Positions 1 through 62,988 of a stretch of DNA of 62,988 nt are shown here, piece after piece. The notes under the pieces are model-generated. The model saw nothing but the letters and a program-made list of their open reading frames with translations, had not been told where the DNA came from and searched no databases. The stretch comes from Chitinophagales bacterium (GTDB taxonomy: Bacteria; Bacteroidota; Bacteroidia; Chitinophagales; JADJOU01): the NCBI GenBank assembly GCA_016787225.1, contig JAEUUY010000026.1, positions 236,414 to 299,401 of the forward strand. The letters run 5' to 3'. A program made the position numbers and the translations under genes. Numbering within the stretch: position 1 is the first letter of the stretch; the number at the start of each line of letters is the position of its first letter.

Positions 1-110
1 TTAGGGTAGAAAAATAGAATGTATTTCTTTCCACTTTCAGGAAATTGAATTTCTGAATTATCGTGAAGCTTCACAGAGATTTTATTGACTACTGAACCCA
101 GTTTTAACAT
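1..110 (-). CDS. Peroxiredoxin (Bcp/AhpC-TSA type), N-terminal fragment cut by window edge
   Basis: The frame reads leftward from an ATG at 110 and runs off the window after 36 codons. It begins MLKLGSVVNKISVKL and ends GKKYILFFYP. The last part is the strand before the peroxidatic Cys loop in thioredoxin-fold peroxiredoxins, where Bcp proteins read LFFYPK. The catalytic cysteine would lie outside the window. The gene follows ftsZ on the same strand but is separated from it by a terminator, so it is probably not in the dcw transcript. The family call rests on this short N-terminus only. Confidence 0.6.
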   Translation of the reverse strand, partial: MLKLGSVVNKISVKLHDNSEIQFPESGKKYILFFYP

Positions 111-158
111 AATGAAATTTTAATATGTAAATATAGAGCATAACAATAATAAAAATAA

Positions 159-184
159 AAAAGGTGCTTTTTCAAACACCTTTT
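159..184 (-). terminator. Rho-independent terminator after ftsZ
   Basis: An 8-bp stem, AAAAGGTG paired with CACCTTTT, encloses a 10-nt loop. On the minus strand it is followed by a run of T with few interruptions (positions 141-160). It lies 27 nt beyond the ftsZ stop codon and would end the dcw transcript. Confidence 0.75.
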
Positions 185-210
185 AACTCAGATTTTAAGT
201 GAAAACAATT

Positions 211-1650
211 TTAGTCCAGATTCGTATTGAACTTATTATTGTCCTTAAATAAATTCAAATTGTCCGTAATTAGCGTTTTTGACTTTTCAGAAATATTCTC
301 TAGACCAAGCTCCAAATGATCTGAGCTTTTTAGTGGGGAATTGATATCAAAGCTAATTTTACTCAACATTCTCCGTCTTTTTTCTTCATCTGTCTCCTCA
401 ATAAACCTACCCATTTGATCTACAAATGTAGTCTCATCAGCATCTGTAATCGATATGGAAATATCATCTTCTGCAGATAATAGTTCCTTTCCCATTGTGT
501 TCAAATCATCTATATGGTACATTTCATCATTATGCATGACTGGGGTACCGAAATCTATTAAGATTTGCTTTTCAGATTCTACGACTATGATATCTTTAGA
601 ATCTTCCACTAATTGATGATTAGGTTTGTCAATAGAAACCACTTCCTTTTTGACTTCTTGAACCTCTTTTTTCAGAACTTTAGCTTTATTAAAACCTGTG
701 ACAACAATAGTAACAGCAAGTTCATCTTCTAAGGTATTATCTACCGAAGTTCCATGAATGATTTCAATATCATTTTGTGCCGATTCGTTGACTGCTTCAA
801 TAATTTCACCAATTTCGTCCAATGTACATTCATGATCTTCAGAATATGAAATATTGACTAAGGCTTTTTGAGCACCTGTTATATCGTAATCACTCAATAA
901 TGGTGACTTTAAGGCGTTCATTACGGCTTCCTTAGCCCTAGACTCACCTGTAGCATGACCTATACCCATGATGGTCATTCCACCATCTAATAATACGTTT
1001 CGAACGTCATTAAAATCCGTATTATGAATCCCTGCACCTGTGATAATTTCTGCAATTCCTTTGGCTGCATTAGCTAAAATATCATCTGCCATAGCAAAGG
1101 CTTCTGAACCTTTTAGCTTACCATAAATTTCGAGAATCTTATCATTCGCTACTATAATGAGGGCATCCACATTTTCCTTTAGTCGCTCTATTCCTTCCTC
1201 TGCTTTGACCACAGCAGATTTACCCAGCATAGTGAATGGCGTAGTCACTATAGCTACCGTCAGAATACCCATTTCCTTCGCTAATTTGGCGACTACCGGA
1301 GAACCTCCAGTACCAGTACCTTTGCCCATTCCTGCAGCTATGAAGAGCATTCTCGTACCGTGACCTAATTCTTCCTTTATCTGGGCTATAGACTCCTCTG
1401 TAGCTCTTTTCCCAATCTCAGGGTCTGCACCTGTTCCCAGCCCCTTTGTTAATTCAGGACCCAATAAAATCTTTGTCTTTATTGGAGATAAATTCAAGTG
1501 CTGATCGTCCGTGTTAGCGATAATAAAATTAACTCCTTTTATACCTTTTTGGAACATATGGTTCAAGGCATTACTTCCTGCACCTCCTACGCCAATTACT
1601 TTAATGATAGAGGATTTCTCCTTAGGTAAATCAAATTCTAAATTATTCAT
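211..1650 (-). CDS. ftsZ: Cell division protein FtsZ
   Basis: Tubulin-like GTPase that polymerises into the cytoplasmic Z ring. The N-terminal nucleotide-binding segment GVGGAGSNALNHM is at about residues 20-32. The tubulin signature is at 107-116 and reads GMGKGTGTGG; the Lys replaces the first Gly of the usual GGGTGTG, a variant I recall as tolerated in the family. The conserved GTPase and C-terminal domains extend to about residue 325, followed by a long acidic linker and a tail rich in Asn and Asp. The 479 residues are long because of this linker. It starts at ATG and is the last gene of the dcw operon, 60 nt after ftsA. Many Bacteroidota have a YqeY gene next to ftsZ; here YqeY lies near 46.5 kb. 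Confidence 0.97.
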   Translation of the reverse strand: MNNLEFDLPKEKSSIIKVIGVGGAGSNALNHMFQKGIKGVNFIIANTDDQHLNLSPIKTKILLGPELTKGLGTGADPEIGKRATEESIAQIKEELGHGTRMLFIAAGMGKGTGTGGSPVVAKLAKEMGILTVAIVTTPFTMLGKSAVVKAEEGIERLKENVDALIIVANDKILEIYGKLKGSEAFAMADDILANAAKGIAEIITGAGIHNTDFNDVRNVLLDGGMTIMGIGHATGESRAKEAVMNALKSPLLSDYDITGAQKALVNISYSEDHECTLDEIGEIIEAVNESAQNDIEIIHGTSVDNTLEDELAVTIVVTGFNKAKVLKKEVQEVKKEVVSIDKPNHQLVEDSKDIIVVESEKQILIDFGTPVMHNDEMYHIDDLNTMGKELLSAEDDISISITDADETTFVDQMGRFIEETDEEKRRRMLSKISFDINSPLKSSDHLELGLENISEKSKTLITDNLNLFKDNNKFNTNLD

Positions 1651-1710
1651 TTTTTATAGTTTACTTAATTAATGGTTTTGTGAATACTATACTCCTTAGC
1701 TTCTTAATAA

Positions 1711-3063
1711 TTATTTATCTTCAAACTCCTTTAAACTCGCCTCATCTAATAGAAAATTACCTATCTTATTTTGAATCTTATCTAACCAACTGAGGTTTTT
1801 CTGCTTGGTTTCGACTGGTTGTTCAAATTGTATAGGTGTTCCTAAATCATTCTCCTCTTGGCTAGTTTCTTTTTTCTCCATTCTCTCATATATATAGTCT
1901 TCAGAGTTATCTGCTGCTAATAAGGCTAAACCGATACTTGTAGAATATATTGTCTGAGCATAAGCTTTGTCTTGTAAATTAGATAGTCTGCTTATAGGAA
2001 AACCAATTTGCGCATGATATCCAGTAAACTGCTCTACAAAGTTTTTCAGATTTGGAATCATGGCGCCTCCACCGGTTACTACTATCCCTGCATTCAATTT
2101 ATTTTTATAATACGAAGACGCGATTTCATTTTTAACCTGATTAAAAATTTGTTCTAAACAAGCATTAACCAATCGACAATAATATCGTTGCTGAATTTGA
2201 ACTGGTGGCAAGCCTGTAAGATTATTCACCGTCAAAATTTTGTTCTCAGGGATATGCTGATATAGAGCGCTTGTGGCATGCACACTTTCTTTCAATTTCT
2301 TAGCAGCTTCATATCTCAACTTCAGTTTACTTTGAATCATTTGGGTGATATACTCTCCCGCATATGGGAATATAGCGGTATGGCGAATGATCCCCTTTGT
2401 AAATATGGCTATATCTGTGGTGCCTCCTCCTATATCTATCAAACATACACCTTCTTCCATTTGCTCTTCAGTGAGCACAGCCGATGCTGATGCCAGCGGT
2501 TCTAAATCAAAATCTAACAATTCTAATCCAGCCATCTGCACACTCATCTCTATACTTCTAGTAGAACTTACATTTCCTGTAATGACATGCCAGCTAGCCT
2601 CTAATCGATTTCCCATAACTCCTATAGGATTGTTTTTGATAGGTACTTTCTGGTCTACATAAAACTCTTGGGGTTGATAACTAATAATCTGCTCACCCGG
2701 CTCATTATTGAGGTTTTTCACCTGATCTTCTAGCAGTTTTATATCTTCCAAATCGATTAGCTTAGAAGAATTCTGTCTCGTATAACCCAACTTATAAACA
2801 CTTGAGCGCACATGAGCTCCTGCGATACCTACAAACACTTTTTTAATTTCCACTCCAGTTTTGGCAGATGCCTTAGCACATGCAGCTTGTATATCTTCTG
2901 CCGTATCACGAATATTTCGAACTTCACCATCCTGAACTCCTCTGGAAGGTACAACTCCAGAGCCTAGAATTTCAATTTTCTTCCCTTCAACCTTCTGGGC
3001 TACAATACAACAAATTTTAGTAGTTCCAATATCTAAACCTACAATTATTTTTCCTTTGTTCAT
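1711..3063 (-). CDS. ftsA: Cell division protein FtsA
   Basis: Actin-fold ATPase that ties FtsZ filaments to the inner membrane and recruits later division proteins. The phosphate-1 loop GLDIGTTKICCIVAQ is at residues 9-23, phosphate-2 (LIDIGGGTTDIAIF) near 208, and the adenosine motif VVTGGGAMIPNL near 329. The SHS2 (1C) domain lies between about 85 and 165. The C-terminal end WLDKIQNKIGNFLLDE resembles the amphipathic membrane-targeting helix of the family. Length is 450 residues. It lies 29 nt after ftsQ and 60 nt before ftsZ in the same operon. Confidence 0.96.
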   Translation of the reverse strand: MNKGKIIVGLDIGTTKICCIVAQKVEGKKIEILGSGVVPSRGVQDGEVRNIRDTAEDIQAACAKASAKTGVEIKKVFVGIAGAHVRSSVYKLGYTRQNSSKLIDLEDIKLLEDQVKNLNNEPGEQIISYQPQEFYVDQKVPIKNNPIGVMGNRLEASWHVITGNVSSTRSIEMSVQMAGLELLDFDLEPLASASAVLTEEQMEEGVCLIDIGGGTTDIAIFTKGIIRHTAIFPYAGEYITQMIQSKLKLRYEAAKKLKESVHATSALYQHIPENKILTVNNLTGLPPVQIQQRYYCRLVNACLEQIFNQVKNEIASSYYKNKLNAGIVVTGGGAMIPNLKNFVEQFTGYHAQIGFPISRLSNLQDKAYAQTIYSTSIGLALLAADNSEDYIYERMEKKETSQEENDLGTPIQFEQPVETKQKNLSWLDKIQNKIGNFLLDEASLKEFEDK

Positions 3064-3092
3064 TTTTATTCTCTATTTTACTCTTTAGAATA

Positions 3093-3869
3093 TTAACTCT
3101 TCTTTTTCGCTACCACCTGCTGGGAATATTGAAAATCCAGCTCCTCATACATGGATAAATCATGACACCGCACTGCTGTTTTAAAAAAATTATCGACCTT
3201 ATGCATCCTCTTTTCAAAGTCATTATCTACATATCCTAATTTCACTATTGGCTCACAAAACGATAAGACTAAATCTATCTTTCCATTATCATTGATATAT
3301 ATCTGATCGATGACATCTCTCCATATGGTATTTTCTTCGGAGTATTTCAGGACTTTACTCAAAGACTGTTGAATAAAACTATCCAATTTTGTCTTAGGAT
3401 TAGTAATTCCATGAACTCTGCCAGATACATATACTATACGCTTTGAATATTTATCACTTAAAGACATTCTATCCCAATCTTCAGACAAATAATAATCTCC
3501 GAATTCTGAATTAATGCGGGCAATAGGTTTTTTAGGAACCAATACCACATTTACATTATCTTGATTATCGATGTATAGTTCTGCCAACTTTACATACTCA
3601 TTTTGTTTTACTCCATTTTCAATAAGATTGAACTTAATCTTAGATAATTTACTTCCTTTCCAGGAAGGAAAGGCTGAATTCACCTCTTTGAGTATATCTC
3701 TAGAATCAACAAAACCTAAATTGTCATCGTTTTTAAATCTAACTTTGATATTTTGAATATGCATACTATTTCTTTTTTCTATAGCAGCTGCTGATATCAC
3801 AATAAATAAAGCTATCATGCCGATCCAGGATAGTGATTTTAAAAACAAGAGAACTTTTGGTTTACTCAC
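3093..3869 (-). CDS. ftsQ: Cell division protein FtsQ (DivIB-like)
   Basis: Bitopic membrane protein of the divisome core. A short cytoplasmic N-terminus and one transmembrane helix (about residues 9-28) precede a periplasmic part with a POTRA-like region. The Bacteroidota version is diverged, so the assignment leans on position between murC and ftsA, topology and length (258 residues). The start is GTG and overlaps the end of murC by 8 nt, which implies translational coupling. The C-terminus is basic (QVVAKKKS). Confidence 0.85.
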   Translation of the reverse strand: MSKPKVLLFLKSLSWIGMIALFIVISAAAIEKRNSMHIQNIKVRFKNDDNLGFVDSRDILKEVNSAFPSWKGSKLSKIKFNLIENGVKQNEYVKLAELYIDNQDNVNVVLVPKKPIARINSEFGDYYLSEDWDRMSLSDKYSKRIVYVSGRVHGITNPKTKLDSFIQQSLSKVLKYSEENTIWRDVIDQIYINDNGKIDLVLSFCEPIVKLGYVDNDFEKRMHKVDNFFKTAVRCHDLSMYEELDFQYSQQVVAKKKS

Positions 3870-5202
3870 GTGTACTTAGATAGTTTTTAATATCAGAAAT
3901 ACAGTTGCTTATATCACCTGCTCCTATAGTTAAAATCACGTCAAAATTAAGGGATTTCAGCACCTCTATGAGTTCTGCTTTATCCACAACTTCTACGTTA
4001 GTTTTCATCTTTTCAGACACTATATAGGAAGAAACACCTTCGATAGGCAACTCTCTCGCAGGATATAATGGCAGTAAGATGACTTCATCAGATAAATCCA
4101 GAGATTTAGCAAAATCTACACATAAATCCTTAGTTCGTGAGTATAAATGTGGCTGAAAAATACTAAGTATTTTCCTGCCCGGATAAATCTCTTTAACACT
4201 AGAGACAAGGGCTGCAATCTCTGCTGGATGGTGTGCATAGTCATCTATAAAAACCACTTTTTCATCACTATAAATCAACTCAAAACGTCTCTTGATGCCC
4301 CTGAACTTATCTATGGCATCTACCATTTGTTTCATTTCAAGCCCCAATTCCAACCCAACCGAAATAGCTGCTAAAGCATTCTCAATATTATGCCTACCAT
4401 TGTAGTTTAATTTGAACACTTCCTTATTTTCATTGATAGTAAATGTCGAATAAGTGGGCAAAATAGTTGCGATCTTAGCTATGAAATCACCTTTATAGAA
4501 TCCATAGATTTTTTTAGTGCCTGTTATGAATATTTCATCTTCCACTTTTTCATTATGAATAAGAATACCCTTAGCATCTAGTTTAGACAAAAACTCCCGA
4601 AAAGAATTGACTATATTTTCGCGATTACCATAGATATCTAAATGATCAGTGTCGATAGATGTGAGCACCACAATATCTGGAGATAGTGTCATGAAAGACC
4701 GATCAAATTCATCCGCCTCAACCACAACCACATTGCTGGATCCTTGTATATAGTTACTATTAAAATTAACAGAAACTCCTCCGAGAAAAGCACTGCAATC
4801 TACTCCACATTCCCGAAGTAAAAATGCTATCATAGAACTCACTGTCGTCTTTCCATGCGATCCAGAAACAGCAATAGTGAAGTTGTTCTCTGTAATAATA
4901 CCTAATGCTTGAGAGCGTTTTATTAATGGGATATTGCTATTTTGAAAATGATTTAATAAAAAACTATCTTTAGGCATAGCTGGGGTATAAACTACCACAT
5001 CATAATTATTTTCGGTCAATCTCTGATCATCAATATAAGAGACAAGAGCTCCCAATTCTGATAACACTGCCGTCATATCTGATGGAGTCTTGTCATAGCC
5101 ATACACCTTGATTCCTTTGGCTAAAAAGTACTTTGCAATAGCTGACATACCTATACCACCTATGCCAAGAAATAAAACGGATTTTATGTTATCTAAATTC
5201 AT
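3862..5202 (-). CDS. murC: UDP-N-acetylmuramate--L-alanine ligase MurC
   Basis: Cytoplasmic ligase that adds L-Ala to UDP-MurNAc, the first stem-peptide step of peptidoglycan synthesis. The N-terminal dinucleotide-like loop GIGGIGMSAIAKYFLAKG is near residue 13. The ATP loop GSHGKTTVSSMIA is near 113, and the family motif FDDYAHHPAEI is read here as IDDYAHHPAEI near 325. The 446 residues are normal. It overlaps murG by a single base at its start and ftsQ by 8 nt at its end. Confidence 0.96.
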   Translation of the reverse strand: MNLDNIKSVLFLGIGGIGMSAIAKYFLAKGIKVYGYDKTPSDMTAVLSELGALVSYIDDQRLTENNYDVVVYTPAMPKDSFLLNHFQNSNIPLIKRSQALGIITENNFTIAVSGSHGKTTVSSMIAFLLRECGVDCSAFLGGVSVNFNSNYIQGSSNVVVVEADEFDRSFMTLSPDIVVLTSIDTDHLDIYGNRENIVNSFREFLSKLDAKGILIHNEKVEDEIFITGTKKIYGFYKGDFIAKIATILPTYSTFTINENKEVFKLNYNGRHNIENALAAISVGLELGLEMKQMVDAIDKFRGIKRRFELIYSDEKVVFIDDYAHHPAEIAALVSSVKEIYPGRKILSIFQPHLYSRTKDLCVDFAKSLDLSDEVILLPLYPARELPIEGVSSYIVSEKMKTNVEVVDKAELIEVLKSLNFDVILTIGAGDISNCISDIKNYLSTRE

Positions 5203-6299
5203 TATTTGTCAATTCTCTTTAATATTTCTGAAGCTATCTCTGTAGCTGCATATGGACGTGCTAATGCCAACATTGCAGATTGCATATTACTCATTCGAGT
5301 TGTATCATTGAATATGTTTATAACTTCAGGGACTAACTTTTCTTTGCTTTCAGCATCCGTAATCATTACTGCAGCATTTTTATTAACTAATGCTTTGGCA
5401 TTAGGGGTCTGATGATCATCTGCTACATACGGAGAAGGGAGTACGATTGCCGGCTTTCCTACTACAAACAATTCAAAGAGAATACCGCCTGCTCTTGTCA
5501 CCACCAAATCACAGGCAGAATATACATAATTCATCTTATAGATAAAATCATAGACTCGACAATTCTCACTTTCAAGATGCTTGTACTTTTCAAAATGAGC
5601 CTTACCTGTATGCCATATCAATTGAATGTCATTAGCGTGAAATTGACTAATCTTATCTGCAATAGCCTCGTTGATGGCGCGAGCACCCAAACTGCCACCC
5701 GTGACAAACAGGGTTTTCTTATTTGGATTTAAATTAAAAAATTTAAATGCCTCACCTCGCGATACCACTTCGTTTACAAAAGATTCACGTATTGCATTTC
5801 CGGTATAGATGACCTCGCAAGTTTTAAAATATTTTTTGGACTCTTCATAAGAAACAAATGCACATTTCACTCCTGACGCTAGAAATAAATTCGTCTTACC
5901 AGGCAGCGCATTTTGTTCTTGTATAAATGTTGGAATTCCGAGCCACTGAGCCATTTTCAGAGTAGGCCCACTCGCATAGCCTCCCGTACCTATAGCTACA
6001 TCAGGTTTAAATTTCAAAATAACACGCATTACTTTGAGTAAACTCGCTATAACTTTGAAAGGCAGTTGAATATTCTTAAGCAAATTAGAGAAGGATAATC
6101 CACGTTGAAAACCTGCAATTGGCAATCCGATGATCTTATATCCGCAAGCCGGTACTTTTTCCATCTCCATTCTACCATGTGCGCCGACAAAAAGTACTTC
6201 TATATCTCTTTGCTTCTGGAGCGCCTCTACTATAGCTATGGCTGGGTAGATATGTCCACCTGTGCCACCGCCAGAAACCAAAACTTTTATTTTTTTCAA
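5202..6299 (-). CDS. murG: UDP-GlcNAc:lipid I N-acetylglucosaminyltransferase MurG
   Basis: GT-B glycosyltransferase that converts lipid I to lipid II on the inner face of the membrane. The N-terminal GGGTGGHIYPA motif follows directly after a TTG codon at 6299, giving (M)KKIKVLVSGGGTGG, which matches the family N-terminus; I prefer this start. A GTG at 6362 would add 21 unconserved residues and lies within a dispersed intergenic repeat, so it is less likely but not excluded. The C-terminal donor site includes TRAGGILFELFVVGKPAIV. The stop overlaps the murC start by one base. Confidence 0.94.
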   Translation of the reverse strand: MKKIKVLVSGGGTGGHIYPAIAIVEALQKQRDIEVLFVGAHGRMEMEKVPACGYKIIGLPIAGFQRGLSFSNLLKNIQLPFKVIASLLKVMRVILKFKPDVAIGTGGYASGPTLKMAQWLGIPTFIQEQNALPGKTNLFLASGVKCAFVSYEESKKYFKTCEVIYTGNAIRESFVNEVVSRGEAFKFFNLNPNKKTLFVTGGSLGARAINEAIADKISQFHANDIQLIWHTGKAHFEKYKHLESENCRVYDFIYKMNYVYSACDLVVTRAGGILFELFVVGKPAIVLPSPYVADDHQTPNAKALVNKNAAVMITDAESKEKLVPEVINIFNDTTRMSNMQSAMLALARPYAATEIASEILKRIDK

Positions 6300-6359
6300 T
6301 GTCACAAATTCACTAATTATATTTTCTCTATATTGTCTTATTTCACTTACTTTTGAATA

Positions 6360-6388
6360 CACCGCAAAGACGCAGAGAACACAGAGGA
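6360..6388 (-). repeat. Dispersed intergenic repeat (CTTTGCGG type), copy upstream of murG
   Basis: On the minus strand the segment reads CTCTGTGTTCTCTGCGTC followed by TTTGCGGTG. Similar degenerate copies occur at about 14460-14485, 29050-29088, 37467-37493, 37576-37602 and 48249-48294. The right edge supplies a GTG that is in frame with murG. Confidence 0.6.
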
Positions 6389-6481
6389 TAAGTCATTATC
6401 CAATTCAAAATTAATATTCAAATCAACACACAAAACCATTTTCAAATTTTCAAATTGTTCCACTTTTAAATTAAGCACTAA

Positions 6482-7699
6482 TTAAACTACCCCACTCAAA
6501 TTCATTTCCACCTCGTCCATATAATTTTCCTTCGAAGGACTTTTACCCAATTCATCATCTTGCACACTTCTACTAACACTCAATATAATGCCTAAAGCCA
6601 TAGCAATAAAAATGATGCTACTCCCTCCCATACTTACTAGAGGCAAGGTGACACCAGTAGCAGGCAATAAACCAATCGTAACACCTATATTAAAAAAAGC
6701 CTGAATGACAATACTCAAACCTAAACCCAAAGCTAAAAGAGCACCAAAAGTATATGGGCTTTTCATAACTAAAACAATCACACGAAACATCAATGCTAGA
6801 TAAAGAAAAATAAGAAATACTCCGCCTAGAATGCTCCACTCTTCCACAATTATTGCAAAAACATAATCTGAGAACGCATTTGGCAGGAAATTTTTCTGAG
6901 AACTATTTCCTGGACCTTTTGGCAACCAGCCTCCCCTAGCTATAGCTATATTAGCTTGCTTTACTTGATAGGAAACATCCTTGTGCGATTTTTTAGCTTC
7001 AGCAAAAGAAATCAATCTAGATTTCGCTGTGCTAAGTCGCTTTATTAAAAATTCATCTGGTGCTTTTAATACAAATAAAATACCTAGTGCTACAAATGAT
7101 AATCCAATAAAAATAGTACCGAAAAAATGCAAGTATCGTACTCTGCCCAAAAACATCATAATTAATGCCGTAACCATAATCATTATTGATGTAGAAATAT
7201 TATCTATAAATACTAAAAATGCGACCAATAATGTCACACCAATTGCAGGTAAAAATCCTTTTTTAAAATCTGCTATGACATCTTGATTTTTACTGAGGTG
7301 TCTTGCTAAAAAAAGTATTAATGCTAAGCGAGCGAGGTCAGATGCTTGAAATGTCTGATTGATAAAAGGTATTCTAATCCAACGCCCCGCATCATTCACC
7401 TTTACACCCATAAAGGATGCATACAATAAGGCCAAGATGCCTAGAGGAAGTAATATTTTATACAATCCAGAATAATATTGATAAGAAATTTGATGCATAA
7501 ACCACATAAATCCATACGCTGCCAGAATAAGAGCTATATGCTTAAATAAATAAACATGGATATCTCGATTATCCTTAAACGCTAAAAGAGACGTGCTGCT
7601 ATATACCGTCATAACGCTAAATAACGTCAATAAAGTAACTATAATCCATATAGATCTATCACCTTGAAACGTTTTAGCAATCTGACGAAGGATGGTCAT
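6482..7699 (-). CDS. ftsW: Lipid II polymerase FtsW (SEDS family)
   Basis: Polytopic inner-membrane glycan polymerase that works with the FtsI transpeptidase at the septum. About ten hydrophobic segments are visible. Characteristic SEDS stretches include GRWIRIPFINQTFQASDLARLA (residues about 105-126), the loop WLPKGPGNSSQKNFLPNAFSDYVFAIIVEE (about 257-286) and the last helices with LPLVSMGGSSIIF. Length 405 residues is normal. It starts at ATG and lies 15 nt after murD. The 119 nt to murG hold a dispersed repeat and TTTTCAAAT words. Confidence 0.95.
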   Translation of the reverse strand: MTILRQIAKTFQGDRSIWIIVTLLTLFSVMTVYSSTSLLAFKDNRDIHVYLFKHIALILAAYGFMWFMHQISYQYYSGLYKILLPLGILALLYASFMGVKVNDAGRWIRIPFINQTFQASDLARLALILFLARHLSKNQDVIADFKKGFLPAIGVTLLVAFLVFIDNISTSIMIMVTALIMMFLGRVRYLHFFGTIFIGLSFVALGILFVLKAPDEFLIKRLSTAKSRLISFAEAKKSHKDVSYQVKQANIAIARGGWLPKGPGNSSQKNFLPNAFSDYVFAIIVEEWSILGGVFLIFLYLALMFRVIVLVMKSPYTFGALLALGLGLSIVIQAFFNIGVTIGLLPATGVTLPLVSMGGSSIIFIAMALGIILSVSRSVQDDELGKSPSKENYMDEVEMNLSGVV

Positions 7700-7714
7700 C
7701 TTTTATACCAATTA

Positions 7715-9052
7715 TTATAAATTTCTTACACATTCTTTGAATTGGTCTCCTCGATCTTCATAATTTTGAAATAAATCAAAACTAGCGCAACATGGAGAAA
7801 GTAAAACTGCATCACCTTTTTCAGCTAATTGTGAAGCAGATCTCACTGCATCTTTCATACTGTCCGTACTAATAATAACATCAATTACACCACTAAATGT
7901 AGTTTGAAGTTTTAAGTTATCTACACCAAGACATACTAGAGCTTTCACTCGCTTTTTTACTAATGGAATTAAAGACTCATAGTCATTGCCTTTATCTACA
8001 CCGCCGGCTATCCAAATGACATCCTTTTCCATACTCTCTAAAGCATACCAAGCTGAATTTACATTCGTAGCCTTGCTGTCATTGATATACTCAACACCTT
8101 GAATAGTCAAAACAGATTCTAGTCGATGTGGTATAGTCTTAAACGTCATGAATGCCTCACGTAAAACTTCGTCGCGAATCTCTTCATGTCTTGCTGCTAA
8201 ACCAGCTGCTAAAGAATTGTACTGATTGTGTTTTCCTTTGATTGTGATCTCATTTGTTAGCATACTGAAATTGGTTTGTAAAATGTTTATGAATAATTTA
8301 TTTTCTTTAATGAATCCACCTTCCTTTAATTCTTTTCGAATCGAAAAAGGATATTTTTTTGACGATATGGTTGAATAATTTGCTTTTAAATAATTCATTG
8401 TTTCTTCATCGTCCAGACAGTAAATAAATGCATCCTCCTCCGTCTGATTATTAGTTATCTTAAATTTAGAATTTACATAGTTTTTCATCTCATAATTGTA
8501 TCTATCGAGATGATCCGGTGTAATATTGAGAAGAATAGCGATATCGCATTTAAACTCATGGATATCGTCTAATTGGAAACTACTTATTTCGACAACATAC
8601 AAGTCCTTGGGCTCCTTAGCTACCATATAGGCAAAGCTTATTCCGACATTACCTGCCATACCAACATTGAAGCCCGCTGTTTTAAAAATATGATAGACTA
8701 GATTCGTTGTTGTTGTCTTGCCATTACTGCCTGTTATTCCTACGATTTTACCATTACAATATGGATAAGCAAATTCTATTTCAGATACTATTTTTATTCC
8801 ATTAGCCCTTATCTTTTTTACAATTTCAGCTTTCTCAGGAATACCAGGACTCTTCATGACTAAATCAGCATTCAAGATTTTATCTTCACTATGTTGCTTC
8901 TGTTCATAAGGTATTTTATGCTCAATCAGCATAGCCTCATATTTATCACTGATAGATCCGTAGTCAGACACAAAGACTTCGTAACCTTTCTGTAAGGCTA
9001 GAATGGCAGTTCCTACACCGCTCTCTCCTGCTCCGAGTATGACTAGTTTCAA
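7715..9052 (-). CDS. murD: UDP-N-acetylmuramoyl-L-alanine--D-glutamate ligase MurD
   Basis: Cytoplasmic ligase that adds D-Glu to UDP-MurNAc-L-Ala. The Rossmann loop GAGESGVGTAI is at residues 7-17, the ATP loop ITGSNGKTTTTNLV near 108, and the Mur motif YINDSKATNVNSAW near 320 is complete. Length is 445 residues. The start is a TTG that gives (M)KLVILGAGESG, and no ATG or GTG sits close by. The 153-nt gap to mraY contains only AT-rich spacer with TTTTCAAAT words. Confidence 0.95.
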   Translation of the reverse strand: MKLVILGAGESGVGTAILALQKGYEVFVSDYGSISDKYEAMLIEHKIPYEQKQHSEDKILNADLVMKSPGIPEKAEIVKKIRANGIKIVSEIEFAYPYCNGKIVGITGSNGKTTTTNLVYHIFKTAGFNVGMAGNVGISFAYMVAKEPKDLYVVEISSFQLDDIHEFKCDIAILLNITPDHLDRYNYEMKNYVNSKFKITNNQTEEDAFIYCLDDEETMNYLKANYSTISSKKYPFSIRKELKEGGFIKENKLFINILQTNFSMLTNEITIKGKHNQYNSLAAGLAARHEEIRDEVLREAFMTFKTIPHRLESVLTIQGVEYINDSKATNVNSAWYALESMEKDVIWIAGGVDKGNDYESLIPLVKKRVKALVCLGVDNLKLQTTFSGVIDVIISTDSMKDAVRSASQLAEKGDAVLLSPCCASFDLFQNYEDRGDQFKECVRNL

Positions 9053-9205
9053 CGTTTTTCTAGTTTAAGGTTTATAGATGAAAGTGATAAGACATAATAA
9101 ACTCGCATATATATATTTCCATATATCATTACAACTAACAATAGTAATCGGGATACAACTAACTATCATTTTCACATTTTCAAATTGAGTCATTTTCAAA
9201 TCCAT

Positions 9206-10501
9206 CTATCTTACTTTTAAGAATACAATAGCCAGTATCGATAACAATATTCCCACTATCCAAAATCTCGCTACAATCTTAGCCTCATGAATTCCTAGTT
9301 TTTGAAAATGATGATGAAGTGGAGACATTAGAAAAATTCTTCTACCTTCACCGTACTTTCGTCTTGTGTATTTAAAATAAGCGACTTGAATCATGACGGA
9401 TAAATTTTCTATCAAAAACACTCCACATAAAATTGGAATGATTAATTCTTTTCGAATAATGATACAGATAGTCGCAATAATGCCGCCTAATGCTAGACTT
9501 CCTGTGTCTCCCATAAAAATCTGTGCTGGGTAAGAATTCCACCATAAGAAACCAACACAAGCAGCAACAAATGCAGAAACAAAAATGACAAGCTCTCCTA
9601 CATTAGGTATATATAAAATATTTAAATAATCGGAAAATATGACATTACCAGTAAGATAAGTCAGAATAGCAATAGTCACTCCTGAGATTGCAGAAATACC
9701 TGTACATAAACCATCGATTCCATCTGTAATATTGGCGCCGTTAGAAACAGCGGTAATAATAAAAATTAGTATAATAGAAAATGGTATGAAAAAGTAGAGA
9801 GGGTGAAAACCTAGAAATTCAAATACTTTGTCATAATTGAAATTATTTCCTTTTAGAAAAGGGACGTTTGTTAGGAGTGATTTGCTATCATGAGAATACC
9901 ATAATCCATTTCTTTCAACTCCCTTTCCCTTGATTACGCTATCTGCGGCTTCTACATTGATAGGATTATATTGATCATGAATTTTACCTTCATTCAGAGT
10001 ATATACATATACTTTAGTTAAATCCCGTACTTTTATGTCTGGATGAAAATACATCATCAAGGAAACAAAAATTCCCACGCCTATTTGCCCTACGATTTTA
10101 AATCTACCAGATAGACCTTCTTTATCCTTTTTAAATACTTTGATATAATCATCAAGAAAACCAATAACTCCTAACCATATAGATACTACTAACAACATCC
10201 ATATATAAACATTGGTCAAATTAGCAAATAACAAGGTAGGAATAACAATAGAGGCTATTATAAGAATTCCTCCCATGGTGGGAGTCCCCTTTTTTTCTAT
10301 CTGACCTTGTAATCCTAGGTCACGAACTGTTTCTCCGATTTGTTTTCTTCTCAAATAATCGATGAAACGCTGACCATTAAAAATCATAAGTATGATACTT
10401 AGTAGAACTGCCATAGATGCACGAAAAGAAAGATACTGAAATAAGGCAGCACCTGGAATTTTCCAATGCTCATTTAAATAAGTAAATAGATGATAAAGCA
10501 T
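9206..10501 (-). CDS. mraY: Phospho-N-acetylmuramoyl-pentapeptide transferase MraY
   Basis: Inner-membrane enzyme that transfers phospho-MurNAc-pentapeptide to undecaprenyl phosphate to make lipid I. The family motifs KKGTPTMGG (near residue 70), GFLDDYIKV with the Asp pair (near 115), NITDGIDGL (near 256) and FMGDTGSLALGG (near 333) are present, as is the basic loop MSPLHHHFQKLG near the C-terminus. At 431 residues it is longer than the roughly 360 of E. coli because of an insertion at about residues 158-225, typical of Bacteroidota. ATG start, 12 nt after murE. Confidence 0.96.
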   Translation of the reverse strand: MLYHLFTYLNEHWKIPGAALFQYLSFRASMAVLLSIILMIFNGQRFIDYLRRKQIGETVRDLGLQGQIEKKGTPTMGGILIIASIVIPTLLFANLTNVYIWMLLVVSIWLGVIGFLDDYIKVFKKDKEGLSGRFKIVGQIGVGIFVSLMMYFHPDIKVRDLTKVYVYTLNEGKIHDQYNPINVEAADSVIKGKGVERNGLWYSHDSKSLLTNVPFLKGNNFNYDKVFEFLGFHPLYFFIPFSIILIFIITAVSNGANITDGIDGLCTGISAISGVTIAILTYLTGNVIFSDYLNILYIPNVGELVIFVSAFVAACVGFLWWNSYPAQIFMGDTGSLALGGIIATICIIIRKELIIPILCGVFLIENLSVMIQVAYFKYTRRKYGEGRRIFLMSPLHHHFQKLGIHEAKIVARFWIVGILLSILAIVFLKVR

Positions 10502-10513
10502 ATTTATTCTATT

Positions 10514-11983
10514 TTATTCATTTGTGATTAATTCTAAATTTTCCTTTAAGCATATTTTATCATCAAAAGGAAATTTCTGACCGTTAATTTCTTGGTATTT
10601 TTCATGCCCCTTTCCGACAAGTGCTATGACATCTTCACCAGATGCTAAGAGACATGCGGTCTTTATAGCCTCTGCTCGATCAATTACTACCAAAGTTTTT
10701 TTCGTTGCGGTTTCATCTAAACCTTTTCTCATTTCATCAATAATCTCTTTAGGATTTTCATTTCGAGGATTATCAGATGTCAAGATGACTCTATCGCTAT
10801 ACTGAGCTGCTAACTTGGCCATTATGGGTCGCTTTTCCTTGTCTCTATTTCCTCCACAACCTATTACAGTTATAAGTCTTCCTTGCTTATTGATTTTCCC
10901 TATTTCTATCAAAAGTTTTTCTACAGCATCTGGAGTGTGTGCATAATCTACTATTCCCTTGACTTTGGTATTCTTGGTTTGAACTATATCTATTCTTCCT
11001 TCTACGGATCGCAGTTTTGATAACTGAACGAGCACGTCGACTTTATTCATACCTAATTCCATAGCTACTGCATAACACGAGAGGGCATTGTATGCATTGA
11101 ACTCGCCTACTACATTGAGACTAATTTCATTACCATCCATTTTTACCAGCATAGATTCCATACCTAATTCTAGAATCTTTACAGTATAATCGGCCATGCT
11201 ATGCATTCCCATAGATTTTTTCACAGCCTTTGTATTTTGCAACATCACCTTACCATTCTTATCGTCAATATTGGTTATAGCGAAGGCCTCAATAGTTAAC
11301 CCATCAAAAAACTTCTTTTTTGCTTGAATATAATTTTGAAAGGTCTGGTGATAGTCCAAATGATCATGCGTTATATTAGTAAATACTCCGCCTCGAAATT
11401 CAATGCCTGCTATTCTATCCTGATCTACTGCGTGGCTACTCACCTCCATAAAACAATACTCGCAGCCTTTTTCTACCATATACTGCATTGACTTTTGAAT
11501 GGAAACAGCATCTGGCGTGGTATGTGTAGCAGGAATTGTCTCTTCACCCACCTTAATCTGGATAGTGGAAAGTAGACCTACTTTATATCCAAGAAAAGAG
11601 AACAAATCGAAAAGCATAGTTGTAGTGGAAGTTTTGCCATTGGTGCCTGTCACTCCTACAACTTTTAATTTCTCTGAAGGTCTATCATAATAATTAGAAG
11701 CTAGTAATCCTAGAGATCTTTGACTACTTTCAACTACTATGTAAGTGATTTCTTCGTGAATATTATCTGGAAGGATTTCACATACAATAGTCGAAGCTCC
11801 TTTTTCAATAGCAGATTTTATATAGATATGACCATCTACCTGAGTACCTTTCGTGGCGACAAAAAGACAGTCTGGCACAACCATGCGAGAGTCAAATACA
11901 ACAGCAGATACCGCTCTATCTTTTGACAGATGATGACTATTTAAAATTTCAATACCTACTAATAAGTCAACTAAATTTTTCAC
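10514..11983 (-). CDS. murE: UDP-MurNAc-tripeptide synthetase MurE, meso-DAP type
   Basis: Adds the third stem-peptide residue. The ATP loop is VTGTNGKTSTTTML. The motif DNPRNENP near the C-terminus matches the DNPR signature of enzymes that select meso-diaminopimelate rather than lysine. I place the start at the GTG at 11983, giving (M)KNLVDLLVG 11 nt after the ftsI stop; an upstream start at 12031 would overlap ftsI and add 16 unconserved residues. No murF is visible in the cluster, which is common in Bacteroidota. Confidence 0.94.
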   Translation of the reverse strand: MKNLVDLLVGIEILNSHHLSKDRAVSAVVFDSRMVVPDCLFVATKGTQVDGHIYIKSAIEKGASTIVCEILPDNIHEEITYIVVESSQRSLGLLASNYYDRPSEKLKVVGVTGTNGKTSTTTMLFDLFSFLGYKVGLLSTIQIKVGEETIPATHTTPDAVSIQKSMQYMVEKGCEYCFMEVSSHAVDQDRIAGIEFRGGVFTNITHDHLDYHQTFQNYIQAKKKFFDGLTIEAFAITNIDDKNGKVMLQNTKAVKKSMGMHSMADYTVKILELGMESMLVKMDGNEISLNVVGEFNAYNALSCYAVAMELGMNKVDVLVQLSKLRSVEGRIDIVQTKNTKVKGIVDYAHTPDAVEKLLIEIGKINKQGRLITVIGCGGNRDKEKRPIMAKLAAQYSDRVILTSDNPRNENPKEIIDEMRKGLDETATKKTLVVIDRAEAIKTACLLASGEDVIALVGKGHEKYQEINGQKFPFDDKICLKENLELITNE

Positions 11984-11994
11984 CTTACTTAATT

Positions 11995-14076
11995 CTATCC
12001 TAATGAAATTTTCACTTCTACTCCCTTCCAAATTCGCTCGCCCGGCATGATCGATTGACTTTTTACTTTTCCTTTTCCTTCAACTTTTACTCTCATCCCC
12101 ATTGACTCTAATAGATACAGAGCATCTCTTACATTAAGTTGAATCACATTAGGCATAACTGATTTTGAAGAATAAAAATTGGGCTTAACGACAACCTTGT
12201 TTTTTGAGGAAATTACCGTCACTAAATCTGTATGCACATCGTTCGATAAAATATCCCAGTCAAAATGATTCGCTACTCTATCAACCTCTATTTTCATTCC
12301 TTTAAAAGGATTTAGAAAAAGCTCATGTTTATTCTTAACTAATTCCGGGTGAATGGTTTCATCTGTAGAATACAAGCGATCTGCAATATCCTTGAAAACA
12401 GGAGCAGCAACACCACTACCGTAGTAGCCAATACTTACATTAGGTTTATTCACCACCACAATGCAAGCATAAACTGGGTTCTGAGCAGGGAAATATCCAA
12501 CAAAACTTGCTTGATACTTTTTCTCCGCAAATCCCTTATTGTTTTCAGCCAAAAGATTTGTACCTGTTTTTCCTGCAATTTTATAATATTGGTTTCGAAT
12601 ATTACTAGCTGTACCAGAGTCTACCACTCCCTCTAACATTCTTCTTACAGCCATTATTGTTGATGGTTTAGCTATTTGTTTGTTCAAAACCTTTGGCTCA
12701 AATTTCTCAACTACCTTATCATTGTCTCTGATCTCTTTAATAATATAAGGTTGCATCAATTTACCATTATTAGCTACAGCGGCATACAAGCCCAAAACTT
12801 GTAAAGGTGTCATTCGAATTTCATAACCAATAGATAACCATGGCAAAGTAACACCTGACCAGTCTTTTACAGGTTTTAAATCAGGCGCTGATTCTCCTTT
12901 TATACCTAGTCCATACGGCTTGGTTAAATGAAACTGCTCAAGTTTTTCATAAAATTCATCTTTATTTTTATGAAAGTGTTTGTATACTGGTTTTGATATA
13001 CCCACATTTGAAGATAACTCTAGAGCTTTTGATAAAGTTACTTGACCTTTTACTGGATGATCATCTTTTAATGTCAGATCATAATATTTACACTCTCCAT
13101 TTTCTAAATCTATAAGTGTATTTTCATCACAATAACCTTCATCAAGCAATGCCATTACTGACGCTAGCTTCATGACTGAACCTGGTTCATTTAACTCGTT
13201 AATTGCATAATTTTTTATCTCTCTATAATTTCCATCCTTTGTCTTACCTATATTTGCTATCGCTTTTATCTCTCCCGTTTTCACGTTGATCAATATAGCA
13301 CTACCATGGTCAGCCATATGATGGGTGACTGACTTATACAAAGAAGCCTCCGTGATATCCTGAAGATTAACGTCAATGGTAGTATATACATCCAATCCAG
13401 GCTTGGAACCAAATTCACTATTGTCATTTACCGGCATATATACCCCACCAGCTACTTTTTGCATTAGTACTTCTCGATTCTCTCCAGATAATTCGTCATT
13501 AAACATCCCTTCAATTCCAATCATAGTCTTACCATTTGAAGACACATAGCCAATCGAGCGTTTAGCCAATTCACCGAATGGTAATTTTCGAGTATTACTC
13601 TGAATAGTAATGAAACCTGATTTATTCTTACCCAACTTGAAAAGTGGTATCTCTCTAATTTTTTTGAAATCTTGAAACTCTACGTTTTTTGCTAATAATA
13701 GGTGTCTTGCTTTGTTTGCTCTGGCTTCTACTAAATACGATTTCCAATCTTGTTCAGTCTTTTCAGGTAAATAAAAAGACAGCAATAAAGATAAACTATC
13801 GATATGTTTTTTCCATATCGTATCTGTCAATCCATCTGCCCTAGTATCCATACGAAGTTCAAAGGTGGGAATAGTTGTAGCAAGTATTCTGGCGTCTTCT
13901 GTAAAAATATTGCCTCGCTCAGCTTCGATCTTTACTTGGAACAAAGTTAAATCGTCACCCAATTTTCTCCAATAACCATCATGTGCAGTTTGAAGATTAA
14001 CTATCTTGTATATAAAGACACATCCTAGAATTAGGAGTATGGCAAATACAAAATAGGCTCGACCTATTAAATTAAT
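11995..14076 (-). CDS. ftsI: Division transpeptidase FtsI (penicillin-binding protein) with PASTA domain; unusual start codon
   Basis: Class B penicillin-binding protein that cross-links septal peptidoglycan. Numbered from the TTG at 13962, the active-site SVMK is at 262-265, SSN at 317-319 and KTG at 465-467, with one PASTA domain at about 590-655. The frame stays open for 46 codons upstream of that TTG and encodes the expected membrane anchor (YFVFAILLILGCVFIYKI) and the conserved WRKLGDDLT lead-in. The true protein therefore starts upstream. That stretch contains no ATG, GTG, TTG or CTG. The best candidate is ATT at 14076, which overlaps the ftsL stop as ATTAA and gives 693 residues. An automatic TTG start at 13962 would remove the anchor. 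Confidence 0.92.
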   Translation of the reverse strand: MNLIGRAYFVFAILLILGCVFIYKIVNLQTAHDGYWRKLGDDLTLFQVKIEAERGNIFTEDARILATTIPTFELRMDTRADGLTDTIWKKHIDSLSLLLSFYLPEKTEQDWKSYLVEARANKARHLLLAKNVEFQDFKKIREIPLFKLGKNKSGFITIQSNTRKLPFGELAKRSIGYVSSNGKTMIGIEGMFNDELSGENREVLMQKVAGGVYMPVNDNSEFGSKPGLDVYTTIDVNLQDITEASLYKSVTHHMADHGSAILINVKTGEIKAIANIGKTKDGNYREIKNYAINELNEPGSVMKLASVMALLDEGYCDENTLIDLENGECKYYDLTLKDDHPVKGQVTLSKALELSSNVGISKPVYKHFHKNKDEFYEKLEQFHLTKPYGLGIKGESAPDLKPVKDWSGVTLPWLSIGYEIRMTPLQVLGLYAAVANNGKLMQPYIIKEIRDNDKVVEKFEPKVLNKQIAKPSTIMAVRRMLEGVVDSGTASNIRNQYYKIAGKTGTNLLAENNKGFAEKKYQASFVGYFPAQNPVYACIVVVNKPNVSIGYYGSGVAAPVFKDIADRLYSTDETIHPELVKNKHELFLNPFKGMKIEVDRVANHFDWDILSNDVHTDLVTVISSKNKVVVKPNFYSSKSVMPNVIQLNVRDALYLLESMGMRVKVEGKGKVKSQSIMPGERIWKGVEVKISLG

Positions 14077-14410
14077 CTTGTCGCTGATATTCTTTATTTT
14101 TTACTGTTAACTTGTAAGGAGGCATATCCAACTCTTCTAACCCCATATTCTGTGCTCTAGGCAACACTTCTGTCAACTTACTCTCATACATCAAATCTGA
14201 CTTAATAGTCAAATAATCCCATCTTAATTCTTTGAGCTCCTTTGCTTTTTTATTGATATCCCTCACTAAATTTTGCGCCATATGACTATTCCATATATAT
14301 ATCATACATAGCAAAAAACAAAAAAATAAAAATTGAATGTTCTTTGATATTTTCTCAAATACCATTTGAACTAGTTCTTCTAAATTTAAATTTTTCTCTG
14401 TTGTTGCCAC
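14072..14410 (-). CDS. ftsL: FtsL-like division protein
   Basis: Small bitopic protein of 112 residues, with one transmembrane helix at about 27-43 (FLFFCFLLCMIYIWNSH) followed by a charged helical segment (NKKAKELKELRWDYLTIKSD) that fits the FtsL/DivIC coiled coil. Sequence conservation in this family is weak; the assignment rests on topology and on position between rsmH and ftsI. The start is GTG and lies at the edge of a dispersed repeat reading AATTCGTGGC. An internal ATG at codon 16 is an alternative that would keep the helix. Its stop overlaps the probable ftsI start. Confidence 0.8.
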   Translation of the reverse strand: MATTEKNLNLEELVQMVFEKISKNIQFLFFCFLLCMIYIWNSHMAQNLVRDINKKAKELKELRWDYLTIKSDLMYESKLTEVLPRAQNMGLEELDMPPYKLTVKNKEYQRQD

Positions 14411-14485
14411 GAATTATTTATTCTTTTGCCACGAATTAACGGATTAATAGTTTCTTATTACCGCAGAGACGCAAAGGATGCAAAG
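14406..14485 (-). repeat. Composite dispersed repeat upstream of ftsL
   Basis: On the minus strand this holds CTTTGCGTCTCTGCGGTAA, then about 25 nt, then two copies of AATTCGTGGCAA 22 nt apart. The second copy contains the ftsL GTG start. A shorter relative with the same order of words precedes the gene starting at 48253. Confidence 0.6.
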
Positions 14486-14605
14486 ATTGAATACTTCAAT
14501 TCTACACCTTCACATCAACCTATCACCACATTATCGTATCACCACATCCATCATTAACCTCATTTTCAAATTAACATATTGACCAATTTTCAAATTCAAT
14601 CAACT
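14486..14605. repeat. Low-complexity intergenic spacer with TTTTCAAAT and CACATCATC-like words
   Basis: The segment between rsmH and ftsL is built of repeated short words such as ATTTTCAAATT and ATCACCACAT. Matching TTTTCAAATT-rich spacers lie at 6437-6460, 9170-9200 and 37604-37640, each just beyond the 3' end of a minus-strand gene. No open frame or convincing hairpin is visible. Confidence 0.5.
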
Positions 14606-14631
14606 CATCTTTACATCATCAAACCATCACA

Positions 14632-15534
14632 TCATCCTATTTTCTCTATCACTCTCAACTTAGCACTTCTACTTCTTGAATTTTCTTTTACTTCTTCATC
14701 GGTTGGACCTATTGGTTTTTTATTGACCAGCTTCCAGTTCCAAGCTTTTCTCCGACCGAAAATATCGGTGGTAGGCTCATCGTTAAATTCTCCATATTTC
14801 ATAAAATTTTTCACGGTTCTATCTTCTAATGAATGAAAGGTTATCACGGACAGTCTTCCTCCTATTTTAATGATATTCACAATCGACTCCAACATTTTTT
14901 CCAAAACTTGCAACTCTTGATTGACCTCCATTCGAATAGATTGATAAATTGGTGCGGCATAGGTCTCAAATGTCCCAAACTGAATTCCTCTCAGTACCTC
15001 ATTCAAATCATCGCTATATTGAAATTTTTTTCCTTGACGCACTTCAACAATTTTTTGAGCCAATGTCTTTGCATTTCGAACCTCACCATATTTCTGAAAA
15101 ATATCTTGGAGAGCTTCCTCCGAATAGCTATTCAGAATATCCTTAGCTGTCTTAGGCATTGACTTATCCATTCTCATATCTAAATCAATATGAGATCGAT
15201 AGCTAAATCCACTCGCATCATCATTGAGCTGAAATGATGAAACACCAAGATCAGCCAACACGCCATCAACTTCTTCTACACCTAAAGCTTTTAGATAATC
15301 AAATGCATATTCAAAATTTTGATGAATGAGCATCAATCTGGTATCATCAATTATATTCTGAAAAGCATTTTCGTCCTGATCAAAGGCGTAGAGTCTTCCC
15401 TTATCACCAAGCTGATTCAAGATAAATCTGGAATGCCCTCCGCCTCCATAGGTCAAGTCAACATATACGCCATCTGGCTTTAAATTGAGTGCCTCGACGG
15501 ATTCATTTAAAAGAACACTTTTGTGATATTCCAT
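14632..15534 (-). CDS. rsmH: 16S rRNA (cytosine1402-N4)-methyltransferase RsmH (MraW)
   Basis: SAM-dependent methyltransferase acting on 16S rRNA near the P site. The N-terminus HKSVLLNESVEAL and the SAM motif DLTYGGGGHSRFIL (near residue 27) are typical, as are GVLADLGVSSFQL (near 95), DMRMD and the C-terminal ITFHSLEDRTVKNF. Length is 300 residues. It starts at ATG, 4 nt after mraZ. The mraZ-rsmH pair at the head of dcw is the standard arrangement. Confidence 0.96.
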   Translation of the reverse strand: MEYHKSVLLNESVEALNLKPDGVYVDLTYGGGGHSRFILNQLGDKGRLYAFDQDENAFQNIIDDTRLMLIHQNFEYAFDYLKALGVEEVDGVLADLGVSSFQLNDDASGFSYRSHIDLDMRMDKSMPKTAKDILNSYSEEALQDIFQKYGEVRNAKTLAQKIVEVRQGKKFQYSDDLNEVLRGIQFGTFETYAAPIYQSIRMEVNQELQVLEKMLESIVNIIKIGGRLSVITFHSLEDRTVKNFMKYGEFNDEPTTDIFGRRKAWNWKLVNKKPIGPTDEEVKENSRSRSAKLRVIEKIG

Positions 15535-15538
15535 ACTA

Positions 15539-16003
15539 TCACAGATCTATAGCATCTTCACTATCTCCCATGACACGCTCAGCGAGTTCTTCAAATGAAG
15601 AAGCATCAGCTTGACTGATCATGTCATTATATTTTTTCTGATCCCACAATTCATAATAGTCTTTTACTGGTGTAAGGATGATATCCTTTTTCATACCAGC
15701 GAAATCCAATAATTGATTCGGTATATTGATTCGGTCACTGCCGTCGAGAGCACATATGGTAGCGCCACTATAAAACTTACGAACGAATTCACGCTTCTCT
15801 CTATTAAAGGTATTGAGTTTATCTACTTTGGACTTCACCACTTCCCATACATCATAAGGGTAAAGTGTCAAACAATTTTCAAAACCTCTATTCACCACAA
15901 ATCGATGAGCAGCTTTATCAGACATAGCCTCTTTGAGGGCAGTAGGAATTCTCATCCTGCCTTTATCATCGAGTTTTATTACTATTTCTCCTAAAAATGC
16001 CAT
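15539..16003 (-). CDS. mraZ: Transcriptional regulator MraZ
   Basis: DNA-binding protein of the AbrB-like superfamily with two MraZ domains; in E. coli it represses its own promoter. The first half contains KLDDKGRMRIPTALKEAM (residues 10-27) and the second half the matching DGSDRINIPNQLLDFAG (about 96-112), the duplicated DXXXR pattern of the family. Length is 154 residues. It is the first gene of the dcw transcript. Paired TGGGN operators lie directly upstream at 16049-16063. Confidence 0.95.
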   Translation of the reverse strand: MAFLGEIVIKLDDKGRMRIPTALKEAMSDKAAHRFVVNRGFENCLTLYPYDVWEVVKSKVDKLNTFNREKREFVRKFYSGATICALDGSDRINIPNQLLDFAGMKKDIILTPVKDYYELWDQKKYNDMISQADASSFEELAERVMGDSEDAIDL

Positions 16004-16022
16004 TTCAATTCTAAAATCTCCA

Positions 16023-16030
16023 CAAAACTA
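16023..16030 (-). promoter_or_regulatory. Promoter -7 element for mraZ/dcw
   Basis: TAGTTTTG on the minus strand matches the Bacteroidota TAnnTTTG element. It lies 19 nt upstream of the mraZ ATG. No clear TTTG -33 element is visible; the TGGGN operators occupy that area. Confidence 0.5.
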
Positions 16031-16048
16031 CACTTAATTTTTATTTTA

Positions 16049-16063
16049 ACCCACATTTTCCCA
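16049..16063 (-). promoter_or_regulatory. MraZ operator: TGGGA-N5-TGGGT upstream of mraZ
   Basis: On the minus strand the sequence AAGTGGGA, four bases, GTGGGT holds two TGGGN units with an exact 5-nt spacer. This is the spacing described for E. coli MraZ operators, which have three units. It ends 18 nt before the TAGTTTTG promoter element, where bound MraZ could block RNA polymerase. Confidence 0.65.
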
Positions 16064-16103
16064 CTTATTTTTCCATAAAAATTTGCACAAAATCAATAAC
16101 CTT

Positions 16104-16213
16104 TGTGGATTAAATGTTAATTATCTTCAAAACTATTATTAATAAAGAATTTAAAATATGGATAACTATACTAACATTTTCAAAGTCAGTGGATAAGTTC
16201 TAAGTTATCGACA
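16104..16213. promoter_or_regulatory. Cluster of four near-match DnaA boxes
   Basis: Four 8-of-9 matches to TTATNCACA lie within 110 bp: TAATCCACA (minus, 16104-16112), TTATCCATA (minus, 16157-16165), TTATCCACT (minus, 16188-16196) and TTATCGACA (plus, 16205-16213). None is perfect, and the region is AT-rich, so chance remains possible. Confidence 0.3.
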
Positions 16214-16223
16214 AACAAAGAAG

Positions 16224-16238
16224 TGGGAATCGGTGGGT
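16224..16238 (+). promoter_or_regulatory. Second MraZ-type operator, facing the ArsC-like gene
   Basis: The plus strand reads AAGTGGGAATCGGTGGGT: TGGGA and TGGGT again separated by exactly 5 nt, in the same order and with the same AAG prefix as the mraZ copy, but pointing the other way. It ends 9 nt before a TAGTTTTG element. Confidence 0.55.
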
Positions 16239-16247
16239 AAAATTTGA

Positions 16248-16255
16248 TAGTTTTG
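16248..16255 (+). promoter_or_regulatory. Promoter -7 element for the ArsC-like gene
   Basis: TAGTTTTG matches TAnnTTTG and is identical to the mraZ element. It lies 23 nt upstream of the ATG at 16279. Confidence 0.45.
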
Positions 16256-16278
16256 TATCTCAACAAATAGAAATTACG

Positions 16279-16641
16279 ATGAAGCTGATCATTTGGCACA
16301 ATAATTCTTGCTCTACGAGCAGAAAAGCCTTAGAATATTTGGCGAACCTAGGTCATGAAATTACAATTAGACCTTATCTCACCCAGCCACCATCTGAAGC
16401 GGAACTGAGAGAAGTTATAAGCAAACTAGGGCAAGATGCTTCATTTATCTTGAGAAAAAAGGAAAAGGTTTTTCAGGAGAAATTTACGAATAAAAGCCTT
16501 TCAAATCAAGACTGGATAAAGGCTATGCACGAAAATCCTTCTATTATAGAAAGACCCATAGTCGTTTCTGATAAGAAAGCCTGGATAGCGCGGCCTTTTG
16601 ATAAATGGGCGGAGGAGTTTGAGAAATCAATAAGGATTTAG
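16279..16641 (+). CDS. ArsC-like (Spx/YfgD family) thioredoxin-fold protein
   Basis: A 120-residue cytoplasmic protein of the arsenate-reductase-like family. The single N-terminal Cys11 in WHNNSCSTSRKALEYL corresponds to the catalytic cysteine, and ERPIVVSDKKAWIARP (about 91-106) matches the RPIV-x5-8-ARP core. There is no arsenic operon nearby, so a role in arsenate reduction is not supported; YfgD-like proteins are functionally unclear. It is transcribed divergently from mraZ with a shared 275-bp regulatory region and may be under MraZ control. Its 3' end overlaps the convergent hydrolase gene by 15 nt. Confidence 0.85.
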   Translation: MKLIIWHNNSCSTSRKALEYLANLGHEITIRPYLTQPPSEAELREVISKLGQDASFILRKKEKVFQEKFTNKSLSNQDWIKAMHENPSIIERPIVVSDKKAWIARPFDKWAEEFEKSIRI

Positions 16642-17580
16642 AAACTCCGCCGCCCTTTTCTCTGTCCAAAAAACAGACTCTAAGGACCAAAAACCAACAT
16701 GACCCCCAGTTTTGGGAGACTCAAGATGTATTAACGGACTGCGCTCGGCTATTTCATAAGGGAAACAAGATGGTGATAAAAAACTATCATTTTGGGCATT
16801 GACAATGAGAACTGGGATTTTTATATTCTCTAAATAATGCAGCGAGGAAGATTTTTTCCAATAATCGAAAGCATCGCGAAATCCATGAATAGGAGCTGTA
16901 AACTGATTGTCAAAACCTTTAAAACTTTTAATCGTATCGAAATTTTCAACACTGAGTTTATCGGGAAAAGAAGGAGCTTTGGCTTCCACTTTTTTACGAA
17001 GACTTCTTAAAAAACGTCGCATATAGAAGCGATTCCACCATTTGGAAAGAAGACGCGAACTTCCGATCAAATCCAAAGGAACAGAAAAAGTCACTGCCGC
17101 TTTAATTCTCGAGTCTAACTCTTCTCCTTTTTCTCCTAAATACTTCAATGAAATATTTCCGCCCATCGAAAAGCCAATGAGATAAATAGATTCATACATG
17201 TTCTTAGAAAGAGCGTATCGAATGATAGTATCTATATCTTCCGTGTCGCCCGAATGATAAAATCTGAGTTGTTTATTCATTTTAGAACCACAGGATCGGT
17301 AATTCCATGCTAAAACATTGTATCCATTTTCCAACATATACTTGGCCATACCCTTCATATAGCGTCGACGTGAATTGCCTTCCAGTCCATGAGATAAAAT
17401 AACAAGCTTATTGCTATCTTTAATATCATACCAATCTAATTCTAAAAAGTCGTCGTCTGGAGTTTCGATTTCTTCTTGCCGAGGTTTAAACAATGATACT
17501 TTTCGCAAAACATTTGGAAGAATCGTCTGTAGGTGACCATTTTTTATAAAAGAATCATAAGAAGAAGTCAAAACCGGCAT
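16627..17580 (-). CDS. YheT-like alpha/beta-fold hydrolase
   Basis: Predicted hydrolase of the YheT/ABHD1-3 group (317 residues). It starts with the family pattern SYDSFIKNGHLQTILPNVLR. The oxyanion region reads LVILSHGLEGNSRRRYM, the nucleophile elbow IGFSMGGNISLKYLG (Ser near residue 143), and the C-terminal His is probably in KTGGHVGFW; an Asp in LIVNAQNDSFLSP completes the triad. Substrate is unknown; relatives act on esters or phospholipids. It converges with the ArsC-like gene. Confidence 0.85.
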   Translation of the reverse strand: MPVLTSSYDSFIKNGHLQTILPNVLRKVSLFKPRQEEIETPDDDFLELDWYDIKDSNKLVILSHGLEGNSRRRYMKGMAKYMLENGYNVLAWNYRSCGSKMNKQLRFYHSGDTEDIDTIIRYALSKNMYESIYLIGFSMGGNISLKYLGEKGEELDSRIKAAVTFSVPLDLIGSSRLLSKWWNRFYMRRFLRSLRKKVEAKAPSFPDKLSVENFDTIKSFKGFDNQFTAPIHGFRDAFDYWKKSSSLHYLENIKIPVLIVNAQNDSFLSPSCFPYEIAERSPLIHLESPKTGGHVGFWSLESVFWTEKRAAEFLNPY

Positions 17581-17766
17581 AGCTCAGATAGTATCTATAT
17601 TTTAAACGCTTACAAGGTTAAAAAAGTTTTCATAATCTGCAATAATTTTTTCAAAAAAGCATAGAGTATAAAGAAAAATTGTTTATCTAATAAAAGCAGC
17701 TTTTTCTTTGTGGTTGATAGTGTTATCCCAGTGCCACTCGTATTTATAGAAAATAATGCAGTAATT

Positions 17767-18014
17767 AGGGTTTGCTGAAAAACGCCAAAACAAATGATAG
17801 CCATAAGATTGCAAAAACTTTTCCCCCTGAATATGCAAATTGTAAAAACAAGTTTACTGGAGTTCACGCCTAAATATCTTGCATTTACCGACAAGAATAT
17901 TAGGCTACTCAGAAGCACACCAACTACTTCGCCATCTTCACCTCGCAGTATGTCTATACAGCTTCGGCTTGATGGCTCGTATTTGGCGCACTTCTGAGTT
18001 TTTCAGCAGACCCT
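17767..18014. mobile_element. MITE-like element, 248 bp, with 17-bp terminal inverted repeats
   Basis: The left end AGGGTTTGCTGAAAAAC and the right end GTTTTTCAGCAGACCCT match as inverted repeats at 16 of 17 positions. Both are flanked by AATT (17763-17766 and 18015-18018), which fits a 4-bp target duplication. There is no transposase inside. The GGGTCTGCTGAAAAA type of end resembles ends I associate with IS1182-family elements, so this may be a non-autonomous derivative. It fills most of the 519-bp gap 17581-18099; the remainder of the gap is AT-rich and shows no other feature. Confidence 0.65.
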
Positions 18015-18099
18015 AATTAAATAGATTATATTCTAAAAAATCATTAATAAACCAAGTAAAAACACTAATTAGCTTAATATTGCTTATCAAAATAAAGCA

Positions 18100-19185
18100 A
18101 TGATCAATCAAGAAAACGTCCTCATAGCATTGAGCAGAGTGCCAGAACCAGATTTGAAAAAAGATTTGGTCACTCTCAATATGATACAAGATATCAAAAT
18201 CGACGGACAAAAAATTTCCTTCACCATAGTATTGACTACCCCTGCCTGCCCCTTAAAAGAACTTATTCATAACAATTGCGTCAAGGAATTGAAGGCTGAT
18301 TTTGGGGAAGATATCGAAGTAAATATTCACATGACTTCTAACGTATCCTCAACGAGAAATAAAGACATCAATATACTCCCCAATGTCAAAAACATAGTCT
18401 GCATTTCTTCTGGCAAAGGTGGTGTAGGAAAATCTACTGTGACAGTGCAGCTGGCATTGGCTCTCAGTAAAATGGGTGCTAAGGTAGGCATACTCGACGC
18501 AGATATTCATGGACCTTCTATTCCTATCATGCTCGGCATGAAAAATAAAAAACCACAGACACGAGAGATTAAAGAAAAAATTTATATACAACCTGTTGAG
18601 TATAATGACAATTTAAAAGTACTATCCATAGGTTTCCTAATCGATGAAAGACAAGCGATAGTTTGGAGAGGTCCCATGGTCACCTCTGCTCTCAAGCAGT
18701 TTATCAATGATGTCCTTTGGGGTGATCTAGACTACCTCATCCTCGATATGCCTCCGGGAACAGGGGATGTGCAACTCACCATCGCCCAAACACTAAAAGT
18801 TACTTGTGCCGTTATCGTCTCCACCCCACAAAAAGTAGCTATAGCCGATGCTCGAAAAGCCTTATCCATGTATCGGGTGCAAGGAGTAGAAATTCCAGTA
18901 GCTGGGGTGATAGAAAATATGGCTTACTTCGTGCCGCATGATATGCCCGATAAGAAATATTATATCTTCGGTAGTGGTGGAGCGAAAAATCTAGCTTCGG
19001 ATTACGAAGTCGCCTTCCTAGGTGAAGTGCCCCTCACTGAAAATCTCCGCGAATGCGCCGATAATGGTCAAGAACTTACCGCCGATAACCAAATCGTCTT
19101 AGATAGTTTTCAAACTATAGCACAGAAACTGGCTAGGGAGATATCGGTGTTGAATAGTGAAAGCTTAGTAAACTCTGTAAATTAA
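18100..19185 (+). CDS. mrp: Mrp/ApbC-family iron-sulfur carrier ATPase
   Basis: Cytoplasmic P-loop ATPase (Mrp/NBP35) that delivers Fe-S clusters to apoproteins. An N-terminal MIP18/DUF59 domain (residues about 5-80) with TPACPLKELI is followed by the deviant Walker A SSGKGGVGKST (103-113), then DADIHGPSIP and LILDMPPGTGD. The usual C-terminal CxxC after the NMAYF motif is replaced by NMAYFVPHDMPDKKY, as in many Bacteroidota homologues. Length is 361 residues. The small membrane-protein operon begins 33 nt downstream, so co-transcription is possible. Confidence 0.93.
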   Translation: MINQENVLIALSRVPEPDLKKDLVTLNMIQDIKIDGQKISFTIVLTTPACPLKELIHNNCVKELKADFGEDIEVNIHMTSNVSSTRNKDINILPNVKNIVCISSGKGGVGKSTVTVQLALALSKMGAKVGILDADIHGPSIPIMLGMKNKKPQTREIKEKIYIQPVEYNDNLKVLSIGFLIDERQAIVWRGPMVTSALKQFINDVLWGDLDYLILDMPPGTGDVQLTIAQTLKVTCAVIVSTPQKVAIADARKALSMYRVQGVEIPVAGVIENMAYFVPHDMPDKKYYIFGSGGAKNLASDYEVAFLGEVPLTENLRECADNGQELTADNQIVLDSFQTIAQKLAREISVLNSESLVNSVN

Positions 19186-19218
19186 CATTTTCTTCAGTGT
19201 ATATCAAATTACGCAACG

Positions 19219-19464
19219 ATGACAGATATTAGAATTGCGTTATCTTACCTTGTACCTATACTAACGTATACATTTGCGACAATAGGCTCTTTAATTCTGC
19301 TTGCAGGTCTTTATGATTATTTTATTCAGGATAAAAAACAAATAGGAAAAAAACTAATACTTTGGTGGTTATACGGTGGTATTTTTATACTTGTTTGCTG
19401 GATTATATTAGGTGGTATATGCATTATATATCCAACTAAATCAAATATAACTATTCATTCATGA
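19219..19464 (+). CDS. Small two-helix membrane protein with GGxC motif (1 of 4)
   Basis: An 81-residue protein with no family I recognise. Helix 1 (about 9-31) is followed by a basic loop QDKKQIGKK and helix 2 (about 46-71), which contains GGIC at 65-68. The basic loop predicts a cytoplasmic hairpin with both termini outside, placing Cys68 near the outer face. The same architecture recurs in the genes at 19461, 19701 and 20621. Its stop overlaps the next start as ATGA, so translation is probably coupled. The neighbouring Lgt-like and radical-SAM genes suggest a role in lipid chemistry. Confidence 0.75.
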   Translation: MTDIRIALSYLVPILTYTFATIGSLILLAGLYDYFIQDKKQIGKKLILWWLYGGIFILVCWIILGGICIIYPTKSNITIHS

Positions 19465-19691
19465 AAACCTTGCTTGAATATTATGCAGTAGTTAGTGGAT
19501 TTATTATAATAGTATTGGTAGCAGCTATATTAATTCTTTTAATAATTTTATTAATCGTATTTTTGACTAGTAATGAGAAAGCTAAATTATCTTTTATTTT
19601 AAAACTACTTGTATATTCAATTTCTGCGTTGACATTACTTGGAGGAAGTTGTTTGGTTCTTTTTGAAACAGGAGTTTTGTCTTTGCATTAA
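19461..19691 (+). CDS. Small two-helix membrane protein with GGSC motif (2 of 4)
   Basis: A 76-residue protein: helix 1 (about 11-36), short basic loop SNEKAKL, and helix 2 (about 44-69) with GGSC at 61-64. There are no other cysteines. Loop charge predicts an outside-facing C-terminus and Cys64 near the outer membrane surface. It starts within the stop of the previous gene (ATGA) and ends 9 nt before the next. Function unknown. Confidence 0.75.
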   Translation: MKTLLEYYAVVSGFIIIVLVAAILILLIILLIVFLTSNEKAKLSFILKLLVYSISALTLLGGSCLVLFETGVLSLH

Positions 19692-19700
19692 ATATAAAGT

Positions 19701-19889
19701 ATGGGAATAGCAGCAATTTTATGGATTTTACTACCTCTGATAGGTGTATTTTTCATCATAACAGGGATAATTGTATGGTTAACTGACAATTTTAAAAAAG
19801 CATCAAAGTATCTTATTGCAGGTTTGGTATGTATATTGATTTCTGGTGGTTCTTGTTTTTTAGCTCTAAAGGATTTTAATCCTAATTGA
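19701..19889 (+). CDS. Small two-helix membrane protein with GGSC motif (3 of 4)
   Basis: A 62-residue protein: helix 1 (about 4-27), basic loop DNFKKASK, and helix 2 (about 38-56) with GGSC at 49-52, ten residues from the C-terminus. The GGSC context resembles that of the previous protein. Four nt separate it from the Lgt-like gene. Function unknown. Confidence 0.72.
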   Translation: MGIAAILWILLPLIGVFFIITGIIVWLTDNFKKASKYLIAGLVCILISGGSCFLALKDFNPN

Positions 19890-19893
19890 TAAT

Positions 19894-20619
19894 ATGATTC
19901 CTATCAGAATTGAGGGTCTACCGACTGGTTTCAATTTTCATTTTATAATGGAAAGTTTGGCTTTTATTGTTGCGTTTCGGGTTTATTGGTACCAAAGAAA
20001 AAATTATACCGATACGATTTCAACACTTGCCAGACTAAGCACTATTTTAGGAGCCATGATTGGCGCATTAATTGGCTCTAGGTTAGTGGGCTATCTGGAG
20101 GTTTCTTCAAATTTAACTTCCATAGATTTGCGACTTCTCATGTATAATAAAAGTATAGCAGGTGGCTTCTTCGGAGGAATACTCGGCGTAGAGTTGGTCA
20201 AATTTATTTTAAAAATTAAATCGTCTACAGGTGATGTTTATGTTTTTCCGATATTAATAGGACTTATTATTGGTCGAACAGGTTGTTTTCTATCAGGAGT
20301 AGATGATGGGACGATTGGATTACCTACAGATAGTATGTTAGGCATGGATTTAGGCGATGGTATTAAAAGATTCCCTACAGCACTTTTTGAACTTATATTC
20401 GCTTTCATTTTGCTATTATTTTACATTAGAATTAGAAATTATCCAATGCCTTTAGGATATAGATTTATGATATTAATGATTCTGTATTTTATGTTTCGAT
20501 TTTTTATTGAATTCTTAAAGCCTTTATATATTAGTTATCTCGGGCTAAATGCAGTTCAATGCTGTTGTATTCTTGTTTTTATTTACTACACCTTCTATTT
20601 AAAATATAAACCTAAATAA
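19894..20619 (+). CDS. Divergent Lgt-family (prolipoprotein diacylglyceryl transferase-like) membrane protein
   Basis: A 241-residue polytopic protein with the Lgt fold signature: GSRLVGYLE (61-69), AGGFFGGILG (89-98), IGRTGCFLSG (126-135), RFPTALFELI (159-168) and YFMFRFFIEFLKP (198-210). In authentic Lgt the second block is HGG with an essential His (H103 in E. coli) and the third is GRxxNF(I)NGE with an essential Asn (N146). Here these are Ala and Cys, while the Arg of GR and the late Arg are kept. It is therefore a paralogue that may use another acceptor or donor. It sits tightly between four small Cys-containing membrane proteins and a radical-SAM gene. The main lgt of the organism is probably elsewhere. 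Confidence 0.85.
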   Translation: MIPIRIEGLPTGFNFHFIMESLAFIVAFRVYWYQRKNYTDTISTLARLSTILGAMIGALIGSRLVGYLEVSSNLTSIDLRLLMYNKSIAGGFFGGILGVELVKFILKIKSSTGDVYVFPILIGLIIGRTGCFLSGVDDGTIGLPTDSMLGMDLGDGIKRFPTALFELIFAFILLLFYIRIRNYPMPLGYRFMILMILYFMFRFFIEFLKPLYISYLGLNAVQCCCILVFIYYTFYLKYKPK

Positions 20620-20620
20620 C

Positions 20621-20818
20621 ATGGGATTTTCTTTCTTTTCGTTCAGCTTTATTCCTTACCTGTTATTTGCTTTGGGTCTTTATTTATACTTGAAAGGTAA
20701 TACAGAACAGAAAAAGAAGGTAGGGAAATATATTCTATTTACCATCATTGGCATACATATTCTAGGGGCTATCCTCCTTATTGTTTCATTTGGTATGTGC
20801 TTATTAAATTTAAACTAA
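20621..20818 (+). CDS. Small two-helix membrane protein with GxC motif (4 of 4)
   Basis: A 65-residue protein: helix 1 (about 5-25), basic loop NTEQKKKVGK, and helix 2 (about 37-61) with FGMC at 57-60, the Cys five residues from the end. It matches the layout of the three upstream small proteins but keeps only one Gly of the GG pair. One nt separates it from the Lgt-like gene and 2 nt from the radical-SAM start. Function unknown. Confidence 0.72.
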   Translation: MGFSFFSFSFIPYLLFALGLYLYLKGNTEQKKKVGKYILFTIIGIHILGAILLIVSFGMCLLNLN

Positions 20819-20820
20819 CT

Positions 20821-22197
20821 ATGGCAGAAAGAGACTACATTTATTACGATTACACAAAAAGCTTATGTCCAGAGTGCTTGCATTTAGTTGATACTAAAAT
20901 AGTATTCAAAGATGAAAAAGTATGGATGTATAAACATTGCAAAGAACACGGCAATAGCAAAACTATCATTGCAGACGATATAGAATATTATAAAAATATC
21001 CGTAACTATAACAAAGCATCGGAAATGCCAGTTCATTTTGGGACACCAGTCAAATATGGGTGCCCATATGATTGCGGGCTTTGCACAGACCATGAACAAC
21101 ATTCATGTTTATCATTAGTAGAATTAACTGACCGATGTAACCTTACTTGCCCAACTTGCTATGCCTCTTCTTCCCCTACTCACGGAAGACACAGGAGTTT
21201 TGAGGAAATAGAAAAAATGTTTGATACCATAGTTCGCAATGAAGGGACAGCCGATGTAGTGCAGATAAGCGGTGGCGAGCCAACTGTGCATCCTAAATTT
21301 TGGGACATTATGGATATGGCAAAAACAAAAAAAATACGCCACATTATGCTCAATACCAATGGCGTTAAAATTGCGAAGGATAAGAGATTTGCTGAAAGAT
21401 TAGCTAGCTACATGCCAGACTTTGAAGTCTATCTTCAGTTTGACAGTTTAAATCCTGAAATACTAAAGACTATCCGAGGAGAAGACCTTTCTGACATTCG
21501 AATGAAAGCCATTGAGCATTTAAATGAATTCAATCTTTCTACAACACTAGTAGTTACTTTACAAAAAGGACTAAATGACCATGAAATTGGAGACACAATC
21601 CGCTATGCCTTATCTCAAAAAGCTGTCCGAGGTGTTACTTTTCAACCTACTCAAGTAGCTGGGAGAAATGTCCATTTCGATGCAGCAAATCAAAAAATAA
21701 CGCTTACTGAAGTGCGAAGAAAAATCTATGAGCAAACGGATATCTTTACTCCAGAAGATATCATTCCTGTTCCATGCAATCCTGACAATTTGGCTATGGC
21801 GTATGCTCTAAAATATAATCACGAAGTTTTCGCATTGACACGCTGGGTAAATCCGCAGGACTTATTAAACAACTCAAAAAATACAATTGTTTATGAACAA
21901 GATGAAAGACTTCAAAAATATTTGTATGACATGTTTAGCACAGGAATTTCGGTAGAAAAAGCAGAAACAAAACTAGCCGAACTCATGTGCTGCCTCCCAT
22001 TGATCCCTCAAGGCAATCTTGACTATTCTAATCTATTTAGAATTATTATTATGAATTTTATGGATGCTTATGACTTTGATGTGCGAGCAGTTAAAAAATC
22101 CTGCGTACATATTATCGATGATAACATGAAACTCATTCCGTTTGAAACGATGAATCTATTTTATAGAGATGGAAAGGTAAAAGAATTTCAGAAATAA
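20821..22197 (+). CDS. Radical-SAM protein related to tetraether lipid synthase (COG1964 type)
   Basis: A 458-residue protein counted from the ATG at 20821, chosen over one at 20797 that overlaps the previous gene. The radical-SAM cluster motif CNLTCPTC is at 106-113 and the SAM-binding GGEP at 151-154. N-terminal cysteines CPEC (16-19) and Cys40 resemble a rubredoxin-like site, and CPYDCGLC (81-88) plus Cys96 suggest an auxiliary cluster. The C-terminus has KSCVHI and IPFETMNLFYRDG. This layout matches archaeal Tes (MJ0619 family), which joins lipid chains through unactivated C-H bonds, and bacterial relatives proposed to make membrane-spanning lipids. The lipid-joining role here is inference; family membership is fairly secure. 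Confidence 0.85.
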   Translation: MAERDYIYYDYTKSLCPECLHLVDTKIVFKDEKVWMYKHCKEHGNSKTIIADDIEYYKNIRNYNKASEMPVHFGTPVKYGCPYDCGLCTDHEQHSCLSLVELTDRCNLTCPTCYASSSPTHGRHRSFEEIEKMFDTIVRNEGTADVVQISGGEPTVHPKFWDIMDMAKTKKIRHIMLNTNGVKIAKDKRFAERLASYMPDFEVYLQFDSLNPEILKTIRGEDLSDIRMKAIEHLNEFNLSTTLVVTLQKGLNDHEIGDTIRYALSQKAVRGVTFQPTQVAGRNVHFDAANQKITLTEVRRKIYEQTDIFTPEDIIPVPCNPDNLAMAYALKYNHEVFALTRWVNPQDLLNNSKNTIVYEQDERLQKYLYDMFSTGISVEKAETKLAELMCCLPLIPQGNLDYSNLFRIIIMNFMDAYDFDVRAVKKSCVHIIDDNMKLIPFETMNLFYRDGKVKEFQK

Positions 22198-22199
22198 AA

Positions 22200-22787
22200 T
22201 TAATAGCCAAACTTCGGATGCCATTCTTTATCTGAATGGTGCAGCATATCCATCATAGGCCAGATAGGAGAAAATAGGTCGCCTGGACCGAATAAATCAC
22301 AGGCCACGCGATAGATTTTATCTTCCTTTTTTAGAAAAGTGGTGAAGCCTGGCGTATAGCGCACCTTGCCGTCCTCTGTTTGGTGCGAAAAGCCCATATC
22401 GGAAATAAAACTAGTTTCTACTCCTGAATAGTAAGGAAATTTCCAATCTCTATTCGCGGCGAAATCTGACATAGTCTGATAATCATTTGGAGAGACCAAG
22501 GCAAAGCCACATCTATTCTGAATATGGGGTGTACTGCTACTCAGCCCATCTGCCCATAAGGTGCAATAGGGACATGATTTTCCCATATTGTGAACGACGA
22601 TGAGCTCGTCATGACTTTGAAACATATCGAGCAAAGTCACCACATTACCATTCTTATCCTTAAAAGAATAATTTTCTACTTCGCTAAGACCTTCGCTTTT
22701 CGCTATGGCTACTTGTTCTTTTCTTAGAGCGGCGATTTCATCGTATTTGTCTTGAATTTTTTTCTGTATTTCTGTGTGTCCGTACAT
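22200..22787 (-). CDS. DUF899-like thioredoxin-fold protein
   Basis: A 195-residue cytoplasmic protein. The motif HNMGKSCPYCTLWADGL (about 91-107) provides a CPYC pair at a thioredoxin-like position, and the remainder matches DUF899 proteins (NRCGFALVSPNDY and the C-terminal PGDLFSPIWPMMDML). The biochemical role of the family is not established. It converges with the radical-SAM gene, the stop codons being 2 nt apart. Confidence 0.8.
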   Translation of the reverse strand: MYGHTEIQKKIQDKYDEIAALRKEQVAIAKSEGLSEVENYSFKDKNGNVVTLLDMFQSHDELIVVHNMGKSCPYCTLWADGLSSSTPHIQNRCGFALVSPNDYQTMSDFAANRDWKFPYYSGVETSFISDMGFSHQTEDGKVRYTPGFTTFLKKEDKIYRVACDLFGPGDLFSPIWPMMDMLHHSDKEWHPKFGY

Positions 22788-22809
22788 AATTTTAGATGTT
22801 AGATATTAG

Positions 22810-22827
22810 TCCCGATAGCTATCGGGA
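22810..22827. repeat. Perfect 18-bp palindrome
   Basis: TCCCGATAGCTATCGGGA is a perfect palindrome in the 106-bp gap between the DUF899 and MATE genes. No T-run follows on either strand, so it is not an obvious terminator. I recall similar palindromes scattered in Bacteroidota genomes. Confidence 0.6.
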
Positions 22828-22893
22828 AGATGTTAGATTTTGGGGGCAAGCACTTCATACTTTTGACTTTCACCTTTATACTTTTAACCTCAA

Positions 22894-24240
22894 TTATTTA
22901 TCCAAATATATGATGTTTTTCTTCCAATCCATCTTATAAAAATAGATAAAACAAAAGATAAGCAAGAAAATCCAATACTCGATTTCAGCCAGCCATGCAA
23001 CAAATAGACTAGACTTCATGATATGGATAAATACAAACATGTAGAGCAGGTAAAAAAACAAATTAATTGTCTCTAGATATAGTGGAATTTTTGTACTCCC
23101 CAATGCAGAGATACTATTAAAAAGTACATTTGACGAAGGGATAACTAAATAAGCCATTAACAAGGCTATCAAAGGCATGGATATATTAGTAATCACAGCT
23201 GCATCCGTCGTAAATAAGGAAACTATAGGGTAACGAAAGATATATGTCAATATTGCAAGACTAATTAAGATGGTATAATTGAGTTTGACTACTTTCCAAA
23301 TTGAAGGCATAATAAGATCAATTTTTCTACTTCCTACTAATTGTCCTACAATCGTATTCGCAGTGCTGGCTAGGCAAAAACCTGGAATGGTAATAGCGGA
23401 AAACAACTGTTTTAAAACCATAGAGATAGCCAATTCTTTCTCTCCCATTTTTTCTATCAAAGAAAAGAAATATACCCATGACCCTAAGCTAAAGGCATGT
23501 AAAACTACCATAGGAGCAGCCAAGCGCATTATTTCTCTCACAAGATGAAGACTAAACTTCTTTCGAATGAGAAGTTCATAACGTTTTAAAAGATCAGATT
23601 GAAAAGCCAGATATCCCAATAAAACTACCAGTGCTATACCCTCCGAAACGACCGTAGCTGTGGCACTACCCTGATAACCCATTACAGGCATTCCCAGTTT
23701 CCCAAAGACGAGTATATAATTGAGAATAATATTGGAAATAGCTGCTGCTGCTTGAGAAAATAATAAAATCTTGGTTTGCCCTAATCCGGTGAAAAAACCA
23801 GAAAAAACTAATGTCATCATGACAATAGGCATACCATAAGAACGAATAGAGCAAACCTCAGAGGCTATTTTATGAATGGAATCATTATCTATGATAAATT
23901 TTAAAAAATAAGCATTGGAACTATACAAGATGCCAAAGAGCAAAAGTCCAATCGGAAATAAAACAACCAAGGCATGTTGGACTATAGAGCCTATATTTGA
24001 AAAATTTTCGGCTCCGAAATTTTGAGAAACGAGAATCTGAATACTTCGTGAAAAACTCCAACCTATCATAATAATGATAAGCAGAAAAATATTGGCCATT
24101 CCCATACCATCCATAGCCAAAGTACCTAACTTCCCCATGAAAGCAGTATCTACGATAGCAGAAATAGTCTCGCTAATACCCCCTAACATGATAGGTAGAG
24201 CTATTTGGAAAATTTCTTTGTAACTTGGTATTCTTTCCAT
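22894..24240 (-). CDS. MATE-family multidrug/Na+ efflux transporter
   Basis: Polytopic inner-membrane antiporter of the MatE family (448 residues from the ATG at 24240). It begins MERIPSYKEIFQIALPIMLGG and has about twelve hydrophobic segments in two halves. Family features include VDTAFMGKLGTLAMDGMG in the first half and ISMPLIALLMAYLVIPSSN in the second. A longer reading from 24309 would overlap the divergent gene and add unconserved residues, so the internal ATG is preferred. Substrate is not predictable. It diverges from the DUF3822 gene with a 58-bp gap. Confidence 0.88.
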   Translation of the reverse strand: MERIPSYKEIFQIALPIMLGGISETISAIVDTAFMGKLGTLAMDGMGMANIFLLIIIMIGWSFSRSIQILVSQNFGAENFSNIGSIVQHALVVLFPIGLLLFGILYSSNAYFLKFIIDNDSIHKIASEVCSIRSYGMPIVMMTLVFSGFFTGLGQTKILLFSQAAAAISNIILNYILVFGKLGMPVMGYQGSATATVVSEGIALVVLLGYLAFQSDLLKRYELLIRKKFSLHLVREIMRLAAPMVVLHAFSLGSWVYFFSLIEKMGEKELAISMVLKQLFSAITIPGFCLASTANTIVGQLVGSRKIDLIMPSIWKVVKLNYTILISLAILTYIFRYPIVSLFTTDAAVITNISMPLIALLMAYLVIPSSNVLFNSISALGSTKIPLYLETINLFFYLLYMFVFIHIMKSSLFVAWLAEIEYWIFLLIFCFIYFYKMDWKKNIIYLDK

Positions 24241-24298
24241 AACTTTGCAAAGTAAGAGAATTATATTTAAATTAACGTTTATATCAATCAAATCACCC

Positions 24299-25123
24299 AT
24301 GGAGAACAAATTATTAAAAGTACTGCACGCCTATCATCCTAATGAAAACATGAAATTTGAAAAGGCTGATATACTTGTGTATAGAGATGCCTTGATTTTG
24401 ACAGGATACGAAAAGATAGGCCAACCGATGAGTGCTTTCGTTCATTTCCAATTTCGTGATTTAAACATACCTGGGGTCTATTCTACACAGATTCAAATGG
24501 CATTAGACCAGATACCTGCAGCATACCGTTCTGCTGTGATTAAAAATGTATTTCATTGTGAATCTACATTTGTTCTCGTACCTCAAACCGAGTTAGCTGG
24601 CATAGATAGTTATTCTGCCTACCGAACTATATATAGCGAACCAGCAGAGAAGCTATTGGTGGATGATTTGGATACGATTCGTTCGCGTGAATTTTACAAC
24701 TATCCGTTCAGAGTCTATAATGATTTGTTTTTCACCTTTGAGAATGCACAATTCTTTTCATATCATAGACCTAGCTTTGAAGTACTAAAAAGAAAATCAA
24801 CTAGTAAAGATTTGACCTTTGTGTCTATCAAAACTAAATTCCTTGAGTTTATTCTTTTTAGAAATGGTGAATTAATCCAATGCAATACCTTTGATGCATC
24901 TTCTAAAGACTATGCGAGTATTATCGCTCGAAATATGAAGGAGTTTAATGTAGATCCTAATTCCTCTGATATCTTTATCACGAGTGTGAGAAAAGAAGAA
25001 AATGCTGAAATTTTCACTCAATTGAAAAATCATTTTCCTGCATTCAATTCAAAAGCGGAAGAGACCTTTGGTTTTCCTTTATCCTTCTGGGAGATTTATG
25101 GAGATTTAATTCTTTGCAGCTAA
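24299..25123 (+). CDS. DUF3822 family protein
   Basis: A 274-residue protein starting MENKLLKVLHAYH, matching the Bacteroidota DUF3822 family, which is often found next to rsmD as here. No signal peptide or membrane segment is seen. The second half (KTKFLEFILFRNGELIQC and NPNSSDIFITS) has the pattern of an actin-like ATPase fold, but this is weak. A TAACTTTG element at 24240-24247 is a possible promoter. An upstream start at 24245 is disfavoured because it runs into the MATE start. Confidence 0.75.
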   Translation: MENKLLKVLHAYHPNENMKFEKADILVYRDALILTGYEKIGQPMSAFVHFQFRDLNIPGVYSTQIQMALDQIPAAYRSAVIKNVFHCESTFVLVPQTELAGIDSYSAYRTIYSEPAEKLLVDDLDTIRSREFYNYPFRVYNDLFFTFENAQFFSYHRPSFEVLKRKSTSKDLTFVSIKTKFLEFILFRNGELIQCNTFDASSKDYASIIARNMKEFNVDPNSSDIFITSVRKEENAEIFTQLKNHFPAFNSKAEETFGFPLSFWEIYGDLILCS

Positions 25124-25205
25124 ATAAAGTTTCAAGTTACAAGGTTATAGCTACTAGATAATGATATCAACTGGCAACTAGCGACTTAAAACTAGTAACT
25201 ATCAA

Positions 25206-25751
25206 ATGCGGATAATAGGCGGAATACATAAAGGCTACAAACTCAATCAACCCAAATTAGAGCCTACAAGACCTACGACAGATTTAGCTAAAGAGGCATT
25301 ATTTAATATCCTCGATAATTATTTCAATTTTGATAATATCCGTTTTCTTGATTTATTTGGTGGAACAGGAAATATAAGCCTTGAGTTTGGATCGCGCGGC
25401 TGTAGCGATATCACGACGGTAGAACTCAATACTGAAGCCATCAAATTTATAACTAAAACATCTGAAAAACTGGAGTTAAAAGGGCATCGTATTTTACAAA
25501 TGGATGTCTTTGACTATATCGAAAATTGTCGTGAATCTTTTGATGTCATTTTTGCAGGACCCCCTTATAAACTTCCAAATCTGGCCATGATTCCAGACCT
25601 TATAATTCAAAAAGAAATCATAGAGGGACAGGGCTGGTTCATTCTCGAACATGATCCGAAATACAATTTTGACACCCACCCGCATCTTTGGAAACGAAGA
25701 AACTATGGGCAAACGAATTTTAGTATTTTTACAAATGCTATTAACAACTAA
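25206..25751 (+). CDS. rsmD: 16S rRNA (guanine966-N2)-methyltransferase RsmD
   Basis: SAM-dependent methyltransferase of 181 residues. MRIIGGIHKGYKL and RPTTDLAKEALFNIL are typical of RsmD, and LDLFGGTGNISLEFGSRG is the SAM-binding loop. The catalytic (N/D)PPY motif reads AGPPYKLP, with Gly in place of the acidic or amide residue. The rest of the protein is intact, so it is probably expressed. The upstream 82-nt spacer contains CAACTGGCAACTAGCGACT-like words and no terminator. Confidence 0.9.
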   Translation: MRIIGGIHKGYKLNQPKLEPTRPTTDLAKEALFNILDNYFNFDNIRFLDLFGGTGNISLEFGSRGCSDITTVELNTEAIKFITKTSEKLELKGHRILQMDVFDYIENCRESFDVIFAGPPYKLPNLAMIPDLIIQKEIIEGQGWFILEHDPKYNFDTHPHLWKRRNYGQTNFSIFTNAINN

Positions 25752-25808
25752 TAGTGAATAGTTAATAACGAATAGTTTTTTTGACAACATACAAACTGAA
25801 AATACCAT

Positions 25809-26513
25809 ATGAATATCATTGTTACTGGTTCTAGCCGCGGTATAGGCTTAGCCATTTTAGAAAAATACGCATATGTAGGATGGAATCTTGCTTTTTGTAG
25901 TAAGAATCCAGACAGCGTGACTAAGGCGAAACAGCATCTTCAAAGTATCAATGCGAATATAAAAATTTATGCGGAAGCACTTGATATGGAAAACCAAGAC
26001 GCCGTATTGCGTTTTGCAAAGAACTGCCTTAAAGAATTCGGCAGTATAGATATCCTCGTCAATAATGCTGGACTTTTTCAACAAGGAGACCTGTGCGCTG
26101 AAAACTTTGATGATAGTTTAGACTACTTAATGCGAGTCAATTTATTTAGTGCATATTGGATGGGCAAATGTATCATTCCCCAAATGATAAAAAATAAATC
26201 CGGCCATGTTTTTAATATTTCTTCTATTGCTGGTCTGAAAGATTATGATAATGGAGGTGGATATACCGTAGCGAAATTTGCACTCACAGGATACACCAAA
26301 CAAATCCGTAATGAGTTAAAATCTAAACATGTGAAGGTGACAGGTATTTATCCTGGAGCAGTATTGACGGATAGCTGGGCAGGGGTAGACCTACCTGATA
26401 ATCGATTTATTCAGCCAAGCGATATAGCCGAAATAATATATACAACATCGCAATTATCACCCAGCGCCTGTGTCGAGGATATTATCATAAGACCACAAGA
26501 AGGGGATATCTAA
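25809..26513 (+). CDS. Short-chain dehydrogenase/reductase
   Basis: A 234-residue NAD(P)-dependent oxidoreductase. The cofactor loop TGSSRGIG is at 6-13, NNAG near 83, the catalytic Ser in NISSIAG near 138, and YTVAK near 152. It resembles 3-oxoacyl-ACP reductase-like SDRs, but the substrate cannot be named. It follows rsmD by 57 nt of repeated AATAGTGAATAGTTAAT-like spacer. Confidence 0.87.
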   Translation: MNIIVTGSSRGIGLAILEKYAYVGWNLAFCSKNPDSVTKAKQHLQSINANIKIYAEALDMENQDAVLRFAKNCLKEFGSIDILVNNAGLFQQGDLCAENFDDSLDYLMRVNLFSAYWMGKCIIPQMIKNKSGHVFNISSIAGLKDYDNGGGYTVAKFALTGYTKQIRNELKSKHVKVTGIYPGAVLTDSWAGVDLPDNRFIQPSDIAEIIYTTSQLSPSACVEDIIIRPQEGDI

Positions 26514-26521
26514 TACCAATG

Positions 26522-27358
26522 TTACAAATAATAAGCTAAGATAAATCGAAATACAGGAGTATTGTTCGAAACATCGCTATTGTTGGGATCCGTATTGTGA
26601 TAGTAGCTTGTGTTAAAGCTAAAGGCCGTACGATTGATTTTATATTTAATGGTAGCCATAGCATATACGCTGGTAAGTGCCAATTGAGACTTAGTATTAG
26701 TAAAAGTTAAAGTTCTACCTTTTTTATTTCGCAAAACATTTGTCGTATAGTATTCCGATGTGCCACCAATAGCTCCTACTGAAAGAGGAATCGTTAGTTT
26801 TCCTTTTGGATGAAAAACAGATTTGAAAATAAAGATATGACTCAAGTCTAGCTGCACAGCAATATCTGTCGTCGTACCTAATAAAAACATAGGAGTGAGT
26901 GTGGGAGATAAAATTTTATTTTCCCAAGTGATGTAGGGGCTTATCATATGTGCAGCACTCGATGCTACTTGCTTGGTAGTATAATACTGACTAAACGTAT
27001 AATCGATACCTGTCGAAAAATAGTCTGATAGATCGATACTATAGCCTGCGCTGAGGTTGAAATTATCTAACTTCTTCGAGCTATCCATAGGCATATAAGT
27101 GAGATTGGCTCCTGCATATAAACCCGATTTATGGTAAAAAACGGCTCCTGGTCTTAGGTAGAATACATTCGTAGTCATAGCCTGACCTACTTGTGCGAGA
27201 TTGTTTCCTGTCTGAATAGAAAATTTAGCTTCGTTGTAGGTTTTGATTATTGTAGTGTCTTGTATAGTATCTGTAATAGCTGAAGTGCTATCTACCTGCG
27301 CTTCTGTATATAAGAAACTTATTGTAAAAATATTTACTACTATCCACTTCGATACCAT
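26522..27358 (-). CDS. Putative outer-membrane beta-barrel protein
   Basis: A 278-residue protein with an N-terminal signal peptide (VVNIFTISFLYTEAQ, cleavage near residue 21) and no hydrophobic helix afterwards. The body has alternating aromatic and polar strands (SGLYAGANLTYMPM, STGIDYTFSQYYT, TAFSFNTSYYHNT) and ends in FRFILAYYL, with a C-terminal aromatic as in outer-membrane barrels. The exact family is not recognised. It lies downstream of the two heptad-repeat proteins on the same strand. Confidence 0.65.
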   Translation of the reverse strand: MVSKWIVVNIFTISFLYTEAQVDSTSAITDTIQDTTIIKTYNEAKFSIQTGNNLAQVGQAMTTNVFYLRPGAVFYHKSGLYAGANLTYMPMDSSKKLDNFNLSAGYSIDLSDYFSTGIDYTFSQYYTTKQVASSAAHMISPYITWENKILSPTLTPMFLLGTTTDIAVQLDLSHIFIFKSVFHPKGKLTIPLSVGAIGGTSEYYTTNVLRNKKGRTLTFTNTKSQLALTSVYAMATIKYKINRTAFSFNTSYYHNTDPNNSDVSNNTPVFRFILAYYL

Positions 27359-27384
27359 TGATTAAATTAGAATTGATAAAAAAA

Positions 27385-27699
27385 TTAGCGCCCTCTGCCT
27401 TCGCGATTTTCTCTGCGAGCTTCTTTCGATTCGCGCCTTGCTTCTTGTGCATCCCGCTTAGCCTCTTTCGCTTCACGTCGTGCTTCTTGAGCATCTCTTT
27501 TAGCTTCACGGGCATCCTTTCGAGCTTCTCTAGCTTCTTGCTTAGCTTCCCGAGCTGTTCGCTTGGCTTCGCGCATATCTTGTTTAGCATCTTGGATAGA
27601 CTTGCGATTCTCTCTATTTTCTGCATTCGGCTTTTCTTGTGCAGAGGATACACTCATGAATAGGAAGTAAAAAACAACCAAGAAAAAATATCGTTTCAT
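27385..27699 (-). CDS. Secreted Ala/Lys/Glu/Arg heptad-repeat protein (A)
   Basis: A 104-residue protein starting MKRYFFLVVFYFLFM with a signal peptide cleaved near SSAQ-E. The mature part is almost wholly Glu, Ala, Lys, Arg, Asp and Gln in 7-residue units of the form E-A-[KR]-x-[DE]-A-[RK]. Alanine recurs with 4-3 spacing, so it should form one long charged helix or an Ala-packed coiled coil. An ATG at 27750 is in frame but would put 17 residues before the signal peptide, so 27699 is preferred. The downstream stop lies 26 nt before the barrel gene. Function unknown. Confidence 0.7.
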   Translation of the reverse strand: MKRYFFLVVFYFLFMSVSSAQEKPNAENRENRKSIQDAKQDMREAKRTAREAKQEAREARKDAREAKRDAQEARREAKEAKRDAQEARRESKEARRENREGRGR

Positions 27700-27825
27700 T
27701 TGCTTGTTATTGAATGACAAAACTACTAAGAATCTTATATACACAGACAAGAGATTATAGTCAGAAGTTTAAATTAGCCTATTGGTGAAGGCAGGACCAA
27801 TTCACCAATAGGCTCTATATTTTCA

Positions 27826-28137
27826 CTATGGCTTCTTATTCTCTCTAGCCTCTTTCTTGGCTTCACGAGCGTCCTTTCTTGCCTCTCTAGCCTCTTTTTT
27901 TGCTTCACGAGCTTCTTTACGCTCTTCTTTGGCTTCTTTTTTAGCTTCACGCGCCTCCTTACGGTCTTCTTTAGCTTCTTTACGATCCTCTTTGGCTTCT
28001 TTTTTGGCTTCTCTAGCCTCTTTCTTAGCTTGCCTTGCTTCTTTTCTTGCCTCCTTATTTTCTCTAGGAGCCTCCTGAGCAGCAAGTTGGTTCAAAGCAA
28101 AAAATCCAAATGCTAACAATAAAAATAATTTTTTCAT
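27826..28137 (-). CDS. Secreted Ala/Lys/Glu/Arg heptad-repeat protein (B), paralogue of A
   Basis: A 103-residue protein: signal peptide MKKLFLLLAFGFFALNQLAAQ, then about ten heptads of the form REAKKEA, KEDRKEA or REARKDA up to the C-terminus (RENKKP). No hydrophobic residue larger than Ala remains after the signal peptide. Underlying DNA is a degenerate 21-bp tandem repeat. It lies 126 nt upstream of protein A on the same strand and is clearly a tandem duplicate. The opposite strand carries a long open frame, which is a by-product of the repeat. Confidence 0.72.
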   Translation of the reverse strand: MKKLFLLLAFGFFALNQLAAQEAPRENKEARKEARQAKKEAREAKKEAKEDRKEAKEDRKEAREAKKEAKEERKEAREAKKEAREARKDAREAKKEARENKKP

Positions 28138-28325
28138 GACTTAAAAATTTAATGGGTTAAAAACTGATACAAAAGTAAAGGCTATCTAGAGGGCATCAAA
28201 ATTTAGTCGATGAATCGGGATAAATTTGCGACGAAAGGGTTGAGAGAGAAATCAAAAAGTGATAGTTGCGAGGTTTGGATTATTTTTGAAAATGTTTGAT
28301 ATATCTGACATAAAATGAATCTTTG

Positions 28326-28333
28326 TACATTTG
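28326..28333 (+). promoter_or_regulatory. Promoter -7 element for the secreted protein at 28371
   Basis: TACATTTG matches TAnnTTTG, 37 nt upstream of the ATG. An overlapping TTTGTACATTTG arrangement is present. No well-spaced -33 element is seen. Confidence 0.35.
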
Positions 28334-28370
28334 CGCTAACAGAATTAGTATTTACATAAAAAAAATAACA

Positions 28371-28892
28371 ATGATAAAAATGAATATTCTAGGACTTTTT
28401 TGTCTTTTCAGCTTAACTGCTAATTATGTTGCTGGACAAACAAGTACAATAGATATTGAATACTCGGATTTAGCAGAACTAACAATTAATACAAAGAAAA
28501 TTGACGGCAAGACAAATGTTAATGCTTTAATAGAGAATCTGGGAAAACCAAGCAAAATAGAAGATTACCCTAGTGGTGAGAAAAGTTATTTTTATGAAGA
28601 GTTTGGAATAGTATTTTTCACTTCAAAAGGTCAAATAAAAGAACTTGGAATAAACTATAACTGGGATGGCGATAAAAAATTTCCTGAACAAGCCTTTAAG
28701 GGAACGTTAAAAATAGGAGGAACTGAAATTACTGGTGAGACAGTGAGTGAATCTATAGCAGGAATAGAATCTATTAAATTTGTTTGTCCTATGCCTATGA
28801 TTTGTGCTTCAGAAAATCAAAATGTAAAAACAAATTGTTTAATTGCGTTTAAAGATAAAAAACTAACTCAAGTAACTTTCCTTATAAAATAA
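28371..28892 (+). CDS. Secreted hypothetical protein
   Basis: A 173-residue protein with signal peptide MIKMNILGLFCLFSLTANYVAG (cleavage near GQ). The mature part contains a SmpA/BamE-like segment (TNVNALIENLGKPSKIEDY) and two or three cysteines in FVCPMPMICASENQN. It ends KLTQVTFLIK. I recognise no family. The ATG at 28371 is preferred to an upstream start because it begins the signal peptide. Confidence 0.65.
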   Translation: MIKMNILGLFCLFSLTANYVAGQTSTIDIEYSDLAELTINTKKIDGKTNVNALIENLGKPSKIEDYPSGEKSYFYEEFGIVFFTSKGQIKELGINYNWDGDKKFPEQAFKGTLKIGGTEITGETVSESIAGIESIKFVCPMPMICASENQNVKTNCLIAFKDKKLTQVTFLIK

Positions 28893-29190
28893 AGAAAACT
28901 ACCTTTTGCCTATTTTTACAACTACTTTACTTCCATATGATGAGCATCTCAAAGAGAACTCGGCTAACATAACATCTTACTGCAACCTCTCTGAGTCCCT
29001 TGGTAGGAGAGTCAGAGAAGAGAAAGATTCCTAATTTACAAGAAAAAAACTTTGTGTCCTCTGCACCACCTTTGTGTCCTTTGCGGTAAAAAAATAAACA
29101 TCTGGAGCATCATAATACATCTTATCCACAGCTATGCATATCTTCAGACTAGCTTCATGTGATAGTGAATATTCAAATTTACAAGGTTCT
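28893..29190. other. Intergenic region between convergent genes with a hairpin and repeat copy
   Basis: The 298-bp gap holds an imperfect stem-loop, TCTCTGA (28988-28994) paired with TCAGAGA (29012-29018), enclosing CCCTTGGTAGG. It also holds a plus-strand copy of the TTTGTGTCCTTTGCGGT repeat (29050-29088) and one exact DnaA-box word TTATCCACA (29122-29130). No open frame is convincing. Confidence 0.5.
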
Positions 29191-31305
29191 CTATTCTACC
29201 TCCCCCTTCACCTTCTCAAACAAATATTCTACTAAAAAGTAATTATTATAATTCATAGGTAATTCTTTTAAGTTATCTATCGATTGAAATATTTCAATGA
29301 ATTTTTCATCGGTACCGATATAGCCATTATTGGTTTTTAAGGTATGAGCAGTAGCTTTGATAAGGTCTAAATTATCTTCAAAAAAGGCCTTCCGCAGCTT
29401 TTCATTTTCTATAGGTGTTTGTTTTAGAAATTCAGTTTTTAAATCTTGGATGAAAGCTTCATTGTCACCTGAGAGTTTTTTGAGATAGTCATGATTGATA
29501 AGATGGATATGCTGAATATGACTATACATGGACAATAAATAAAATAACTCGGACTTATCTATAGGTTTGGCGATGTGAGCATGCATGCCAGCTGCATAGC
29601 AGTCGAGTATATCCTGCTTGCGCGTATGCGCCGTCATGCCTATGATAGGAAGTTTAAGATTAAGTTCATTTCTGATATGTCGAGCACAGGTATAGCCATC
29701 CATGCCCGGCATTTGAATATCGAGTAGTATGATATCGAATACTTGATTTTTCAGTATATCTAAAGCTTCCATAGCTGAAACGGCATAGGTAGTATTGAGT
29801 CCTGGTGGTTCCAACCAATTTTGAATTAATTTGGTATTTAAACTATTGTCTTCTATGACGAGTATATTTGTTCCTCGAATGATTTCGTAGTCACTTGGAG
29901 CTATAGTTTGCTCTATTATAGTATTCTTTTCTATTTGAATAGGAATTGTAACCTTGAATCTACTTCCCATGCCCAGTTTGGAATCTAGTTCTATTTTCCC
30001 GTTCATGATATCTACGAGTTGTTTCACAATAGCCAGTCCCAGCCCTGTGCCTCCGTAGTTTCTTGTGATATTATTGTCTGCCTGCTCGAAGCGGTCAAAG
30101 ATGGTCGATATTTTGGAGGCCTCGATACCGATACCCGTATCTGAAACGACAATCTCTAGTAAGTATTGGGTTTCTTCTTGGTGGAGATTTAATTGTAGAG
30201 TTATTGTACCCTTGGCGGTAAATTTTTGTGCATTGGAAAGAAGATTCGAACCTATTTGAATCAGCTTGACTTGGTCTCCTACAGCAGTATTACCTTGTTT
30301 GATATTACTTTGGATTTCTAATTGAATACCCTTATCCTCAATCATTTTTCTATAAGAACTATCGAGAATATGGACAAGTTGCTTCAACTGAAAAGGCTTA
30401 GCATTTAATTCTAATCTACCTTCCTCCATTTTCGCTACATCTAGAACTTGGTTGACAATAAACATCAATTGTCCGCCTGCATTTTTAAGCGTTTGCACCA
30501 TTTCACTCAATCTTGCTGTCAGTTTTTCCCTTTCCATGAGTGAAGTAAAACCGAGAATCACATTGAGGGGCGTTCGTATCTCATGACTCATATTGGCTAT
30601 AAAATCATCTTTGATTTTATGTAGTTTGATTTCTTTCATCTTCGCCTGCTCTAGCTCGGTGATCAATACTTGTTGACGTTTGATTTTATTGAATATATAT
30701 ATCAATGCCAAAGTAATTAGCAATGTGGATATGACGATAAGTATAACATTGAGTCGTTGGGTATTGCGTTCAGTCGTTTTAATTTCCTCAGATTTTTCTC
30801 TTACCTTTTTTTCCGTGATTTCTTCTAGCTGATACAATTGGTCGTTGATGATGTCATTCCATTCTGCGCTTGCTTTGATTTCTGTTATAATGTTTGGAGA
30901 AATTTTATCCTGCTTTTTAAAGGCATCTATTATCCTTTGACACAGATCTAATTTCTTCGACAAATATCGATCGAACTCTTGGTATATAGCTTCCTGCTTA
31001 TGCTGATAATACATAGCTTGAAGATAATTTGATGAAAGTTTTATAATTTTAACTTCCCTTTCAATTTCGTCTATACTTTCTTTACTTCTATCGTTAATGA
31101 CTCTGGATAGTGCATTGTCCATTAGCACCAGATGTATTTGAAAGAATTGAATATTACTCGATAGCTCCAGTTCTTCTACTAGCTCATCATTATTTTCTAT
31201 AAGATATTTTGTAGAGGTATATGATTTATAGTTTAAAAAAACTAGGACTCCAAAAGCAAGTAGGAAGATAATGAAAACAAAAAACTGAGTGGATTTGCCA
31301 AACAT
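29191..31305 (-). CDS. Hybrid sensor histidine kinase with REC and Hpt domains
   Basis: A 704-residue membrane sensor. Two transmembrane helices (about 8-25 and 186-205) flank a helical CHASE3-like sensor region. The phospho-acceptor His241 is in ANMSHEIRTPLN. The ATPase boxes are SNLLSNAQKFT (N), DTGIGI (G1), FDRFEQAD (F) and GGTGLGLAI (G2). A receiver domain follows with Asp529 in LLDIQMPGMDG and Lys580, then an Hpt domain with His654 in ATAHTLKTNNGYIG. All phosphorelay residues are present. It starts 2 nt after the LytTR regulator, so the two are almost certainly one operon and may work together. Confidence 0.93.
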   Translation of the reverse strand: MFGKSTQFFVFIIFLLAFGVLVFLNYKSYTSTKYLIENNDELVEELELSSNIQFFQIHLVLMDNALSRVINDRSKESIDEIEREVKIIKLSSNYLQAMYYQHKQEAIYQEFDRYLSKKLDLCQRIIDAFKKQDKISPNIITEIKASAEWNDIINDQLYQLEEITEKKVREKSEEIKTTERNTQRLNVILIVISTLLITLALIYIFNKIKRQQVLITELEQAKMKEIKLHKIKDDFIANMSHEIRTPLNVILGFTSLMEREKLTARLSEMVQTLKNAGGQLMFIVNQVLDVAKMEEGRLELNAKPFQLKQLVHILDSSYRKMIEDKGIQLEIQSNIKQGNTAVGDQVKLIQIGSNLLSNAQKFTAKGTITLQLNLHQEETQYLLEIVVSDTGIGIEASKISTIFDRFEQADNNITRNYGGTGLGLAIVKQLVDIMNGKIELDSKLGMGSRFKVTIPIQIEKNTIIEQTIAPSDYEIIRGTNILVIEDNSLNTKLIQNWLEPPGLNTTYAVSAMEALDILKNQVFDIILLDIQMPGMDGYTCARHIRNELNLKLPIIGMTAHTRKQDILDCYAAGMHAHIAKPIDKSELFYLLSMYSHIQHIHLINHDYLKKLSGDNEAFIQDLKTEFLKQTPIENEKLRKAFFEDNLDLIKATAHTLKTNNGYIGTDEKFIEIFQSIDNLKELPMNYNNYFLVEYLFEKVKGEVE

Positions 31306-31307
31306 AT

Positions 31308-32003
31308 CTAGGAGTATCGGTTCATTTTCTCTAATAAAGATTTTTTATAGGAATCTGCTATGGGAATATCATTCGAGCCAATATGTATGGTATGGTCATG
31401 TAGCTTATCGATACAGTTCAGCGCCACAATATAAGAGCGATGTACGCGCACGAAATGTAGAGAATTTAATTTTTCTTCAATATTTTTCATCGTGATACGC
31501 ATGGCATAATTTTTATACCTAGTATGTATTTTTACATAGTCGCCTAGTGCTTCGAAATAGGTAACTTCGGATAGAAGAATTTTTATCAATACCCCTTTAT
31601 CTTTGATATAAAAATATTCTTCTTCATTCGAATTATTCTGCTGTCTATACTGATTTACTTCTTTGAGCTTGTCGATAGCCACAGACAGTCTTTCTATGCT
31701 CACTGGTTTGACTACATAGTCTATGACATTTGTATAGAATGCATCGATCGCATATTCTGTCTTACCTGTAGTGAAGATAATCCAGACTTTTTTCGCAGAG
31801 GCATGTCGTGCTAATTCCAGACCATTCATTTCAGGCATTTCGATATCGAGCAGCATAAAGTCAATGCTTCCTTTTGCAATAAACTCCATAGCTTCAGCTG
31901 CACTTTCACATTCCCCTAAGAATTCGATATTAGGTATTCCAGCAGCGATATGTTTTAATGCCATTCGCGCTAGTTTATTATCATCGACTATGATATATCT
32001 CAC
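31308..32003 (-). CDS. LytTR-family response regulator
   Basis: A 231-residue DNA-binding regulator. The receiver domain (1-118) has DD at 7-8, phospho-acceptor Asp53 in LLDIEMPEMNG and Lys near 99 (VVKPVS). The LytTR domain (about 130-225) contains YFEALGDYVKIHT and FVRVHRSYIVAL. It is co-transcribed with the hybrid kinase downstream. LytTR regulators usually pair with LytS-type kinases, so this pairing with a CHASE3/REC/Hpt kinase is less usual. Confidence 0.93.
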   Translation of the reverse strand: MRYIIVDDNKLARMALKHIAAGIPNIEFLGECESAAEAMEFIAKGSIDFMLLDIEMPEMNGLELARHASAKKVWIIFTTGKTEYAIDAFYTNVIDYVVKPVSIERLSVAIDKLKEVNQYRQQNNSNEEEYFYIKDKGVLIKILLSEVTYFEALGDYVKIHTRYKNYAMRITMKNIEEKLNSLHFVRVHRSYIVALNCIDKLHDHTIHIGSNDIPIADSYKKSLLEKMNRYS

Positions 32004-32038
32004 TAGATTCTATTTTACTTGTGTAAATATAATAAGAA

Positions 32039-32068
32039 GAGGCTGTTCAATAGAAATTAAACAGCCTC
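32039..32068 (-). terminator. Possible terminator or attenuator hairpin after the PepSY-like gene
   Basis: A perfect 9-bp stem GAGGCTGTT / AACAGCCTC encloses 12 nt. On the minus strand it is followed by TCTTATTATATTT, a weak T-run. It lies 29 nt beyond the stop of the lipoprotein gene and 36 nt before the regulator start. Confidence 0.5.
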
Positions 32069-32096
32069 TCAAAACAAAAACTATGAAAACAAAATC

Positions 32097-32750
32097 TTAT
32101 TTCTTTCTTTTCTTTCTTCCGTGCTTGTCTTTAACTGTTACGGTAGATACAAAATTTCCATTGGCATCAAAGGCGAGACCTTGATAGGTGCCATCTGCTA
32201 AAACCAAAATCACTTTATAAGTACTATCTTCCATTTTAATAGCTTTATGAATACTAGCGGTAGCATAGTTTGCAGTAATATATGCACTGGCATTTGCCGG
32301 CAAATCAGCTACAGCAATTTCTGTTCCTTTTCTATGTTTGTGACCTCTTAATAGTTCTTTGACAAAATTACCATTGGCATCAAACAATAAGCCTATATGA
32401 GAACCATCTGCTTTCACTATTTTGATAAAGAAATTTCCGAGTGAATCTACACCAGCTTTTTCTATACTAGCACCAGCATAGTTCGTGTTGATATAAGAAG
32501 TAATTTCAGAACGAACTGAAGCGACATCAATTTGGGTAATATCCCTACATTTTTTGCGCACCGCTGGTGAGTCTGTAGCATCAGCACTTGCGCCCATTTT
32601 TAGAAAATCGGTCACATCTTCTACATCGGCACTCGTATCCAAGGCATCTTCCTTTTGACAAGAAATGATGGTAAAAGCAAATAAAATTGCTAGTAACAAG
32701 CTGTTTTTAATTTGTGGTCTGTTCATAACTTTAAAATTTAAATTGTTCAA
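32097..32750 (-). CDS. PepSY-like duplicated-domain lipoprotein
   Basis: A 217-residue protein with a lipoprotein signal (SLLLAILFAFTIISC, Cys near 30). Two similar units of about 70 residues follow: each has a YI-x-NYA-x-ASI segment and ends in FDANGNFV, the pattern of PepSY-like (putative beta-lactamase-inhibitor-like) domains in Bacteroidota. The C-terminus is very basic (KDKHGRKKRKK). It lies upstream of the two-component genes on the same strand, separated by a hairpin. Confidence 0.75.
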   Translation of the reverse strand: MNNLNFKVMNRPQIKNSLLLAILFAFTIISCQKEDALDTSADVEDVTDFLKMGASADATDSPAVRKKCRDITQIDVASVRSEITSYINTNYAGASIEKAGVDSLGNFFIKIVKADGSHIGLLFDANGNFVKELLRGHKHRKGTEIAVADLPANASAYITANYATASIHKAIKMEDSTYKVILVLADGTYQGLAFDANGNFVSTVTVKDKHGRKKRKK

Positions 32751-32839
32751 AAATCTAACGCAAAGTTAAATCAGCAAGTATGAAGGAGTATATGATATGC
32801 GATGAAAGGGGGAATATTTGCGACGAAGGGTTCCACGAG

Positions 32840-33301
32840 CTATAATTTTCGCCACTCCCAAGGAGCAACTGGCTCTTTTTCTCGCCATAATCCCATTTTA
32901 TTTTTCCGTGCTTCGATTTCTAAATCGGCATATTCTTTGCTCTTAGAGTATTTTTTAAAATGCCAAGCCAATCCATTTCGAACCAACTCCTTGTTAAGGC
33001 ATTTATCTTTATAATATATTTCTGCTATCCATCGTCCGTTTCTATCTTTCACCTTGTTCCATAATACTTTTACTTCTCTGCCAAAGCAAAAGTCCGAACC
33101 AAATTTCTTAGCAGCTTGACCAAAGGCTTGTTTCTTTTCAGGACAATCCACATGTTCGAGGCGTATCGTGACTTGGGTTTTTTCTATGAGTACAATGTAA
33201 GTATCTCCATCTTTCACACCAATGACTTTAGCGGAAATAAAATCGCTAGCATAAAAATATGTATGTGCAAAAAAGAATATAACAGCTAGAATGAATTTCA
33301 T
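32840..33301 (-). CDS. Secreted thermonuclease-like (SNase) protein
   Basis: A 153-residue protein with signal peptide MKFILAVIFFFAHTYFYA and a staphylococcal-nuclease-fold domain. Catalytic-type residues are visible: VKDGDTYIV (Asp pair), TIRLEHVDCPE (Arg and Asp) and the later NGRWIAEIYY (Arg). The C-terminal MGLWREKEPVAPWEWR is typical of the family. The start at 33301 begins the signal peptide and lies 5 nt after the methyltransferase stop. Confidence 0.85.
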   Translation of the reverse strand: MKFILAVIFFFAHTYFYASDFISAKVIGVKDGDTYIVLIEKTQVTIRLEHVDCPEKKQAFGQAAKKFGSDFCFGREVKVLWNKVKDRNGRWIAEIYYKDKCLNKELVRNGLAWHFKKYSKSKEYADLEIEARKNKMGLWREKEPVAPWEWRKL

Positions 33302-33306
33302 TAAAT

Positions 33307-34182
33307 TCAAGATGAGAAAATTACTCTTCCACAAACACCCAATGGCAATTTTTTATTTTCTCCATAAGGAATAAACTGCTCCATGCATTGCGAAGCTTCT
33401 GACCATAATCCTACTTCTTTGAGAATATTTTCTAGTAAAAGCGGTGTAATATTGAGCGAATACAAATTAATAATGAGAAATGATTTATTTTCTTCTAGCA
33501 CTTGCTTGCATAAGATCAAGAGATGAAATAATTCTTTTTCTAGCACCCATTTCTCTCCATTCGGTCCTCTACCATATGCTGGAGGGTCTAGGAGAATAGC
33601 AGTATATTTTTTACTTCGTTTTATTTCTCTTTGCAAATATTTGATAGCATCTTCTACTACCCATGAAATATTTGATTCTAATTTGGAAATTTCTCTATTT
33701 TCATTAGCCCAGTTAACCACTTGCTTCACCGCATCGACATGGGTTACTTTATATCCTGCTATATTTCCCACCAAGCTTGCTACGCCAGTATAGGCAAAGA
33801 GATTGAGCAAATTGCCAGATAAAGAATTTTCTCTGCTATGCTGACAAATAAAATTCCAATTATCCCATTGTTCGGGGAAAATACCCACATGTTTAAATGA
33901 AGTAAGCGCTAATTTTACTTGTACAGGTTGGTCTAAAAATTTACCTAAAGAAATTATCCAGTTGTTTGGAACTTTGGAACTTAAAATCCAATTTCCACTA
34001 TCCTCTTTATTGGATTTGATGTCTTCTTTTTTCCGTTCATAAAATGCGTCCACTTCTTTTCGCCAATCATCTAGCGGCTTCTTCAGAGCCCAAAGAGCCT
34101 GCGGTTCAGGGCGAGCTAGAACGTATGCACCAAATCGTTCAATCTTATAAAAATCGCCGCAATCGAGGAGTTGATAGTCCAT
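33307..34182 (-). CDS. Class I SAM-dependent methyltransferase (RlmI-like, COG1092)
   Basis: A 291-residue protein. The SAM motif LLNLFAYTGVASLVGNIAG (near 125) and the catalytic-type LLDPPAYGRGPNGEKW (near 197) resemble the RlmI/RlmK group of 23S rRNA cytosine methyltransferases. The N-terminal PUA part of RlmI is missing or very short, so the target is uncertain. It is followed closely by the SNase gene. Confidence 0.83.
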   Translation of the reverse strand: MDYQLLDCGDFYKIERFGAYVLARPEPQALWALKKPLDDWRKEVDAFYERKKEDIKSNKEDSGNWILSSKVPNNWIISLGKFLDQPVQVKLALTSFKHVGIFPEQWDNWNFICQHSRENSLSGNLLNLFAYTGVASLVGNIAGYKVTHVDAVKQVVNWANENREISKLESNISWVVEDAIKYLQREIKRSKKYTAILLDPPAYGRGPNGEKWVLEKELFHLLILCKQVLEENKSFLIINLYSLNITPLLLENILKEVGLWSEASQCMEQFIPYGENKKLPLGVCGRVIFSS

Positions 34183-34254
34183 ACATATAGTCTAAAGTTA
34201 AAAGCTGAAAGTTAATAGTAAAACGTGCAAATGTTTTACATTTTCTACTTTAAA

Positions 34255-35349
34255 CTATTTAAAACTCCAATCAAATTTATCCAAACCTTCAATACATAAA
34301 CCTAGCAAATCAATACTCAACTGAATATCTTCTTTGTGACAAGTCTCGATGGTCTGATGAATATGTCGTGTAGGTATAGACACTGCGCCACAGATAGCGC
34401 CATTCTTCGCCATACGCTGAATAGCTCCTGTATCCGTGCCACCAGCAGTCAATATTTCCATCTGATGCTTAATTTTATTCTTTGCAGCAATGTTTTTCAT
34501 ATACTCCACCATACGATAATCACAAATGACGGAGCCATCCATTATCTTGATAGCAGTTCCTTCTCCTAGTTTTGTTATTTTATCAAAGTCTTTATTGCCC
34601 GGCACATCGAACGCTATCGTAGTATCTAAACAAATACCAAAGTCTGGATCCAAATAATGAGCAGCTGTAGTAGCACCTCTTAAACCCACTTCTTCTTGCA
34701 CGGTAAACACTCCATAAAAGTCATACGGAAGTTTTTTACCTTTTAATTTTCGTAGGGTCTCAATCAAAATGAAAACCGCTACTCTATTATCTAATGATTT
34801 ACAATTGACACAATCTCCCATTTCAACCAAAGCTCGCTCTCGAGTAATTGGGTCACCTACAGCTATATGTTTTATGACCTCTTCTTTCTTCATACCGAGA
34901 TCAATAAAATAATCTTGTATCTGAGGGGTCTTGCTGCGCTCTTCAGGTGTCATAACATGTATAGGTTTGGAGCCCATGACACCAAGCAATGTTTTATTCT
35001 TGCCATGAATTAAAACGCGCTGCGAGGTCAATGTTTTTGGATCAAAACCACCAAGAGTATGAAAGCGAACAAACCCATCATTGTCGATATGTGTCACGAT
35101 AAATCCAATCTCATCCATGTGAGCAGGCACCATTACCTTTTTTGAACTATCCTTTCCTCGCTGTATGGCTAATATATTGCCTAATGGATCGACTGTAACC
35201 TCATCAGCCAAACCTTTAATGGACTTCAAAATTAATTCTCTAATAGGTTGCTCGAAGCCAGGAGCACCTGGTCTTTCACATATATTCGCCAATAAGGACA
35301 CATTTAATTTTTCCTTAGAATTTGTTTTTTTTGCTGTTGTCTTTGCCAT
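34255..35349 (-). CDS. M42-family metallo-aminopeptidase
   Basis: A 364-residue cytoplasmic peptidase of the M42/TET group. Di-metal ligands are visible in VMVPAHMDEIGF (His), SLDNRVAVF (bridging Asp), VQEEVGLRGA (catalytic Glu and ligand Glu), GICLDTTIAFD (Asp) and RHIHQTIET (His). The basic N-terminus MAKTTAKKTNSKEK is probably an unstructured tail. The 248-nt gap upstream contains repeated spacer words and no gene. Confidence 0.92.
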   Translation of the reverse strand: MAKTTAKKTNSKEKLNVSLLANICERPGAPGFEQPIRELILKSIKGLADEVTVDPLGNILAIQRGKDSSKKVMVPAHMDEIGFIVTHIDNDGFVRFHTLGGFDPKTLTSQRVLIHGKNKTLLGVMGSKPIHVMTPEERSKTPQIQDYFIDLGMKKEEVIKHIAVGDPITRERALVEMGDCVNCKSLDNRVAVFILIETLRKLKGKKLPYDFYGVFTVQEEVGLRGATTAAHYLDPDFGICLDTTIAFDVPGNKDFDKITKLGEGTAIKIMDGSVICDYRMVEYMKNIAAKNKIKHQMEILTAGGTDTGAIQRMAKNGAICGAVSIPTRHIHQTIETCHKEDIQLSIDLLGLCIEGLDKFDWSFK

Positions 35350-35597
35350 TTTAATTTAGTTAATAGATTATATGGTTTATAGTTTGTATAACTGGTAGTC
35401 ACAGTTGTCAGTCGCAGTAGTCGGTGGTTAGTTGAAAGTAGGGAGATTCAAATAGATAATTCAAAGTAAAAGCCGAAAGTATTTTCTATTTTTCTAATTT
35501 CTAATATCAATAATCTAAAATAATACCTCAAACTCTATACTTAATACCTCAATAAAATCACCTCATCATCATTTCGACTTATCATTACATCTAAAAA

Positions 35598-35960
35598 TCA
35601 TCTCAATCTGCTCGACCCCTCTACTAGTTTTATATCTTTTCTAGTGAAATGGTTAGCTAATATATTCAGAATAATGGAAACTGCCAAAGGAATAATTTTC
35701 AATGCCTCGATACTGGATGGAGTATTCAAATGCTGCCCTACAAAATAACCCATATAGCCTATGATACAGAAGATAGCTAAGTAAGAAATTAAAATTTGTC
35801 TCTTTCTATTTTGAAAAGAAAAAATAGTGATGATATTAAATAGAATAGCTGCAGCTATTATTCCTTGAACAATAATTTCAATGTCAGGATTGGTGAAAAG
35901 AAAAAAGCCAAGTGATATTATAGAAGCTAACCAGAATAAAGATTGTATGCGTTGAATCAT
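35598..35960 (-). CDS. DUF4293 membrane protein
   Basis: A 120-residue protein with four hydrophobic segments, starting MIQRIQSLFWLASII, the hallmark of the Bacteroidota DUF4293 family. Function unknown. It lies 22 nt downstream of the fumarylacetoacetase gene. Confidence 0.82.
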   Translation of the reverse strand: MIQRIQSLFWLASIISLGFFLFTNPDIEIIVQGIIAAAILFNIITIFSFQNRKRQILISYLAIFCIIGYMGYFVGQHLNTPSSIEALKIIPLAVSIILNILANHFTRKDIKLVEGSSRLR

Positions 35961-35982
35961 TTAATTGAAAAATTATTGAGAA

Positions 35983-37233
35983 TTATAAAGCAGGTAATAA
36001 CTTAGAAACACATTCCCCAAATCCTATCTTGACCCCATCTTTTTCTCCAAAGCCACGAATGATGCAGGTATCATTATCATTCATAAATACTCGGGTACTA
36101 CCGTCTTTCATTGGGATAGGTTCGGTACCTTTCCATGCTAACTCTAACATGGATCCAAATTCATGCTTTTCTGGTCCAGAAATAGTTCCCGAAGCCAACA
36201 TGTCACCTATTCGCATATTGCAACCATTCACCGTGTGGTGCGCCAGTTGCTGACACATATTCCAATACATATATTTAAAATTGGATTTAGAAACAATGGT
36301 TTCCTCTCCATTTTCAGGCGTCAAACTCACTTCTAGTTTGATATCATAATTTTTCTTTCCTTCAAATTCTAGATATGGTAAGACCTTAGGGTCTTGCTTC
36401 TCCCCTTCCACTCGGAATGCATCTAAGGCCTCGATAGTTACTATCCATGGGGAAATCACCGAACAGAAGTTTTTGGCTAAGAATGGACCTAAAGGCACAT
36501 ACTCCCATTGCTGAATATCTCTCGCTGATAAATCATTAAATAATACCAATCCGAAAATATGATCCTCGGCATCTTTGGTAGAAATCGATTGGCCTAGCTG
36601 AGTTTCCTTGCCTATGACAAATGCTACTTCCAATTCGAAATCCATTCTCTTCGAAGGTCCATATACAGGTGGTTCGGTTTCCACTGGCTTGGTCTGACCT
36701 TTGGGTCTATGATAATTGGTACCAGAGACTACGATAGAAGACGCACGTCCGTGATAGCCTACAGGCAAATGAAGCCAGTTGGGCAGTAAAGCATTTGCAG
36801 GGTCGCGAAACATCTTACCTACATTGGTCGCATGGTCGCGTGAAGAATAAAAATCAGTATAATCTCCTACCTGCACCGGCATATGCATAGTAGCAGCATC
36901 CATATCATCAAGGAACAAAGCAATATCCGCTCTCGTAGCAAACTCAATATTTTTTACATCTAATAAGTCTGCAATATCTAACCGCACTTTGTTAGTGATA
37001 GCTTTGCCTAAAGCAATAAATGCATTGAGACTTGAATTTTCCAAAACACTAGGAGATACTTGGATAAGCCCAGCCTTGGCTAGTGCTACTAAATCTACTA
37101 TTTTCGAACCAATAGCTACACCTACTCTTTTCGACTTAGTGTGGTTACTATAAATACCAAAAGGTAAATTTTGGATAGGAAATTCAGAACTATCCGCTCC
37201 TGAAACCCAGCTTCTTCTTTTGAAATCTATCAT
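35983..37233 (-). CDS. fahA: Fumarylacetoacetase
   Basis: Last enzyme of tyrosine/homogentisate degradation, splitting fumarylacetoacetate to fumarate and acetoacetate. The 416 residues cover the N-terminal domain and the catalytic FAH domain. Key stretches are DYTDFYSSRDHATNVGKMFR (catalytic His), PVGYHGRASSIVVSG, MDFELEVAFVIG (metal Glu residues), FNDLSARDIQQWEYVPLGPF and GDMLASGTISGPE. No other tyrosine-degradation gene is in the window. Confidence 0.94.
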   Translation of the reverse strand: MIDFKRRSWVSGADSSEFPIQNLPFGIYSNHTKSKRVGVAIGSKIVDLVALAKAGLIQVSPSVLENSSLNAFIALGKAITNKVRLDIADLLDVKNIEFATRADIALFLDDMDAATMHMPVQVGDYTDFYSSRDHATNVGKMFRDPANALLPNWLHLPVGYHGRASSIVVSGTNYHRPKGQTKPVETEPPVYGPSKRMDFELEVAFVIGKETQLGQSISTKDAEDHIFGLVLFNDLSARDIQQWEYVPLGPFLAKNFCSVISPWIVTIEALDAFRVEGEKQDPKVLPYLEFEGKKNYDIKLEVSLTPENGEETIVSKSNFKYMYWNMCQQLAHHTVNGCNMRIGDMLASGTISGPEKHEFGSMLELAWKGTEPIPMKDGSTRVFMNDNDTCIIRGFGEKDGVKIGFGECVSKLLPAL

Positions 37234-37284
37234 ATATAATTTTGAATATTGAATTCTTAATTTTAAATATTTAAATATACTAGG

Positions 37285-37434
37285 TCAGAACAACTTAGCT
37301 TTTTTACGCTTTTGATTCTTTATTTTATATTCCTCTTTTTGATTTTCCTGATAGGCAGGACAAGTTTTTTTCTTACAAGAATAATTTCCCAAACAAATAA
37401 TCATCATAAAAAAGAAAAGAAAAGAATACTTCAT
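37285..37434 (-). CDS. Small lipoprotein with CPAY motif
   Basis: A 49-residue frame from the ATG at 37434 to a TGA at 37285. Signal sequence MKYSFLFFFMMIICLGNYSC ends in a possible lipobox Cys at residue 20 (NYSC, an imperfect lipobox). It is followed by KKKTCPAYQENQ and a basic tail QKRKKAKLF. Similar tiny lipoproteins with CPAY are familiar in Bacteroidota. No function is known. Confidence 0.6.
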   Translation of the reverse strand: MKYSFLFFFMMIICLGNYSCKKKTCPAYQENQKEEYKIKNQKRKKAKLF

Positions 37435-37466
37435 ATTAATTGTTTTTTATTATCACATTTATTTCT

Positions 37467-37602
37467 GCCACAAAGACTCTAAGGCTCAAAGATAATATTT
37501 TCACTGTCGAAAGCTATGCCTACAAATTGACTCAATACCTCATCTTCATATCAACTCATCATCACATTCTTATTTGCAACAAAGAGGCTTAGGCTCAAAG
37601 AC
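37467..37602 (-). repeat. Two degenerate copies of the dispersed repeat
   Basis: On the minus strand the copies read CTTTGAGCCTTAGAGTCTTT and CTTTGAGCCTAAGCCTCTTT (37467-37493 and 37576-37602), about 110 nt apart. TTTTCAAAT words follow on the right up to the flavodoxin stop. Confidence 0.45.
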
Positions 37603-37633
37603 AGCATTTTCAAATTTTCATATTGAATCATTT

Positions 37634-38164
37634 TCAAATTAACCCAAATTCGCTCAATACCATGGGTACCCACTTATCTAAACGTGACTCTGTCAAATCA
37701 TCTTGATTATCCACATCGATACAAAGACCTACTAGCATGCCATCGCGCTCCGCTTTGCTTGCATCGTATTCATAGCCATCTGTCGGCCATTTGCAGCATA
37801 TCGTCGCACCGTTTTTCAAAGCCATATCATGAAATATGCCCAAGCCATCGCAGAAATAAAATGAGTAACCATACTGATCTCCAAGACCAAAAAAGGCTAC
37901 TTTCTTATTCGTAAAATCAATAGTTTCAAATTTTGGTAAGAAGGTTTCCCAATCACCCTGTAACTCTCCATCATACCAGGTAGGCATTCCTATAATTATA
38001 TAGTTATATGGGGCAAATGCCTCTGCTTCTTTCTTATAAATTTCAATGACATCGACCGTATCCGCACCTAATTTAGCATCAATGCGCTCTTTGATTTTAT
38101 TAGAAATAGTTTCTGTATTTCCAGTATCGGTTCCGTAGAATAAACCTATTTTTATCTGACTCAT
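37634..38164 (-). CDS. fldA: Flavodoxin (long-chain)
   Basis: A 176-residue FMN electron carrier. The phosphate-binding loop GTDTGNTETISNKI is at 10-23. IIGMPTWYDGELQGDW and FFGLGDQYGYSFYFCDGLG form the flavin-flanking loops with Trp and Tyr, and the extra loop puts it in the long-chain class. It lies 12 nt downstream of the S41 peptidase gene. Confidence 0.94.
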   Translation of the reverse strand: MSQIKIGLFYGTDTGNTETISNKIKERIDAKLGADTVDVIEIYKKEAEAFAPYNYIIIGMPTWYDGELQGDWETFLPKFETIDFTNKKVAFFGLGDQYGYSFYFCDGLGIFHDMALKNGATICCKWPTDGYEYDASKAERDGMLVGLCIDVDNQDDLTESRLDKWVPMVLSEFGLI

Positions 38165-38176
38165 AAGGTTGCAAAT

Positions 38177-39805
38177 TTATTCATTTCTAACCTTGTATTT
38201 CGAAAAATTCTCTCGACTAAGGGTTATGGCTCTCTGGACACTCGGGTCAATATCCATAATGACTTTATAAAAGGCCTGTGAATTATACAAATAGCGAGCT
38301 ATATTGGCTTTGAGCACCACCTGAAACAACTTTTCAGATTTTTGATAACTAGAATCATTTCGAGGGATATCCTCTTTCGCACCCTTTTCCAATAGTTCAT
38401 CCATTGTGGTTTTATCAACAGAAAATTTATTGACAAAATAATCTTCATTAGGATAACTGGCTAGCAGTTGCGGCTTATTTTTCGTCACATAATCTTGAGC
38501 GAAATTGAAGAGTACGCCTTTACGTAAAAATTTAAAGTAATAGTCCGTGTTCATACTAGTATCGATAGGCACAATCACATCAGGGGTTACGCCTCCACCT
38601 CCGAAAACCTTACGACCATTCGCCGTTTGTTTAATTTCAGAAGCAGGAATAGTCACCATCGTATCTTTTCCATCTTTCTTTATTTTCATTTTACCATCTT
38701 TCATATCTTGTAAATCCTCACTCGTTAGCTCGCCTGATTGCATTCTATTCCAGATATCGGAGCGGTATTCCTTGCGATCAGAGGTATAAGGTTTTTGAAT
38801 GCATCGTCCTGATGGGGTAAAATACTTGGCCGTAGTTAATCGAATTTGAGAATTGTCATTAAGTGTAAATGGGCGTTGCACAAGGCCTTTTCCAAATGTT
38901 CTGCGACCTACTATCAAGCCCCGATCCCAGTCTTGGATAGCACCCGATACAATTTCACTAGCACTAGCCGAACTTTCATTCACGAGTACAATCAATTTAC
39001 CGTCTTTGAAATTGCCCCCTTTATCGGTTTTGTATTCCGTTTTTGGGCTTTTCTCACCTTCGGTATATACTACGAGTCTGTCTGCTTCTAGGAATTCATT
39101 GCTAAGTGCTACGGAAGCGGTCAGTAGGCCTCCACCATTATTTTGTAAATCGAGAATCATCGTTTTCATACCTTGATTCTTCAATTTTTTCATGGCTGTA
39201 TCTATCTCTGCTGGTGTCGTGTGTGCAAATTTGTTGAGCTTGATATATCCTAAAGTCTTATCTATCATAAATGCAGCATCAACGCTATGAAGAGGTATCA
39301 CATCTCTTGTAATCACAAATGTGAGCACATCCTTATTTCTCAATACAACCACCTTTACCTGAGTACCTTTTTTACCGCGCAGCCTACTCACATAGTCATC
39401 TGCTTTCATGGAAGCCTTACCAGCCCAAAGCGTATCATTTATCTTAAGCATTTTATCACCAGGCATGAGTCCTATCTTCTCACTCGGTCCTCCAGCTATC
39501 ACTTCGCCGATATTGAGAGTGTCGCGTATGATATTGTATGAAATACCTATTCCTTCAAAGCTACCCTGTAATCGATCATTTTCGCTTGAAGCTTCTCTAG
39601 GTGGGAGATAAGCTGAGTGCGGATCGAGGGTCTCCAAAGCCTTGCTGATAGAGGTTTCTACAATTTTTGGGAAATCTACTGTGTCCACATAAAAGCTATA
39701 AAGCAAGGAATAAAATTGTTTGTATTTCTCAAATGACTTTTCTGCTTTGTCTTGTGCTTGTATTTGAGAGGATATTAGGAGAATGAAAACAAATATTTTC
39801 TTCAT
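38177..39805 (-). CDS. S41-family C-terminal processing peptidase
   Basis: Exported Ser/Lys protease of 542 residues from the ATG at 39805, where the signal peptide MKKIFVFILLISSQIQA begins. A PDZ domain (around VIAGGPSEKIGLMPGDKMLKIN) precedes the catalytic region, with Ser in NESSASASEIVSGA and Lys in RRTFGKGLVQRPF. A longer C-terminal region than E. coli Prc-like cores follows. Substrates are unknown. Confidence 0.92.
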   Translation of the reverse strand: MKKIFVFILLISSQIQAQDKAEKSFEKYKQFYSLLYSFYVDTVDFPKIVETSISKALETLDPHSAYLPPREASSENDRLQGSFEGIGISYNIIRDTLNIGEVIAGGPSEKIGLMPGDKMLKINDTLWAGKASMKADDYVSRLRGKKGTQVKVVVLRNKDVLTFVITRDVIPLHSVDAAFMIDKTLGYIKLNKFAHTTPAEIDTAMKKLKNQGMKTMILDLQNNGGGLLTASVALSNEFLEADRLVVYTEGEKSPKTEYKTDKGGNFKDGKLIVLVNESSASASEIVSGAIQDWDRGLIVGRRTFGKGLVQRPFTLNDNSQIRLTTAKYFTPSGRCIQKPYTSDRKEYRSDIWNRMQSGELTSEDLQDMKDGKMKIKKDGKDTMVTIPASEIKQTANGRKVFGGGGVTPDVIVPIDTSMNTDYYFKFLRKGVLFNFAQDYVTKNKPQLLASYPNEDYFVNKFSVDKTTMDELLEKGAKEDIPRNDSSYQKSEKLFQVVLKANIARYLYNSQAFYKVIMDIDPSVQRAITLSRENFSKYKVRNE

Positions 39806-39955
39806 TTTTTTCAATTTCTGAATGACTGTGTTTTTTTTACTAAACAATTATAGCCCAATTTGATTGAAAGGAAATTTAAAATATATTAAAGGCATGTTTT
39901 GACAAGTTAAACCTAATCTAAAACTTAAACGAACTAATTACCACAGGTTAAAATC

Positions 39956-40936
39956 CTACTGTCGAGCAGGAATCTTGTTTACATCTTTTATAGGAATTGG
40001 TCGAATAGGTTGATTGGACTCTTCATCTGTGAGTTTTACATAATCTAGCCAAACCCACTTGTCCTTTTTCCATTGAAGTCCTTCGTATGTGCCGTCAGGA
40101 ACCTTTATAAATCCTATATCATGCGTTTTCCCATCCATAGGTGGCGTATGGTCATGGGTAATTAGGTCTTTCGACTTATGATATTTTAAAGATACATTAG
40201 AGTTTTTTCTATACTCAAGAACATACCTATAGAAAGTCTTGGTTTTTATAATAGGTGGTTCAGGTCTCGAGGGAGCATCTCCAAATTTTTTGGGCTTAGG
40301 AGGCAAAGACTCTCTTGTGGTTTTTTCAAAAATGGGTAAACCAAATTTAGCAATAGAATCTTTCTCAATTTGCATGGGTTCGATATACTTTTTATCTGAC
40401 AAAACATCATTTTGATCAAATCCAAATAAAAAATATACTGGTTTATTATTAACCAATTTAGTTATAACACGATAATATACAGCACCCAACCAGTTATTAT
40501 TGGTGATAGTGTATTGAGGAGTGATTGGAAATGTATCCGAAAAATCTCGAAGAGGAATTAATTTGATATTTTTTCTATTCAACTGTATAGCACCATAATG
40601 TCTAAAGGTATAGTTATTCAAAACAACCTGAAAAGTAAAAATGCGAAAGCTGGAATCCTCTGGCATGACCGTGGCAAGATATGGCAGACTATCAAATTTA
40701 TATTGAAACGAATTTTCAATCTTGAGTGCTTCGACCAATAGTTTCACAAAATCTCTAGTACCTTTCAATCTGGCATCTTGACTGCTATCTGCTAAAAATT
40801 GAGCACCGATACGTTGCATTTTCTTTTCAATGACCATAATACTTCCTCTCTGTGCAGGCGTCAAATTTGTACTTCGCTGTGCTTCCAGATTTAGAAGAAT
40901 TATTGAAAACTGAATTATAAAAACAAATCTTTTCAT
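39956..40936 (-). CDS. Secreted hypothetical protein
   Basis: A 326-residue protein with signal peptide MKRFVFIIQFSIILLNLEAQ. No recognised domain. The central part has strand-rich stretches (FRIFTFQVVLNNYTFRHYG and GAVYYRVITKLVNNKPVYFLFGFD), and the C-terminus includes DHTPPMDGKTHDIGF and GTYEGLQWKKDKWVW. It appears intact and is probably a periplasmic or surface protein restricted to Bacteroidota. It diverges from recG. Confidence 0.65.
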   Translation of the reverse strand: MKRFVFIIQFSIILLNLEAQRSTNLTPAQRGSIMVIEKKMQRIGAQFLADSSQDARLKGTRDFVKLLVEALKIENSFQYKFDSLPYLATVMPEDSSFRIFTFQVVLNNYTFRHYGAIQLNRKNIKLIPLRDFSDTFPITPQYTITNNNWLGAVYYRVITKLVNNKPVYFLFGFDQNDVLSDKKYIEPMQIEKDSIAKFGLPIFEKTTRESLPPKPKKFGDAPSRPEPPIIKTKTFYRYVLEYRKNSNVSLKYHKSKDLITHDHTPPMDGKTHDIGFIKVPDGTYEGLQWKKDKWVWLDYVKLTDEESNQPIRPIPIKDVNKIPARQ

Positions 40937-41040
40937 ACCCTAGATATAACTCCTATATTTAAATTTAATTGTACAATTCTAGCGGTAAAACTATTTTAAA
41001 TATGAAATTTACTTTCAAAAGATTTCCACTAAAATAATTT

Positions 41041-41048
41041 TATCTTTG
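41041..41048 (+). promoter_or_regulatory. Promoter -7 element for recG
   Basis: TATCTTTG matches TAnnTTTG exactly and lies 17 nt upstream of the recG ATG, so the transcript would have a very short leader. No good -33 TTTG is seen. Confidence 0.5.
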
Positions 41049-41065
41049 CCTATTAGAGTTCCAAC

Positions 41066-43177
41066 ATGTCTGTACGTTTAAAATTATCTTCTACCATCGA
41101 GTCCATAGCAGGACTAGCTGCGGCTCGCTGCGAACTATTGAAGAAAAATTTTCAGATATTCACTGTATATGATTTACTACATCATTTTCCATTTCGATAT
41201 ATCGATAAATCAAAAGTATATCAAATAGCTGAGGTCGATGAATCCCTTCAATATATTCAGCTCTATGGTACTATTTCAAATTTTCAAATGATAGGTGAAG
41301 GACCGAAAAGAAGACTAACAGCCAAGCTGCGAGATAAAAGCGGTGATATAGAGCTTGTGTGGTTTCAAGGTGTTCAATATTATCAAAAAGGAATTTCTTC
41401 TACAGATTCTTACCTCGTATTTGGCAAACCGCAGAAATTTGGAAGTAAATACACGATAGCGCATCCCGAACTCCGAAAAGCCCTGCCTGAGGATATAGAA
41501 AAGTTATCCGGGTTTCAGCCACTTTACCCTTCTTCCGAGGCCATGAAAAAAAAGGGTTTAGACAGTGCAGGAATTTTCAAAATAATTAAGCAAGCTTATA
41601 CAGACCTAGATGAAAACGAAATTTTTGAATTTCTACCTAAAGAAATTTTATCCAATCATCAGCTAATCAGCTATCCCGAAGCCATATATCAGATTCATTT
41701 TCCCAAATCGAATCAACAAATATTGAATGCAACCAAACGTATCAAGTTTGATGAATTTTTTCAAGTGCAGATTCATCTTAAAAAATTAATGGCTCATAGA
41801 GTGCAAGTGCAGCATGGCTATGTATTTCCTAGTGTGGAGAATTATTTCGATCGGTTTTACCATCAGCATTTGCCTTTTCCGCTCACCCATGCTCAAAAGC
41901 GTGTCTTGAAAGAAATACGACGTGATACTATGCAAGGTCGACAGATGAACCGACTGCTTCAAGGCGATGTAGGAAGTGGCAAGACTATTGTAGCCTTTAT
42001 GACTATGCTTATGGCGGTGGATAATGGCTTTCAGGCGAGTATCATGGCACCTACAGAGATTTTAGCTAGGCAGCATTATGAGCATATTTCTGAGCTTGCA
42101 AATAAACTAGGTGTAAAAACTGAAATTCTCACAGGGACTACTAAAGCTAAGGATAAAAAAAGAATATTAGACGAATTGGAACATGGGAAAATAGATATAT
42201 TGATAGGTACCCATGCTCTTATCGAACCGACCGTAATTTTTAAAAATCTTGGAATTGTAGTTATCGATGAGCAGCATAGATTCGGAGTGGCACAACGAGC
42301 AGCCCTATGGAAAAAAAATGATTTACCCCCACATGTTTTGGTGATGACAGCGACGCCTATACCTCGAACTTTAGCTATGACGCTGTATGGTGATTTGGAC
42401 TATTCGGTTATCGATGAATTACCTCCTGGCAGGAAACCTATCAGCACCAAACATTTTTTCTACACCCATCGTCAGCAATGCCATGAGTTTATTAAATCAG
42501 AAATTGCTAAGGGACGGCAAGTATATATCGTATATCCTCTAATAGAAGAAAGCGCCAAAATAGATTTGAAAAATTTATTAGATGGATATGAAGATTTGAA
42601 AAAAATTTATCCTGAGTCACAATATAGTATGACCATGGTTCATGGCAAAATGAAGAATGAAGAAAAAACGGCGAACATGGAGCTATTCGTCACTAGCAAA
42701 GTTCAAATTTTAGTATCTACTACCGTAATAGAAGTAGGGGTGAATGTCCCCAATGCTTCAGTCATGCTCATCGAGAATGCCGATAGATTTGGGTTATCGC
42801 AGCTGCATCAGTTACGAGGTAGAGTAGGGCGTGGTGCCGGCCAGTCATATTGCCTCCTAATGACCGAATTTCAATTATCGCTCGATGCAAGAAAGCGCAT
42901 GCAGGTCATGGTAGAAAGCACCGATGGATTTTTTATAGCTGAGGAAGACCTCAAATTAAGAGGACCAGGAGACATAGATGGCACTAGACAGAGTGGGGAT
43001 ATTCAACTCAAACTAGCCAGTATTTCCAAAGATGCTGACCTCCTACAATTAGCTAACCAAGTAGCCCAAAATATCATAGACGAAGACGCTGAGCTCACAT
43101 CAGAAAAATATAAAGCACTGAGACACTATATTCACAAAACGAATAAGGAAGTGAAGCAGTGGGGCAAGGTAAGTTAG
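41066..43177 (+). CDS. recG: ATP-dependent DNA helicase RecG
   Basis: Branch-migration helicase for stalled forks and recombination intermediates. The N-terminal wedge/OB domain (about 55-140, DESLQYIQLYGTI) is followed by SF2 motifs: Walker A GDVGSGKT at 300-307, DEQH in VVIDEQHRFG, TATPIPRTLA (motif III) and QLRGRVGRG (motif VI). The C-terminal GPGDIDGTRQSG is typical. The 703 residues are full length. Confidence 0.96.
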   Translation: MSVRLKLSSTIESIAGLAAARCELLKKNFQIFTVYDLLHHFPFRYIDKSKVYQIAEVDESLQYIQLYGTISNFQMIGEGPKRRLTAKLRDKSGDIELVWFQGVQYYQKGISSTDSYLVFGKPQKFGSKYTIAHPELRKALPEDIEKLSGFQPLYPSSEAMKKKGLDSAGIFKIIKQAYTDLDENEIFEFLPKEILSNHQLISYPEAIYQIHFPKSNQQILNATKRIKFDEFFQVQIHLKKLMAHRVQVQHGYVFPSVENYFDRFYHQHLPFPLTHAQKRVLKEIRRDTMQGRQMNRLLQGDVGSGKTIVAFMTMLMAVDNGFQASIMAPTEILARQHYEHISELANKLGVKTEILTGTTKAKDKKRILDELEHGKIDILIGTHALIEPTVIFKNLGIVVIDEQHRFGVAQRAALWKKNDLPPHVLVMTATPIPRTLAMTLYGDLDYSVIDELPPGRKPISTKHFFYTHRQQCHEFIKSEIAKGRQVYIVYPLIEESAKIDLKNLLDGYEDLKKIYPESQYSMTMVHGKMKNEEKTANMELFVTSKVQILVSTTVIEVGVNVPNASVMLIENADRFGLSQLHQLRGRVGRGAGQSYCLLMTEFQLSLDARKRMQVMVESTDGFFIAEEDLKLRGPGDIDGTRQSGDIQLKLASISKDADLLQLANQVAQNIIDEDAELTSEKYKALRHYIHKTNKEVKQWGKVS

Positions 43178-43239
43178 AATTTTGCACAAAATTTAATAAA
43201 AACGCAACATGGTTATTTTCTTCTTAGAAAAGAAGAGTC

Positions 43240-43425
43240 TAATTTTGTAATTGAAAATAAACTCGAATAAAAGATAGGCTATAAAATATGTTAGACTTGT
43301 CTTAAAAACCTTACCTAGGGGGAACTACTGCATGTCTATCACGACTGAGCATGGAGTAAAAAACTTCAGAATCACTAAGTAGAACCAAACAAAAAATAAA
43401 AACCCAAGCCTTGGCTTGGGTTTTT
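43240..43425 (+). ncRNA. Possible small RNA between recG and the peptidyl-prolyl isomerase gene
   Basis: A TAATTTTG element (43240-43247) fits a Bacteroidota -7 box, and a strong terminator ends at 43425, leaving a transcript of about 170 nt with no open frame. A stretch near 43310-43365 (CCTAGGGGGAACTACTGC and nearby) is richer in G+C than other spacers here. No known RNA family is recognised; this may be only the recG 3' region. Confidence 0.2.
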
Positions 43426-43426
43426 T
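43397..43426. terminator. Bidirectional rho-independent terminator
   Basis: An extended stem CCCAAGCC / GGCTTGGG with a two-base TT loop is flanked by A-runs on the left and T-runs on the right, so it works in both directions. It ends the recG side and the convergent isomerase gene (stop at 43449). Confidence 0.85.
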
Positions 43427-43448
43427 ATTTGTAAATGACAGTGTAGCT

Positions 43449-44612
43449 CTATTTAATCTCCATCATTTCGGTATCAAAAATTAGTGTAGATTTTGGAGGA
43501 ATAACTGGCTGACGACCATCTACTCCATAAGCTAACCAATAAGGGATAATCAATTTGGCTTTCGCTCCTTTGTTAAGAAGTGCAATACCCTCTTCCCATC
43601 CTGGGATTACCATACCCTGACCAAGAGGGAAGGTAATTGGCTCATTGCGGTCATAAGAGGCATCGAATTTTTTACCATCTGTAAAGGCACCACTGTAGTG
43701 CACACTAACAGTATTTCCTGGTTTAGCGCGCTCTCCTGTTCCTTGCTTTTCAATGATGTAAGCTAATCCTGTAGCTGTAAATGTAGCTGTAGGATATAAT
43801 TTTTTGATTTCTGCTCTAAACGCTGGCTCATCAGTTCTTGCTGCTTCCATATTTTTTCTCTGCATTTCTTTCATCATTTCTTCCATTTTGGCTCTTTCTG
43901 CCTTTTGAAGCTCTTCCATTTTGGCTTGTGCCTTTACCTTATAGGTTTCAAATGATGCCTTATCTACCTTGAAAGCTTGGGCTTCAGCACCTACCCTCTC
44001 GATTCTTACTTTTTTCATGACATCATTGACTTTAATATTATTCACAACATCCATGCCAGAAATGACTCGTCCGAATACGGTATGTTTCCCATCTAACCAT
44101 GGTGTGGCAGTAACTGTTATAAAAAACTGAGAACCGTTTGTTCCAGGACCAGCATTGGCCATAGATAAAATACCAGGTACATCATGCTTTAAGCTTGGCT
44201 CTATTTCATCAGGGAAGTTATAACCAGGACCGCTAGTTCCTGTTCCCGTTGGGTCTCCACCTTGTATCATAAAGTCTTGTGGATCACCATTTCCTTTAGT
44301 TATCACTCTGTGAAATTTGATACTATCATAATATGGTACGCCCAATGGTTTTGCAGTATTCTCCATCTTACCTTCTGCTAATCCTACAAAGTTAGCGACG
44401 GTCATAGGAGTTTTTTTGTGCTCTAGAAGGATAACAATATTTCCTTTATCTGTTTCAATAGTAGCATAAATGCCGGGTTGCTTTTGATTACTCATTTTAG
44501 TTTTTGTTGATGTGGTTGTAGCTTTCTTCTTAACAGCCGGAGTGGATTTTTTCTGAGCCACAGCGAATATGCTAATCAGACAAAGCATGATAAATAAATT
44601 TAGTTTTTTCAT
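43449..44612 (-). CDS. Exported cyclophilin-FKBP fusion peptidyl-prolyl isomerase (1)
   Basis: A 387-residue protein with signal peptide [21 protein letters not shown] cyclophilin domain (about 48-205) shows [40 protein letters not shown] and [13 protein letters not shown] charged helical linker (about 225-260, rich in KMEE) leads to an FKBP domain (about 285-387) with [31 protein letters not shown] and PYWLAYG. Both domains keep catalytic-type residues (Arg, Phe, Gln; Tyr, Asp, Trp). It likely assists folding in the periplasm. Confidence 0.92.
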
Positions 44613-44703
44613 TTGATACTATGTTTAACTTATTAATAATTTCATTCTATTTGCACTAAAATATCACATTAAGTTTTTGCATGGAAATTCTTTTGGAGGT
44701 CAA

Positions 44704-45783
44704 CTATTGAAAATCTACCAAGTAAACTTCAAAAATAAGTGGTTCATTAGGTCCAATGGCACCTTGCACTCCTTTTTCTCCATAGGCCAAATAACTCGGT
44801 ATTATGAGCGTGGCTTTTTCTCCCTTACGAAGTAATGCTATACCTTCATCCCAGCCTGCTATCACTTGACCTCCACCTAAAGGAAATTGTATAGGCTCTT
44901 TGCGAGAATAAGACTCATCAAACACTTTACCGCTGGTCAGCATACCTTTGTAGTGGACTTTGACAATATTTCCAGCAGCTACTTGAGCATCTTCTGTGAC
45001 TGTAGTCTTCAGATAGTATAATCCTGAAGTCGTTTTCACTGCTTGCGGATAAACTTTTTTGGCATATTCCTCGAACGCTTTATACATAGGCGATGCTAAA
45101 TGATGTTCGTATTTCATTTTCAATTCTGCCAGTGCTTTCTGATTTACGATTTCTTTTTGTCCATTAAAAACCTTTACGGCATCAAAATTTTGCGCTTCGC
45201 TCGTATTTCGCAATATGCGAATACTATCAATAACATCGTCCGCTGTTATTTTATTGACCACATCCTGCCCTTCTATCACACGTCCAAAAATAGAATGAAC
45301 TCCATTGAGCCATTCGGTTTTCATATGGGTAATGAAGAACTGAGAGCCATTTGTATTTTTGCCAGAATTTGCCATGGAAAGAATACCTGGTCCATCGTGA
45401 CTTAACTCTTCATGAAATTCGTCCGGAAACGTATAACCCGGATTACCATTACCTTTGCCAAATGGACAACCACCTTGAATCATAAAATTTTCAACTACTC
45501 TATGAAACTTTAAACCATCGTAATATGGCTTTCCGAGAGGTTTGTGCTTATTTGGCATTTTTCCTTCTGCCAAGCCTATGAAATTAGCAACAGTCATAGG
45601 AGCTCTTACAAATTCAAGACCTACTTTGATGATGCCTTTTTTGGTATAAATATTGGCAATCATATCTTTATTGGCCTCGAAAGGCGCAACACCAGTGCTT
45701 ATTACTTGTGTATCTGAATTTTCCGTTTTTTCTTTACAAGAACCCAAAATGAGCAGAAGCCCACATATCAATAGATGCCTCAT
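44704..45783 (-). CDS. Cyclophilin-FKBP fusion lipoprotein (2)
   Basis: A 359-residue protein starting MRHLLICGLLLILGSCKEK, a lipoprotein signal with Cys16, so it is probably membrane-anchored. The start at 45783 is preferred over 45873, which would bury the signal. The cyclophilin domain has FHRVVENFMIQGGCPFGKGN and [18 protein letters not shown]; the FKBP domain has VKVHYKGMLTSGKVFDESY, VIAGWDEGIALL and PSYLAYG. It is a paralogue of the gene at 43449, 91 nt away on the same strand. Confidence 0.92.
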   Translation of the reverse strand: MRHLLICGLLLILGSCKEKTENSDTQVISTGVAPFEANKDMIANIYTKKGIIKVGLEFVRAPMTVANFIGLAEGKMPNKHKPLGKPYYDGLKFHRVVENFMIQGGCPFGKGNGNPGYTFPDEFHEELSHDGPGILSMANSGKNTNGSQFFITHMKTEWLNGVHSIFGRVIEGQDVVNKITADDVIDSIRILRNTSEAQNFDAVKVFNGQKEIVNQKALAELKMKYEHHLASPMYKAFEEYAKKVYPQAVKTTSGLYYLKTTVTEDAQVAAGNIVKVHYKGMLTSGKVFDESYSRKEPIQFPLGGGQVIAGWDEGIALLRKGEKATLIIPSYLAYGEKGVQGAIGPNEPLIFEVYLVDFQ

Positions 45784-45805
45784 GGATTGTACTATAAATT
45801 TAGAA

Positions 45806-46450
45806 TTAATTTTTCGGTGTAGATTCCATTCTTTTGAAATCATCGTAAGACATAGATAAGTATTTATTTTCACCGAAAAATTTCAATATCAACACCATTT
45901 CTTCTGCATTAATATATCCTGGTACATTGGTCAATAAATCATGATCTACACCTAGAAACGAGGTAGTAGGATATCCCATTTTACCACTCAATAGATGTAT
46001 GGCAAATTCATGAGTACTTCTGATTCCTTGAGCTTTCATTTCATATTTAGTACCTTTGTACATAACTGGATCTTCTCTTTCTGCATTGAACTTTACTGGC
46101 AAGAAATATCTATTCAATGTTTCAATAACACGAGGATCTTCATAGGTGGTCTTATCCATTCTTTTACACCATCCGCACCAATCTGTAAAAAAGTCTACCA
46201 ATATTTTTTTCTTGGTAGATTTTGACTTTGCTAGTGCGTCATTCAATGTCATCCAAGTCAATGTTTTGGATACAGGTTCTGTACTGACGGCTGTTTTACC
46301 TCCACCCAATTCTGATACCATCTGGGCTTCCTGCTTTTTTCTAGCTTCTATCTTGGCCTGAGCAGCAGCCTGTGCTTTTTGTTTATTTGTTTGACCATAG
46401 CATATTTGGCTAGCTATTATCAATGCGACTAAAAGAGTTAATTTATTCAT
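45806..46450 (-). CDS. Exported thioredoxin-fold protein
   Basis: A 214-residue protein with signal peptide MNKLTLLVALIIASQICYG. After an Ala/Lys/Gln-rich linker, a thioredoxin-like domain (about 65-190) carries the redox motif TDWCGWCKRMD, with MGYPTTSFL as the cis-Pro loop. It resembles the DsbD C-terminal or DUF255-like group. It probably reduces or isomerises disulfides in the periplasm, fitting the neighbouring folding catalysts. Confidence 0.87.
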   Translation of the reverse strand: MNKLTLLVALIIASQICYGQTNKQKAQAAAQAKIEARKKQEAQMVSELGGGKTAVSTEPVSKTLTWMTLNDALAKSKSTKKKILVDFFTDWCGWCKRMDKTTYEDPRVIETLNRYFLPVKFNAEREDPVMYKGTKYEMKAQGIRSTHEFAIHLLSGKMGYPTTSFLGVDHDLLTNVPGYINAEEMVLILKFFGENKYLSMSYDDFKRMESTPKN

Positions 46451-46523
46451 TGTAGTTTGATTTTAAAATTATTATCATAGACTAGCTAAGCCTATCGTTC
46501 GTTTAATGTTTTTACCTTATTTA

Positions 46524-46976
46524 TCAAGCTCTTGAGAGGATTTCTTTGACTATTTTAGAAATGATAGCCCCTTCGGCTTGTCCAGCTAACTTTTTATTGG
46601 CTGCACCTATTACCTTTCCCATTTCTTTAATATCTGAAACACATAATTCGGATATTAAATCCTGCACTATGGGTTTGATTTCTTCTTCTGACAATTGTTT
46701 CGGCAAGAATTTTTCCAAAACCTCCAATTCTTCTCTTTCCTTGGTGGCTAGTTCCGTCATTCCTTGTCCACTATAGATTTCTATACTCTCTTTACGCTGT
46801 TTAGCTAGCTTTTGAATTAACTGCATTTCGCGCTCAGGAGTCATTTCTCCCGCATTTTTCTCTGTTTTGGCTAATAAGATAGCTCCTTTTATGGCTCTCA
46901 AGGTGCGCAATGAAGCCTCATCCTTGGCTTTCATAGCCTCTTTGAGCATGTCCATTACCTTTTTCTCTAGTTCCAC
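46524..46976 (-). CDS. GatB/YqeY domain protein
   Basis: A 150-residue helical protein, full length for the stand-alone YqeY family: MLKEAMKAKDEASLRTLRAIKGAI, then ELEVLEKFLPKQLSEEEI and MGKVIGAANKKLAGQAEG. The domain occurs in the tRNA-binding part of the GatB amidotransferase; the role of stand-alone copies is unclear. In many Bacteroidota it lies by ftsZ, but not here. Confidence 0.92.
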   Translation of the reverse strand: MELEKKVMDMLKEAMKAKDEASLRTLRAIKGAILLAKTEKNAGEMTPEREMQLIQKLAKQRKESIEIYSGQGMTELATKEREELEVLEKFLPKQLSEEEIKPIVQDLISELCVSDIKEMGKVIGAANKKLAGQAEGAIISKIVKEILSRA

Positions 46977-47146
46977 TTCATTATTAGTTTTAAGTACTGA
47001 ATTCTTAGTTATAAGTTATATAAAGGAGGACAAATTTAATATTTTGAATCCTAATGCAAGATTAAAAGTTTAGTAAAGTGGTTAAAAGTTGTTCAAATAA
47101 TGATTTAAAACTAACCTTAGCAAATTAGCACCTTATAGGTATGATC

Positions 47147-48253
47147 CTATTCTACCTCCATTTCATAAGCCCCCAGCACCACACTTTTCTGATATTCTCT
47201 AATCATTTTTTCTCTTCCTTTTTGACCCATTGCTATTCTTTGATTTTCTGTTAAGGCATATAATTTCATCATGGAATCAGCTAAAGCATGAGGGTTGCGA
47301 ACTTCACTGAGATAACCTGATATACCATCAACAATGAGATTTTTACAACCCGTGACATTGGTCGCTATTAGCGGCTTGGCCATCGAAGCTCCTTGCATCA
47401 GCACATTGGCGCAGCCTTCACGATAGGATGGCAGCACGATAGCATCTGCCTCAGCCATGTAAGGACGCACATCAAGGGTATAGCCGAGATAGTTTATGAG
47501 TCCCTCCTTTTCCCAGGTCTTGACTTCAACTTCTGATATCGTATTCTTACTTCTACTTTGTTGCCAGTAGGGGCCTAATAATTGAAATTGAATTTCAGGA
47601 TATTTGGACTTCACTATTTTAGCAGCTTCAATAAAATCTCGGACTCCTTTATCTGCTATTAGACGACTCACCATGAGAAAGCTAAAGCCATTCTTTGTTT
47701 TAAGTCTCGGATAATAATAATCCGTATCTACACCACTCCCTGGGAGAAGCTTGGCTTGGTCACTTCTCACAAACTTATTCTTTATAAAGAAATCAAAATC
47801 ATCTTGATTTTGAAAAAAGACCCGTTGGTTTTTAAGAAATACAAATTTATAGGCCAAACGGATTAGAAGATATATAAATCCTTTGTCTGTAGTCAAAGGT
47901 CCAGTGCCTGTAACATTGCTCACAATAGGGATTCCTAAACATCGAGCTGCCAGACTACCAAAGATATTGGGGCGAATGGTAAATGAAAAAATGACATCAG
48001 GTTGTATCTTTTTTATCTCTACAATAAGTCTATAAAAAAATTGAATGGCTTTCAAAGGATTCAAAACGACTGTCCCTACGGGACGACAGATAAAGCCTTC
48101 CTTCTCAAGAACTCCATTATCGTCTTTTTCAGCTTTGGACAGAATGTAAACTTCATATCCTTTATTCTTAAAATGTCGCAAAATCTCCATACGCAGCGAG
48201 AGCACGGTATAATAGGTATTTTCAAGAATGATGATTTTCAGCTTTTTAGCCAC
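47147..48253 (-). CDS. Glycosyltransferase family 4 protein
   Basis: A 368-residue GT-B enzyme, resembling N,N'-diacetylbacillosaminyl-PP-undecaprenol alpha-1,3-GalNAc transferases such as PglA. The acceptor half contains VIFSFTIRPNIFGSLAARCLG and SNVTGTG. The donor half contains LMVSRLIADKGVRDFIEAA, then the E-x7-E type motif in VLPSYREGCANVLMQGASMAKPLIAT. It may build surface glycans. The GTG start (GTG-GCT-AAA) lies at the edge of a dispersed repeat reading GAATTCGTGGC. No other sugar gene is adjacent. Confidence 0.88.
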   Translation of the reverse strand: MAKKLKIIILENTYYTVLSLRMEILRHFKNKGYEVYILSKAEKDDNGVLEKEGFICRPVGTVVLNPLKAIQFFYRLIVEIKKIQPDVIFSFTIRPNIFGSLAARCLGIPIVSNVTGTGPLTTDKGFIYLLIRLAYKFVFLKNQRVFFQNQDDFDFFIKNKFVRSDQAKLLPGSGVDTDYYYPRLKTKNGFSFLMVSRLIADKGVRDFIEAAKIVKSKYPEIQFQLLGPYWQQSRSKNTISEVEVKTWEKEGLINYLGYTLDVRPYMAEADAIVLPSYREGCANVLMQGASMAKPLIATNVTGCKNLIVDGISGYLSEVRNPHALADSMMKLYALTENQRIAMGQKGREKMIREYQKSVVLGAYEMEVE

Positions 48254-48294
48254 GAATTCACAAAATATTATTAAGGCATAGAGGTCGCAAAGAA
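48249..48294 (-). repeat. Dispersed repeat copy at the start of the glycosyltransferase gene
   Basis: On the minus strand it reads CTTTGCGACCTCTATGCC, about 14 AT-rich nt, then GTGAATTCGTGGC. The final GTG is the start codon of the downstream gene. The order of words matches the composite copy upstream of ftsL. Confidence 0.55.
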
Positions 48295-48327
48295 AAAAAT
48301 CCTTTTCAAATATTGATTAGATTATTT

Positions 48328-49032
48328 TTAACTTGCTTTTCTAACCGTTCGCTGCTCTATTCGTTTTTCAAATTTTTCACCTTGGAAAATTCTATGAACG
48401 TAAATCCCAGGAGTGTGTATCTGATTAGGGTCTAATTCTCCTGCGGGCACTAATTCTTCCACCTCTGCTATGGTAATCTTGCCTCCTATAGCCATGGCAG
48501 GATTAAAATTTCTGGCAGTAGACTTATAAATTAAATTACCCATAGTATCTCCTTTCCAGGCCTTGACAATAGCGAACTCTGCTTCAAAAGCATATTCTAG
48601 TAAATATTCCTTACCATTGAATACTCGCGTCTCTTTTCCCTCAGCCACCTCTGTGCCTACTCCAGCAGGAGTCCATACAGCAGGCATGCCGTAGCCGGCT
48701 GCCATGCATCGAGTAGCTAAGGTGCCTTGTGGAATAAGCTCTACCTCTAACTCTCCCGACAGCATTTGCCGCTCAAACTCTGCATTTTCTCCCACATAAC
48801 TAGATATCATTTTTTTTATCTGCTTGGTTTGTAAAAGTAGCCCTAGTCCGAAATCATCTACACCCGCATTATTGGATATACAAGTCAAATTTTTCGTACC
48901 CTTTCTCACCAAAGCAGCAATTGAATTCTCTGGTATACCGCATAAACCGAACCCTCCTAACATCAGAGTCATACCATCTTGAATTCCCGCTAGAGCTTCA
49001 TCTGCTGTTTTATATACTTTATTAAATCCCAT
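48328..49032 (-). CDS. scoA: CoA transferase subunit A (3-oxoacid CoA-transferase type)
   Basis: A 234-residue alpha subunit of a class I CoA transferase such as succinyl-CoA:3-ketoacid CoA transferase. [13 protein letters not shown] (about 27-39), [16 protein letters not shown] and [18 protein letters not shown] are characteristic. The catalytic Glu is on subunit B, which normally follows directly; no B gene is adjacent here. Confidence 0.9.
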
Positions 49033-49186
49033 GATTAGGTTATTTGAAACAGAGCAAAAATAGAGAAATTAGATTTTGAGTATTGAATATTCTTAACTTT
49101 ATAGTTATTATGTTTAAACTTTACTAGACATAAAATATCTTAGGATTGTGAATAGAGGATAAGTATTTAGTCCATATATTCACTCA

Positions 49187-52120
49187 ATGAGTATTTTTGC
49201 TGATATGCCTAGAATCCTGTTTTTAATTTTTGTCTCATTCATGTCTGCCTCCATACTCATTGGTCAACAAGTGGTATTCACTAAATCGGATACACTCTGG
49301 GCTTTGAAAACCATGAATAGGTTAAATACGAAAGAAAAAATAGCCCAGCTATTCATGACAGAGGTCTATCCAAAACCTGAAAACAAAGACAACAAGAAAA
49401 AAGTATTGCAACTGATTAAAAAAAATAAAGTCGGAGGTCTAATCTGTATGAAGGGTGACTATGGTCTCACTGGCGAATGGCTTCGAGAGTTTCAGAAAAC
49501 AAGTGATGTTCCTCTTTTAGTATCTATAGATGGTGAATGGGGCATCAATATGCGTATAGCGAATACTACAAAATTTCCTTATCAATTGACCATGGGGGCA
49601 TTGGCGAATGATAGCCTAATTTATGAAATGGGACGGGCAATAGCTAGAGATTGTCGCAGATTGGGAATTCATGTAAACTTCGCTCCAGTAGTCGATATAA
49701 ATATCAATCCTAATAATCCGGTAATTAATTATAGGTCCTTCGGTGAAAATAAATTAAAAGTGGCAAATAAGGCACTTAACTACGCCCTAGGTATGCAGTC
49801 AGAAAATGTTATGGCTTGTGCTAAGCATTTTCCAGGACACGGTGACACTGATGTGGATAGTCATCACGATATTCCTGTAATAAATAAATCAAAAGAAAAA
49901 TTAGAAGATATAGAGCTCTTCCCTTTTATAAGAATGGCAGAAGAGAATGTATGGGGGACCATGATTGCCCATCTTAAAGTACCTAGTCTCGATTCAGTTA
50001 ATACTGCCTCTTTATCCTACGATGTCGTCACCAAGTTGCTAAAACAAGATTTGGGATTTCAAGGTTTGGTATACACAGATGCACTCAATATGGGCGGAGC
50101 TACTAAGAGTTCAGAGCCGGGATCTCTAGAGCTAGAGGCTTATATAGCAGGAAATGATATTTTGCTCATGTCGCAAAATATTGAATCTGGAATAGAAAAA
50201 ATCTATCAACACATCATGTTGAGTTCGAATTCTAAAACAGAACAAGATTTAAATAATCGGGTATTTAAAATTCTCTTATTCAAGCATAGACTAAAAACGG
50301 AACAAATATTAGCTACTGAAAATGCACCCGATGAGTCTTATAATAAAAGTCTAAGAGATAGAATCTATCAAGATGCCCTTACTTTTGTATCACAAGAGAA
50401 GACAATTGAATCCCTAATACTAGATAAATCACGTTCTGCTTTACTCATTTCATTCTCTGATAAGTCTACTAATTTTGCTCATATGATGCAAGGATTTAAG
50501 GAGATGGCTCAAATACGATTATCCAAAAATTCTTCAGACAAAGAGTATACCAGTGTATTGGAAGCCACAAAAAATTATGAGCAGGTTTTTATAGCTTACC
50601 ATGACTTATCACAACATAGCGCCAATAATTTTGGATTGACAAATCGTCAAATCAACTTCATAGAAAGTGTAAGCAATTTGCCAAACATTACACATATATT
50701 ATTTGGCAATCCTTATGCATTAAAGTATTTTCAAAAGGCCAAAAATGTACTTATCACCTATGAAGATAATGAGATTGTTCAGATAGTTGCATTTAAAAAA
50801 TTATATTTAAACGAAAAGTTTTTAGGGAAACTACCTGTTTCTGTTGGTGTGTTTCCTGAAGGCAGCCAATATCTCATTTCTCAAAAAACGCTACCCAAAC
50901 AAGAAGATATAGCCGCTGATACTGCTTTTATAGATGAAGCATATCTTACACAGATAAGTAAAGCCGATGCCTTAGCCAGAATAGAAACGCTCTGTATGGA
51001 AATTCAAAATAAAGGTGTAGCTCCTGGTGGGCAGCTTTATGTCATGCATAAAGGTAAAGAAATTTATAAAAAATCATTTGGAAAGCACACATATGCCACT
51101 CAATCTAGAGAGGTAAAAAACTCAGATATTTACGATCTGGCTTCGGTCTCTAAAATTATTGGGACAACACTCGCATTAATGAAAATGAACGATGCAGGTA
51201 TGATTTCAATTACTGATAGAGTAGGCGACTATTTAACCCTTGGAGAATTTAATACAGTTTCTAATGTAACATTAGCTCAGCTCCTGACCCATGAAGCTGG
51301 GTTAACCCCGTTCATACCATTTTTCGAGCGATTTAATGATAGCAATTTTTTCAATTATTTCAGGACAAATTCAGAGGCCAACTTTACCACAAAAGTAGCC
51401 AATGACCTTTATGTTAGAGACGACTACAAAGATAGCATGTGGTATGAAACAACACATCGAGAGCGTAAGGGCGAAGGACGATATAAATACTCTGACCTCA
51501 GCATGTACATACTGCAAAAGATAGTAGAGACCGCTTCAGGGTTATCCCTTGACCAATATTTATACACCCAGATATATAGACCTATGGGGCTTGAATTGTG
51601 TTATAATCCAACGGAAAAAATAAAACTTGAGCGAATTGTCCCTACGGAATATGACTTTAAATTTAGGCTTCAACAAATCCATGGCTATGTCCATGATCAA
51701 GGGTGTGCACTATATGGTGGGGTTTGTGGTCACGCCGGGTTATTTGGGAAAGCAGAAGATGTAGGCAAAATTATGCAAATGCTACTTGATGGTGGTCGGT
51801 ACAAAGGTAAACAATATATAAAACCTGAAACTATAGCACTTTTTACAAGCCAACAAAATCCAAATTCTAGACGTGGATTGGGCTTTGACAAGCCTAGTGT
51901 TGACAATTTAGGTTCTAGTCCTACCTCACCACTATGTTCTTTTGCTACTTTTGGGCACACTGGATTTACGGGTACATGTGCATGGGCAGATCCTTTTAAC
52001 GAGCTCGTATTCGTTTTTCTTTCCAATAGGATTTATCCAGATGCTAATAATAAAAAACTAGCAAGAGGAAAATATAGAGAGCGATTGCAATCCTTGTTTT
52101 ATCTTTATACTAAAGAATAA
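49187..52120 (+). CDS. GH3 beta-N-acetylglucosaminidase-like / serine beta-lactamase-like fusion
   Basis: A 977-residue exported enzyme (hydrophobic N-terminus ILFLIFVSFMSASILIG). The first part is a NagZ-like GH3 domain with the family motif KHFPGHGDT at 213-221 (His/Asp dyad) and nucleophile Asp298 in YTDALNMGG. A second GH3-type alpha/beta layer follows to about 560. The C-terminal part (about 595-970) is a class C beta-lactamase/PBP-like serine hydrolase: SVSK at 653-656, YSD at 768-770 and HTG near 922. This fusion is known in Bacteroidota and probably acts on peptidoglycan: sugar cleavage by one half, peptide or ester cleavage by the other. Confidence 0.9.
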   Translation: MSIFADMPRILFLIFVSFMSASILIGQQVVFTKSDTLWALKTMNRLNTKEKIAQLFMTEVYPKPENKDNKKKVLQLIKKNKVGGLICMKGDYGLTGEWLREFQKTSDVPLLVSIDGEWGINMRIANTTKFPYQLTMGALANDSLIYEMGRAIARDCRRLGIHVNFAPVVDININPNNPVINYRSFGENKLKVANKALNYALGMQSENVMACAKHFPGHGDTDVDSHHDIPVINKSKEKLEDIELFPFIRMAEENVWGTMIAHLKVPSLDSVNTASLSYDVVTKLLKQDLGFQGLVYTDALNMGGATKSSEPGSLELEAYIAGNDILLMSQNIESGIEKIYQHIMLSSNSKTEQDLNNRVFKILLFKHRLKTEQILATENAPDESYNKSLRDRIYQDALTFVSQEKTIESLILDKSRSALLISFSDKSTNFAHMMQGFKEMAQIRLSKNSSDKEYTSVLEATKNYEQVFIAYHDLSQHSANNFGLTNRQINFIESVSNLPNITHILFGNPYALKYFQKAKNVLITYEDNEIVQIVAFKKLYLNEKFLGKLPVSVGVFPEGSQYLISQKTLPKQEDIAADTAFIDEAYLTQISKADALARIETLCMEIQNKGVAPGGQLYVMHKGKEIYKKSFGKHTYATQSREVKNSDIYDLASVSKIIGTTLALMKMNDAGMISITDRVGDYLTLGEFNTVSNVTLAQLLTHEAGLTPFIPFFERFNDSNFFNYFRTNSEANFTTKVANDLYVRDDYKDSMWYETTHRERKGEGRYKYSDLSMYILQKIVETASGLSLDQYLYTQIYRPMGLELCYNPTEKIKLERIVPTEYDFKFRLQQIHGYVHDQGCALYGGVCGHAGLFGKAEDVGKIMQMLLDGGRYKGKQYIKPETIALFTSQQNPNSRRGLGFDKPSVDNLGSSPTSPLCSFATFGHTGFTGTCAWADPFNELVFVFLSNRIYPDANNKKLARGKYRERLQSLFYLYTKE

Positions 52121-52149
52121 TTTCTATCAAATAATAAAAAACAAATATA

Positions 52150-52698
52150 GTGAAAGTAGAACCTGGAAGTTTATTGATAAGCTATCCTTTTTTAGAAGAT
52201 GATTATTTTTATCGTTCTGTTATTTGTATGATAGAGCACAATGGTGAAGGATCATTTGGCCTAATAATCAATAAAAAAATGCCCTATAAAATTGGGGAGT
52301 TAGTTCCTATTTTATCTCATTTAGATAATCATATCTATATGGGTGGTCCAGTTGATACTCAGTCACTTTTCTTCTTACATCCCTACCCAGATCTCAAGGA
52401 CACTATGAAAGTTGCAGAAGGGCTTTACATGAATGGGGATATCCAAGAATTGAAAGATATGATAGAGTTGGATTTTGCACAAGGGCAGGAAATCCGATTT
52501 TATCTGGGCTATTCTGGATGGTCTGTAAATCAGTTACAAGGAGAAATCGACGAGAAGTCTTGGCTAATAGGACCCTCGAATCCTGGGCTAGTATATGATG
52601 ACAGCCTAGATGATATCATATGGAGAAAAGCTGTAGAACAACTCGGGGATGAGTACAAAGACTTGGCTAAATTTCCTATAGACCCTCAGATGAATTAA
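52150..52698 (+). CDS. YqgE/AlgH (DUF179) family protein
   Basis: A 182-residue cytoplasmic protein. It begins VEPGSLLISYPFLEDDYFYRSV and contains EGSFGLIINKKM, YMGGPVD and YLGYSGWSVNQLQGEI, the conserved YqgE blocks. Function of the family is not established; AlgH was named for an alginate regulatory phenotype. The start is GTG at 52150, 29 nt after the fusion gene. Confidence 0.93.
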   Translation: MKVEPGSLLISYPFLEDDYFYRSVICMIEHNGEGSFGLIINKKMPYKIGELVPILSHLDNHIYMGGPVDTQSLFFLHPYPDLKDTMKVAEGLYMNGDIQELKDMIELDFAQGQEIRFYLGYSGWSVNQLQGEIDEKSWLIGPSNPGLVYDDSLDDIIWRKAVEQLGDEYKDLAKFPIDPQMN

Positions 52699-52751
52699 AG
52701 TATTCGCTATCCCTTTAACTAGTTTTTCTATTGATTTCTAGCTATTTCGAT

Positions 52752-52759
52752 TATCTTTG
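52752..52759 (+). promoter_or_regulatory. Promoter -7 element for the SprB-repeat protein
   Basis: TATCTTTG matches TAnnTTTG. A TTGA word 18 nt upstream (52731-52734) fits a -33 element. The ORF starts 67 nt downstream. Confidence 0.5.
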
Positions 52760-52826
52760 TAGATGGTAAACTATTCATTTGCCACTATGTATGAAATATT
52801 TAAGGTATAATTAAAATCAGTGTGAA

Positions 52827-55800
52827 TTGAAATCATTTTTGCGATTGATTTTTACTGGATTCTTATTTGTTTCCACTCAAATTTCAGAGTTGAGGGCAGA
52901 TCATTTCATTGGTGGTCAATTAAGCTATGAAACGGTAGATTTGGATTCACTAAGAGGCGTTTTTCAAGTAACCTTAAGAGTCGAAAGATTATGTAACTCG
53001 TCCAGCACCTTCTTCCCAGAGTACTTAATTAAAGTATTAGAATACAATACAAAACCAAGCCCAAATTATTCCTTAAGTGTATATAATGCCAAGCTTTTTG
53101 ACTCTAGCTATATATACTATCCTTGTACTCCAACCAATAGTGCATGTACTGGTTCTAGTGGGCAGATAATAGAAGTTAGATATTATAGAGTTCAGATTGT
53201 GGTGCAGAATACAAACAAAGAGTGTGTTGTGTTTTTTGATGAAAATTCAAGAAGTTTTGGCGACAACATAGACCAGATAATTAGTGAACCATTAGTATTG
53301 TATACTTCCTTTGTTCCGCGATATCAGAATTCGCAATTCAAATTTAATGAGTCAAAGCGTCACTTTCCTCTGAAAAATAAGCTTTCAGAAATCGAATATA
53401 CTTTATCAGACACTGAAGGAGATAGCATATCCTATAGTACTTCTCTTCCATTTAAGGCCTTGAATTATACCATCTCAGGACCAACTATGAATTATTCTTT
53501 ATTAAAATCTCAAGCTAAAGCTGGGCTAAACGACAAAAGACCATTTTATATGCAAGAGACAACCCTAATAAACACACCAAACACGATTCAGTTTACGCCT
53601 TCTGTAGAACAAAACTCATGGTTAACGATAGTCAAATCAGAATTTAGAAAAATAAATCTAGGTATAAAAGATACATGGATTTGTATTAGTAAATCGAACA
53701 TGGATAGGTTATTCACGATGTTTGATATAAATACTCAATTTCATTTAAAAGAAATTAATTCATTGTCAAGTGCTGTAAAAATTACCAACCATGATATAAC
53801 TATTTGTAATGATGGCAAGCAGCATCCAATTAACTTTTCATTTCCTATAGAATCTGGAATTCAAACGAATAAGTTCAAAGTTTTTCAAGGACTAACTGAT
53901 ATTAGCACTCAAGTCTCTGCTGTAAGAAAAACTGGTACAGGTGGCGTTGACACATTAATATTAACCTATAATAGCCTATTTACAGGAACAAATGACCTGA
54001 TAACAAATCTTCGTTTTGACTTTGATTTATGTCATACTTCAAGTGGTATAGGATTTGACAGGAGTTTTCGTGTTGGCCTACATGTTTTCAATTATAAGAT
54101 TTTTGAAAAAGACACCATTCTTTCCTGTGCTTCAATACTCTCGGTGCCCACATTGCATCACAAGCCTTTGCTAATAAACTGGGGGACTTATTCTTCTAGC
54201 GCTAAAACAATAACGATCAATAACCCTAAAGATACTTGGTTAGTAGCACAATTGCAAACCCCTCACTCACTCTGTCCGACTAAAGATTCTATTTATATCA
54301 ATCAAGGTTCCATTTTTACTTTAACTACGATTGGCTACTCACCTAGCTGCAAAGGCTATGCTGATGCTGCCGCCAAGGTATCTGTCACAGGGACCAATGG
54401 TCCATTTACCTTTAGATGGAGTAATAGCTCTACTTTCGATAGCATTACCAGCATTCCAGCGGGCAAGCATAGCGTTGAAGTTAAAGACAAGGATAACTGT
54501 AAACAAACAGATACGATAAATATAGCTGAGCCTGCAGGAATTACAGCACATTGGGTGGTAGATAGCCCTATTACTTGCTATAAAGGGAGTAATGGTCGGG
54601 GGCATATCCAAGTGACTTCGAATATCAAGCCCAGCCAATATTTGTGGACAACAGTAATATCAGCAGATTCATTTTTAATGAATCTTTCTGCAGGTGCATA
54701 TGAAGGTCAATATAAATATACCAACTTGTCGAATATAATTTGTGACCAAGCCTACAGTTTCGTTATTGATGAGCCTGATAGCATTTACCTCCACATTGTT
54801 ACTACAGATAATACTTGTTTTGGTGAGGCAAAAGGCAAGATAGCGGTCCTGCCTGTCGGAGGACACGGTGATTTTCTTTTCTATTTTGACCATGTAGAAA
54901 CCAGTGTTGGTTATAAAGATAGACTAGCAAATGGCACGGTCAATGTATATGCTAAAGATGTTAAAAACTGCATATCTTCAATACATCCTGTAACTATAAA
55001 AAGTCCTGATAGACTAAAATACAATATTATCGCTAATAATCCGAGTTGTGCAGGTGTGTCTAATGGTTCTATAGCTATTCATCACCCCGAAGGTGGCTTA
55101 TCGCCCTACGTTTTCTCATTAAACCTTGGAGACTTTTCAAGCAATACTAACTTTACCGACTTAGGTGCAGGTCCATATACTCTAAAAATGCGCGATGCCA
55201 ATAATTGTACCTTTGTTCAAAGCTTTCCTTTAAGCAATAGTTATACATTGAATGCTAAGCCTGATTTAATAGAAGATTCTAGGTGTCCACGTTCTAATAC
55301 TGGTAAAATTCATTTAGATATTTCTAATGGTTTCAGTCCATTCAAGGTTTACTATAAGTCCGATTCCAGCATTACGACGAGTACCGTGTTGCATTTAGAT
55401 AATTTGAGTAAAGGGAACTACCCAATTCGAATTGTAGACAAGAATGGGTGCAATTGGCTTTCTCAATATCAAATAAACGAACCTGATACTATTAAATTAC
55501 ATTCTATTTTGAATCATGAATCCTGCTATGGATTTAAGAATGGGAGCATAGTAGCCAGTATCGTTAGCGGAGGAAACCTCCCATATGGAGTGATGAAATG
55601 GTACGATGAGAATAATGCTCTACTGCCTTTTTCTCAATCTTTAAAACCAGGTATTTATTATCTCAGATTTAACGATCAAAAAAATTGTAGTTATGAGTAT
55701 ACATTTCAGATTAAAGGAAAACCTCAACTGAAAGCAAATCTAGAAGTTTCTCAAACAATTAATTGCCATGGATACGCCAATGGTAAGATTAAATCAAATA

Positions 55801-56738
55801 CTATAGGCGGAAGTCCCCCTTATTCATACCAATGGAGGAATTATAATCAAAGCCTAAACTCTGATTTAAATAATTTACCAGCTGGTAAATATTTTATCAG
55901 TATTACGGATGCTGATAATTGCAGTATATCCGATAGTATTGAGATTTCACAGCCCAATCCAATAACTTTAGAATCTCTAAAAATTAAAAATACAGATTGT
56001 CCAAATTCAACAAATGGAGGCATTACAGTATTAAGTCTGGGCAGCAATGGTAGCAATGCCAATCTCACCTATGCACTTAAAAATAAAACAGATTTCTCTT
56101 TATCAAAGACATTTACAAATCTCGCAAAAGACAACTATACTATTATTGTAAAAGATTCAGTTGGATGCCAAAAAGAATTTGAAAGTGAGGTCAAGGTTGA
56201 TAAAAGTCTTGAAGTTCAATTAGCGCCCTCCCAATCTATGGAAATAGGTCATGAATATCAAATCAACCCTAAAATAGTCTTAGGTGAAAACACGCTCTCT
56301 GAAGATATTACAGGTTACGATTGGAATCCTAAATATGGATTATCATGTACCGATTGTTTATCTCCCAAATTTATAGCAACGAAAACAGAAATTTTCACCA
56401 TAGAGGTACAATATGGCAAAGCCTGTAAGTCTAGTGCTTCAACACTAATAGAAGTCAGTAAACCAGAAGATGTCTTTATCCCAAATTCTTTTAGTCCAAA
56501 TGGTGACAATAAAAATGACATTTGGTATATTCATGGAAAAAATGTAATAGGTTTCGAAGTCCACGTATATAATAGGGTAGGCGAATTGGTATATTCAAGT
56601 TCGGATATCAATAAGGGCTGGGATGGCACCTATAGAGGAACCAAAGAAAATACAAACACCTATAAGTACATAGTAAAAGTAAACTATACAGATAAAAGTC
56701 AACGCCTATATGAGGGTAGTTTAAATCTTTTTAGATAG
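52827..56738 (+). CDS. SprB-repeat cell-surface protein with T9SS type B (CHU_C) sorting domain
   Basis: A 1303-residue exported protein. The TTG start precedes the signal peptide MKSFLRLIFTGFLFVSTQISELRA; no ATG is near. About residues 490-1170 carry a series of SprB-like repeats of 70-80 residues, each with a C-x(3-5)-G/N-G-x-I core and a LPAGKY or LSAGAY type turn (for example NCHGYANGKI, SCYGFKNGSI, NPSCAGVSNGSI). The C-terminus from about 1215 (VFIPNSFSPNGDNKNDIW to NLFR) is the gliding motility-associated domain used as a type IX secretion signal. It is probably an adhesin displayed at the cell surface. Confidence 0.92.
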   Translation: MKSFLRLIFTGFLFVSTQISELRADHFIGGQLSYETVDLDSLRGVFQVTLRVERLCNSSSTFFPEYLIKVLEYNTKPSPNYSLSVYNAKLFDSSYIYYPCTPTNSACTGSSGQIIEVRYYRVQIVVQNTNKECVVFFDENSRSFGDNIDQIISEPLVLYTSFVPRYQNSQFKFNESKRHFPLKNKLSEIEYTLSDTEGDSISYSTSLPFKALNYTISGPTMNYSLLKSQAKAGLNDKRPFYMQETTLINTPNTIQFTPSVEQNSWLTIVKSEFRKINLGIKDTWICISKSNMDRLFTMFDINTQFHLKEINSLSSAVKITNHDITICNDGKQHPINFSFPIESGIQTNKFKVFQGLTDISTQVSAVRKTGTGGVDTLILTYNSLFTGTNDLITNLRFDFDLCHTSSGIGFDRSFRVGLHVFNYKIFEKDTILSCASILSVPTLHHKPLLINWGTYSSSAKTITINNPKDTWLVAQLQTPHSLCPTKDSIYINQGSIFTLTTIGYSPSCKGYADAAAKVSVTGTNGPFTFRWSNSSTFDSITSIPAGKHSVEVKDKDNCKQTDTINIAEPAGITAHWVVDSPITCYKGSNGRGHIQVTSNIKPSQYLWTTVISADSFLMNLSAGAYEGQYKYTNLSNIICDQAYSFVIDEPDSIYLHIVTTDNTCFGEAKGKIAVLPVGGHGDFLFYFDHVETSVGYKDRLANGTVNVYAKDVKNCISSIHPVTIKSPDRLKYNIIANNPSCAGVSNGSIAIHHPEGGLSPYVFSLNLGDFSSNTNFTDLGAGPYTLKMRDANNCTFVQSFPLSNSYTLNAKPDLIEDSRCPRSNTGKIHLDISNGFSPFKVYYKSDSSITTSTVLHLDNLSKGNYPIRIVDKNGCNWLSQYQINEPDTIKLHSILNHESCYGFKNGSIVASIVSGGNLPYGVMKWYDENNALLPFSQSLKPGIYYLRFNDQKNCSYEYTFQIKGKPQLKANLEVSQTINCHGYANGKIKSNTIGGSPPYSYQWRNYNQSLNSDLNNLPAGKYFISITDADNCSISDSIEISQPNPITLESLKIKNTDCPNSTNGGITVLSLGSNGSNANLTYALKNKTDFSLSKTFTNLAKDNYTIIVKDSVGCQKEFESEVKVDKSLEVQLAPSQSMEIGHEYQINPKIVLGENTLSEDITGYDWNPKYGLSCTDCLSPKFIATKTEIFTIEVQYGKACKSSASTLIEVSKPEDVFIPNSFSPNGDNKNDIWYIHGKNVIGFEVHVYNRVGELVYSSSDINKGWDGTYRGTKENTNTYKYIVKVNYTDKSQRLYEGSLNLFR

Positions 56739-56782
56739 TATATGTCCATACTAATCTGCAAATCACTAATTTGAAGATTTTT

Positions 56783-57688
56783 TTAAAATTTTTTCTTATT
56801 ATTCTTTAAAAATTGTGCTAAGGTGCTAGATTGAAACCTAAACCCAAGTTGTTCTATTTTTCTAGAACAAACCTTCTGTGAAAATAGAAAGACCTCACTC
56901 ATTTCCCCTATCATCCACTTCAAAAGAAAAGCAGGAACTGTAAATGGAATAGATATACCTCCAAACTTCTGATTATATTTTTTCAGAAGATAAATAAATT
57001 GAACAGGCTGTGGAGATACCGCATTGAATATACCTGTTGTCTTTTTAGTACCAATGTAATAAATTAACTCACATAAATCGTTTACATCTATCCACGAAAT
57101 ATACTGTCTTCCGTTTCCAAATATAACCATAAACTTAAATCGCAGACCCATGACTAATTTTGGAAATGCTCCCACACTAGGATGAAATACAATTCCAATG
57201 CGAACGATAGCAAAGGGCTGATTTAATCCTTGAATAGCCGACTCCCATTTCTCTGTAATATCAGCTAGTCGACCACTTCCTTTTAAAGCCTCCTCTGAAA
57301 GTTTCTCATGAGATCTATTGCCATATATCCCAATGGCAGAAGCCTGAACTAAAAATTCTGTCTTAATTTTACCTGAATTAATAAGGTCTTTTAAAAACAC
57401 AGTCGATTTTACCCTACTATTCAATAACTCTTCTTTGCGCTTCTTAGTCCATAATTTATCTGCTATACCTGCTCCAGCAAGATTTATAATTATATCAAAA
57501 CTGTCGATACCCTTTAAATCTATCTCTTGCGTGTATGGAGCCCAATAGAGAACATGCTCTTGTTTTGATAATTGTTTTTGAGTAGATAGAATATATACCT
57601 CATAATACCGACTAACAAAAAGCCTGCGCAAGTGCTCTCCTACAAAGCCACTCCCGCCAGCTATCAGTACTTTTTTTGTTTTTTCCAT
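56783..57688 (-). CDS. TIGR01777-family NAD-dependent epimerase (YfcH-like)
   Basis: A 301-residue extended-SDR protein. The N-terminal loop IAGGSGFVGEHLRRLF (about 9-24) binds the nucleotide. DIIINLAGAGIADKLWTKKRKEEL and VQASAIGIYG are hallmark stretches of the TIGR01777 group, and FNAVSPQPVQF occurs in the C-terminal half. Relatives include YfcH and SulA-like division regulators, but function is unproven. It lies 28 nt downstream of the enoyl-CoA hydratase gene. Confidence 0.9.
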   Translation of the reverse strand: MEKTKKVLIAGGSGFVGEHLRRLFVSRYYEVYILSTQKQLSKQEHVLYWAPYTQEIDLKGIDSFDIIINLAGAGIADKLWTKKRKEELLNSRVKSTVFLKDLINSGKIKTEFLVQASAIGIYGNRSHEKLSEEALKGSGRLADITEKWESAIQGLNQPFAIVRIGIVFHPSVGAFPKLVMGLRFKFMVIFGNGRQYISWIDVNDLCELIYYIGTKKTTGIFNAVSPQPVQFIYLLKKYNQKFGGISIPFTVPAFLLKWMIGEMSEVFLFSQKVCSRKIEQLGFRFQSSTLAQFLKNNKKKF

Positions 57689-57716
57689 CAGTTAAACAAA
57701 TTAGCTATGATTTTCT

Positions 57717-58484
57717 TTACCAAGTTAACTTTGTTTTATCAATAAAAGAATTCAGTCCTTTCTTAAAATCAGCTGTTTCTCGCATCTTAGCATTAGCTAT
57801 AGTTGCCAGTTCTATTGCTTTTGCCCATGGTTTATCCTGTAGTTCTACTAATAATTTTTTGGTTTCTCGCACAGAAGTCTCACTTGTCGTCTCAATCAAT
57901 TGCAACGCGAGGTTATAAACATAATCTTGAATCAGTTCTTTTTGCACAATGACATGCACTAACCCAAATTTGAGAGCTTCATCACCAGAGACTAGTTTGC
58001 CTGTTAGTAAAAGTTCTCTTGCCTTAGACTCTCCTATTTTTTTTACTAAATAAGTAGAGACCAAGGCTGGAATAAACCCAATCTTAACCTCAGAATATCC
58101 AAATCTTGCCTCCGGTACAGCATAACAAAAATCCGCAGCAGTAGCTATCCCGCAGCCTCCTGCAATAGCATGACCTTCTACTTGAGCTATAGTGAGTTTA
58201 GGAAAATTATATATCTTATCAAACAGCTCGGCTATATGTCTGGTATCAGCGAGATTCTCTTCAAAGTTATTATCCTTTAATGACATGAGATAATCTAAAT
58301 CCGCCCCAGCACAAAAAACATCACTATTCGATTTTATAACTAATAACTTCACACGATTATCGAGAGATAGATCGTCTAAGGAAGCTTTTATTCTGCGAAT
58401 AAACTCAAAATTCAAGGCATTTTTCTTTTCAATACGATTGAGCGTTAAATACCCAATCCTTTCCTTTATTTCGACATCTAACAT
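57717..58484 (-). CDS. Enoyl-CoA hydratase/isomerase family protein
   Basis: A 255-residue crotonase-fold enzyme. The oxyanion loops are VFCAGADLDYL (near 56) and GHAIAGGCGIATAADFCYA (near 103). The first catalytic Glu position of hydratases is partly kept in PEARFGYSEVKIGFIPA (Glu near 128/136). It could be a hydratase or a methylglutaconyl-CoA-type enzyme; substrate unresolved. It diverges from lpxD. Confidence 0.88.
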   Translation of the reverse strand: MLDVEIKERIGYLTLNRIEKKNALNFEFIRRIKASLDDLSLDNRVKLLVIKSNSDVFCAGADLDYLMSLKDNNFEENLADTRHIAELFDKIYNFPKLTIAQVEGHAIAGGCGIATAADFCYAVPEARFGYSEVKIGFIPALVSTYLVKKIGESKARELLLTGKLVSGDEALKFGLVHVIVQKELIQDYVYNLALQLIETTSETSVRETKKLLVELQDKPWAKAIELATIANAKMRETADFKKGLNSFIDKTKLTW

Positions 58485-58580
58485 GAGTTGATTTTTTACA
58501 ACAATGCAAACCTAAGTCATTCCATTTAACTGAACAAATTTATGGTTAAGATTTAATGTTAAGAATCATATTTTTTTACC

Positions 58581-58588
58581 TACATTTG
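58581..58588 (+). promoter_or_regulatory. Promoter -7 element for lpxD
   Basis: TACATTTG matches TAnnTTTG, 18 nt upstream of the lpxD ATG. Confidence 0.45.
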
Positions 58589-58606
58589 GTTTATCAATAA
58601 ACCAGT

Positions 58607-59617
58607 ATGATATTTAAAGCAAAAGATATAGCCAAACTCATAGGAGGCAAGGTAGAAGGAGATGAAAACAAAGAAGTCTCAACATTTAGCAAAATTGAAG
58701 AGGCTTCGGAGTCTAGTTTATGTTTTTTTGCTAATGAAAAATACGCTCCATATTTAGAACATACAAAGGCGGCTGTAATTTTAGTTTCCCAAGAATTTGC
58801 TTATTCAGTTCCCCAAAGTGTAACACTCATAAGATGTGATAGTCCCTATGAAGCTACTGCTAAGCTATTAGAGTTTTACCAAACCAAAATGAGCCAATCA
58901 GGAATAGAGTCGAACTCATTTATTCATGAAGCTGCAAAGATAGGGAATCAGGTTTATATAGCATCCTTCGCCTATGTTTCAGAAAATGCTTCAATTGGTG
59001 ATCATAGTAAAATTTTTCCACATGTGTTCATAGGCAAGAATGTCTTCATCGGCAAAAATGTTGTTATCCATTCCGGAGTAAAGATATATGAAGGCTGTAA
59101 AATAGGAGATAACTGCATATTGCATTCCGGTGTCATTATTGGCAGTGATGGCTTTGGATTCGCCCCTAGCGCAGATGGTAGTTTCTCGAAAATACCACAG
59201 GTCGGCAATGTGGTTCTTGAAGAAAATGTAGAAGTAGGAGCCAATACTGTTATTGATAGGGCTACTATGGGTTCTACTCGGATTCAATCTGGTACCAAGC
59301 TAGACAACCTGATACAAATAGCCCATAATGTGGTCATAGGGAAAAATACGGTCATCGCTGCGCAAACAGGTATCTCTGGTAGCACAAAAATTGGCGATCA
59401 GGTGATGATAGGTGGCCAAGCAGGAATCGTAGGACATATTCAAATAGGCGATAAAGTCAGAATCAATGCCCAAAGTGGTGTTTCTAAATCTCTAGAAACT
59501 GGAGCTGCTGTCACAGGCTCTCCTGCCTGGGACTATACTAGAATGCTCAAAGCCCAAGCCTTGATAAAAAAACTGCCGGAGTTATTTGAGCGAGTTCTTA
59601 AACTGGAATCTAAATAG
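58607..59617 (+). CDS. lpxD: UDP-3-O-(3-hydroxyacyl)glucosamine N-acyltransferase LpxD
   Basis: Third step of lipid A synthesis: N-acylation of the UDP-acylglucosamine. The N-terminal uridine-binding domain (about 1-100) has [21 protein letters not shown] left-handed beta-helix of hexapeptide repeats follows (about 105-305), including the catalytic-type His in QIAHNVVIG (near 246). A C-terminal helix ends [14 protein letters not shown]. Length 336 is normal. The gene precedes lpxC-fabZ and lpxA. Confidence 0.96.
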
Positions 59618-59702
59618 TCATATCTTCTTAGCTATCTTTTATCATCAAGCAAGGCGACTTGAAAGGCCTTGAAATTGAATTTTAAGTTTAATTTTAAAAA
59701 TA

Positions 59703-59710
59703 TATATTTG
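59703..59710 (+). promoter_or_regulatory. Promoter -7 element for lpxC-fabZ, with abutting AGGAGG
   Basis: TATATTTG matches TAnnTTTG. A strong Shine-Dalgarno word AGGAGG (59728-59733) directly touches the ATG at 59734, closer than the usual 5-9 nt. Confidence 0.4.
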
Positions 59711-59733
59711 TACGAAATTGAACGGATAGGAGG

Positions 59734-61131
59734 ATGAATAATTTCCAGCAGACAATCAAAACAGAAGGCTCTATTAGTGGGCACGGTCTTCATAGCGGTA
59801 AGACAGTCACCCTTACCCTAAAGCCTGCTGCCACGAATCACGGTATAAAGTTCCAGCGATTAGATTTGCCTGATCAGCCTATCATAGATGCTAACTGTGA
59901 CTATGTAGTACCTTCAGAGCGAAGCACCACGTTAGATAAAAATGGCGTTAAACTGATTACAATAGAACATATATTATCCGCATTGGCTGGTTTGCAGATA
60001 GATAACGTATTGATCTGTGTAGACAACGAAGAAATGCCTATCCTAGATGGTAGTTCCGCTCAATTTGTCACCTTAATCAAACAATGTGAGATATTAAGAC
60101 AAGACGAAACAAGGGAACTATTTCAGTTAAAACACAATGTCATTATAGAAGATCCGGCTACAGGCTCGAAAATCATAGCCATGCCCAGTGATAGTTTCAA
60201 AGTGACGGTTATGGTTGATTATAATTCGCAAATTGTAGGACCACAGCACGCCTCGTTAGATCATTTTGAGGACTATGAAAAAGAAATTTCACCTTGTAGA
60301 ACTTTTGTATTCTTCCATGAGTTAAAAGCACTTTTTGATGCCGGTCTTATAAAAGGAGGGAGTGTAGATAATGCTATTGTCCTAGTAGATAAAATGCCAA
60401 GTCAAAATGATATTGACGAGTTATCAAAATTATTCAATAGAAATGATATAGAGGTAAAATCAGAAGGATATTTAAACAATATAGATTTACATTTCCAAAA
60501 CGAACCTACAAGACACAAGCTACTAGATGTTGTAGGTGACTTATCCCTTATAGGCACACCTATTAAAGCACATATCATTGCTACTCGACCTGGGCATAAA
60601 ATCAATACCGACTTTGCTAAAATGCTCAAGGCAAAAATCAAAGAATCTAGATCTAAAACAGATGCACCTGTTTATGACCCGAATAAGGAACCAATTTATG
60701 ATATCCATGCGATTCAAAATATTTTACCGCATCGATTTCCAATGCTATTGGTAGATAAGATTATCGAAGTTACGGATAACTACGTGGTAGGAGTAAAGAA
60801 TGCCACAGTCAATGAACATTTCTTTGCGGGGCATTTTCCTGACAATCATGTCATGCCAGGAGTACTTCAAATTGAAGCTATGGCGCAATGCGGTGGCATG
60901 CTGGCATTAAAATCGGTAGAGAATACGAAAGACTATGACGTCTACTTTTTAAAGATAAATAATGCCAAATTTAAACGCAAAGTTGTACCTGGTGATACAC
61001 TAGTCATGAAAGTAGAACTCATGGGACCAATAAGGCGTGGAATTGTAGAGATGAAAGGCACTATATTTATCGGAAACCAAATAGCCACGGAAGCGGAAAT
61101 GATGGCAACAATAATTAAAAGACAAAAATAA
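59734..61131 (+). CDS. lpxC-fabZ: Bifunctional LpxC deacetylase / FabZ dehydratase
   Basis: A 465-residue fusion usual in Bacteroidota. The LpxC half (about 1-305) is the zinc deacetylase committing to lipid A: TIEHILSALAGLQIDNVLI (zinc His), EMPILDGSSAQFV (catalytic Glu) and RHKLLDVVGDLSLIG (zinc His and Asp). The FabZ half (from about 320) dehydrates 3-hydroxyacyl-ACP: LPHRFPMLLVDKI, NEHFFAGHFPDNHVMPGV (catalytic His) and EAMAQ (Glu). It is 5 nt upstream of lpxA, forming an operon. Confidence 0.97.
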   Translation: MNNFQQTIKTEGSISGHGLHSGKTVTLTLKPAATNHGIKFQRLDLPDQPIIDANCDYVVPSERSTTLDKNGVKLITIEHILSALAGLQIDNVLICVDNEEMPILDGSSAQFVTLIKQCEILRQDETRELFQLKHNVIIEDPATGSKIIAMPSDSFKVTVMVDYNSQIVGPQHASLDHFEDYEKEISPCRTFVFFHELKALFDAGLIKGGSVDNAIVLVDKMPSQNDIDELSKLFNRNDIEVKSEGYLNNIDLHFQNEPTRHKLLDVVGDLSLIGTPIKAHIIATRPGHKINTDFAKMLKAKIKESRSKTDAPVYDPNKEPIYDIHAIQNILPHRFPMLLVDKIIEVTDNYVVGVKNATVNEHFFAGHFPDNHVMPGVLQIEAMAQCGGMLALKSVENTKDYDVYFLKINNAKFKRKVVPGDTLVMKVELMGPIRRGIVEMKGTIFIGNQIATEAEMMATIIKRQK

Positions 61132-61136
61132 CGCCC

Positions 61137-61925
61137 ATGCTGCAGCCATTATCCTACATTCACCCGAATGCCAAAATAGCAGAAACTGCAACCATAGACC
61201 CGTTCACAACCATATACGGCGATGTCGAAATAGGCGAAGGAACCTGGATAGGCTCTCATGTTACTATCATGGATGGAGCGAGAATAGGCAAAAACTGCAA
61301 AATTTTCCCTGGAGCTGTCATATCGGGCATACCTCAAGACCTCAAATATAAAAACGAAAAAACGACAGCTGAAATAGGAGATAATTGTGTTATCAGAGAA
61401 TGTGTGACCATCAATAGAGGCACTACCTATGCTAACACCACTAAAATTGGACATAATTGCCTTATTATGGCTTACGTTCACCTTGGCCACGACACTATAG
61501 TAGGAGATAATGTCATTATAGCAAACTCTTGTAACCTCGGTGGACATGTCATTGTAGAGGACTGGGCTATTCTCGGTGGCAACGTTAATATCCAACAATT
61601 TACCCGTATAGGTGCTCATAGTTATATCTCCGGAGGTATTTCTATCAATAAAGATATACCACCTTTTGTCAAAGCAGCAAGGATGCCAGCATCATATCAT
61701 GGCGTGAATAGTGTAGGGTTAAAACGCAGAGGCTTCTCTCAAGATACAATTAATCACATTTTTGATGTTTATCGAATTCTATTTGTTCGTAACTCTAATA
61801 TATCTAAAGGTATAGAAATGATCGAAGCAGAGATACCTCCGACTGCAGAAAGAGATTTAATTGTCAGCTTTGTCAATGCTTCTAAAATTGGGGTATTGAA
61901 GGGATTTAGGAAGAATGGATCTTAA
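61137..61925 (+). CDS. lpxA: UDP-N-acetylglucosamine O-acyltransferase LpxA
   Basis: First step of lipid A synthesis: 3-O-acylation of UDP-GlcNAc. A 262-residue hexapeptide left-handed beta-helix protein, with the catalytic His in CLIMAYVHLGHDTIVG (near 121-125), NSCNLGGHVIVEDWAILGG and the C-terminal helical domain SVGLKRRGFSQDTIN. The start is ATG, 5 nt after lpxC-fabZ. Confidence 0.97.
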   Translation: MLQPLSYIHPNAKIAETATIDPFTTIYGDVEIGEGTWIGSHVTIMDGARIGKNCKIFPGAVISGIPQDLKYKNEKTTAEIGDNCVIRECVTINRGTTYANTTKIGHNCLIMAYVHLGHDTIVGDNVIIANSCNLGGHVIVEDWAILGGNVNIQQFTRIGAHSYISGGISINKDIPPFVKAARMPASYHGVNSVGLKRRGFSQDTINHIFDVYRILFVRNSNISKGIEMIEAEIPPTAERDLIVSFVNASKIGVLKGFRKNGS

Positions 61926-62023
61926 TTAAACTTTAGCTATTAGGCTCTAGCCGTCAGACGGATTTTTATTTTGCACTTTTGACTGAGAACTTAAAAAACT
62001 GACAACTGACAACTATTCCAAGC
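61926..62023. repeat. Spacer with GACAACTGACAACT words
   Basis: The gap between lpxA and the ABC gene contains CTGACAACTGACAACT and similar words. Related words occur at 25170-25200 (CAACTGGCAACTAGCGACT) and near 35390-35440. No gene or terminator is seen. Confidence 0.4.
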
Positions 62024-62638
62024 ATGCAAATTCGTCTAAAAGCAATTCAAAAAACTTACCAAAACAAAGTAATTTTTCAAAATCTGTCAACAGAATTTGA
62101 AAGCGGTAAAAGATATGGAATAGCTGGACACAATGGATCTGGCAAATCTACATTGCTAAAAATCATAGCAGGATTTACCACACCTAACGCAGGTCAAGTT
62201 CACTATTTAAGTGATGGAAAAATTATTGCTGTAGATTCTGTCTACCAACATATCAATTTCATTGCACCATATATAGATTTGCCAAGCGATTTGAGTTTTT
62301 ATGAACTCTTGAATTTTCATTTCTCAATGAAAAAAAGAAATTTTGATGTAAGCAATGATGAAATCAATTCCTACTTTCATCTTCCTATAAATCTCCCTAT
62401 CCGACAATTTTCTTCTGGCATGTTACAGCGTGTCAAACTGGCTCTTGCCTTTTTCACACATGGCGACGTTATTCTCCTAGATGAACCTACCGAAACTTTA
62501 GACATGAAAGGATTTGAGCTCTATGCTAGCCTTCTAGAAAAACTAAGTAATAATAGAACAATACTTATTGCGAGCAATAAAGAACAAGACTTTATAGATT
62601 GTCAATCGATTATCAGAATTGATAAATCAAAAGGTTGA
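62024..62638 (+). CDS. ABC transporter ATP-binding protein
   Basis: A 204-residue nucleotide-binding domain. Walker A GHNGSGKST is at about 35-43, the signature is FSSGMLQRVKLAL (SSGM replacing LSGGQ, as in short CcmA-like or ABC-2 exporters), and Walker B is VILLDEPTETLD. It lacks a membrane partner in the window; the gene is short, and substrate is unknown. It converges with the truncated decarboxylase-family gene. Confidence 0.87.
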   Translation: MQIRLKAIQKTYQNKVIFQNLSTEFESGKRYGIAGHNGSGKSTLLKIIAGFTTPNAGQVHYLSDGKIIAVDSVYQHINFIAPYIDLPSDLSFYELLNFHFSMKKRNFDVSNDEINSYFHLPINLPIRQFSSGMLQRVKLALAFFTHGDVILLDEPTETLDMKGFELYASLLEKLSNNRTILIASNKEQDFIDCQSIIRIDKSKG

Positions 62639-62646
62639 TTCTAATA

Positions 62647-62856
62647 TCATCTGGACATTTTATAACCCTGAGTCATTCTTTTACCCATAGCTGCATACTC
62701 ATCCACCTGGGCTGGAGTAGTACCTAAGCCATCTACATAGCGATTAAACATACAAAACGCAGAGGCTACTAATACGGTATCATGAATTTCCTCATCTGAC
62801 GCACCAAAAGACTTAGCCAATTGTATGTCTTGAAAGTCAACTTGCCTAGGTAGTAT
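62647..62856 (-). pseudogene. C-terminal remnant of a carboxymuconolactone decarboxylase-family (AhpD-like) protein
   Basis: The minus-strand frame reads VDFQDIQLAKSFGASDEEI, then HDTVLVASAFCMFNRYVDGL, and ends YKMSR, the C-terminal half of a CMD/AhpD-like domain. Upstream it becomes ILPRQ and meets a TGA at 62857-62859. The N-terminal half with the usual CxxC region is therefore missing. The break coincides with a sequence that looks like an insertion-sequence end. Confidence 0.65.
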
Positions 62857-62988
62857 TCACTAAAGTGTGTAAATTGATTTTTGGTTGAGAGTTATAAAAT
62901 CAATTTATTTCTTTTGAAGAAGAATCATTCTTAGAGAGAATGACTCCTCTTCTCAAGATTTTTGGGTTTTGCAAAATTAATCATTCGA
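62852..62988. mobile_element. Probable insertion-sequence end running off the window
   Basis: From about 62852 the sequence changes to GTATTCACTAAAGTGTGT followed by AAATTGA, resembling the GTGTAAA-type termini of IS256-family elements. A long imperfect hairpin, GAAGAAGAATCATTCT with AGAATGACTCCTCTTCTC (about 62923-62958), follows. No transposase lies within the window. The junction cuts the CMD-family gene. The IS family is a guess from the terminal pattern. Confidence 0.4.

Follow-up and report, generated by a model that had tools for sequence, protein, structure and literature searches.

The window analysed here, a 62,988-nt stretch of a Chitinophagales genome, carries at 19219–22197 a compact block of six plus-strand genes. 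Four of them encode small membrane proteins; the other two encode LgtL, a paralogue of Lgt, and rSAM, a Tes-like radical SAM enzyme. The order is sm1 (19219–19464, 81 aa), sm2 (19461–19691, 76 aa), sm3 (19701–19889, 62 aa), LgtL (19894–20619, 241 aa), sm5 (20621–20818, 65 aa) and rSAM (20821–22197, 458 aa counted from the ATG that agrees with the start of its homologues). Successive gaps measure −4, 9, 4, 1 and 2 nt, the first being an ATGA overlap shared by the sm1 stop and the sm2 start. All of the open reading frames, spacings and the single overlap described in an earlier note on this DNA are present. Each small protein has two predicted helices and a Cys close to its C terminus: Cys68 of sm1 (codon 19420–19422) in LGGIC, 13 residues before the end; Cys64 of sm2 (19650–19652) in LGGSC; Cys52 of sm3 (19854–19856) in SGGSC, 10 residues before the end; and Cys60 of sm5 (20798–20800) in SFGMC, 5 residues before the end. 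Promoter and terminator scans returned nothing above chance.

LgtL matches Pfam LGT (66 bits, cut-off 24.9), in keeping with its earlier labelling as an Lgt paralogue, and its AF2 model (pLDDT 87.5) has the Lgt fold, with 5azb as the top PDB match (E 3.2e-5, TMq 0.59). We considered and rejected its being a second housekeeping Lgt: it scores below the NCBIfam lgt equivalog cut-offs (36.8 of 334 and 27.4 of 118.9 bits) and lies on a branch separate from the host's housekeeping enzyme. Comparison with E. coli Lgt of the Lgt–LspA–Lnt pathway (5AZB/5AZC) shows that R128, E166, Y198 and R202 of LgtL correspond to R143, E202, Y235 and R239, of which R143, Y235 and R239 line the diacylglyceryl site (PMC4728403). 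These latter three are all that LgtL retains of the essential E. coli set (Y26, H103, R143, N146, Y235 and R239); H16 stands in place of Y26, C131, invariant in LgtL alignment A1, in place of N146, and Val or Ala occupies the position of H103. Loss of H103 and N146 was rejected as proof of an inactive protein; N146 is likewise Cys in the host's housekeeping Lgt, which also lacks H103, and these two changes therefore do not exclude transferase activity. Mycobacteria have a second Lgt homologue, MSMEG_5408, characterised only as presumably a weak Lgt (PMC13251419). It carries Y26H and N146C, both replacements common to LgtL, but its description, on which our comparison draws, mentions no rSAM or small-protein context.

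The second enzyme, rSAM, matches the Radical_SAM family and the MJ0619-family zinc ribbon, and its alignment with MjTes (7TOL, E 1.5e-80) is full-length. Its best-scoring curated family is TrsS (NF045646; 335 of 490 bits), and it reaches 293 of 450 bits against NCBIfam Tes; both scores fall below cut-off and we rejected either identity, so that the earlier label 'Tes-like' is accurate where plain 'Tes' would not be. With Tes (GDGT-MAS, MJ0619; 7TOL/7TOM) it shares, besides the full-length homology, the zinc-ribbon metal site CX2C-X20-CX2H (C16, C19, C40 and H43), the cluster N ligands (C81, C85 and C88 plus H91), the CX3CX2C motif (C106, C110 and C113) and M411, which occupies the place of the labile Met439 of MjTes. 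These residues are all invariant in rSAM alignment A2, and measured against the metal ligands listed for MjTes (PMC9433317), rSAM retains those of three of the four sites. It departs from Tes in having no Tyr at the position of Tyr459, in three extra invariant cysteines (C319, C390 and C391), and in being bacterial and linked to LgtL. The TrsS-like locus of Mycolicibacterium vanbaalenii, the only such bacterial locus examined in detail, holds CcdA, a disulfide oxidoreductase and a methyltransferase but no LgtL. In the literature searched, TrsS appeared in a single table entry only.

The small proteins of the window match no Pfam or NCBIfam family above cut-off. As a class their genes are real, because in a homologous Sphingobacterium small gene 22, 13 and 62 of 78 columns vary at codon positions 1, 2 and 3, respectively. 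They are very diverse in sequence and the Cys is the feature retained, found in 78 of 79 small proteins about 16 hydrophobic residues past a positively charged loop and 2–14 residues from the C terminus; it is missing from L025, a linked small protein, and from L085, a distant paralogue. A comparable Cys occurs in 11 of 198 (5.6%) other in-to-out helices. Among the 78 Cys-bearing proteins, the loop ahead of the last helix is net-positive in 72, position −4 to the Cys is Gly in 62 and position −2 is Ser or Gly in 60. The earlier description of two-helix 'GGxC' proteins is too narrow, the Cys itself being kept while the usual Bacteroidota form has three helices ending GFSxC-L/F-G; an AF2 model of one small protein shows three helices at low confidence (pLDDT 73, pTM 0.49).

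This pattern strongly suggests that the last helix runs from inside to outside, placing the Cys near the outer face of the inner membrane. The orientation is read from charge only: the Cys should face outward because the positive loop and then the hydrophobic stretch precede it. The putative LgtL acceptor thus resembles that of the Lgt pathway, in that positive charge precedes a hydrophobic helix with a Cys at its outer end, as in the signal helix and lipobox of bacterial lipoproteins, but it is relocated to the C-terminal end of an integral membrane protein and, in contrast to the Lgt pathway, served by a paralogue linked to rSAM. Instead of following an N-terminal signal peptide in [LVI][ASTVI][GAS]C, it lies within reach of the C terminus, and because V, T, I or L frequently precedes it, neither a canonical lipobox nor LspA cleavage fits.

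Across 296 Bacteroidota genomes, rSAM is present in 24 (about 8%) and LgtL accompanies it in all 24; one genome (G038) has LgtL without rSAM and 271 have neither (Fisher p 2e-34, with kinship not corrected for). The carriers are spread over 16–17 of 140 genera, including the culturable Sphingobacterium, Chryseobacterium and Flavobacterium. The two enzyme genes lie near each other in 22 of the 24, and in two genomes (G130 and G355) the module genes are scattered over different contigs, yet all are there. LgtL distances track rSAM distances (r 0.95). At least one small two- or three-helix Cys protein is encoded in 36 of 37 complete neighbourhoods from other species, in 1 to 5 copies per locus, and the small genes are frequently ATGA-coupled. 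In the genome search the profile of three-helix small proteins was insensitive to two-helix forms and missed the window's own genes, so absence there means little; a Cys-bearing small protein is present in one genome (G111) that has neither rSAM nor LgtL at the thresholds used.

The same layout of LgtL, small Cys proteins and rSAM recurs on Mycobacterium plasmids, where the small proteins are unrelated in sequence and end SGGLCTGLNP or TVGVCTGLNP, and Nonomuraea has the LgtL–rSAM pair; these Actinomycetota cases are drawn from a plasmid collection only. LgtL, a Tes-like rSAM and small one-Cys membrane proteins form a conserved gene module, its arrangement far beyond chance, kept in bacteria of at least two phyla. 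The check set by the earlier note, a search for homologues of the two enzymes linked to small proteins, is therefore strongly positive in both Bacteroidota and Actinomycetota.

Taking these sequence features together, we tentatively favour a protein–lipid modification module, in which LgtL would lipidate the Cys of the small proteins and rSAM would modify lipid chains. The group that LgtL moves from phospholipid onto the Cys thiol would be diacylglyceryl or a related lipid. With less certainty, rSAM would take a hydrogen from an alkyl-chain terminus and make a C–C or C–S bond. It could act on the donor lipid, ahead of the transfer, or on lipid already attached to the protein, so that two chains, or a chain and the protein, would become joined. 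A more specific form, which we consider somewhat doubtful, is that rSAM joins the tails of the LgtL-bound lipid to another chain, tying the proteins covalently to dimeric or membrane-spanning lipids in a widespread pathway. Several observations count against lipidation: the essential Y26 of E. coli Lgt is His in LgtL, and H103 and N146, each essential there, are also replaced; an orphan LgtL (G038) and an orphan small gene (G111) exist; L025 and L085 have no Cys, and elsewhere the residue before the Cys is often non-canonical; and a cytosolic rSAM and an outward Cys could meet only via lipid.

Other arrangements of the same parts can be envisaged. It is possible, if unlikely, that the block serves membrane lipids, with rSAM cross-linking phospholipid tails to give membrane-spanning or dimeric lipids, as in brGDGT or iso-diabolic lipids, LgtL passing a diacylglyceryl unit to an acceptor that is a small molecule or a lipid, and the small proteins acting as subunits or lipid chaperones rather than substrates. 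This would suit the commonness of iso-C15:0 in Bacteroidota, but to our knowledge no tetraethers have been reported in these taxa. It would also suit an rSAM that is a full-length Tes homologue, and agrees with the proposal of Zeng et al. (PMC8941075) that bacterial Tes homologues yield membrane-spanning lipids, those authors observing that iso-branched tails end like isoprenoid tails. Such a pathway leaves unexplained why one outward, near-terminal Cys persists in almost all of the small proteins, across unrelated families in two phyla, and why copy number runs from 1 to 5 per locus.

It seems improbable that the small proteins serve as precursors of ribosomal peptides. The tandem, divergent small genes adjoining rSAM and the one conserved Cys in a short end motif would fit a peptide modified by rSAM (for example, with a thioether or another bond at the Cys), anchored or exported by LgtL and perhaps freed by cleavage as a C-terminal lipopeptide. 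The enzyme is, however, of Tes/TrsS type, having both a zinc ribbon and the cluster ligands of Tes, and peptide maturases are not among its best matches; the Cys lies within a helix near the outer face, away from the cytosol, and the entire helix is kept, not just a core peptide. We find it marginally less probable still that the small proteins are anchors or assembly subunits of an LgtL–rSAM complex, their Cys structural or redox-active and pairing, for example, with C131 of LgtL. Translational coupling and the invariance of C131 are consistent with this, but the host's housekeeping Lgt has the equivalent Cys without such a partner, and a stoichiometric subunit would not usually come in several diverged copies per locus. 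That shared transfer brought the genes together by accident, without any joint function, as the patchy distribution (one of five genomes in the host's genus) might suggest, is very improbable and is contradicted by the genome survey, given the 24/24 co-occurrence, the recurrence of this set in both phyla and the unlinked but co-present genes of G130 and G355.

The individual enzymes belong to known superfamilies, and their combination appears undescribed. We know of no described system that unites LgtL-, Tes-like- and small-protein parts, and a full-text search across 5.39 million open papers returned no description of the combination, in line with the earlier note's view that no described pathway combines them. 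If the lipidation reading is true, bacteria would possess a second Lgt-type lipidation route, whose acceptor proteins are dedicated to it and carry the acceptor site at the C-terminal end; radical SAM chemistry on lipids would also extend beyond the membranes of archaea and those containing brGDGTs. The reactions of bacterial Tes homologues are described as unknown by Lloyd et al. (PMC9433317); the module offers a concrete candidate substrate for Tes-like enzymes in the Bacteroidota carriers, culturable genera among them, and in some mycobacteria.

A further likeness is to CaaX processing, since the small proteins end in a Cys plus a few residues. The window's block differs in containing no gene resembling isoprenylcysteine carboxyl methyltransferase (ICMT) and in lacking linkage to a prenyltransferase or CaaX protease. 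ICMT-like genes do adjoin rSAM elsewhere: at three divergent rSAM loci a membrane protein is the neighbour, and both of the two tested match isoprenylcysteine/phospholipid methyltransferase families.

The block proposed in the earlier note is borne out: six open reading frames, all on the plus strand (19219–22197), are separated by −4, 9, 4, 1 and 2 nt and encode three small membrane proteins, the Lgt paralogue LgtL, a fourth small membrane protein and a Tes/MJ0619-type radical SAM enzyme (rSAM). G+C content is slightly low in the block, at 33.1% versus 35.8%. LgtL belongs to the LGT family (66 bits, cut-off 24.9) and falls below both NCBIfam lgt equivalog cut-offs (36.8 of 334 and 27.4 of 118.9); rSAM, a radical SAM protein whose zinc ribbon is that of the MJ0619 family, falls below those for TrsS (335 of 490) and Tes (293 of 450). 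The four small proteins have no family match above cut-off. The host genome encodes a second, housekeeping-type Lgt elsewhere (129.6 bits, 391 residues), so LgtL is a true paralogue, as had been claimed; of the five genomes in the host's genus, just one carries LgtL. An Mrp/NUBPL-type Fe–S carrier ATPase gene (18100–19185, same strand) ends 33 nt upstream and could be co-transcribed with the block or be a mere neighbour.

Scanning genome contigs for rSAM yields 47 loci, of which 46 carry the label Bacteroidota or that of a taxon within it, and in nearly all of the 47 LgtL lies immediately upstream of rSAM or one small gene off. Separate profile searches of 296 evenly drawn Bacteroidota genomes find rSAM in 24 and LgtL in 25; no rSAM genome is without LgtL, and LgtL occurs by itself in G038 only (Fisher p 2e-34, with no correction for kinship). 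The neighbourhood search suggested in the earlier note finds the linkage of LgtL and rSAM to a small Cys protein (a tiny membrane protein with one Cys near its C terminus) conserved. The two enzyme genes are at most a few kilobases apart in 22 of these 24 genomes. G130 bears rSAM, LgtL and the small Cys protein on three contigs, one each, and in G355 rSAM and a small gene lie apart from LgtL; genes that are dispersed yet retained argue for joint function. Distances between rSAM proteins are mirrored by those between LgtL proteins (r 0.95 over 45 pairs), as expected were the two co-inherited. G111, with neither enzyme at the thresholds used, is home to an orphan Cys-bearing small protein (TFATCGG; L086, 3643–4053, minus strand), beside a gene resembling the neighbour of the G130 small gene.

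At least one small protein of two or three helices with a Cys near its end occurs at 36 of 37 loci with complete flanks; at the sole exception, L056, ambiguous-sequence runs adjoin rSAM. Loci have one to five copies, before, between or after the enzyme genes, starting −23 to 72 nt from the previous stop (commonest −4), and variation in the Sphingobacterium gene is of the coding type (variable columns at codon positions 1, 2 and 3: 22, 13 and 62). The three-helix form has just three invariant residues, N11, G79 and C83; pooling all forms, 78 of 79 proteins have the Cys. Among these 78, the loop before the last helix is net positive in 72, a median of 16 uncharged residues separates loop from Cys, and the tail after it (2–14 residues, median 6) is neutral in 64. 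The positive-inside rule predicts an in-to-out last helix, which would place the Cys on the outer side; only 11 of 198 other in-to-out helices have a Cys at the same place. Position −4 is G in 62 of 78 and −2 is S or G in 60 of 78. The motif recalls a lipobox in where it sits and in these small residues, but the frequent V, T, I or L at −1 means that it is not a canonical one. Three-helix paralogues without the conserved Cys occur at L085 (10410–10679, minus strand) and L025 (7391–7672, plus strand).

The predicted LgtL model (pLDDT 87.5) has one significant PDB match, E. coli Lgt (5azb, E 3.2e-5). HMM alignment and motif order show that LgtL keeps R143, E202, Y235 and R239 of that enzyme, whose second site, which binds diacylglyceryl, is lined by the Arg/Tyr set (PMC4728403); His stands in place of Y26 and Cys in place of N146, and HGGL, a region proposed to bind peptide (PMC4728403), has another residue instead of its His. 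Precisely Y26H and N146C are found in a second mycobacterial Lgt, and H103 is replaced in several phyla (PMC13251419). The host's housekeeping Lgt, with SILGGL and GRLGC, likewise lacks H103 and N146. LgtL may therefore well act as a transferase on a different acceptor. Alignment of rSAM with MjTes (MJ0619, 7TOL; E 1.5e-80) covers the full length, and rSAM exactly keeps the spacing of the rubredoxin-like site; unlike MjTes it lacks Tyr459, shown to be dispensable there (PMC9433317). The N-terminal cluster ligands, SAM cluster motif and Met439 are also kept, making lipid-tail chemistry the most economical guess for its role.

We propose that LgtL would lipidate the small proteins at their outward Cys and that rSAM would act on alkyl chains of the donor or product, the latter step resting on homology. 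The thiol that Lgt requires stands where an inside-positive helix reaches the outer side, and this is the feature conserved in these otherwise unrelated proteins, which supports the lipidation step. Alternatively, the block could encode a pathway for lipids alone or a system that modifies peptides, or the small proteins could be structural. Three findings run contrary to the proposed mechanism: G038 keeps LgtL without rSAM, G111 has a small Cys protein but neither enzyme, and two small paralogues are missing the Cys. No system combining Lgt with a radical SAM enzyme was found in searches of open full text; LgtL and rSAM each represent a new subfamily within a known superfamily.

In Mycobacterium branderi and M. 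avium, plasmids encode LgtL, then two small proteins, then rSAM; these small proteins, unrelated in overall sequence, have the same kind of end (SGGLCTGLNP, TVGVCTGLNP, TAGICTGLNP and SAGYCTGLNP). Nonomuraea has the LgtL–rSAM pair and, directly upstream of and partly overlapping LgtL, a gene for a three-helix protein ending in SAGICTGINP. One well-supported branch (98/97) of an unrooted tree of 47 Lgt proteins splits all LgtL, including the mycobacterial, Nonomuraea and divergent G213 and G246 forms, from other Lgts. On a Mycolicibacterium vanbaalenii plasmid (L097, 4315–8345) a Tes/TrsS-like rSAM is accompanied by CcdA, a disulfide oxidoreductase and a methyltransferase but not by LgtL, a different kind of Tes-like gene context; on a Streptomyces plasmid (L103, 1413–1628) a small membrane protein gene without terminal Cys shares an ATGA overlap with lgt. 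Divergent loci L080 (4486–8088) and L081 (3435–6941) comprise rSAM, an ICMT-like gene, an unannotated stretch resembling DUF4395 (as judged by eye), LgtL with GCCYG, and a small Cys protein. A second membrane protein directly follows rSAM in G213, G246 and G384, and matches ICMT/PEMT (PF04140) in the two tested (G213, 59 bits; G246, 50 bits), which is only suggestive of lipid or lipidated-Cys chemistry. ICMT and Lgt would occur together once more in a putative 644-residue protein of the host genome (L003, 1357–3291, minus strand; C11, about 301 kb; Lgt match 64 bits), apparently a fusion of ICMT/PEMT-like, PAP2-like and Lgt-like parts (GRLRCLVQGCCHG).
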